A model generated the notes under the pieces. That model did not search any database. It was not told the DNA's origin and saw nothing but the letters and a program-made list of their open reading frames with translations. A DNA stretch of 25,781 nt, from contig MGQK01000111.1 of the NCBI GenBank assembly GCA_001797815.1, positions 5,051 through 30,831 on the forward strand. Reading direction: 5' to 3'. The translations under genes were made by a program, and so were the position numbers. Numbering within the stretch: position 1 is the stretch's first letter; every line of letters begins with the position of its first letter. Below are positions 1 through 25,781 of this stretch, in pieces. Source of the DNA: Deltaproteobacteria bacterium RBG_13_61_14. Lineage in GTDB: Bacteria > RBG-13-61-14.

Positions 1-1190
1 GGGAAAGCTTTGACGCCGCCGGCATCGCGATCTACTCGCCCCTCCGGCGCGAGGCCCTGGCCCTGGCCCGGGCGGTCAAGGCGCAGAGCCGCCAAACCAT
101 CGTGATCGTCGGCGGCCCGCACCCGACCCGGCTGTGGAAGACCTTGCTCCAGGCCTATCCGCGGGAGATTGACTACGCCTGCCTGGGCGCGGCCGAGGTC
201 TCCCTTCCCGCGCTCTTCCAGGCGCTGTCTCAGGGCGAGCCGGTCTCGCGGATCAAGGGTATCGCGTTCCTGGCCGGAGACCTGGGCGCCCGGGCCACCT
301 CCCGGCCGCTGCTCAGCGCGCCCCTCGCCGACCTGCCCCCGGTCCGCTATGATTCTCTTTCCGAGCAACTGCCGGGGCGAAAAATTCCCCGCGCTTACAC
401 CGTGACCGGCCGGGGCTGCACCAGTTGGTGCAACTTCTGCTCCAACCTCTGGAAAAAGCCGCTCTACCGGCCGGCGGCGCAGGTGCAAGAAGAAGTCCGC
501 CACCTCCTGGAAGATTGCGGCACCCGCACGCTGGCGCTTTACGACGACGCCTTGGGCATGAGGCCGGAGCAGGCGCGGGCGGTGCTGGCCGCGATCCGGG
601 AGCTGGGCGGTGACCTCCACCTGCAGGCGGTGACCCGCTTCGACCTGGTGAGCGAGGACTTGCTCGCCGCGTTCTCGGCCGCGGGCGGCCGCGACCTCTT
701 GGTCGGCCTGGAGACCGGCTCGGCCAAGCTCCGCCGGCGCATGAACAAGCACCTGCCCGACGGGGTGATCTGCGAGGCGGTGGAGCGGATCCGCGGCCGG
801 GGCTTAAGGCTGGCAGTCTACCTGATGTTCGGCTATCCGAACGAGTCGTTGGAGGACATTGAGGCCACCCGCCGCATCGTGGAGAAGATCAACCCCGAGC
901 AGACCCTGAGCACGGTCTTCGACATCAAGCCGGGGGACATGATGATCGAGTGGGGGCTCCTGGCCGGCACGCTCCGGGAAAAAAGCTGGCTCGACCTTAA
1001 CCGGCCGCTCATCAACTACCAGAGCGAGCGGGAACAAATGCTCTCGGCCGGCATTGCGCTCCTCTTCGACCAGCGCTACACCCGCGAGGTGCTGGCGCCC
1101 GAGCACGACGGCGCGGATCAAGTCCTGGGCCTGTCCGAGAGCCGGGCCGCGGAGGCCAAAGCGCTGGCTCGGGAAAAACTGAAATGGTGA
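1..1190 (+). CDS. B12-binding-type radical SAM protein, 5' end outside window
   Basis: The reading frame is already open at base 3, so the start lies upstream of the window; 395 codons are visible. The first visible part resembles the end of a cobalamin-binding Rossmann domain, with VIVGGPHPT at about nt 102-128, typical of B12-dependent radical SAM enzymes. The radical SAM core follows: the CxxxCxxC motif for the [4Fe-4S]/SAM cluster (CTSWCNFC) is at nt 417-440, a DDALG segment comes later, and GLETGS corresponds to the usual SAM-barrel strand. Such enzymes perform methylations or radical rearrangements in cofactor, lipid or natural-product pathways; the substrate cannot be told. The next gene, 22 bp downstream, is a cobalamin adenosyltransferase, which fits a corrinoid-related context. 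The family call is firm; the exact role is unknown. Confidence 0.85.
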   Translation, partial: ESFDAAGIAIYSPLRREALALARAVKAQSRQTIVIVGGPHPTRLWKTLLQAYPREIDYACLGAAEVSLPALFQALSQGEPVSRIKGIAFLAGDLGARATSRPLLSAPLADLPPVRYDSLSEQLPGRKIPRAYTVTGRGCTSWCNFCSNLWKKPLYRPAAQVQEEVRHLLEDCGTRTLALYDDALGMRPEQARAVLAAIRELGGDLHLQAVTRFDLVSEDLLAAFSAAGGRDLLVGLETGSAKLRRRMNKHLPDGVICEAVERIRGRGLRLAVYLMFGYPNESLEDIEATRRIVEKINPEQTLSTVFDIKPGDMMIEWGLLAGTLREKSWLDLNRPLINYQSEREQMLSAGIALLFDQRYTREVLAPEHDGADQVLGLSESRAAEAKALAREKLKW

Positions 1191-1212
1191 GCGGGTAAGA
1201 GGGGGGGGGAAG

Positions 1213-1746
1213 ATGGCGCTGCAACCGCGCGGTTATGTCCAAGTGTATACCGGAACCGGCAAGGGCAAGACCACCGCGGCCCTGGGGCTGTGCCTGCGGG
1301 CGGCCGGGCACGGCTTTCGCTCGCACATCGTCCAGTTCATGAAGGGCCAGATTGATTACGGGGAGCTCAAGGCGGTGCTCAAGCTGGGCGGGCTGGTCAC
1401 CATCACCCAGGCCGGCCGTTCGAGCTTTGTGCACAAGGAGAACCCGGACCCGGAAGACCTCCGGCTGGCGCGGCAGGCGCTGGTCCTGGCCGAGGAGGTC
1501 GTCCGCCGGGCCGAGCTGGACATCGTGGTGCTGGACGAGATCCTCTGCGCGCTCGATTTCAAGCTGGTGACCGAGGCCGAGGTCCTGGACCTGATCCGGA
1601 AGAAGCCCGAAAAACTGGAGTTGGTCCTGACCGGCCGGGGGGCCACGGAGGCCATCATCTCGGCCGCGGACCTGGTCACCGAGATGCGGGCGGTCAAGCA
1701 CTACTTTGACCAGGGCGTGAAGGACCGGGTGGGGATTGAGAGATAA
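1213..1746 (+). CDS. cobO: Cob(I)yrinic acid a,c-diamide / cobalamin adenosyltransferase
   Basis: This 177-aa protein has the length and layout of the CobO/BtuR/CobA family, which transfers the adenosyl group of ATP to the cobalt of reduced corrinoids in the cytoplasm. The N-terminal P-loop GTGKGKTTAA is at about residues 14-23. The family block around VQFMKG follows, then the Walker-B-like LDIVVLDEI (about 102-110), then the ELVLTGRGA segment. The ATG at 1213 follows a purine-rich stretch (ggggggggaag) that can serve as ribosome binding site. It sits 22 bp after the radical SAM gene and nearly touches the next gene, so the three are probably one transcription unit. The family is clear; whether it acts in de novo synthesis or salvage cannot be decided, since no other cob genes are visible. 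Confidence 0.93.
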   Translation: MALQPRGYVQVYTGTGKGKTTAALGLCLRAAGHGFRSHIVQFMKGQIDYGELKAVLKLGGLVTITQAGRSSFVHKENPDPEDLRLARQALVLAEEVVRRAELDIVVLDEILCALDFKLVTEAEVLDLIRKKPEKLELVLTGRGATEAIISAADLVTEMRAVKHYFDQGVKDRVGIER

Positions 1747-1750
1747 CCGC

Positions 1751-2419
1751 ATGGAGAGAAGGAGATTTTTGCAAGGTTTGGGAATGGGAGCAGGGGTCGG
1801 CGTTTGCGGGCTCCTCTGGCCGAGGCTCCCGCTCCGGGTCCTGGGGGCCGAAGCACCGGCCGCGGTGCTGCTGGAAGGGTTCCCGATCCACCAGCAGGAG
1901 ACTCCCTATACCTGCGGCCCGGCCGCGGCGCGGATGGTGCTGGAGTATCTGGGCCACCCGCTGCCGGAGGCGGACCTCAAGCGGCGGATGCACACCCTTC
2001 CGCTGCTCGGCACCAGCACCGGGCAGGAGCTTAAGGGCTTGAACTATTACCTGGCCCAGTTCCGCACCGGGCTTTTGGCCAAGGCGGTCAAAGGCGCGGC
2101 GGCCGCGAACCCGGTGGTGCTTACGTCTCTGCAAGCGCGGCTGCCGGTGATCGCGTCGTTTATCACGGAAAATTATTTCAAGCCGGGCACCCTGGTCGGT
2201 CACTACTCGGTGCTCATCGGTTATAACCCCGCGGCCGAAGAGTTCACCCTCGCCAATCCCTTTGGTTACACCTTCACCATCAACACCGCGCGGTTCTGGC
2301 GCCTGGCCGATTGGAAGCCAGCGCCGGGCGACCTGCCCGAGGGCGTGAAGGACCGCAAGGTCCCCTGGGTCCCGTTCCCGCGCACCTTGATCGTGCTGGA
2401 AAAACAGTCCGCGGGATAA
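1751..2419 (+). CDS. Tat-exported C39-like cysteine peptidase family protein
   Basis: The 222-aa product begins with a twin-arginine-type signal: ERRRFLQG, then a Gly/Ala/Val-rich hydrophobic stretch ending near residue 33. Export across the inner membrane is therefore likely. The mature part has the layout of the papain-like peptidase C39_2 family: QQETPYTCGPAAA with Gln48/49 as oxyanion residue and Cys55 as candidate nucleophile, then GHYSVLIGYN with the candidate His, then ANPFG with the Asn/Asp position. The ATG at 1751 is chosen because it places the RRR motif at the terminus; a TTG at 1736 in frame overlaps the cobO stop and is the alternative. Only 4 bp separate it from cobO. Its substrate is unknown, and many relatives are uncharacterised. 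Confidence 0.75.
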   Translation: MERRRFLQGLGMGAGVGVCGLLWPRLPLRVLGAEAPAAVLLEGFPIHQQETPYTCGPAAARMVLEYLGHPLPEADLKRRMHTLPLLGTSTGQELKGLNYYLAQFRTGLLAKAVKGAAAANPVVLTSLQARLPVIASFITENYFKPGTLVGHYSVLIGYNPAAEEFTLANPFGYTFTINTARFWRLADWKPAPGDLPEGVKDRKVPWVPFPRTLIVLEKQSAG

Positions 2420-2453
2420 CCGCCCTTCCTCTGCCGTAAATACCGGCGGCGGT

Positions 2454-2605
2454 CCCTAGTGCTCGGTCAAGCCATAATAGAGGGATGTTGTTGGGTAGGG
2501 CGGGTTTGGATACCCGCCCGTTTCTCCGGCGAAATCGGGCGCGAATCCAATCGCGCCCTACGCGCCTCGTATATCCCTCAATAACAAGTTGACCGAGCGC
2601 TAGGG
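2454..2605. mobile_element. MITE-like element with IS630/mariner-type TA-flanked inverted ends
   Basis: Both ends carry CCCTAG(T/C)GCTCGGTCAA in inverted orientation with one mismatch. The similarity continues inward to about 33 bp (a shared GAGGGAT block). Each inverted repeat is flanked by TA (2457-2458 and 2601-2602), as expected for IS630/Tc1-mariner insertion. There is no coding capacity inside. The centre holds a second palindrome beginning GTAGGG and ending CCCTAC (2495-2561). The right TA forms part of the TAG stop codon of the receiver gene on the minus strand. Confidence 0.65.
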
Positions 2606-2962
2606 GGAGGAGCCGAGCAGGCGTTGGATCAGGTCAATCACCTTGTCGTAGCCGAAGGGTTTGATCAGGTAGTCGTCGAAGATCTCTCCCACGTGCCCTT
2701 TGTTGGCATGGGAGGTGAAGGCGACAATGGGCAGGTTGCGGAAGCGGGGGTCCTGGCGCAGGCGCCGGGTGGCCTCGATGCCGTCCATCTCCGGCATCAC
2801 CAGGTCCATGATGATCAGGTCCGGCACTTCCACCTGCACCAGGCTCAGGGCCTCCTTGCCGTTGCTGGCGACCATGGTTTCATAGCCCTGGGACTCCAGG
2901 TGGTCGGCCAGCGCCTGCAGGATCAGCCGGTTATCATCCACGATCAAGATCTTGGCCGCCAA
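2600..2962 (-). CDS. Single-domain response regulator (CheY-like receiver)
   Basis: The 120-aa protein is a stand-alone receiver domain. It shows the acidic pair Asp9-Asp10 (ILIVDDNR), the phosphoacceptor Asp53 in IIMDLVMPEMDG, Thr83 (AFTSHA) and Lys101 (LIKPFG), so all the switch residues are present. It has no output domain and probably acts by protein-protein contact after phosphotransfer from a histidine kinase that is not in the window. It lies upstream of, and on the same strand as, two PilT-type ATPases that follow it only distantly in the opposite reading order, so a role in pilus-driven motility is possible but not shown. Its stop codon overlaps the end of the neighbouring inverted-repeat element. 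Length is normal, so function is probably intact. Confidence 0.93.
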   Translation of the reverse strand: MAAKILIVDDNRLILQALADHLESQGYETMVASNGKEALSLVQVEVPDLIIMDLVMPEMDGIEATRRLRQDPRFRNLPIVAFTSHANKGHVGEIFDDYLIKPFGYDKVIDLIQRLLGSSP

Positions 2963-3278
2963 AACCCCACTCCTTAATCCAGATCGTCATATTAGCAAAA
3001 CCGGCGAGCCACTGTCAACGCCGCCGCTTCCCAAGCAAAGCCCCTGTCCTTTCTGCCAGAGTCGCGCCTGGACAGGGTTCCGGGCCCTCCAGGGATTGAA
3101 TTTTCATTGCCCTGATCCCCGGTTAAGAAAAGCTTCGCGTCCTCTTTCTCGTTATTAGTCGCTTCCTGGTCATGCGTAGGGGCACCCCCCGGCGGGTGCC
3201 CCCGACCCTTCGCGAGGAGCGGGCCGGCACCGGGGCCTGCCCCGACGAAGGAAAACTTAACCGGGAATCAGGGGAGTC
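2963..3278. other. Intergenic region with one interspersed palindrome
   Basis: No convincing gene is seen between the receiver and pilT genes. The only clear structure is a palindrome at 3176-3206 (GGGGCACCC pairing with GGGTGCCCC), of the same GTAGGGGC type found elsewhere in the window. No strong promoter for the receiver gene could be picked out. Confidence 0.6.
3176..3206. repeat. GTAGGGGC-type interspersed palindrome
   Basis: Begins GTAGGGGCACCC and closes with GGGTGCCCCC, forming a stem of at least 9 bp. The same outer sequence recurs at 2495-2561, 5609-5636, 10953-10990 and 14525-14584. Confidence 0.7.
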
Positions 3279-4343
<1,065 letters not shown>

Positions 4344-4346
4344 GGC

Positions 4347-5441
4347 TTACCGTCCCGCCGCCGGCGCCTGTTTCTCCTTGACGCCGGCCCGGGCCTGCCG
4401 CTCAAACTCTTCCTTGTCCTCGGCATAGGCGAGGCCGGTCTGGAAGGAAATCTTTTTCGACCGGAAAAGCTGGAGCAGGCAATCATCCAACAGCATCGTG
4501 CCCTTGGAGCGGCCCATCTGCATCATCGAGCGGATCTGGAAGGTCTTGCCTTCCCGGATCAGGCTGGTAATCGGGACCGTGCCCACCAGGATCTCGTAGG
4601 CGGCCACCCGGCCCTTGCCGTCCAGGGTGGGGATCAGTTGCTGGGAAATAACTCCCACCAGCGATTCCGCCACCATCACCCGGATCTGCAGCCGCTGGTC
4701 GCCCGGGAACACGTCAATGATCCGGTCCACCGTATGTTGCGCGTTGATGGTGTGCAGGGTCCCGATCACCAGGTGGCCGGTCTCCGAAGCGGTGAGCGCC
4801 ATGGAGATGGTCTCCAGGTCCCGCATCTCTCCCACTAAAATGATGTCCGGGTCCTGGCGCAAGGCCGCCCGCAAGGCGATGGAGAAGGAGCGGGTGTTGT
4901 AGCCCACCTCCCGCTGGTTGACCAGGCAGGTTTTATCCTTGTGCTCAAACTCAATGGGATCTTCCACGGTGATGATGTGCTCGTGGCGCCGCTCGTTGAT
5001 CAGATCCAGCAGGGCCGCCTGGGTGGTGGTCTTGCCGCAGCCGGCCGGGCCCGTGACCAGGACCAGGCCGCGGCGAAAAGCGCCAAATTGCTCCACCACC
5101 ACCGGAAAGCCCAGCTCGGTCAGGCTGGGAATCCGGCTCGGGATATACCGGAACACCGCGTCCATGCCCCGGAAATGGACATAGGCATTCCCCCGAAACC
5201 GACCCACCTCGGGAATCTGGTAGGCGAAGTCCACGTCCCGCCGTTCTTTGAAAGTCTTGCGCTGGCGCTCGTCCAGGATCTCTCCCACCATCCGGTGCAG
5301 GTCTTTGGGCGGGAGCGGCGCGCCCTCGACGACTTTGAGCTCGCCGTTCACCCGCAAGAGAGGAGGTGAGCCTGAGGCCAGGTGGAGGTCCGAGGCGCCG
5401 GCCTCCACCATTTTTATCAGATATTGGTCAATGTCAGCCAT
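4347..5441 (-). CDS. PilT/PilU-like type IV pilus ATPase (first copy of tandem)
   Basis: This 364-aa paralogue of the following gene has the same order of motifs: GASDLHLASG (about 15-24), Walker A GPAGCGKTT (131-139), VEDPIEFEHK, the Walker B region DPDIILVGEM and the His-box region GTLHTINA. The Walker A loop has Ala-Gly-Cys where the second copy has Thr-Gly-Ser. The C-terminal motif reads ITSLIREG, a looser fit to AIRNLIRE. The ATG at 5441 is chosen so that the protein starts MADIDQYLIK, in register with the paralogue's MARIDSFLKH; an in-frame GTG at 5468 would add nine residues. It is probably an accessory or PilU-like retraction ATPase working with the other copy. The C-terminus ends in a Lys/Ala/Pro-rich tail. 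Confidence 0.9.
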   Translation of the reverse strand: MADIDQYLIKMVEAGASDLHLASGSPPLLRVNGELKVVEGAPLPPKDLHRMVGEILDERQRKTFKERRDVDFAYQIPEVGRFRGNAYVHFRGMDAVFRYIPSRIPSLTELGFPVVVEQFGAFRRGLVLVTGPAGCGKTTTQAALLDLINERRHEHIITVEDPIEFEHKDKTCLVNQREVGYNTRSFSIALRAALRQDPDIILVGEMRDLETISMALTASETGHLVIGTLHTINAQHTVDRIIDVFPGDQRLQIRVMVAESLVGVISQQLIPTLDGKGRVAAYEILVGTVPITSLIREGKTFQIRSMMQMGRSKGTMLLDDCLLQLFRSKKISFQTGLAYAEDKEEFERQARAGVKEKQAPAAGR

Positions 5442-5520
5442 TCGGGAAGATCGGAACCCATCTCTCACTGCCCATCATAGCCCTAAAGTTTTCCGCGCGC
5501 AAGCCCGCCGGATTGACCCA

Positions 5521-5652
5521 AATCTCCGGCTAAGAAATTATCCGCTTGATTTATGGGCGGTTGCCGGCAGCATCCAGGTGCCTCAGGCAGAGCCGTGATT
5601 GTGGCCTGGTAGGGGCACGGCATGCCGTGCCCCTACTTCTTAGCCGGAGATT
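5521..5652. repeat. Inverted-repeat element with 16-bp perfect ends
   Basis: AATCTCCGGCTAAGAA at 5521-5536 recurs as its exact reverse complement at 5637-5652. Between them sits the perfect palindrome at 5609-5636. The layout (outer inverted repeat around an inner GTAGGGGC palindrome) matches the two other small elements at 2454-2605 and 14493-14630. No coding capacity and no clear target duplication are visible. Confidence 0.55.
5609..5636. repeat. 28-bp perfect GTAGGGGC palindrome
   Basis: The sequence begins GTAGGGGCACGGCA and is perfectly self-complementary over 28 bp, ending GCCCCTAC. It is an interspersed palindrome rather than a terminator, as it lacks a T-run and lies more than 170 bp from the neighbouring genes. 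Confidence 0.75.
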
Positions 5653-5868
5653 GAGGATTGACTTTAGGGCCGCGGCTAATTTTGACTTTCGGGGCGCGGC
5701 TGACCGTTCGGCTGTCTTCGACCCTGAGGCTCATACCCGAAGGGAGCTCACGGCCGAAAGCCTCAGCCGCGCACTCCGCCGCGCACTATGCACTGTCCAC
5801 TGTTCACTGTGCACTTTTTCTTATGAACATTTGACAGCCGAACCTCCCTTGGATAACATCGAACCACC
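5653..5868. other. Intergenic region upstream of the hydrolase-bioB pair
   Basis: No gene is supported here. It contains a run of related 9-10-mers at 5783-5815 (GCACTATGCACTGTCC followed by CACTGTTCACTGTGCACT). A reverse-complement relative of this lies at 9521-9552. A promoter for the hydrolase-bioB pair presumably lies here, but no clear -35/-10 pair was recognised. Confidence 0.5.
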
Positions 5869-6912
5869 ATGACCACACTCGCATTCCTGGTTCTGGTCCT
5901 GATCCTCTATCTCTATCTCCTCGGCCGACTGTTTCCGCTCCCGGTCCCGGCCGATGAAATCCACTTTGCCGAAAACAACGCCGGCTTCCGCCTCGCCCTC
6001 TACCGCTACCGCCCGCCCAACCTCACGCCCGGCCGCGAGCCGCTCATCCTCTGCCACGGCCTCGCCTCCAACCGCCACTTCCTCGACTTCAACGACCGCT
6101 ACAGCCTGGCCCGCTACCTTCGCCACCTGGGCTTTGACTGCTTCGTGGTCGAGCTCCGCGGCCGCGGGCTTTCCCTGCCCAGGCACGGCCGGCGGCTCTC
6201 CTGGGATTGGTGCTTCGACGATTACGTCCGGGACGATCTGCCTGCGATCATCGCTACGGTCAAGCAGTTGACCCAAAGCCCCAAGGTGCTCTGGCTCGGC
6301 CACAGCATGGGCGGCATGGTCATGTATGCTTACCTCGGCACCCAGGAGCAGGAGAGCATCCGGGCCTTTGTCGCCATGGGCTCGCCCGGCGCCTTTTCTT
6401 CCCGATACCTCCCGGCCTGGGCCCGGGGCTTAAGCCGGGCCGTGCTTCAGACATTTTCCTGGACTCCGCTTCGGCTGCTCGCCCGCTTGGCCGCGCCCCT
6501 GGCTTACCTGCTCCCGGTGGAAGCTTACGGCCTGCCCAAAGAGGTAGTGGCCGGCTACCTCTGCCACGGCCTGGCCAATACCTGCAACCGCGTGCTCCTG
6601 CAATTCCTCGATTGGATCGAAAATGAAACCTTCCGCTCCGACGACTATTCCATTGACTACCTCGCGCGCCTCCGCGACGTGACCACTCCCTTCCTCGCCG
6701 TGGTCGGCGCCAAGGACTGGATGGCCACGCCCCGCATGTGCCGCGCCGCCTTCGCGGCCTTCGCTTCGCCCGACAAGCAGCTCCTGATGTTGGGCCGCAA
6801 ATACGGCCAAGCCCAGGAATACGACCACATGGCCATGGTGCTCGGGCTGCGCGCGCCCGAAGAAGTCTTCCCCCAAGTCCGCGACTGGCTCCAGAACCAC
6901 GCTTCGGCTTGA
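5869..6912 (+). CDS. Membrane-anchored alpha/beta hydrolase
   Basis: The 347-aa protein starts with a hydrophobic segment (about residues 4-23, rich in Leu, Val and Tyr), predicting an N-terminal membrane anchor or uncleaved signal. The alpha/beta-hydrolase core follows: an oxyanion-hole region LCHGLASN (61-68), the nucleophile elbow GHSMGG with Ser146, an acid candidate Asp283 (VVGAKDWM) and the candidate His320 (YDHMAM). All triad residues are present, so a lipase, esterase or acyltransferase activity is expected. Its stop codon lies 2 bp before the bioB start, which suggests co-translation. BioH-like removal of a pimeloyl-ester cap is a context-based possibility, but this protein is about 90 aa longer than typical BioH and membrane-anchored, so the substrate is open. 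Confidence 0.85.
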   Translation: MTTLAFLVLVLILYLYLLGRLFPLPVPADEIHFAENNAGFRLALYRYRPPNLTPGREPLILCHGLASNRHFLDFNDRYSLARYLRHLGFDCFVVELRGRGLSLPRHGRRLSWDWCFDDYVRDDLPAIIATVKQLTQSPKVLWLGHSMGGMVMYAYLGTQEQESIRAFVAMGSPGAFSSRYLPAWARGLSRAVLQTFSWTPLRLLARLAAPLAYLLPVEAYGLPKEVVAGYLCHGLANTCNRVLLQFLDWIENETFRSDDYSIDYLARLRDVTTPFLAVVGAKDWMATPRMCRAAFAAFASPDKQLLMLGRKYGQAQEYDHMAMVLGLRAPEEVFPQVRDWLQNHASA

Positions 6913-6914
6913 CC

Positions 6915-7898
6915 ATGTCTCTCGATCCGCTTTCCCGACTTATTGCCGCTGCCCAAGACGGCCGGCCGCTCGCCCCGACCGAAGCCCTGCTTGTCGCCGA
7001 CCTCGACTTTGGCCAGTTCCTGCGCCTGCTCCCGGTCACTCAGGCGCTGCGCGAAAAACGTTTCGGCAACTCGGTGCGGCTCTGCTCGATCGTCAATGCC
7101 AAGTCCGGCCGCTGCGCGGAGGACTGCCGCTTCTGCGCCCAGTCCGCGGCCTGGCCCACCGGGGTGGACGAGTATCCGCTCAAGACGCCGGAAGAAATCT
7201 TGGCAGAAGCCAGGCAGGTGAAGCCCTGGGGCGCGCGGGAATTTTCCATTGTCACCTCGGGCAAAGGACTCAAGAAAGAAGCCGAGATCGAGGCGGTGTG
7301 CCGGGCCATCCTCGCCATCCGGGACGAGACCAGGCTTTTGACCTGCGCGTCGCTGGGGATTGTGGACGAGCGGATCTTGGCCCGGCTCAAGGCCGCGGGC
7401 CTGAACAAGTTTCACCACAACCTCGAATGCGCGAAGAGCTACTGGGACCGGGTCTGCACCACCCATCCCTGGGAGGAAGACGTGGCGGTGGTGAAGCGGG
7501 CTAAAGCGCTGGGCCTGGAGGTCTGCTGCGGCGGCATCTTCGGCCTGGGCGAGAGCTGGGCAGAGCGCGCCGAACTGGCCGAGACCCTGCGCGACCTGCA
7601 AGTCAACTCGGTGCCGCTCAACTTCCTGAACCCCATCCCCGGCACCCCCCTGGAAAATGTTCCTCGGCTTACCCCCCTCGAATGCCTCAAAATCATCGCC
7701 CTCTTCCGCCTCATGCTCCCCCAGACCCGCCTCCAAATCTGCGGCGGCCGGCACATGAACCTGCGCGACTTCCAGTCCTGGATCTTCGCCGCCGGCGCCG
7801 ACGGGATGATGATCGGCAACTACCTCACTACCAAAGGGAGGCCGGTGGAAGAGGATTTGAAAATGATTGCCGATTTAGGGTTGGAGTCCGAGCCGTAG
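6915..7898 (+). CDS. bioB: Biotin synthase (radical SAM), atypical auxiliary-cluster ligands
   Basis: The 327-aa product matches BioB, which inserts sulfur into dethiobiotin in the last step of biotin synthesis. The radical SAM motif is [13 protein letters not shown], with Cys67, Cys71 and Cys74. Further family blocks are [46 protein letters not shown] and the GGRHMNLRD segment carrying the conserved Arg. Of the residues that bind the [2Fe-2S] sulfur donor in E. coli, the Cys128 equivalent (LLTCASLG, Cys144), the Cys188 equivalent (VCCGG) and the Arg are present. The Cys97 position appears to be Ser111 ([10 protein letters not shown]). The ATG at 6915 is fixed by the N-terminal length and the 2-bp spacing to the hydrolase gene. 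No other bio genes are in the window. Confidence 0.92.
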
Positions 7899-7917
7899 GC
7901 GAGGACAAGAAAAAGAT

Positions 7918-8033
7918 TTCACCACAAAGGCAGGAAGGCACAAGGAAACCTCAGGAAAAATCATCCACAGATTACACCGATTACGCAGATTAAGGAAATT
8001 TTTTTAACACAGAGACCACAGAGGGCACTGAGG
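7918..8033. repeat. Composite of interspersed repeat fragments (ACCACAAAGG / CACAGATTAC / AACACAGAG)
   Basis: Three AC/AG-rich repeat blocks follow each other after bioB: TTCACCACAAAGGCAGGAAG (from 7918), ATCCACAGATTACACCGATT (from 7963) and AACACAGAGACCACAGAGG (from 8006). Each consists of short internally repetitive words. The middle block recurs in inverted orientation at 9620-9648, on the other side of the AT-rich cassette. Such blocks are familiar as intergenic repeats in environmental bacterial genomes. No gene is seen between 7899 and 8113. Confidence 0.6.
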
Positions 8034-8113
8034 CTCTTAAAAAATGTATGGTGTTCCCCGAATTCCTAGTATTGACCTGGCCCCATTTCTTCAATTCTTC
8101 TTTATATATTACC

Positions 8114-8500
8114 TTATTTTGCTTTCGCATGTGCAAGCACTGAAGATAATACTTTTTTCACATTTTCAGACTGCAATATCACCTTTAAACCATGAAACAG
8201 TTCTTTCTCATCACCTACTCCATATTTCTTTTGATTCACCATATCATGTAATTCGAGAGGATATATAGTAATATCATAATCTATTTGTAGAATTCTTATT
8301 GAATATCCCGCAAGAGCAGATGAAAATATCTCTAAAGCATATGAAAATGCTCTTGATGGGACAATGCTTTTCGTAACTTTTGCCTCTATTAAATTCCCTG
8401 TCATTTTCCCAAGAAATGAAGCTTGTTGTTTCAAGATGTTTTGCGGCAAAACCAATGATTGTGCATCCGGTAATTCTCCCCACAGATTTTCTTGGCTCAT
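8114..8500 (-). CDS. Small protein of unknown function, coupled to EEP nuclease gene
   Basis: I do not recognise this 128-aa protein with confidence. It has no signal peptide or membrane segment and is predicted to be cytoplasmic. The N-terminal third (ILKQQASFLGKMTGNLIEAK, about 22-41) looks helical, the middle (YSIRILQIDYDITIYPLEL) looks like beta strands, and the C-terminus (KELFHGLKVILQSENVKKVL) is a predicted amphipathic helix. Its ATG overlaps the stop of the upstream EEP gene by one base (TAATG), and a strong ribosome binding site GGAGGAG precedes it inside that gene, so the two are translationally coupled. Codon use is AT-rich, like the nuclease gene and unlike the flanking genes, which indicates joint acquisition. 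A partner, inhibitor or immunity role is an inference from this arrangement only. Confidence 0.75.
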   Translation of the reverse strand: MSQENLWGELPDAQSLVLPQNILKQQASFLGKMTGNLIEAKVTKSIVPSRAFSYALEIFSSALAGYSIRILQIDYDITIYPLELHDMVNQKKYGVGDEKELFHGLKVILQSENVKKVLSSVLAHAKAK

Positions 8501-9324
8501 TATTCTCCTCCTGAAATAAGATTAAGGTTAAATATTATGGGTAAATGATCTGATGCATTTATCTTATCTGGCAATCCCGCAGGGCTTAAAAGTTTAATAT
8601 CACCTGCCTTTGTTAATATTTGAAGATCAGAATCAACAAAATATTTAATCAATTGTGGTCTTATTAAAACTTGATCAAAAATATTCCAATAATAATTAAC
8701 TGGATTAGAAGAATTATAATAATATGTTCCTTTAGCACCTTCCGGATAATCGCCAAAATGTCTCCACATAGGATTATAAAAAAAATAGTAATCTTTTCCT
8801 GAAACTTTTCTAGATTCCTTAAGAGCAATGGACCTATCCATGATTGCATGCAAACCATTTGATACAATAATACCTTGTTCAAATGGATTCATATTAAAAT
8901 CACCTACAACAACTGTCCTTTTATGGCCAATTTTAGTTTCATATTCTTCTATTATGCTAGCTAATTCTTGACAATAAAATGGTTGGTCTTCGGTTTTTAA
9001 ATATAGCTTGCTTTTTAAATGAACCACTACAATCAAAATATCAGGAACTATAATTGGATTCAATTGAAAAACTGATATGCCTGATGTATCAAAATGCATA
9101 GTAAAAAATTCATCACCAAGTCTAGATATAATGATTGGATCTTCAAATGGCCTTGAAATATATCTATAAATACCGGATTCACCAGGGTTCAAAGCTTGTA
9201 GTAGCTTCGGAAGATCAAAATCCATTTCTGAGAATAGCATTACATCGATATCATGTTGATTAGCAATTTGATAAATTAAATTATACAAGGATTTTTTATT
9301 GAGATTCCAGTATAAAAATTTCAT
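8500..9324 (-). CDS. Endonuclease/exonuclease/phosphatase (EEP) family protein
   Basis: The 274-aa protein shows the metal-dependent EEP (DNase I/ExoIII/IMPase-like) order of motifs. These are WNLN with Asn7, SEMD with the metal-ligand Glu33, VVHLKSK with His102, VVGDFNMNP with Asp142 and Asn144, NIFDQVLI with Asp217, and the terminal NASDHLPI with Asp259-His260. All expected catalytic positions are present, so phosphodiester or phosphomonoester hydrolysis is likely; the substrate (DNA, RNA, lipid or small molecule) cannot be told. The region from about 178 to 212 (DYYFFYNPMW, YYYNSSNPVN) is unusually Tyr/Asn-rich and may be a specificity insert. No signal peptide is seen. The gene is strongly AT-rich against its surroundings, has a near-consensus promoter at 9433-9461, and is coupled to the small downstream gene. 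Confidence 0.88.
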   Translation of the reverse strand: MKFLYWNLNKKSLYNLIYQIANQHDIDVMLFSEMDFDLPKLLQALNPGESGIYRYISRPFEDPIIISRLGDEFFTMHFDTSGISVFQLNPIIVPDILIVVVHLKSKLYLKTEDQPFYCQELASIIEEYETKIGHKRTVVVGDFNMNPFEQGIIVSNGLHAIMDRSIALKESRKVSGKDYYFFYNPMWRHFGDYPEGAKGTYYYNSSNPVNYYWNIFDQVLIRPQLIKYFVDSDLQILTKAGDIKLLSPAGLPDKINASDHLPIIFNLNLISGGE

Positions 9325-9432
9325 TGATAGCCTTTCAGTTCGAAGGACACCATAATTAATTCCCCTGATTATATTCTTGTATTGAGCCTTTTTTCAGATC
9401 CTCGGCTTTTTGAATATCCTAATCTTTAGCAA

Positions 9433-9461
9433 ATTCTACGACAAGAAATTTATTTTGTCAA
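9433..9461 (-). promoter_or_regulatory. Sigma70-type promoter of the EEP-nuclease operon
   Basis: On the minus strand TTGACA (9461-9456) and TAGAAT (9438-9433) are separated by exactly 17 bp. Transcription would start near 9426, leaving a leader of about 100 nt before the ATG at 9324. It is one of the best promoter matches in the window and lies within the AT-rich cassette. Confidence 0.75.
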
Positions 9462-9520
9462 GTGGTAATTTCAAAAGGCCCCTAAAATCAATGGGTTGGG
9501 AGGCATTGCGGGAGGGATAA

Positions 9521-9592
9521 AGTGCACGGTGGAAGGTGCACGGTGCAAAGTGATTCAAGTGGTTGACCGGCAGGAAGGCCTGTCCCCCGGCC
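9521..9592. repeat. GTGCACGGT repeat block and CAGGAAGGCCTG palindrome
   Basis: 9521-9552 holds repeated GTGCACGGT/GTGCAAAGT words, related in reverse complement to 5783-5815. At 9565-9592 GGCAGGAAGGCCTGTCCCCC forms an interspersed palindrome; a sister copy is at 10098-10121. Confidence 0.6.
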
Positions 9593-9619
9593 AGATGGAT
9601 AAGTTTGAGTTTTTCTGAA

Positions 9620-9648
9620 AATCTGCGTAATTGGCGAAATCTGCAGAT
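9620..9648. repeat. Inverted copy of the 7963-7991 repeat
   Basis: Read on the minus strand this begins ATCTGCAGATTTCGCC and ends ATTACGCAGATT. It matches 24 of 29 positions of the plus-strand block at 7963-7991. The two inverted copies bracket the AT-rich EEP cassette. Confidence 0.6.
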
Positions 9649-9713
9649 CATCTTCAATGTTAAGTTTTGGGGCCTGACCCCATGTTAAGTTAGGAGCGGA
9701 AAAGTTCATGCTC

Positions 9714-9818
9714 TGGTAAGTGCGAATGGTGTCGTGGTAAGGAAGAATCATGTCGTAGTAAGTGCGAAAGGCGTCTGGATAAGGAAGAATGGTGTCGTGG
9801 TAAGGACGATTCGGACAG
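9714..9818. repeat. 21-bp tandem repeat, about five units
   Basis: Five consecutive 21-bp units start TGGTAAGTGCGAA or TGGTAAGGAAGAAT, the two variants roughly alternating (units at 9714, 9735, 9756, 9777 and 9798). Because 21 is divisible by three, the minus strand reads as degenerate heptapeptides such as LPYHDTI, RTYYDMI and LPYPDAF. No credible gene around the array uses this reading, so it is given as a repeat. Just to its left lies GGGGCCTGACCCC (9670-9682), flanked on both sides by ATGTTAAGTT. Confidence 0.65.
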
Positions 9819-10149
9819 GGGGCGGGTCGTTATGAGGGCCAAATTTGGCACTCATTTCGAGACCGCACTCAAGACGACCTTTAGAGAAAATTTCTTTAAA
9901 AAAATTGCAATACTTTCCGAAACTTATGTTGCGGGTGCCCTCGCCCGCAACCCTTAAAAATAAAGCTTCGCCATATCCAGCTAAAAGCATTATATTACAA
10001 AAGGTTATGACCATAATCGCTAACCGCATTTTCAAAATCATAATCTCCATTCTTCTGTCCCTCTATATATGTAAAGATGGTGCAGTTTTTGGCGGATGAC
10101 GGGCAGGAATTCCTGTCCCCCTTCAAGTCTAAAGCCCAAAGCCTGACGC
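9819..10149. other. Non-coding, repeat-rich gap before mazG
   Basis: Moderately AT-rich sequence with no gene I can support. It contains a short palindrome GCGGGTGCCCTCGCCCGC near 9931-9948 and the interspersed palindrome GGGCAGGAATTCCTGTCCCC (10101-10120). A 100-aa minus-strand frame (9748-10050) with a hydrophobic N-terminus runs into the 21-bp repeats and is not accepted as a gene. Confidence 0.5.
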
Positions 10150-10938
10150 CTAAAGCCCTCTTTTCTTGGCTTCCTGCCAATAGCTTTCCATCTCGTCCAG
10201 GCTCATCTCTTCCAGGCTCTTGCCCGCGGCCTGGGCGGAGGCCTCGATGAAGCGGAAGCGGGCGGTGAAGCGGTCAAGGGTTTGGCGGAGGGCCTCGTCC
10301 GGGTTGATTTTCAGGAAGCGGGCGAGGTTGACGAGGGCGAAGAGCAGGTCGCCGAATTCGTGGACGATTTTTTTCTGGTCGCCGGAAGCTGTGGCTTTTT
10401 CCAGCTCCCGCCACTCCTCCTTCACCTTCTCGACCACCTCTTCGGTCCGGCTCCAGTCAAAGCCCACCTGGGCCGCGTTCTCGGTCAGCCGGCGGGCGCG
10501 AAGCAAAGCCGGGAGCGAGCGGGGCACGTCACCCAGCGCCGAGCTTTTCTCACCCTTGGTCTCCTGTTTGATCCGCACCCAGTTCTGGCGGACCTCTTCG
10601 GGCGTGTCGGCCTTGGCGTCGCCGAACACGTGCGGGTGGCGCTCGAGCATCTTGGCGGTGATGGCCTCGATCACGTCGGCGATGGTGAAGGCATTTGTCT
10701 CGGAATAAATCTGGGCCTGGAGCACGATTTGCAAGAGCAAGTCGCCCAACTCCTCGCAGACCGCGGCCGGGTCCTTTTGCTCGATGGCCTCCACCACCTC
10801 GTAAGCTTCCTCGATCACGTAGGGCTTGAGCGTCTCCGGGCTTTGCGCCCGATCCCAGGGACAGCCGTCCGGCGCCCGCAGCCGGCGGATCACCTCGACC
10901 AATTGCTCAAAAGTTTTTCCCGGCGCTTTTTTCTTCAT
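10150..10938 (-). CDS. mazG: Nucleoside triphosphate pyrophosphohydrolase MazG
   Basis: The 262-aa protein has the duplicated MazG layout. The first domain carries APDGCPWDRAQ and the EEAYEVVEA plus EELGDLLLQ helices that supply the Mg-binding Glu/Asp residues. A linker includes RHPHVFGD and NWVRIKQETK. The second domain carries EEWRELEKA and VHEFGDLLFALVNLAR. The enzyme hydrolyses non-canonical or excess NTPs to NMP and pyrophosphate in the cytoplasm, cleaning the nucleotide pool. An upstream in-frame ATG at 10962 lies inside an interspersed palindrome and would add only an unconserved MPLLLCKP, so the ATG at 10938 (MKKKAPGKTF) is preferred. Length is typical. Confidence 0.93.
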   Translation of the reverse strand: MKKKAPGKTFEQLVEVIRRLRAPDGCPWDRAQSPETLKPYVIEEAYEVVEAIEQKDPAAVCEELGDLLLQIVLQAQIYSETNAFTIADVIEAITAKMLERHPHVFGDAKADTPEEVRQNWVRIKQETKGEKSSALGDVPRSLPALLRARRLTENAAQVGFDWSRTEEVVEKVKEEWRELEKATASGDQKKIVHEFGDLLFALVNLARFLKINPDEALRQTLDRFTARFRFIEASAQAAGKSLEEMSLDEMESYWQEAKKRGL

Positions 10939-10952
10939 CGGCTTGCATAAAA

Positions 10953-10990
10953 GTAGGGGCATCCCGCAAAACGCGGGACCGTGCCCCTAC
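10953..10990. repeat. GTAGGGGC-type palindrome upstream of mazG
   Basis: Starts GTAGGGGCATCCCGC and ends GTGCCCCTAC; an internal CCCGC/GCGGG pair forms the stem tip. It lies 15 bp upstream of the chosen mazG start, so it could affect that gene's expression. Confidence 0.65.
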
Positions 10991-11068
10991 CCTGAAAACT
11001 TCACCCCTTGGAGTTAAGCGGCAAGCTTTATCCCCAATCCAAAATCCCAAATCCAAAATCTAAAATTT

Positions 11069-12097
11069 CTATTGGGTGATCTCCCCCTTCATCAGCTTGT
11101 CCCACTTGGCCACGTAGTCGTCCACATTGGCCGGGGTGACCACGTCCACCCCGGAGTCCACGATGGGGTTCTCGGGTTTCTTGCCTTTGGTCACGTAGTC
11201 ATACAGGATCTGGACCGGCTGCGAGCCCCAGCCGAAGTATTTCTGCCCGAGCATGAGCTGGATCTTGCCGGCTTTCATCACCAGCGGCGCGGGCGGGATG
11301 GTGTCAAAGCTGATCACCTTGGTCTTCATCGGGTCCACCGGGTCGAGGATGCTGGTGGAGAAGCAGAGCCAGCCGCCGGTGGAGATCCAGGCGGCCAGGT
11401 CGGGGTAGCGCTGGGTGGAGCTGGCCACGATCTGGCTGGCGATCATGTAGTCGTCCTTGTTGTCAAAGGTCTCGATGATCTTGATGCCCGGGCTTTGGGC
11501 CAGGGTATCCTTAAGCCCTTTCAGCCGCTGCATGTGGTTGTCCGCGCCGAACGCGGTCTGGATGGCCACCTTGCCCTTGCCCCCCAAAAGCTTGGCGGTT
11601 TCCTCGCCCATGATCACCCCGGTCTGGTAGTCGTTGACCCCGTAAAAAGCGATACGCTTGCTCTGGGGCGCGTCCGAGTCCCAGGTCACCACCGGGATGC
11701 CTGCGTCCACCGCCTTGTCAATGGTCTCGGTCAGGTAGTCGCCGTTCAGGCAGGAGATGGCGATCCCGTCCACCTTCTGGGCGATGAAGCTCTCCAACAC
11801 CTCTTTCTGCTTGAGCACGTCCGCCACCTGCGGGGCATACCACTTGATCTCCACGTTGCCCAGCTCCTTGGCCTTGCGCTCCGCCCCGATCCGGGCGTAG
11901 TCAAACACCGGGATGGAGAGCGCCTTGGGGATGACCGCAAAGACCAGCTTCTTGCCGGCCGGCACGGGCTGCGCCGGTGAGGGCACCGGCGCCCCTAAAG
12001 ATTCCGAGGGTGCAGGCGCCGGCGGGGCTTCCTGCTTACAGCCCGCAACGAAAGCCAAACTTAGCGCCAGCATGGCCCAGGTGATCGCTCGTTTCAT
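11069..12097 (-). CDS. Sugar-type ABC transporter substrate-binding lipoprotein
   Basis: The 342-aa product starts with a lipoprotein signal (MKRAITWAMLALSL, then a lipobox ending at Cys20), followed by a Pro/Ala-rich linker (about 24-46). The mature part is a type I periplasmic binding fold of the ribose/xylose-binding family (Peripla_BP_4). It shows KKLVFAVIPK, FIAQKVDGIAISCLN, AGIPVVTWDSDAP, YQTGVIMGEETAKLLGGKG and the ISTGGWL and FDTIPPAP segments that line the ligand cleft. The ATG at 12097 has a good AAGGAG ribosome binding site, so an upstream in-frame start at 12148 is rejected. No permease or ATPase gene is adjacent, so the transporter partner must be elsewhere. The ligand is probably a monosaccharide but is not determinable. 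Confidence 0.9.
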   Translation of the reverse strand: MKRAITWAMLALSLAFVAGCKQEAPPAPAPSESLGAPVPSPAQPVPAGKKLVFAVIPKALSIPVFDYARIGAERKAKELGNVEIKWYAPQVADVLKQKEVLESFIAQKVDGIAISCLNGDYLTETIDKAVDAGIPVVTWDSDAPQSKRIAFYGVNDYQTGVIMGEETAKLLGGKGKVAIQTAFGADNHMQRLKGLKDTLAQSPGIKIIETFDNKDDYMIASQIVASSTQRYPDLAAWISTGGWLCFSTSILDPVDPMKTKVISFDTIPPAPLVMKAGKIQLMLGQKYFGWGSQPVQILYDYVTKGKKPENPIVDSGVDVVTPANVDDYVAKWDKLMKGEITQ

Positions 12098-12337
12098 GAC
12101 ACACTCCTTGGTCAGGACAGATTCTATTCGCCGAGGTCGGATGGGCACGGGCCGCGAACGCCTGCCCGCCGGCCCGCGCCTTTCCGCCCATTGTAGGATA
12201 ACTGCGCCGGCGAATGCAAATCCCCGCTCGGGGAAAAAACGCGGAGAAGAAAGCGGAAGGATGGTCGGCCCTGAATAAAAGAGGAAATCCTCTTGGAGAA
12301 TTTCCTTAGTGAATCTATTGGTGGTGGAAATTCTGAA

Positions 12338-12616
12338 TTACCTTCTTTTGCTCAACTGCCTTAGCTTTTCAACGTTACCTGCTATAAGGGCTTCCTTCTT
12401 CGCTCGAGTCCACTTCTTTATCTGGCGCTCCCTGTTGACTGCAGCAGTTTTACTTTCACATTCCTCTGAATACACCTGGAGGACGGGCCGCCGGTTCCTG
12501 GTATAATCTGGACCAACACCCTTGTTATGTGCCTTTACCCTCTCGTCAACGTCTTTCGATGAGCCGACGTAAAAGCTGTTGTCCGAACAGCGCAGGATGT
12601 AAACATAATACGACAT
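12338..12616 (-). CDS. GIY-YIG domain protein (UPF0213/YhbQ-like)
   Basis: The 92-aa protein is a minimal GIY-YIG nuclease domain. The first strands read YYVYILRC and FYVGSS (the GIY and YIG positions), then VDERVKAHN with the conserved Arg. Later come YSEECESKTAAVNRERQIK with a conserved Glu, and a basic C-terminus. Such stand-alone domains are small, often mobile, and of unclear cellular role; some act on nucleic acids. The gene is more AT-rich than its neighbours. Its upstream region carries a repeat (12626-12654) and it lies next to a tRNA gene, which fits acquisition as a small cassette. The ATG at 12616 has AAGGG upstream. Confidence 0.88.
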   Translation of the reverse strand: MSYYVYILRCSDNSFYVGSSKDVDERVKAHNKGVGPDYTRNRRPVLQVYSEECESKTAAVNRERQIKKWTRAKKEALIAGNVEKLRQLSKRR

Positions 12617-12625
12617 AGAAATTTG

Positions 12626-12662
12626 CCCTTCGACTCACTCCGTTCGCTCAGGACACCATTCG
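12626..12662. repeat. CCCTTCGACTCACTCCG repeat upstream of GIY-YIG gene
   Basis: CCCTTCGACTCACTCCGTTC is followed by GCTCAGGAC, a pattern often seen around small GIY-YIG genes in environmental genomes (recalled, not searched). CACCATTCG at 12654-12662 is an inverted copy of the bases at the tRNA-Ala 3' end and just beyond it (12739-12747). Confidence 0.45.
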
Positions 12663-12705
12663 CCGCTTCTCGCTCATGTCAGTCCTGATGGCCTGCCATG
12701 AGCGA

Positions 12706-12734
12706 AAAAGGGAAATCCCAAGGATTTCCCTTTT
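12706..12734 (-). terminator. Rho-independent terminator of tRNA-Ala
   Basis: AAAAGGGAAATCC (12706-12718) pairs perfectly with GGATTTCCCTTTT (12722-12734) around a 3-nt loop. On the minus strand the stem ends in a T-run and lies 9 bp past the CCA end of the tRNA. Confidence 0.8.
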
Positions 12735-12742
12735 GAGTCGAA

Positions 12743-12818
12743 TGGTGGAGCTGAGGAGGATCGAACTCCTGGCCTCGTGAATGCCATTCACGCGCTCTCC
12801 CAGCTGAGCTACAGCCCC
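12743..12818 (-). tRNA. tRNA-Ala (anticodon GGC)
   Basis: On the minus strand the gene starts GGGGCTGTAGCTCAGC and ends CAGCTCC-A-CCA, with the CCA encoded. The acceptor stem pairs with one G-T. The anticodon stem CGTGA/TCACG encloses the loop ATGGCAT, giving anticodon GGC. The T arm contains TTCGATC. A promoter and a terminator flank it closely, so it is a single-gene transcription unit. Confidence 0.96.
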
Positions 12819-12830
12819 ACGGTGGAAATC

Positions 12831-12859
12831 ATTTTAATGCCATCCCTGCCCGGTGTCAA
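12831..12859 (-). promoter_or_regulatory. Sigma70-type promoter of tRNA-Ala
   Basis: On the minus strand TTGACA (12859-12854) and TAAAAT (12836-12831) are spaced by 17 bp, and the -10 box ends 12 bp before the tRNA 5' base. Confidence 0.85.
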
Positions 12860-12880
12860 GGCTGGGCGGGCGTGGCCTCC

Positions 12881-12909
12881 TTGCTCTCGCGGTTTTCCGG
12901 TGCTAGCAT
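12881..12909 (+). promoter_or_regulatory. Possible promoter of the dodecin gene
   Basis: TTGCTC (12881-12886) and TAGCAT (12904-12909) are separated by 17 bp, with the ATG 47 bp further on. The -35 box is imperfect, so this is tentative. Confidence 0.4.
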
Positions 12910-12956
12910 GGGCTTCAGGTTTTTGCTCCCGGAGTCGGGTGGATAGGAGGAAAGCG

Positions 12957-13160
12957 ATGCCGGTGGAACGGGTGACGCGGGTGAAGGGCTCTTCGCCCAT
13001 CAGTTTTCAGGACGCGTTGGAGGAAGGCTTGAATCGGGCGAACAAGACGCTGCGGGGAATTACCCAGATGGACGTCCTGACCCAGAAGGCGCGGGTGCAG
13101 CAAGGTCAGATCAAGGAATACGTGGTGGAGGTGGACATCACCTTTATCCTGGAGGAGTAG
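12957..13160 (+). CDS. Dodecin-family flavin-binding protein
   Basis: The 67-aa protein matches dodecins, small proteins that assemble into hollow dodecamers and store or buffer flavin (or sometimes CoA). It has the family order: an N-terminal strand ending KGSSPISFQDALEEGLNRA, the helix with KTLRGI, then two strands (VLTQKARVQQGQI and EYVVEVDITFIL) with the acidic C-terminal EE. In many dodecins the position after KTLR.. is an aromatic (Trp) that stacks on flavin; here the segment reads GITQMDV, so the stacking Trp seems to be missing and ligand preference may differ. The ATG at 12957 has an excellent AGGAGG site 7 bp upstream. A strong terminator follows 37 bp after the stop. Confidence 0.85.
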   Translation: MPVERVTRVKGSSPISFQDALEEGLNRANKTLRGITQMDVLTQKARVQQGQIKEYVVEVDITFILEE

Positions 13161-13196
13161 CCGGCCGGCAAAGCCGGCTCAGTCCGAGCCAAGAAG

Positions 13197-13231
13197 CGGG
13201 CCGGAGTTCCAAGCTCCGGCCCGGGCTTTTT
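13197..13231 (+). terminator. Rho-independent terminator after the dodecin gene
   Basis: CGGGCCGGAG (13197-13206) pairs with CTCCGGCCCG (13214-13223), loop TTCCAAG, followed by GGC and TTTTT (13227-13231). It ends at the stop codon of the convergent YkgJ-like gene. Confidence 0.85.
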
Positions 13232-13554
13232 CAGCCCCGAGCCGGTTCGATTTGATGGATCGGATGTTGCGAACAAATTTTCGCCTGCCCCGGCTGAAAC
13301 CCCTGGCAGATCCGGGGCCGGGCCTCGTAGATCGAGCAAGCAAAGCGGCCCTCGCTCTCCAGGGACAGGAACCGGCAGGCCGCCGGCGGCCGGCCCGCCT
13401 GGCTGCCGGCTGCTTCCCCCTGCACCACGTCCAGCAAGCCCTGGCGCTTCTCCCGTTGCCAGCGGGCCAGATCTTCCTCCTCCACGTAGCGGATAAAAGC
13501 CTGCTGGCAACAGCGGCCGCAGCGCCGGCAGCGGAGCGATTCCTCCTGCCGCAC
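13231..13554 (-). CDS. YkgJ-family Cys-cluster protein (putative Zn/Fe-binding)
   Basis: The 107-aa protein has the YkgJ/UPF0153 cysteine pattern: CRRCGRCCQ near the N-terminus, a central ACRFLSLESEGRFACSIYEARP segment in which Ala-Cys..Cys-x-x-Tyr is typical, then RICQGFQPG and a final Cys. These cysteines are thought to bind a metal ion or Fe-S cluster; the cellular role is not established. The start is a GTG whose G is shared with the TAG stop of the upstream MaoC-type gene (TAGTG), so the two are translationally coupled. The C-terminus ends at the dodecin terminator. Confidence 0.85.
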   Translation of the reverse strand: MRQEESLRCRRCGRCCQQAFIRYVEEEDLARWQREKRQGLLDVVQGEAAGSQAGRPPAACRFLSLESEGRFACSIYEARPRICQGFQPGQAKICSQHPIHQIEPARG

Positions 13555-14423
13555 TAGGACACCTCGGCCACCGCGTTCTTGATCACCGGCTCGCCGGCTT
13601 GGTTCTTGGTCTCCAGGCCGTAAATGGTCTTGCCCGGGGCTTTCCCGGTTTCCCAGCCTTCGGTCAAGAGGTCATCGCCCGGCCGCACCGGCTTGGAAAA
13701 ACGCACCGCCAGCCGTTTCAGCCGGGTCGGATCGCCGGCGCAGACCGTGTCCACCACCGCCTTCTGGACAAAAGCCATGCTGCAGAGCCCTTGCAGGATA
13801 ATCCCGCCCAGTCCGACTTTCTTGGCGAACTCGTTGTCCTTGTGGATGGGGTTGTGGTCGCCGGACGGCTCGGCGTAAATGTAGCTCTGCCCGGGAAGCA
13901 CGTGCATCTTTTCCGAGATCACGATCTTTCGTGCCTCGGGTTTTAAACCCGTGTCCACTTCTTTCTTCTCCACCTTCTGGAGCTTGCCGTAGCCCCGCAC
14001 GAAAAAGCCGAAGCACAGGGTCGCCGCCAGCTCGCCCGTGCTCTTGAGCTTGCTGTTCGCTTCCACGATCAAGAGCTCGCCGGTGCCCTTGTCCACCACG
14101 TCCGCGACCTTGCCCGAGGAGACGACCGTCTCTCCCGGCTTGACCGGCCGGTGCCAGACGATGTCCTGCTCCCCGTGCACCAAGAACGAATAAAAGCCCG
14201 GCGGCCCGATGTCTTTGTCCATGAACACGCCGGCGTTGGCCCCGCCCGCGTAAAAGACCGCATACAACGGGGGGCAGATGATCCCGCCCGGCCGGGTCTC
14301 GTCAATATACCAGGGGTTGGGGTCGTTGGTGGCCAGCGCGTAATACTTGCTCATCTTGCCGTCAATGGTCAGTTCCATCGGCGGATACTCCTTGCCGATC
14401 GCCGCCTTGTTTAACTCGGGCAT
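13554..14423 (-). CDS. Two-domain MaoC-like (R)-specific enoyl hydratase/dehydratase
   Basis: The 289-aa protein is a fused double hot-dog. The N-terminal half (about 1-145) resembles the FAS1-type dehydratase-like domain with YYALATNDPNPWY. The C-terminal half is a MaoC hydratase domain with EPSGDHNPIHKD, whose Asp189 and His194 match the catalytic pair of (R)-hydratases, followed by GGIILQGLCSMAF. It likely hydrates or dehydrates (3R)-hydroxyacyl-CoA or related thioesters in the cytoplasm; the exact chain is unknown. The ATG at 14423 is preceded by a consensus TAAGGAGG site. The upstream side carries a MITE-like element. It is coupled to the following YkgJ-like gene. Confidence 0.9.
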   Translation of the reverse strand: MPELNKAAIGKEYPPMELTIDGKMSKYYALATNDPNPWYIDETRPGGIICPPLYAVFYAGGANAGVFMDKDIGPPGFYSFLVHGEQDIVWHRPVKPGETVVSSGKVADVVDKGTGELLIVEANSKLKSTGELAATLCFGFFVRGYGKLQKVEKKEVDTGLKPEARKIVISEKMHVLPGQSYIYAEPSGDHNPIHKDNEFAKKVGLGGIILQGLCSMAFVQKAVVDTVCAGDPTRLKRLAVRFSKPVRPGDDLLTEGWETGKAPGKTIYGLETKNQAGEPVIKNAVAEVS

Positions 14424-14481
14424 GGTCCATCCTCCTTAAAGATGGTTTTGACTTTTTCCATAGCACGTCTGACCGGGCCTT

Positions 14482-14641
14482 GCAAGCGCCGCTTGCCACC
14501 CCTCATTTTTTCGGGAAGCAAGGGGTAGGGGCGCGATTGATCGCGCCCTCGTCGAGATGTGGGCGCAATGAATTGCGCCCCTACCCAGGCCGAAAATACG
14601 CGGTGCAGGCAAGAAGTGAGGGGTGGCAAGGCAAGCGCCGC
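14482..14641. mobile_element. MITE-like element with 10-11 bp target duplication
   Basis: The ends TTGCCACCCCTCATTTTTT (from 14493) and, inverted, TTGCCACCCCTCACTTCTT (ending 14629) differ at two positions. Perfect direct repeats GCAAGCGCCGC flank them at 14482-14492 and 14631-14641, as expected of a target-site duplication. The interior holds GTAGGGGCGCGATTGATCGC and closes with TGCGCCCCTAC (14525-14584). No coding capacity is present, so transposition would need a transposase in trans. Confidence 0.7.
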
Positions 14642-14683
14642 GCTTGAGCCGCCGTGCTTTCGATGTTAGATTGACCGGCAACG

Positions 14684-15277
14684 ATGAAGGGATTGATCCT
14701 GGCCGGGGGCCAAAGCCGTCGCATGGGCCGGCGCAAAGCCGAGCTCATCCTCCAAGGCGAAACCCTGCTTGCCCGGACGCTCCGCCAGGTGCGCCCCCTC
14801 TGCGACCGCCTCCTGGTCTCGGTGGCAGCCGGAACCTCGCTCGTCCTTCCCGGGGTGGAAGTGGTTCCCGATGCTTACCCCGGCCGCGGCGCGATCATCG
14901 GCCTGGCCTCCGGCTTGCGCGCCGCGGGCGAGAGCGTGCTCGCCCTGGCGGTGGACATGCCCTTCCTCAACTTAGAGCTGCTCCGCCACCTGATCGCCCT
15001 CGCCCCCGGCTGGGACGCAGTGGTGCCCCGGCCCGGAAAATTCTTCGAGCCGCTCCACGCCGTTTACGCTCCCGCCTGCCTGCCGGTCTTCGAGGACCAG
15101 ATCCGCGCCGGCGTGATGCAAATCCTCCCGGCCTACCCTCGCCTCCGGGTCCGCTACCTGGAGTCCGAGGAACTGAAGCGCTTTGATCCGGCCGGGCTCG
15201 CCTTTTTCAACATCAACACGCCCGCAGACCTTCGCCGCGCCGAGTCCTTGCTGGCGCAGTCCCGCAACGAAGCTTGA
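14684..15277 (+). CDS. mobA: Molybdenum cofactor guanylyltransferase MobA
   Basis: The 197-aa protein matches MobA, which transfers GMP from GTP to molybdopterin-Mo to make bis-MGD for enzymes of the DMSO reductase family. The N-terminal nucleotide loop reads LAGGQSRRMGRRKAEL (5-20), with the Gly-Gly and Arg-x-Met-Gly of the family. Later come PDAYPGRGAIIGLASGL (about 62-78), the metal-binding AVDMPFL with its Asp (about 88-94), and the C-terminal FFNINTPADL that closes the active site. Length is typical. No other molybdenum-cofactor gene is adjacent. It converges with the sulfatase-like gene after 12 bp. Confidence 0.93.
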   Translation: MKGLILAGGQSRRMGRRKAELILQGETLLARTLRQVRPLCDRLLVSVAAGTSLVLPGVEVVPDAYPGRGAIIGLASGLRAAGESVLALAVDMPFLNLELLRHLIALAPGWDAVVPRPGKFFEPLHAVYAPACLPVFEDQIRAGVMQILPAYPRLRVRYLESEELKRFDPAGLAFFNINTPADLRRAESLLAQSRNEA

Positions 15278-15289
15278 AAAGAAACGCGA

Positions 15290-17089
15290 CTAATCCAGGT
15301 AGCCGAGCGATTGGAGGAGCTTGAGGGTCTCGGCGTCCGGGGGGTTGAGCGGCGTGCCGACCGCGCTGCCTTGCATCTGGTGCTCAAGGGCGGTGACGCG
15401 GGCGGTGAGTTCTCGGACTACCTCCGGCGCGGCCGGAGCCAGGTTATGAGTTTCACCCGGGTCCTGGTCCAGGTCATACAACTCGACCGCGTCCGGGTTG
15501 GTGGTGAGGATGAGCTTGCGCCCGCCCTGGCGGAGCGAGCGGGCCGTGCGGCCGGCTTCGAACATGTGTTGCATGGAGGCGAACGCCTCACGGTCTCCCT
15601 CGGCATTCGCATCCTTGAGCCAAGGGACCAGGCTCTTGCCTTCCAGATTGGCCGGAGCCGGGACCCCGAGCAAGTCGAGCGCGGTGGGCATGATGTCGAG
15701 CACGCGCACGAGCCGCGGGACGCGCAGCCCGGGCCGGGGAAGGGAAGGCGTGCGCACGAGCAGGAGCACCCGCAGCACTTCCTCATAAAGGGTGCGGCCG
15801 TGGCCGAAACGGCCGTGGTCCAAAAACTCCTCGCCATGGTCCGAGGTGATCACCAGCACCGAATGATCGAGCCGGCCCGTCTCGCGCAATTTCTCGATCA
15901 GCTCTTCCAGCGCCTGATCCACCACGCCGATCTCCCCGTCATACTCCGAGCGCAGGTATTCGAAGGTTTCCCGGTCCACCCGCTGGTCCAGCTTCATCAC
16001 CCGCGGCGGATGGTCGCGGAAGCGCTCCGGGTTCCAGAGCGGCTTCCCGTCCGGCCCGTTTTGAAACTTGCGGTCAAAGGGCGGCAAGGGCTGGTAGTGA
16101 TGGTGAGGGTCGAAATACATAATATAAAGGAAGAAGGGTTCGCTCCCGTGCTCTTCCAGCCAGGGGAGCACCCGGGCGTTAAGCGCGGGCGCATGCTCGA
16201 TCTTTTCAAATCCGAAGACTTCGAAGCCCTGGCCGAATCCATAGTCCGGGGTGATGAAAGGAGAAGCGGAAAAGGCGGCGGTGCGCCAGCCGGCCTGCCG
16301 CAGGATTTCGGCCAGGGTGAGGTTGGCTTCCGGCAGCGGGATGCGGTCTTTGCCCAGCGAGCCGTGCTGGGGAGGATAGAGCGAGGTGAAGAGCGTGCCC
16401 ACCGAGGGTGGCGTCCAGGAGGCCTGGCTTTCGGCTTGCTCGAAGAGCACGCATTCCTGGGCGAAGCGATCGAGGAAGGGGCTGGTGTCGCGCGGATAGC
16501 CGAACCGGCCGAGGTGGCTGGGCCGCAGCGTATCAATATTAAGCAGGATCAGGTTGAGCCGGTCCTCGGGCCGCGGTTCGGCGAGCGTCGGGTTGGCGAT
16601 CACCAACGCGAAGCTGGGCCGGCCGGATTCGGGCGTGGCCAGGAGTTCAAGTTGAATTCGAAAAGTGACGTTCTGTCCGGCAAAATCATCGAGCGAAAAT
16701 TCGCGCTCTTGCCAAGCGAGGCGATTGGGATCCAAAGAGAATGAGCGAGTGGCCGAGGCGCTGGTTAGGGACAACGTCAGTTTGGAAGGGGGTCGAATCG
16801 CTTTGGTGATCCGGCGGAGCTCGGCCACCGCCAGGATCAAGCGGCTGCCGGGAGCGACGGATTTTTTATCCACCAGCTCTTCGCCCGGAAAGAGGACAAA
16901 GGCGTCGCGGGTTTCATCGGCCAGGGTCACCCGCTTGCGCAGCGCCGGGTTGCCGGCGTGATCGAAGAGCGCCATCGGCTCGGCGGACGGAAAAGAGCGG
17001 ACCCAGTCCTCGAAGGTGGGCCGGGGCTGTCGGTGACAGGAGCAGAGGAGTAAGGCGCAGACAAAACTAAGGAGGAATCGCCGGGGCAT
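15290..17089 (-). CDS. Arylsulfatase-like lipoprotein of the alkaline phosphatase superfamily
   Basis: The 599-aa product has a short hydrophobic signal ending in a Cys-Ser-Cys (Cys18 as likely lipidated residue). About 150 residues follow with a beta-rich look. The sulfatase-type catalytic domain then begins at about 178: LNLILLNIDTLRPSHLG with the metal-ligand Asp186, then the nucleophile segment SWTPPSVGTLFTSLYP with Thr226, then VITSDHGEEFLDHG with the Asp-His metal pair. The (C/S)xPxR motif needed for formylglycine formation is absent; Thr takes the nucleophile position, as in phosphoethanolamine transferases and some phosphodiesterase-like members. It ends with LLQSLGYLD, common in this group. 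It is probably periplasmic, acting on sulfate or phosphate esters; the substrate is unknown. Confidence 0.85.
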   Translation of the reverse strand: MPRRFLLSFVCALLLCSCHRQPRPTFEDWVRSFPSAEPMALFDHAGNPALRKRVTLADETRDAFVLFPGEELVDKKSVAPGSRLILAVAELRRITKAIRPPSKLTLSLTSASATRSFSLDPNRLAWQEREFSLDDFAGQNVTFRIQLELLATPESGRPSFALVIANPTLAEPRPEDRLNLILLNIDTLRPSHLGRFGYPRDTSPFLDRFAQECVLFEQAESQASWTPPSVGTLFTSLYPPQHGSLGKDRIPLPEANLTLAEILRQAGWRTAAFSASPFITPDYGFGQGFEVFGFEKIEHAPALNARVLPWLEEHGSEPFFLYIMYFDPHHHYQPLPPFDRKFQNGPDGKPLWNPERFRDHPPRVMKLDQRVDRETFEYLRSEYDGEIGVVDQALEELIEKLRETGRLDHSVLVITSDHGEEFLDHGRFGHGRTLYEEVLRVLLLVRTPSLPRPGLRVPRLVRVLDIMPTALDLLGVPAPANLEGKSLVPWLKDANAEGDREAFASMQHMFEAGRTARSLRQGGRKLILTTNPDAVELYDLDQDPGETHNLAPAAPEVVRELTARVTALEHQMQGSAVGTPLNPPDAETLKLLQSLGYLD

Positions 17090-17149
17090 GGTTTAAGTTT
17101 ATTATCTCCGCTCCGGCCGGAAAAGGCAATGGCCGTGCTCTGCGGCTGC

Positions 17150-17178
17150 TTGACAGGCGGAGAGCCGCGGGTTAGCAT
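17150..17178 (+). promoter_or_regulatory. Sigma70-type promoter of tRNA-Arg
   Basis: TTGACA (17150-17155) and TAGCAT (17173-17178) have a 17-bp spacer; the tRNA begins 20 bp after the -10 box. As it lies outside the integrated element, it is the native chromosomal promoter. Confidence 0.8.
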
Positions 17179-17198
17179 AAGTTTGCGTGCTGCGCAGA

Positions 17199-17274
17199 GG
17201 GCGATTAGCTCAGTGGATAGAGCACCGGCCTCCGGAGCCGGGTGTCGCTGGTTCGAATCCAGTATCGCCCTCCA
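17199..17274 (+). tRNA. tRNA-Arg (anticodon CCG)
   Basis: The gene starts GGGCGATTAGCTCAGTGG and its acceptor stem closes with ATCGCCC, followed by T and an encoded CCA. The anticodon stem CCGGC/GCCGG encloses CTCCGGA, giving anticodon CCG. The T arm is CTGGTTCGAATCCAG. Its 3' part is used as integration site by the element to the right and is also read, on the minus strand, as the end of the integrase gene. Confidence 0.96.
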
Positions 17275-18445
17275 AAATTCCCCTTACGGGATAGCCGCTT
17301 ACAGCAAACGCCGTTTTCGGTAGCACGCTGGTAGCACAAAATTCCCCTGATTCAACCGCCTCGCGGGCGATTTCTCCCACCTTCGCCGCCGCGTCAACCA
17401 GCCGCTCCCGCCGCGCTTTAACATAGCGATTCAGGGTAAGGGTCGGGGTTGAATGGCGCATGAGGGTTTGAGCCGTCTTTATGTCCGCCCCTTCCTCGAT
17501 CAAGAGCGTGGCAAACGTGGAGCGAAGCGAGTGAAGCGTAGCCGATCCTTCCCCCACTACGAAACGGGGAATGCCGGCCGCCTTTAAGTCCTTGTAAAAT
17601 GTCTCGGTCGGATTGCCGGGGAATCCGGCCAGCAGGGGCGCATCCGGGTCGCTCCCCTGAGTTGCGGCCAGAAGCCAATCCAGGAGCCAGGGCGAAAGCG
17701 GTTGCAAGCCGGATTTCTTGTTTTTCGTGATCTCCGCCCGAAGGTTCAAGGCTTGCATGTCCAGGTTCAAGTCGGAAACCTTCAGGGTCTTCAACTCCGA
17801 GCGGCGAAGGCCCGTGGCAACGGCCAGGGTGTAGATCAATTGCCGTTCCTCTGGCACGGCGGCCAGGAGCTTTGCCAACTCCTCGCGGGTCAAGGCCCGA
17901 TAAATCCGGGTAGGCGTGGTATCAAACCGGGTCAATCCCTTGGTTGGGTCGTGATCCAGGAAACCCCGCCGCTCCGCCCATCGGCAAAAGCTCTTAATGC
18001 TCTCCACCCTGTCCATGATGCTCTTGCCGGATAAACCCCGCCCCTGTAACTCGCGGAGAGCCGCTTCCGCCCTCGGAAGGATACCGGGCAGGTCGCCCAA
18101 GCTTGCGAGGCCCAGGTGTTCCGCCCACCATTCAAGGTTTTTCTGCTTTTGCCGGGCGTGCATCTTGGCCCATCCCCGACCCCCGCGCCCGCCGCAACTC
18201 AAACCCCAAGAGACGTATTCCCCCACCGCTTCGGAGTAGAGCCGGGCCGCGTGCTTGCTCGCGCTCTTGGGCGGCTCGCGGTATCCGAGCCGGACCTGCT
18301 TGTGTTCATCTTCCAGCTTGCGCGCCATTGCCAGGGTTTCGCGCCGGTCATGGGTTCCGGTGAAAAACTGCCGCTTGCCCGCCGCGTCCACAAACCAGGC
18401 TTGAAACTTGCCGCCAGGGTTCGGCCTTTTCCTCGCTCCGGCCAT
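17210..18445 (-). CDS. int: Tyrosine recombinase / integrase of tRNA-Arg element
   Basis: The 411-aa protein has an N-terminal arm and SAM-like DNA-binding part (about 1-175) and a C-terminal tyrosine recombinase domain. The catalytic residues are visible: Arg214 (ATGLRRSEL), a Lys candidate at KNKKSG, His305 and Arg308 (LHSLRSTFA), His331 (MRHSTPTL) and the nucleophile Tyr341 (LNRYVKA). The last roughly 20 residues (about 391-411: LEGDTGFEPATPGSGG and onward) are encoded by the antisense strand of the tRNA-Arg gene, with the stop inside it. The true conserved domain ends well before that. The start ATG at 18445 lies 2 bp after the stop of a small ribbon-helix-helix gene, forming an operon that can control integrase level. 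Confidence 0.93.
   Translation of the reverse strand: MAGARKRPNPGGKFQAWFVDAAGKRQFFTGTHDRRETLAMARKLEDEHKQVRLGYREPPKSASKHAARLYSEAVGEYVSWGLSCGGRGGRGWAKMHARQKQKNLEWWAEHLGLASLGDLPGILPRAEAALRELQGRGLSGKSIMDRVESIKSFCRWAERRGFLDHDPTKGLTRFDTTPTRIYRALTREELAKLLAAVPEERQLIYTLAVATGLRRSELKTLKVSDLNLDMQALNLRAEITKNKKSGLQPLSPWLLDWLLAATQGSDPDAPLLAGFPGNPTETFYKDLKAAGIPRFVVGEGSATLHSLRSTFATLLIEEGADIKTAQTLMRHSTPTLTLNRYVKARRERLVDAAAKVGEIAREAVESGEFCATSVLPKTAFAVSGYPVRGILEGDTGFEPATPGSGGRCSIH
17245..17274. other. Left attachment site (attL) within the tRNA-Arg 3' end
   Basis: The integrase gene directly abuts and overlaps the 3' half of an intact tRNA, the usual arrangement when the element carries a copy of the tRNA 3' end. 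The crossover is expected in the T arm/acceptor part. No second copy of TTCGAATCCAG or TATCGCCCTCCA was found to the right, so attR is either outside the window or lost; the exact core is not defined. Confidence 0.45.
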
Positions 18446-18447
18446 GA

Positions 18448-18624
18448 CTATTTCTCCTCTCCCATCAAGCGGTCGTGAAGGTAGGTGGTAAACCGCTTCC
18501 CCGACTGCCGCGCCGCGTCTTTCAGCCGCGCAAACTCACCGGGGCGAAAGCGAAGTGTGATCCGCTTGCTCCACTTGTCCGCCAGGTCTTTCGGCGGCCT
18601 GCCCATTTTCGCCTGCTGTTTCAT
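18448..18624 (-). CDS. Small ribbon-helix-helix (CopG/Arc-like) protein
   Basis: This 58-aa frame starts MKQQAKMGRPPKDLADKW, continues with a strand SKRITLRFRP, then helices GEFARLKDAARQ and RFTTYLHDRLMG. That is the strand-helix-helix pattern of MetJ/Arc-type dimeric DNA-binding proteins, with a basic N-terminal arm. It would bind operator DNA near the integrase or act as excisionase or copy regulator; the target is not known. It ends 2 bp before the integrase ATG, so the two are co-translated. A possible ribosome binding site is weak (GGGTTCAAG upstream). It is small but well supported by pattern and position. Confidence 0.7.
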   Translation of the reverse strand: MKQQAKMGRPPKDLADKWSKRITLRFRPGEFARLKDAARQSGKRFTTYLHDRLMGEEK

Positions 18625-18670
18625 CTTGAACCCATTATACTATTGAGCCGCTTATTTGTCAAGTAAAAAA

Positions 18671-19042
18671 TCACGGCCTCAATTTTTGCACTTTCGCGGC
18701 CAGCTTTTCGGCTTCGACCTGGACCTGGGCCAAGCGCGCCTCCAGGTGCTTGACTATCGCCCCCGCCGTCCAGGTCGGAGCGCCCAGGAGCTTGCACGGC
18801 CTGGGAAGCTCCCCGCGCGAAACGGCCCGCTTGATGCTGGCAGGATGCCGCCCAAACATCCGGGCCAAGCCCGCTTCGGTTATCACCGCGCCCGGCCCCA
18901 GCTCTCCCAGTTCGGCCACCACTCCGGGCAAGACCCCCTCGCCCAGGTCGCTCCGGCCCGGTTCCCCGGTCGCCGTCCTCGGTCCTTCCGCTTCGCCTCG
19001 CGCTTGCCAGTGTCTTTCTGACGTTTGTATTTTTCGATACAT
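18671..19042 (-). CDS. Helix-turn-helix (excisionase/AlpA-like) protein
   Basis: The 123-aa product has a central helix-turn-helix of the HTH_17/excisionase type: ITEAGLARMFGRHPASIKRA, followed by VSRGELPRPCKLLGAPTWTA (the wing with the typical Pro-rich turn and Trp) and a helix ending KHLEARL. A C-terminal heptad-like stretch (QVQVEAEKLAAKVQKLRP) may dimerise. The N-terminal 45 residues are low in predicted structure. The ATG at 19042 is chosen because GGAAG lies 5 bp upstream; a TTG at 19054 is in frame. In integrative elements such proteins direct excision or control the integrase promoter. It lies 46 bp upstream of the RHH gene, consistent with a regulatory operon. Confidence 0.7.
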   Translation of the reverse strand: MYRKIQTSERHWQARGEAEGPRTATGEPGRSDLGEGVLPGVVAELGELGPGAVITEAGLARMFGRHPASIKRAVSRGELPRPCKLLGAPTWTAGAIVKHLEARLAQVQVEAEKLAAKVQKLRP

Positions 19043-19104
19043 GGTTTCTTCCAAAGATTAAATTTTCGATGCTTTTCTTCTGCACGAAAAAGCTATGCCC
19101 AACT

Positions 19105-19111
19105 GCCTAGG
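19105..19111. promoter_or_regulatory. GCCTAGG box downstream of the Rep-like gene
   Basis: A single GCCTAGG in the 90-bp gap between the Rep-like stop (19133) and the HTH gene start (19042). It is the leftmost of seven CCTAGG boxes in the element. Confidence 0.35.
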
Positions 19112-19132
19112 TTTTTGCCTCTCTGATAGTGC

Positions 19133-20353
19133 TTATCCGCCCCTAATATCACCCTCTGGCTTTATGCCGGCATAATCACCCATCAGCATGTCCCGGAGAG
19201 GCCGAAATGCACTCTTCGCCTCCGGCTTCAACCGCCATCTTCCCTTTTTAAAATATTCGATGAAGCCAAGCTTTTTCAATTTCTGAAGTTCCCGGGTATA
19301 TCGGGAGCCTTGGTTATGCACGAAACCGTTTATAACCAACTGTTGAATTAGCTCTTTCATCCGTTTTGCGGTGCTGGGGTGGCAACGGCAAAGGAATATA
19401 TCCAGGATTGAGGGAATTTCACAAACCGAAGAAGCCCATTGTTGGATTTGGGTGATATGGCGATAATATTTTGGAGCAAGCACCTTGAACTGATTTTCCA
19501 CTGCCGAAGGGTTGGTCAGATCAAGATTAGGATCGAGAAATTGCTTCAGCCTCCGACCTTCAATTGTAGCCTCAAACCGGATCACATCAACGGCTTTCGT
19601 GTAAATCTTATAAATCTCACCTTCAACAGGATGAGCTTTGAGAAAAGAGTGATTATTCGCTAAATAGCCATCCCCTTTTCTGCGCCCCTTCCTCCCCATC
19701 TTCAGCGACTGTTGTTCTTCTGCAAAGTCGCAGAAGTGCCTGAAAAAACTATCTTTAAACCCATCAATAAGGGGAATGACCGTTGGCTTCTCAACGTCCC
19801 AGGCCAGTTCGAGATAAAAGAGATTCGAGCGGATGGATTCAATGGGAATTTCTTTTTCGGTGATCGCCAGAATATCGTTACGAAATGTCTCTTGTTCTGT
19901 CTTTACAATACTGGCCAATTCCTCCAAACCAAGGCGGAGGAGTTGAGAGCAAAGACTTGGTTGGATCAGGCTACGGCGGATGAAGTTATCGTTTCCTGCA
20001 GCAGGGCAGCTCCGATCATCATAATCGTATTCACTAGTAAGAAGCTGGCGGAGATAACGATTGAGATTGATTTCGACCACATAATAGTATTCACCTTGGC
20101 TGCAAATTTGATAACTGGTGCAGCGTTTGACCGTGTAATTACTTTCATTACGAGTCTTAGCCGAAAAGCAACGCGGTTTGCGGCGTTTCATACAGTCGGG
20201 AAGCTCATCAGAGTGTGAACTCACAATGGTAGATATTCGAACTCTAAGTAAATCAGGCAACAAGTGGAATACAGCTTCTTCTGGAAAAACCTGAGAACCA
20301 CTCATCCCAACTTCAGTCTTCCTATCACTTGTCAAATTTGTCAACATTTTCAT
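19133..20353 (-). CDS. Candidate replication initiator (phage gene II/X-like), weak match
   Basis: I recognise only part of this 406-aa protein. The segment GEIYKIYTKAVDVIRFEATI followed by EGRRLKQFL resembles the YxK...LRFEvxlxxRxLK stretch of filamentous-phage/plasmid gene II/X replication proteins. Upstream lie YYYVVEINLNRYL and FYLELAWDVEKPTVIPLI, which look like strands of such a fold. The C-terminus (LQKLKKLGFIEYFKKGRWRL) has a winged-helix look. A clear HUH motif was not found, so the call is tentative; a transposase-like or regulatory protein is the alternative. The ATG at 20353 has a strong GGAGGTG site 7 bp upstream. Two 36-bp direct repeats lie 64-136 bp upstream, as iterons or an operator would. 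It is more AT-rich than the integrase genes. Confidence 0.45.
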   Translation of the reverse strand: MKMLTNLTSDRKTEVGMSGSQVFPEEAVFHLLPDLLRVRISTIVSSHSDELPDCMKRRKPRCFSAKTRNESNYTVKRCTSYQICSQGEYYYVVEINLNRYLRQLLTSEYDYDDRSCPAAGNDNFIRRSLIQPSLCSQLLRLGLEELASIVKTEQETFRNDILAITEKEIPIESIRSNLFYLELAWDVEKPTVIPLIDGFKDSFFRHFCDFAEEQQSLKMGRKGRRKGDGYLANNHSFLKAHPVEGEIYKIYTKAVDVIRFEATIEGRRLKQFLDPNLDLTNPSAVENQFKVLAPKYYRHITQIQQWASSVCEIPSILDIFLCRCHPSTAKRMKELIQQLVINGFVHNQGSRYTRELQKLKKLGFIEYFKKGRWRLKPEAKSAFRPLRDMLMGDYAGIKPEGDIRGG

Positions 20354-20416
20354 CGTCTTTCACCTCCATTAAAAAGTATTACGACCTATGAAATCGCTTT
20401 TCATCGGACCTTCTTT

Positions 20417-20489
20417 TAACCATAAAACCGCATCGGGTTAAACAACCTAGGCATAACCATAAAGCCGCATCGGGTAAATCAGCCTAGGC
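20417..20489. repeat. Two 36-bp direct repeats, each ending in CCTAGGC
   Basis: Copies at 20417-20452 and 20454-20489 share TAACCATAAA(A/G)CCGCATC, then GGGT and CCTAGGC, with few mismatches and a 37-bp period. The second ends in the perfect palindrome AGCCTAGGCT (20481-20490). Right after it lies ATCAG-ATGAA-CTGAT, a short inverted repeat near 20494-20508. They sit upstream of the Rep-like gene and downstream of the HTH gene, a place fitting iterons or an operator. Confidence 0.7.
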
Positions 20490-20540
20490 TCAAATCAGAT
20501 GAACTGATACAAACTTGGAGGACTAATGATCAATAAATAT

Positions 20541-20789
20541 TTAGCCATCCACATTGAGCCCTGGCTTTCCGACTTCGCGTGCAGCCATCCAAGCCTTAAG
20601 ATCGGATTCTCGGATGCGCCAGCAACGATCCGGGTGGACACAAATCAGTCCCCGGGAAATCCCGCAGAAAAATACTCCGCCAGACCGTTGAGGCAGACAA
20701 TCCCGTTCGGTTCGCAACTTCCTATTCCTAATGGTAGAAGGTGAAAGCCCGGTAATCCGGGCAGCCTCCTGAAGTGTTATAAACGGCAT
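20541..20789 (-). CDS. Small helix-turn-helix (excisionase-like) protein
   Basis: The 82-aa protein begins MPFITLQEAARITGLSPSTI and RNRKLRTER, a helix-turn-helix start of the MerR/excisionase (HTH_17) kind. It ends its fold with CWRIRESDLKAWMAAREV, the usual wing-to-helix closure of this family (xWRIxxSDLxxWL). Between them is an uncommon loop of about 30 residues with three cysteines (Cys at DCLP, FFCG and LICV). The ATG at 20789 is preceded by AGGAGG about 11 bp upstream. It is likely to regulate excision or transcription of the element; the gap of 187 bp to the Rep-like gene contains the 36-bp repeats, possible targets. Confidence 0.7.
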   Translation of the reverse strand: MPFITLQEAARITGLSPSTIRNRKLRTERDCLPQRSGGVFFCGISRGLICVHPDRCWRIRESDLKAWMAAREVGKPGLNVDG

Positions 20790-20901
20790 TGTCCTTATCG
20801 CCTCCTATTTAGGAAGCGGGACTTTTACTGTCCCATTCAGGACACCACGCGTCCGGGATGTTTTTTTGAAAAAAAAGTTGAAAAAAATTTTAAGGGTGGG
20901 C
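20790..20901. promoter_or_regulatory. A/T-tract gap with GGGAC-GTCCC inverted repeat upstream of HTH gene
   Basis: GGGACTTTTACTGTCCC (20818-20834) is a small inverted repeat about 30 bp upstream of the HTH start and could be an operator. Further right, T7 and two A7-A8 tracts (about 20860-20888) are spaced at roughly helical intervals, suggesting bent DNA. No clear promoter pair was picked out. Confidence 0.4.
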
Positions 20902-21921
20902 TTAATCCACCTTCCAGGGCAGGAGGGTTTCAGGATTATAGCAGGGCGTGAATCCCTTTTTGATGGTAGCGTCCAGGTGATCGGCCAGAAGCGGCATCCC
21001 GTATCTTTTCAAAGTAGAAAAGGCTCTCTCTATGGCCTTTGTTACTGCGCTCCGCTTTTTATCGGCCAGTGCGCGAAGCGTTTCTCTATCCCCGGTCGCA
21101 AGGTCATCATGTTCGGCCAGGTTCTGCTCCCGGATTCCGGCCAGTTGGTCATCCTCGGACAGGGTGCTATCTCGGATTCCGGTCTTTGCCAGCTTCCCGA
21201 CTCCGATCTCTTCGCGGGGCCGTTGTAGTAGTTCCCGAATATACTCAAATCCTTTGCGGTACGGGATGGTCTTGGGGCCTTCATCTTTGAACTTGAACTG
21301 CCAAGAGGCTTCACTTTCGCGCCGGAAAATGTAGGCCGAAGTGTCCCCAGCTCCGCCCTCGATTTCCGCTCCGTTCGCGTCGTGGGCTTCAGCCGACTTG
21401 CTCGCACTTTTCCATGCCTTAATCAAAGCCGCTCTTTCCGTATCCCTCATCTTATATCGTGGGTCTTCATCATCTTCAAACTCAAGATTTTCAAGATAGC
21501 GGTCAGTTTCCTCAAAAATGTCCTTTTTCACCTCCATGCTGCAATTCTTTTCAAATAAAGCTTGAACAATCCTCTTAAAATTGCCTGGAAAATTCAAACC
21601 ATCTTCATTGAAGCATTTATTGATACCATATTTCATATCCTCAAACCATTCTGAAACTAAGCGGCCTCCAATTAGAATTTCATCTGCTAATCTCTGCTCC
21701 CAAGAGAGCTTTGCTAACTCCGCTTCTCGCTCGGCGATTATGCGGAAAGTTTTATAATCTGGATCCCGCTCAATCATCGAGTAATCCAATTCCCTTTTTC
21801 TAGGAAGAGAACCAGGAGTCTCCTTAATTTTGGGAGGGAGTATCTTTGGGGGAACAGCCTCGGAAGGGTGCCCTTCCTCACCCTTAGCTGAAGAGGGTTT
21901 TTTCTTGCGGGTCACAGCCAT
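20902..21921 (-). CDS. Mobile-element protein of unknown function, 337-339 aa
   Basis: The function is not known. The N-terminus is basic and Pro/Lys-rich (MAVTRKKKPSSAKGEEG). The central part is charged and helical (AEREAELAKLSWEQRLADE). From about 205 comes SWQFKFKDEGPKTIPYRKGF, followed by EYIRELLQRPREEI. This pattern recalls the segment 'KGLRYLAxLLxHPGxEI' seen in other bacterial proteins. The last 50 residues (KRSAVTKAIERAFSTL, ADHLDATIKKGFTPCYNP and final LPWKVD) resemble 'ARKAVTxRIRxAI...LGRHLxxxIxTGxxCSYxP...W', which often accompanies that segment. AGGAG stands 6 bp before a GTG at 21915 but directly against the ATG at 21921, so the GTG may be the true start. The 548-bp upstream gap carries CCTAGG boxes. 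Confidence 0.7.
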   Translation of the reverse strand: MAVTRKKKPSSAKGEEGHPSEAVPPKILPPKIKETPGSLPRKRELDYSMIERDPDYKTFRIIAEREAELAKLSWEQRLADEILIGGRLVSEWFEDMKYGINKCFNEDGLNFPGNFKRIVQALFEKNCSMEVKKDIFEETDRYLENLEFEDDEDPRYKMRDTERAALIKAWKSASKSAEAHDANGAEIEGGAGDTSAYIFRRESEASWQFKFKDEGPKTIPYRKGFEYIRELLQRPREEIGVGKLAKTGIRDSTLSEDDQLAGIREQNLAEHDDLATGDRETLRALADKKRSAVTKAIERAFSTLKRYGMPLLADHLDATIKKGFTPCYNPETLLPWKVD

Positions 21922-22021
21922 CTCCTCTCATGGTTGGATTCTTCATAAGGATTTGACCTGGGGCGGGCGGTGCGGATTCCGCTTTTCAAGTGCGCTTCCC
22001 GCCCTGGTTCAACCTGACTAG

Positions 22022-22469
22022 CTAAATTTTAGCTCATCCCAAGAAGAAAATCTACTTATTAGTGGCCGTATTCGTGGTGGCCAAGTGCGCTCGATCAGCC
22101 CCATGCCCCCTTGGTTTCCCTAAAACCTAACGTGAGCGCTCTATTGAGGTTTGACAAGCTTCCCAACCGGGGCTATTGGGGTCTATCTTTTTGCAGCGCC
22201 TCGGCCTTGGGCCGGGCTAAGTTCTGAAATAGCTCCCAGACCGCCTAGCACGGCCCTGGATTGATTTTTGTGGCCTAGGTTAAGTCTTTTTACTTTATTG
22301 CTTATAGGACCACCTTGGACGGCCTAGGCTGAGTGCTGCGGCCTAGGTAGGGTAGCGAAAGTTCATTTTCGCGCCTTTGAAGAGCGCAAGTGGCAGATTT
22401 GACGGCCAGCCTAGGCTCGGCCAGTCTGTTTTCAATCTTTAATCCGAAAACGGCTTTGAGGCCTACACT
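22022..22469. other. Long non-coding region; candidate origin or control region
   Basis: No gene is seen in about 450 bp. Visible structure comprises a hairpin AGCTAAATTTTAGCT (22020-22034); the 10-mer CAAGTGCGCT at 22082-22091, repeated from 21987-21996; G/C-rich short inverted words (GGCCTTGGGCC near 22203-22213); and a cluster of four CCTAGG boxes at 22273-22417. Such a repeat-dense gap beside a replication-type gene set suggests oriV, oriT or a regulatory hub, without proof of which. Confidence 0.45.
22273..22417. promoter_or_regulatory. Cluster of four CCTAGG palindromic boxes
   Basis: GCCTAGG occurs at 22273-22279, 22322-22329 (GCCTAGGC), 22341-22347 and 22408-22417 (AGCCTAGGCT, a perfect 10-bp palindrome identical to 20481-20490). 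A degenerate GCCTAGCA lies at 22243-22250. The repeats suggest binding sites of one dimeric protein of the element. Confidence 0.55.
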
Positions 22470-23267
22470 CTAAACTTTATACGCACCATACCCAATCACT
22501 GCCAGCGTCAGCACCACCATGGCCAGTGCCAGGTCCGAGGTCCCATAAGAGTTGCTCTCTAGGGCAATTTCTAAGCGCTGCAACTCCTCACCGTTGTCGT
22601 CAACAATCGAAATACTCCCCTGCCCCACGCAATATTGCGGCAGCGGCTCTCGGATCGGCAAATACCAGCTCCGCGCGCTCCGCTCGCTCGCTCCCCACAC
22701 CTCCTTGATCCCAACTACCCACAGCTCCTGGGTGTCTCCGCTCAAACATCCTAGCCGCCACCAGGCCTCGCTCCGGCCATCGGCTTCATTGGCGATCCAG
22801 ACGTCAAGGGTGGCTCCGTCCTGGGGGGATTGCCAGGGATAACCCGCCACGGTCCCTTCCCCCCGATAGACAGCATAGCGCACCGCGAAGTTCGCCGCAA
22901 TCGTGGAGCCGCCTTGCGGGTTGACCCGCTCCAGGGGCAGGAGTTCGCCGGGAATAATCTCGTCCTGATTATGGCGGTAGTAGAGGTAGGCCACAAAGGG
23001 ATCGGAAATCACTTGGCCGGCATCCGCGCCCCAGCTCGGATAGTAGCTCAAGAGTTGGGGTCGAATATCGAATTGGGCGGGCGCAATATCCATCACTTCA
23101 TCCGAGATCGAGGTGGAGACGGTTTCGCTCTCTCCGAGAGCGCTGATGGTCAGTGACTGGGAGAAGGGGCCGAGGTCATCCGAACCGGCCCCATCCGGCC
23201 TGGTTCCATAAAACCATTCGGCCTTGGCCAAGCCCAGGCTCTCCAAGCGAACCGCAACTATGGATGA
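22470..23267 (-). pseudogene. 5'-truncated 3' fragment of an envelope protein with C-terminal membrane segment
   Basis: The frame opens directly after the TAG of the upstream lipoprotein gene, with no ATG or ribosome binding site. The first in-frame start, a TTG at 23246, has none either, so the 5' part seems lost. The fragment (about 265 codons) contains NEADGRSEAWWRLGC, QELWVVGIKEVWGASERS and GSISIVDDNGEEL, clearly related to the same modules of the large protein at 23968-25781. It ends in a single membrane segment DLALAMVVLTLAVIGYGAYK, an anchor. Composition is much more GC-rich than the lipoprotein gene that abuts it, so a recombination junction lies near 23262. It may be expressed only by readthrough, or not at all. 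Confidence 0.65.
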
Positions 23268-23942
23268 CTATTGACAATCTTGGATAAGTTTTATAATTGG
23301 TCCACAGACTTCTTCTTTGCGCTTCGAAGCATCTACTGGGAACTTAAAATCCTTAGAAGGGGTTTCGGCCCACTCGCTATAACTAATATGAATATCAAGA
23401 TTGGCAAATAGTATTTTAGAATCAAAGGAAGGACTATTCTCGCGTTTTTCAGTGCTCCAGCTATAATCTCCCAACTTATTCTCCTTATCTGGCTTATATA
23501 ACGAAGGTTGAGGAATATGTGTAAAAGCATAAAAAGAAAATCTTCTGGCTTGTTCATAATTTTGATAAATAGTAATATCGATTTGAGTGCCAGAATCTAT
23601 GTGATCGCTGATTTTTGTTCTATAGCCAGCATAGAATGAATGCGCGCCTGTATCAAAATAGCGACGAGTCAAAGTTCCGGAGATTCCAGGAAGATCCGGC
23701 ATATTAATTTCGAGGCATTTTATTAACTTCTGTGGCGTATTTATTGGATGCTTTGTTTCTTTTGGAATATCATCTGGGGCATATTTGAAAGGATCCCCAA
23801 ATCTATTTTTGAAATCAGCATATTCCTTTTCTTTTATTTGATAATACTCATCAGTTGGAAGAGTTTGAATTTGCGAAACCTTTTCATCGCATGAATAGCT
23901 TGAAGCTATCAGAATTAAAAGAATAACTTTCAATGTGTTCAT
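23268..23942 (-). CDS. Small lipoprotein of unknown function, candidate immunity protein
   Basis: The 224-aa product starts MNTLKVILLILIASSYSC, a lipoprotein signal with Cys18 as likely acylated residue, so it should be attached to a membrane in the envelope. The mature part is hydrophilic and beta-rich (DIHISYSEWAETP, SGTQIDITIYQNYEQARRF) with only a few cysteines; I recognise no family. It starts 25 bp after the large envelope-protein gene, with a strong AAAGGAG site, so the two are co-transcribed. It is as AT-rich as the 3' end of that gene and ends exactly against a GC-rich gene fragment. Position, size and envelope location fit an immunity protein for the upstream C-terminal domain; this is an inference, since no homology is visible. 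Confidence 0.8.
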   Translation of the reverse strand: MNTLKVILLILIASSYSCDEKVSQIQTLPTDEYYQIKEKEYADFKNRFGDPFKYAPDDIPKETKHPINTPQKLIKCLEINMPDLPGISGTLTRRYFDTGAHSFYAGYRTKISDHIDSGTQIDITIYQNYEQARRFSFYAFTHIPQPSLYKPDKENKLGDYSWSTEKRENSPSFDSKILFANLDIHISYSEWAETPSKDFKFPVDASKRKEEVCGPIIKLIQDCQ

Positions 23943-23967
23943 TTTCGTCTCCTTTCGTGGCTAAAAA

Positions 23968-25781
23968 TTATGGAGCATTGCTGTTGGTGATCGTCAGCAC
24001 GGTATTACCAGCCAAGGTTGAGGTCTCGAAAGTATCGGATTTATATGATGAATGCCATAAACCCCGTGGGCAAAAATAGTCATCACCACTTCCTCTCACC
24101 TGAATGCTGGCCGAGTCATAGACCGGGTTCATCGGCAAATCAAGTAAGGGATACATATGAAACTGCCATGAAGCCGCATCGTATAGATTTGGGAAAGATG
24201 GATAATCTGCTTCATATCCAGAATCACAATAAATCAAATCCCAGGGATTAATATAATGTTCCCAAAACGATTTAGTCGCGGCAAGCAAAGGATAAGTTTG
24301 GATAAGGGGACCGAGATTAGGTACCCAATTTGGATGATACAAGGCATATGAGTTCATAGGAATCCCGAGAGAAGTAATAAGATTGACATTAAGGTTTGAA
24401 AAAGCCTGACAATCCAATCGCGATGTTTTTTGGGCCGGATCTGAAAGTTCTTTTAATAGCCTAGTCAAATAAAAAGTAAGATTATCAGCTCTCGGTGACC
24501 AGGATGTATAGGGAACTTGACCTCCATAATATTCCAAATTCGCTTTCCACGGAAACGACCGATAGGCCATTGCAAATTGCGAATTATTCCAACATGATCT
24601 GGCAACACAGGCAGAAACAAAATTAGCAATATAGGCTGGATCTCCTAGCATTGGCATATCCCAATATCTAGTCTGCCACCAGACCGCCATTTTCGCTCCG
24701 GCCTCCACTACCTCGGCAACGGGGCCGGCATCATTGGGCGGCTGAGGAACATCGTAAATAACAGAAATACTATGCGGGCCGGTAAACTTCGGGAATAAGG
24801 CGGCCATAGCATACGGACCTAAACCCTCCGGGTTAATCCGGAAACCGAGGCCATCCTCAAACGCCAGTATCTTGTCCGCAGGGAACGTCGCCGTCGTCGA
24901 AAAATAGGCTTCTGCCTCTCCCCCGGAAAAACTGACCGGGATTTCCTCGAAGTAAGGGAAACAGCTTTCCCGGCTATAGACATTGCATTTTTGCGATTGC
25001 ACCCACATCGGGATAGTTCCAGAAAAATCATTCGGATTTGCAAAAAGGTGAGCCTTGATGACCGGACTCACTCCCCGAAGATAGGCCACCGGATAATTAA
25101 CGCCCGCGCCCGGCGACCATTCCGGCGCTTGAATCACCGCTAAATTGCGATCCTTGACCGTGATCGCGTCATCTGAATCGTCCGAGTCATTCCAGTTAAA
25201 ACTGACCGCTCCCACCGTAATTCCTAAGCCAATGGCCAGTCCAAAACTTCCTCCACCCTTTGCCGTGGCCACCACTATTCCACCTTGCTGACCATCAATC
25301 GTCAAGGCATCCAAAACCCAAGGACTGTCGCTGAGACCATAGATCACCTCAATTTTTCCAGAACGATGGTAGGACGAACTATAATTGCCATAGACCAGAT
25401 TCACGGTCAGCGAGTCCAATACATTCCCCTCCGCGTCATAGCTCAAAAGCTGGCCTTCGATGTTTGAGGTCACCGGCCTCGGCGGAATCTGCAACCGATT
25501 AATCGGGGTCTCCATCTTCACGTAAAAGTAATGCTGCTCCGCCTCCGTGCTCTCCGGCAAATATTCCAACTCCTGGCCGTTCTCGTCAATCAAAGTGATA
25601 CTTCCTTTGCTCACGCAATACGGGATCAGCGCGTCCAACCCGGTCTGAATCTCCCAGTACCATGCCCGGTAGCTTGGCTGGCTCGCGCCCCAGACCTCTT
25701 TCATCCCCACCACCCACAACTCCTGGCTCCCAACATTGCACCCCAACCGCCACCACGCCTCGGTCCTCGCATCCGTCTCGT
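23968..25781 (-). CDS. Large envelope protein with transglutaminase-like C-terminal domain, 5' end outside window
   Basis: The frame is open to the window edge (ETDARTEAWWRLGCNVG continues upstream of any start), so the N-terminus is missing; about 604 codons are visible. Numbering from the TTG at 25746: a module QELWVVGMKEVWGASQ...GSITLIDENGQEL (8-60) is shared with the fragment at 22470. A Gly-rich hydrophobic stretch (about 163-183) is followed by an Asp-rich NDSDDSDD. A beta-rich region runs to about 350. The last 230 residues suggest a transglutaminase/papain-like fold: SRLDCQAFSNL with Cys446 before a helix and LGIP, SWQFHMYPL with His530, and NPVYDSASI with Asp544, a Cys-His-Asp triad in the right order. 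This end is AT-rich against the rest. Cell-surface processing, crosslinking or toxin activity are possible. Confidence 0.75.
   Translation of the reverse strand, partial: ETDARTEAWWRLGCNVGSQELWVVGMKEVWGASQPSYRAWYWEIQTGLDALIPYCVSKGSITLIDENGQELEYLPESTEAEQHYFYVKMETPINRLQIPPRPVTSNIEGQLLSYDAEGNVLDSLTVNLVYGNYSSSYHRSGKIEVIYGLSDSPWVLDALTIDGQQGGIVVATAKGGGSFGLAIGLGITVGAVSFNWNDSDDSDDAITVKDRNLAVIQAPEWSPGAGVNYPVAYLRGVSPVIKAHLFANPNDFSGTIPMWVQSQKCNVYSRESCFPYFEEIPVSFSGGEAEAYFSTTATFPADKILAFEDGLGFRINPEGLGPYAMAALFPKFTGPHSISVIYDVPQPPNDAGPVAEVVEAGAKMAVWWQTRYWDMPMLGDPAYIANFVSACVARSCWNNSQFAMAYRSFPWKANLEYYGGQVPYTSWSPRADNLTFYLTRLLKELSDPAQKTSRLDCQAFSNLNVNLITSLGIPMNSYALYHPNWVPNLGPLIQTYPLLAATKSFWEHYINPWDLIYCDSGYEADYPSFPNLYDAASWQFHMYPLLDLPMNPVYDSASIQVRGSGDDYFCPRGLWHSSYKSDTFETSTLAGNTVLTITNSNAP

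Follow-up and report, generated by a model that had tools for sequence, protein, structure and literature searches.

What is the pair of AT-rich genes that lies within a GC-rich stretch of the genome of Deltaproteobacteria bacterium RBG_13_61_14, and what might it do? The window that we analysed, the whole stretch of 25,781 nucleotides from contig MGQK01000111.1, has a GC content of 30-36% over about 8.0-9.5 kb compared with 58-69% in the surroundings. A first-pass annotation, made from the letters alone, had described the sequence here as far more AT-rich than everything around it, with two genes overlapping in TAATG, and both observations hold: the stop codon of the EEP gene and the start codon of the partner gene overlap by one base in this motif, and the two open reading frames lie where they had been placed (Table 1). 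The same annotation had assigned a near-consensus promoter to the pair. A site matching the consensus at 11 of 12 positions is indeed present upstream; however, the region as a whole carries nine promoter-like sites compared with 6.8 +/- 2.7 in shuffled sequence, which is no excess. A search for a leader RNA 5' of the pair found structure no better than chance (z -0.06).

Table 1. Features of the two-gene locus and its margins, in window positions.
Feature	Position	Strand	Basis or remark
EEP-superfamily enzyme, 274 amino acids, gene 1 of the pair, putative effector	8500-9324	minus	PF03372 and AF2 model
Partner, 128 amino acids, gene 2 of the pair	8114-8500	minus	Kept in 78 relatives; without known family
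Promoter-like TTGACA-17-TAGAAT, 5' of the pair	9461-9433	minus	Consensus match alone, 11/12
Dispersed-repeat copy, left	7963-7991	plus	Not a cassette boundary
Dispersed-repeat copy, right, diverged, opposite orientation	9620-9648	minus	Incidental

Two copies of a 29-bp repeat had been taken to bracket the cassette, and inverted copies on both sides of the pair could mark a small mobile element delimited by them. The inverted pair is real, spanning 7957-7991 and 9620-9654 with 80% complementarity. Yet the left copy (CACAGATTACACNGATTNCNCAGATTA family) has 24 matches with at most three mismatches, on many contigs of the 4.7 Mb source genome, whereas the reversed control has none and the genome holds a single EEP gene of this family. 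Since the repeat is spread genome-wide and the gene is single, the two copies around the pair mark no element; this dispersal rules out the inverted repeats as cassette termini and makes the bracketing incidental. A transposase is also absent and the repeat copies have diverged, and we regard a repeat-bounded element as extremely improbable. Beside the cassette, at 9706-9810, diverged tandem repeats of 21 nt resembling GGTGTCGTGGTAAGGAAGAAT form a short array.

The product of the first gene is a member of the EEP superfamily by profile, fold and catalytic residues. It scores 25.6 bits against Pfam PF03372, just over the gathering cut-off of 24.5, and matches an ExoIII profile. The AF2 model (pLDDT 94.8) comprises a full EEP domain, and comparison with VIA aligns it at Z 19-20 with DNase I, neutral sphingomyelinase, the TRAS1 endonuclease, TDP2, APE1 and Mth0212. 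That all of the catalytic residues are in place had been noted at the outset. The active site is complete, with Asn7, Glu33, His102, Asp142, Asn144, Asp217, Asp259 and His260 invariant in 74 relatives, as are Trp6, Gly141, Pro147, Asn184, Pro185, Trp187, Trp213, Gln218, Ser258 and Pro262. Fold and the invariant WN, E, H, GDxN, D and SDH motifs are thus shared with the superfamily, which also takes in CCR4-type enzymes. The family differs from it in forming a distinct subfamily, with the signatures FYNPMW and W-N-x-F-D-Q-V, that always occurs with a small partner; the best identity of its closest relative to the window protein is 46%. We infer that the protein is a phosphodiesterase dependent on metal, and most likely a nuclease. 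Because sphingomyelinases, sugar-phosphate phosphatases and TDP2 are EEP enzymes as well as nucleases, the substrate is not readable from the fold.

The partner displays a conserved pattern across 78 relatives, W7...P19..L23..Q26...L30...T34...Y66...Y80-P81. Its AF2 model (pLDDT 94.2) consists of an N-terminal coil carrying Trp7, a helix at residues 19-33, five strands and two C-terminal helices, and presents a well-folded conserved core with loops of variable length. The residues kept most are Trp, Pro, Leu, Gln, Thr and Tyr; the charged or histidine positions common to half or more of the sequences are Glu25, His75, Glu98 and Glu100, at 54-81%. Since the most conserved residues are of non-catalytic types, the partner is probably a binding protein rather than an enzyme. 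The first-pass annotation would have given up its reading had this protein belonged to a family with an unrelated known role. No Pfam, PADLOC or PHROGs family was found for it; Pfam searches of the 78 members gave single chance matches and NCBIfam one chance-level match. The sequence has no match in the PDB. The fold, compared with the PDB by Foldseek and VIA, finds nothing above background (the best is CapZ at Z 7.6), and neither does Foldseek against BFVD (weak phage G proteins, E 0.002). Neither a DNA-binding domain nor a known antitoxin domain is present. In XisH/XisI a small helix-plus-sheet partner is likewise encoded beside a nuclease gene, and XisI structures are among the fold matches, with a Z of 4.5 that is at background level; the XisH/XisI nuclease fold differs from EEP, and we treat the likeness as a lead only.

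The strictness with which the two genes go together is apparent from 107 non-redundant loci, 87 of which have both genes intact. An intact EEP gene is always followed directly by the partner gene, contig ends excepted: the three intact EEP genes that lack a full partner (L027, L039 and L050) stand at contig ends, and the sole EEP gene with room downstream and no partner (L025) contains a premature stop. Spacing between the genes has a median of +5 nt, with 60 of 65 pairs falling between -25 and +30, and even very divergent pairs (L119, L120 and L112) keep both genes. Four IMG/VR contigs were found by the EEP gene alone and all four have the partner directly downstream. In one locus (L014, 2771-4175) a single EEP gene is followed by three paralogous partner genes in tandem. 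Of 352 Planctomycetota genomes drawn without bias, nine hold the EEP gene (threshold E < 1e-50), ten the partner and nine both (hypergeometric P ~5e-17); for 396 Acidobacteriota genomes the counts are three, four and three (P 4e-7). The pair is therefore conserved and its genes co-occur far above chance, which bears out the proposal of a self-contained unit and answers the concern, raised with it, that the genes might not be found together elsewhere. On the evidence of these sequences the small partner is obligate for, and co-encoded with, an EEP protein with a complete active site.

A scan of GTDB returned 185 EEP relatives; the best 80 of the 185 represent 14 named phyla, and one of these relatives comes from a methanogen MAG. 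Some MAG labels, Klebsiella and Akkermansia for example, may reflect binning errors. Carriers of the pair include the cultured environmental bacteria Spirosoma panaciterrae (L066) and Rugamonas rubra (L062). The pair occurs rarely and patchily, as the Acidobacteriota and Planctomycetota counts illustrate (EEP in 3/396 and 9/352 genomes), and one Planctomycetota genome (G1010) carries three pairs. In 75 of 79 loci the pair is lower in GC content than its flanks (median difference -7.5 points; Wilcoxon P 3e-14), the window locus being the extreme of this gap. Several phage or prophage contigs carry the pair, which adjoins a phage terminase gene at L003, an integrase at L110 and a LexA/CI-like repressor at L001. 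Among PLSDB plasmids closer pairs are absent, and among INPHARED phages close relatives are absent; each collection contains distant EEP relatives alone. No empty site was demonstrable, since the mazG loci of two same-order relatives lack bioB within 1.5 kb. The locus is one instance of a two-gene module that is widespread, unnamed and moves horizontally.

Defence islands had been envisaged as a home for the module, and the neighbourhoods do not bear this out. The 179 immediate neighbours, scanned with PADLOC and Pfam, are mostly housekeeping genes, no neighbour is common to the loci, and a minority have PADLOC matches (among them type II methyltransferases, AbiLi, AriA and DruM), a figure that has no control set. 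By its surroundings the pair looks more like a solitary moron-like cassette than a member of a defence island.

The window has other features of interest at a distance from the pair. An integrase-like ORF (17210-18445, minus strand) ends in a tRNA-Arg gene (17199-17274), and beyond it genes of lower GC content extend from 19 kb to about 25.7 kb; the stretch from 17199 to about 25.7 kb resembles an element that has integrated at a tRNA gene and is distinct from the EEP pair. The ORFs at 22470-23246 and 23968-25746 have the sequence QELWVVG(I/M)KEVWGAS in common, which suggests a duplicated or split protein, and are separated by a low-GC lipoprotein-like ORF (23268-23942). Two tandem PilT/PilU-like ATPase genes occupy 3279-5468, and a small GIY-YIG-like ORF (12338-12616) lies close to a tRNA-Ala gene in a local dip in GC content.

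The pair decays in a one-sided way. About ten loci have a broken (frameshifted or interrupted) EEP gene beside an intact partner, and the reverse is found in none. Two orphan partners (L104 and L129) are known and no orphan intact EEP was seen; away from contig ends, none of the 107 loci keeps the EEP gene intact without the small gene. If damage were proportional to gene length, the 9 to 12 one-sided events would have P 0.03-0.008, the events being few, MAG frameshifts possibly sequencing errors and some of the loci derived from the partner search. The asymmetry points to a toxic enzyme and its keeper, and because MAG errors and mixed ascertainment remain we grade it as suggestive only.

Type II toxin-antitoxin systems offer the nearest comparison. 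The pair shares with them small, overlapping, co-directional genes that are adjacent and co-occur, obligate pairing, patchy transfer, and an enzyme that decays while its partner survives. It differs in that the toxin-like gene comes first and the partner is without a known antitoxin domain, with no known antitoxin family recognized by Pfam among its 78 members; to our knowledge, the EEP fold is not among the usual folds of type II toxins. Prophage-borne abortive-infection and defence pairs resemble it in their sites beside prophages or integrases (L110 and L149), in the absence of a common neighbour and in low GC content; they differ in that our pair matches no PADLOC 2.0 model and has no consistent defence-island setting. 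PADLOC-DB 2.0 gave no match for the window pair and two weak single matches among the 74 EEP relatives. The first-pass annotation knew of no named system of this composition, and we likewise found none in PADLOC 2023, Pfam, NCBIfam or PHROGs, nor an EEP toxin-antitoxin or defence pair in a literature search whose coverage mostly excluded subscription papers and preprints.

Two Acinetobacter loci deserve mention in this context. Acinetobacter phage vB_AbaSI_1 (L149, 1341-4931) and an A. baumannii plasmid (L150, 2629-5066) carry genes for an EEP protein, a 151-residue protein and an FRG-domain protein. The EEP protein is an EEP profile match (E 3e-27 in a six-sequence search) and shares the FYNPxW, W..YDQ and SDHLP motifs with our family, and the 151-residue gene overlaps the end of the EEP gene. 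In the phage the EEP gene lies downstream of the integrase and is annotated as a fragment, with the small gene whole. Against these likenesses, the 151-residue protein resembles the partner only marginally (E 2e-4 when six sequences were searched; hhalign gives a probability of 22%) and the FRG-domain gene is additional. The set may be a distant cousin of the pair, at most.

The reading that we place first is that the pair is a toxin-antitoxin-like or abortive-infection module with an EEP effector restrained by the partner. The one-sided decay and the triple partners of L014 fit a toxin and its keeper, and for this reason the EEP protein is cast as the toxin; a system of toxin-antitoxin or defence type is also a plausible fit to prophage carriage and low GC content. 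The linkage is observed directly, and the function is put forward tentatively, somewhat short of probable. In such a module the free enzyme would harm its own cell, and the partner would bind it and keep it inactive, perhaps by way of the N-terminal segment W7...P19, modelled as a coil before the first helix. The complex would be disturbed by an intruder, a phage most probably, or when the operon is lost; the enzyme, released or activated, would then degrade nucleic acid and halt infection or growth. The module would act as a type II toxin-antitoxin or abortive-infection pair in which the toxin gene leads, present in prophages and as a lone island amid housekeeping genes, and its role would probably be phage defence.

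Much of the evidence would suit a defence pair of another design, in which the partner is a sensor or activator that recognizes a phage component and switches on or directs an EEP protein that is inactive or unspecific alone. Linkage, mobility and low GC content fit this equally, several carriers are phages or prophages, and a conserved folded core with loops of variable length is sensor-like. Such a pair, which would not be a toxin-antitoxin system, predicts neither the loci with a broken EEP gene and an intact partner, set against none of the reverse, nor the orphan partners, and we rank it second and consider it rather unlikely. A toxin-antitoxin module that serves only its own stabilization, with no function in defence, would account for the gene arrangement, the pattern of decay and carriage by prophages. 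Plasmids are the usual place of addiction modules, and the absence of closer pairs from PLSDB, where only distant EEP relatives occur, makes this quite improbable.

The remaining explanation leaves conflict aside altogether: an enzyme processing nucleic acids or nucleotides (in repair or recombination, or as a phosphatase) together with a cofactor protein, domestic or parasite-borne, and transferred between lineages. EEP enzymes are often repair enzymes, the ExoIII profile match is in keeping with this, and many loci stand solitary amid housekeeping genes. A housekeeping function is nevertheless hard to reconcile with the very patchy presence, the systematic GC mismatch with the flanks, carriage by phages, several pairs in one genome (G1010) and frequent decay, and we judge such an enzyme unlikely.

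Compact two-gene conflict modules are a known kind of system; what is new is an EEP protein and this partner in such a role. With more than 80 intact natural pairs, and their families and alignments, toxicity, inhibition and phage resistance can be tested directly. Extended to the family, the toxin-and-keeper reading would describe an unnamed toxin-antitoxin or abortive phage-defence class in at least 14 phyla, with an EEP effector and a new family of small alpha+beta partners that inhibit it through their conserved N-terminal segment, a proposal that we advance with similar reserve, as possible and short of an even chance. If it is true, the partners would constitute a family described by none of the libraries used, and the EEP (DNase I) fold would be added to the effector repertoire of compact bacterial conflict systems with two genes.

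Follow-up and report, generated by a model that had tools for sequence, protein, structure and literature searches.

A candidate toxin-immunity locus with mosaic lipoprotein genes and a carrier-free second locus in Deltaproteobacteria bacterium RBG_13_61_14

The tipC and esaG immunity genes combine homology blocks at their 5' and 3' ends with variable middles and include mosaic members; moreover, TipC carries a lipoprotein signal, and a 3' fragment of tspA occupies the entire gap between tsaI10 and tsaI11 (PMC9484751). Immunity arrays also contain displaced effector 3' ends (PMC5361080). The locus that we describe here resembles the TipC/EsaG and tsaI-tspA systems in having mosaic paralogues of a candidate immunity gene with conserved ends and a fragment of the 3' end of the candidate toxin between two of them, and its lipoproteins resemble TipC in their predicted lipoprotein signal (PMC9484751). 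Those systems are Gram-positive and secreted by the T7SS, and the likeness is one of pattern only, with no sequence relation found. Similarly, module exchange has left orphan immunity genes in the T6SS effector-immunity arrays of V. cholerae, along with the 3' ends of effectors in displaced positions, much as seen here (PMC5361080), but they differ in that the T6SS marker VipA was not found in the present genome and a VgrG-type carrier was not recognized. The polymorphic toxin system SitA/SitI of Myxococcus xanthus also involves a lipoprotein; there the lipoprotein is the toxin (PMC5562445), whereas in the locus reported here it is the presumed antidote.

Rhs, CdiA and MafB systems share with this locus a large carrier, a C-terminal domain that looks exchangeable, a small downstream gene and orphan pieces. 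They differ from it in their signature domains: the visible 603 residues of the carrier have no match in Pfam or NCBIfam, those signatures included, as the sequence-only reading had anticipated, and the N-terminus of the carrier lies beyond the end of the contig. The window, i.e. the whole stretch of 25,781 nucleotides that was analyzed, corresponds to C111:5051-30831, and contig C111 has a total length of 30831 bases in a draft genome of 4.74 Mb in 132 contigs. The window and the contig therefore share their right end, and the carrier N-terminus is missing from the assembly as well; a search for overlaps between this end and the other contigs fetched found none.

Table 1. Features of the candidate toxin-immunity locus, of its surroundings in the window and of the second locus on contig C99
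Feature	Position	Strand	Basis or remark
tRNA-Arg	17199-17274		overlapped by the integrase gene
Tyrosine integrase overlapping tRNA-Arg	17210..18445	-	PF00589, E 1.6e-21
Presumed attachment site (last 25 bases of tRNA-Arg)	17250..17274	+	exact repeat on contig C92
Start-less GC-rich fragment with second copy of module X and terminal hydrophobic segment	22470..23267	-	open from the lipA stop; GC3 0.70
lipA, 224-aa secreted probable lipoprotein, candidate immunity protein	23268..23942	-	signal peptide, Cys18; two paralogues on C99
lipA 3' block, near-identical to lipC	23268..23357	-	permutation p<0.0002
lipA 5' block, 1 difference in 189 bases relative to lipB	23754..23942	-	alignment; permutation p<0.0002
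Carrier protein, C-terminal 603 residues	23968..25779	-	open frame from contig end to TAA
AT-rich C-terminal domain, candidate toxin domain	23968..24720	-	GC 0.43, GC3 0.38; 3' part recurs on C99
3' piece of C-terminal domain with second copy (remnant) on C99	23968..24237	-	DNA and protein identity
Asp555 (Asp544 of the earlier numbering), proposed catalytic	24115..24117	-	sequence; retained in C99 remnant
His541 (His530), proposed catalytic	24157..24159	-	sequence; retained in C99 remnant
Cys457 (Cys446), proposed nucleophile	24409..24411	-	sequence; missing from C99 remnant
Remaining carrier body, no known domain	24721..25539	-	Pfam/NCBIfam; composition, GC3 about 0.5-0.7
Module X of carrier, second copy in downstream fragment	25540..25779	-	protein and DNA alignment
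lipB	5402 (start) to 6076 (stop) within C99:60000-72000		paralogue of lipA
Toxin-tip remnant	approximately 6078 to 6348 within C99:60000-72000		match to carrier C-terminus
lipC	6373-7047 within C99:60000-72000		paralogue of lipA

The large minus-strand protein that had been seen to enter the window from the right was confirmed as an open frame of 603 codons (Table 1). The residues named Cys446, His530 and Asp544, which had been numbered from a TTG at 25746, are present and correspond to C457, H541 and D555 of this frame. A composition switch had been placed at 24690-24730; the C-terminal part is indeed richer in AT, but a single sharp switch did not hold up, as the GC3 of the carrier drops stepwise from 0.86 (residues 1-50) to approximately 0.5 (126-375) and approximately 0.3 (376-550), and is approximately 0.5 in the last 50 residues. 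Overall GC is 0.54 in the carrier body, 0.43 in the C-terminal domain, 0.35 in the lipoprotein gene (GC3 0.28) and 0.60 in the fragment that follows it. The gap between the carrier stop and the lipoprotein gene, lipA, is 25 bases, exactly as first read. The product of lipA has a predicted signal peptide and a predicted lipidated residue, Cys18, in an atypical lipobox (SSYSC|D).

A search of the whole genome with lipA identified two paralogues, lipB and lipC, both on contig C99 and 69% and 67% identical to it. The three lipoprotein genes are recombination mosaics in which near-identical 5' and 3' blocks surround divergent middles. Specifically, lipA and lipB differ by a single mismatch in their first 189 bases, beyond which identity varies between 0.53 and 0.88 per step of 20 codons, whereas the last 90 bases of lipA and lipC are near-identical and the part upstream of these is diverged. 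Segments as long as these (A=B, nt 7-189; A=C, nt 586-675) never arose for A-B or A-C in 5000 random permutations of the 237 polymorphic columns (p<0.0002 for both). Whole-gene dN/dS for the three lip pairs is 0.35, 0.40 and 0.49 by Nei-Gojobori counts; with dN/dS below 1, selection on the lip genes is relaxed and positive selection is not indicated.

The second locus, in C99:60000-72000, has the order lipB, toxin-tip remnant, lipC and lacks the carrier; its neighbors are a glycoside-hydrolase-like gene on one side and an amidohydrolase-like gene on the other, both named by their sequence alone. The remnant begins a few bases past the lipB stop and corresponds to the last 97 residues of the carrier, with 84% protein identity in the whole-genome search and 88% DNA identity over 233 bases of the carrier 3' piece. 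It is devoid of Cys457 and has the equivalents of His541 and Asp555. Comparison of the tip in the carrier and in the remnant gave a dN of 0.08, a dS of 0.55 and a dN/dS of about 0.15, and the toxin tip is thus under purifying selection.

Because of the C99 locus, the mosaicism of the lip genes and the presence of the same pattern in esaG, tipC and tsaI/tspA, we favor a toxin-immunity cassette and consider it reasonably likely that the C-terminal domain of the carrier is an interbacterial toxin effector, either of the contact type or secreted, and that the lipoprotein is its immunity protein. In this model, (i) the carrier would present or deliver the C-terminal toxin domain outside the cell, (ii) the immunity protein would be exported and stay in the envelope of its own producer to block toxin arriving via the periplasm, (iii) the C99 locus would be an orphan immunity array of two additional immunity alleles that enclose what is left of the 3' end of a lost toxin, and would protect against variant toxins of neighbors, and (iv) homologous recombination would swap 5' and 3' blocks among the three immunity genes as their middles diverge, giving rise to new specificities. 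A location of the immunity protein in the envelope suggests the periplasm as the site of action of the toxin or as its route of entry; toxicity, neutralization, export and the route of delivery are what we infer.

Several features argue for this reading: the candidate immunity gene directly follows the toxin domain, at a distance of 25 bases; an orphan cassette (lipB, toxin 3' remnant, lipC) is found without carrier or Cys457; the tip is conserved (dN/dS about 0.15) as opposed to about 0.35-0.49 for the lip genes over their full length; there is a composition step, and the candidate immunity protein has a predicted export signal; and an integrase at a tRNA-Arg is accompanied by a 25-base repeat near an Hma-type defense system on contig C92. 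Three sets of observations argue against it. The first is that profile searches of Pfam and NCBIfam revealed no recognized carrier family, toxin domain or immunity family at the locus, together with the atypical lipobox. The second is that neither a T6SS marker in this genome nor a relative with a different C-terminus was found; genome, viral, plasmid and phage collections and the other two genomes of the phylum, which is represented by three genomes in the collection searched, the source genome among them, gave no relative. The third is that the lip genes have a dN/dS under 1 and that mosaic paralogues arise in other gene families too. The sequence-only reading had proposed a polymorphic-toxin-like locus, and its toxin/immunity part gains from the carrier-free locus on C99 and from the mosaic lip genes; the two other parts, transglutaminase chemistry and a displaced 3' end, lose ground.

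With regard to the chemistry, the C-terminal domain could be a transglutaminase-like cysteine enzyme that cross-links, deamidates or cleaves envelope proteins, an idea that we hold only tentatively, and a transglutaminase-like mechanism based on Cys-His-Asp is a guess to which we attach the same tentative weight. In its favor, DCQAFSNLNVNLITSLGIP resembles the helix that holds the nucleophile in genuine transglutaminase-like proteins of this genome and phylum, and a His and an Asp come after it in similar context, 14 residues apart, near the spacing in those proteins. The triad that had been read here nevertheless amounts to a marginal motif match. The segment with the Cys helix scores 4.4 bits against a transglutaminase model built from the transglutaminases of the phylum itself, and 3 of 3000 shuffles score equally on this segment; a profile comparison gave a probability of 7.7% over 18 columns; and a genome-wide search with PF01841 misses the locus at E<=10, although it lists genuine members elsewhere. 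Likewise, the domain has no transglutaminase match in Pfam, NCBIfam or the PDB sequences. AlphaFold models calculated from the window sequence alone (250 and 179 residues) have pLDDT values of 34 and 36 and are unusable. A literature search that had transglutaminase and immunity protein among its combined terms returned no paper.

The GC-rich, start-less fragment after the lipoprotein stop, with its repeated carrier module and terminal hydrophobic segment, was confirmed: 265 codons are open from the lipA stop to 22470, and a TTG at 23246 is the only possible start. The repeated part, module X, comprises the first approximately 80 visible residues of the carrier. Residues 161-241 of the fragment are 58% identical to carrier residues 1-84 with a score of 238, compared to at most 55 in 500 shuffles, and module X matches residues 154-232 of the 258-aa ORF of the fragment with E 1e-23 and a DNA identity of 68%. 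A comparison aimed at further similarity between the fragment and the body of the carrier gave none (p 0.16). In a search of the plasmid collection the fragment had one weak match (E 0.3), which we regard as chance.

This fragment had been taken for what was once the 3' end of the carrier, moved downstream by the insertion of a new C-terminal domain and lipA. We now find this unlikely, even though the fragment has a native composition (GC3 0.70), directly abuts the lipA stop without a proper start and has the carrier as its sole match in the whole genome. After a recent exchange one would expect hardly any difference between a displaced 3' end and the carrier where they overlap, and the identity of only 58% in protein and 68% in DNA therefore disfavors a recent displacement. 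In addition, module X does not adjoin the supposed point of exchange and is situated about 270 residues ahead of the C-terminal domain, and nothing in the visible carrier corresponds to the first approximately 150 residues of the fragment. Alternatively, the fragment looks like an old tandem paralogue that has lost its 5' part; such a truncated copy would account for the data equally well.

An altogether different possibility, that the carrier functions simply as a cell-surface enzyme or adhesin and the lipoprotein as its partner, chaperone, substrate or anchor, the extra copies being duplications of an accessory gene pair that plays no part in competition, would be in line with the absence of matches to known toxin/immunity families, with the purifying selection on the tip and with the direct downstream position that partner genes of surface enzymes likewise occupy, but it strikes us as improbable in view of the C99 locus, where two partner genes around an inactive-looking enzyme scrap would be odd and two immunity genes normal, and of lip divergence that is concentrated mid-gene with recombination at both ends.

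Returning to the toxin-immunity cassette, its genomic setting points to mobility. The last 25 bases of the tRNA-Arg recur exactly at position 20339 of C92, on the forward strand and without a tRNA gene there, and directly before this repeat C92 encodes homologues of HmaA, HmaB and HmaC and a DUF3644-type protein. A far attachment site was looked for inside the window and not found. The toxin locus is probably part of an integrative element that has entered the tRNA-Arg. In the simplest reading there is one such element, its left end close to the toxin locus and its right end at the defense system, for which we infer that C111 and C92 are joined.

If the toxin-immunity reading is correct, the locus represents a toxin-immunity system in which the carrier, the toxin domain and the immunity family are all undescribed, from a phylum of three genomes in the collection searched. 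It would also extend the immunity-gene mosaicism of T7SS loci to a setting unrelated to them, in which the orphan array is remote from the toxin. Finally, the orphan array would tie immunity genes to repeat-edged AT-rich islets with defense-like genes, which offers a testable idea of the way they travel within a genome.

As to these repeats, a perfect 30-base inverted repeat encloses the C99 array. Its 19-base core has 64 copies in the genome at <=2 mismatches, compared to 0 for a reversed control, and one set of copies adjoins a gene for a Y1-type transposase that may be REP-associated. The edges of the toxin locus in the window have no such repeat. The 1.06 Mb of contigs fetched contain 37 AT-rich islets; a copy lies no more than 250 bases from an edge in 16 of these, compared to 1.7 expected, and both edges have the repeat in 6, compared to 0.2 expected (p about 0.001, circular shifts). 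These contigs were mostly picked for holding copies, and the shift test controls for the density per contig and not for a general intergenic preference of such repeats. It is a speculative and rather unlikely scenario that the dispersed repeats (consensus GAATTAAGTATGGTGTCCCCCGAATT), related to REP/Y1-transposase elements, are the ends of small AT-rich cassettes that spread the C99 immunity genes, the SIR2, GmrSD and FRG defense-like genes and other genes of no assigned function as islets, with the toxin/immunity pair in the window as one supplier of the cassette pool. When the innermost copy at each edge is considered, the same end of the repeat is directed toward the islet in 20 of 22 cases. 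The islets contain a SIR2-domain protein, GmrSD_N and FRG proteins as well as unknown proteins.

Across the genome, the edges of AT-rich islets of one or a few genes carry copies of the dispersed repeat GAATTAAGTATGGTGTCCCCCGAATT far above expectation, and these copies are oriented inward. The contents of the repeat-edged islets include SIR2, GmrSD/FRG and the lip array, which holds paralogues of the candidate immunity gene lipA. In the window, the islet that encodes the Exo_endo_phos protein has a repeat copy with two mismatches at its edge at 9344 and a weak inverted copy with five mismatches at its edge at 8039. The islet also contains a 128-aa ORF.

On contig C46, copies of the repeat lie on both sides of a Y1-type transposase gene, the product of which is a candidate REP-associated tyrosine transposase for the dispersed repeat.

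The 3' end of the tyrosine integrase gene in the window overlaps tRNA-Arg(ccg), and this region is presumed to be the left end of an integrative element. On contig C92, the 3' end of tRNA-Arg recurs directly after an Hma-type defence system and a DUF3644-type protein. Also in the window, two direct repeats lie in the stretch that separates the ORF at 19133-20353 from the excisionase-like HTH_17 ORF; these repeats are possibly iterons or a regulator site.

Coordinates of islets, repeats and element-associated genes (L-numbers, contig stretches)
Feature	Location	Details
AT-rich islet	window 8039-9362 = C111:13089-14412	GC about 0.31
Exo_endo_phos protein	window 8500-9324	within AT-rich islet 8039-9362
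tRNA-Arg(ccg) and tyrosine integrase gene	window 17199-18445	
Two direct repeats	window 20417-20489	36 bases each, 89% alike; starts 37 bases apart
Example islets with GAATTAAGTATGGTGTCCCCCGAATT at edges	L004 5348-7108, L056, L060, L061, L062, L067	
Y1-type transposase gene	L059 513-1172 (C46)	PF01797, E 3.7e-12
Hma-type defence system	L131 7345-19382 (C92)	HmaA, HmaB and HmaC homologues plus DUF3644-type protein
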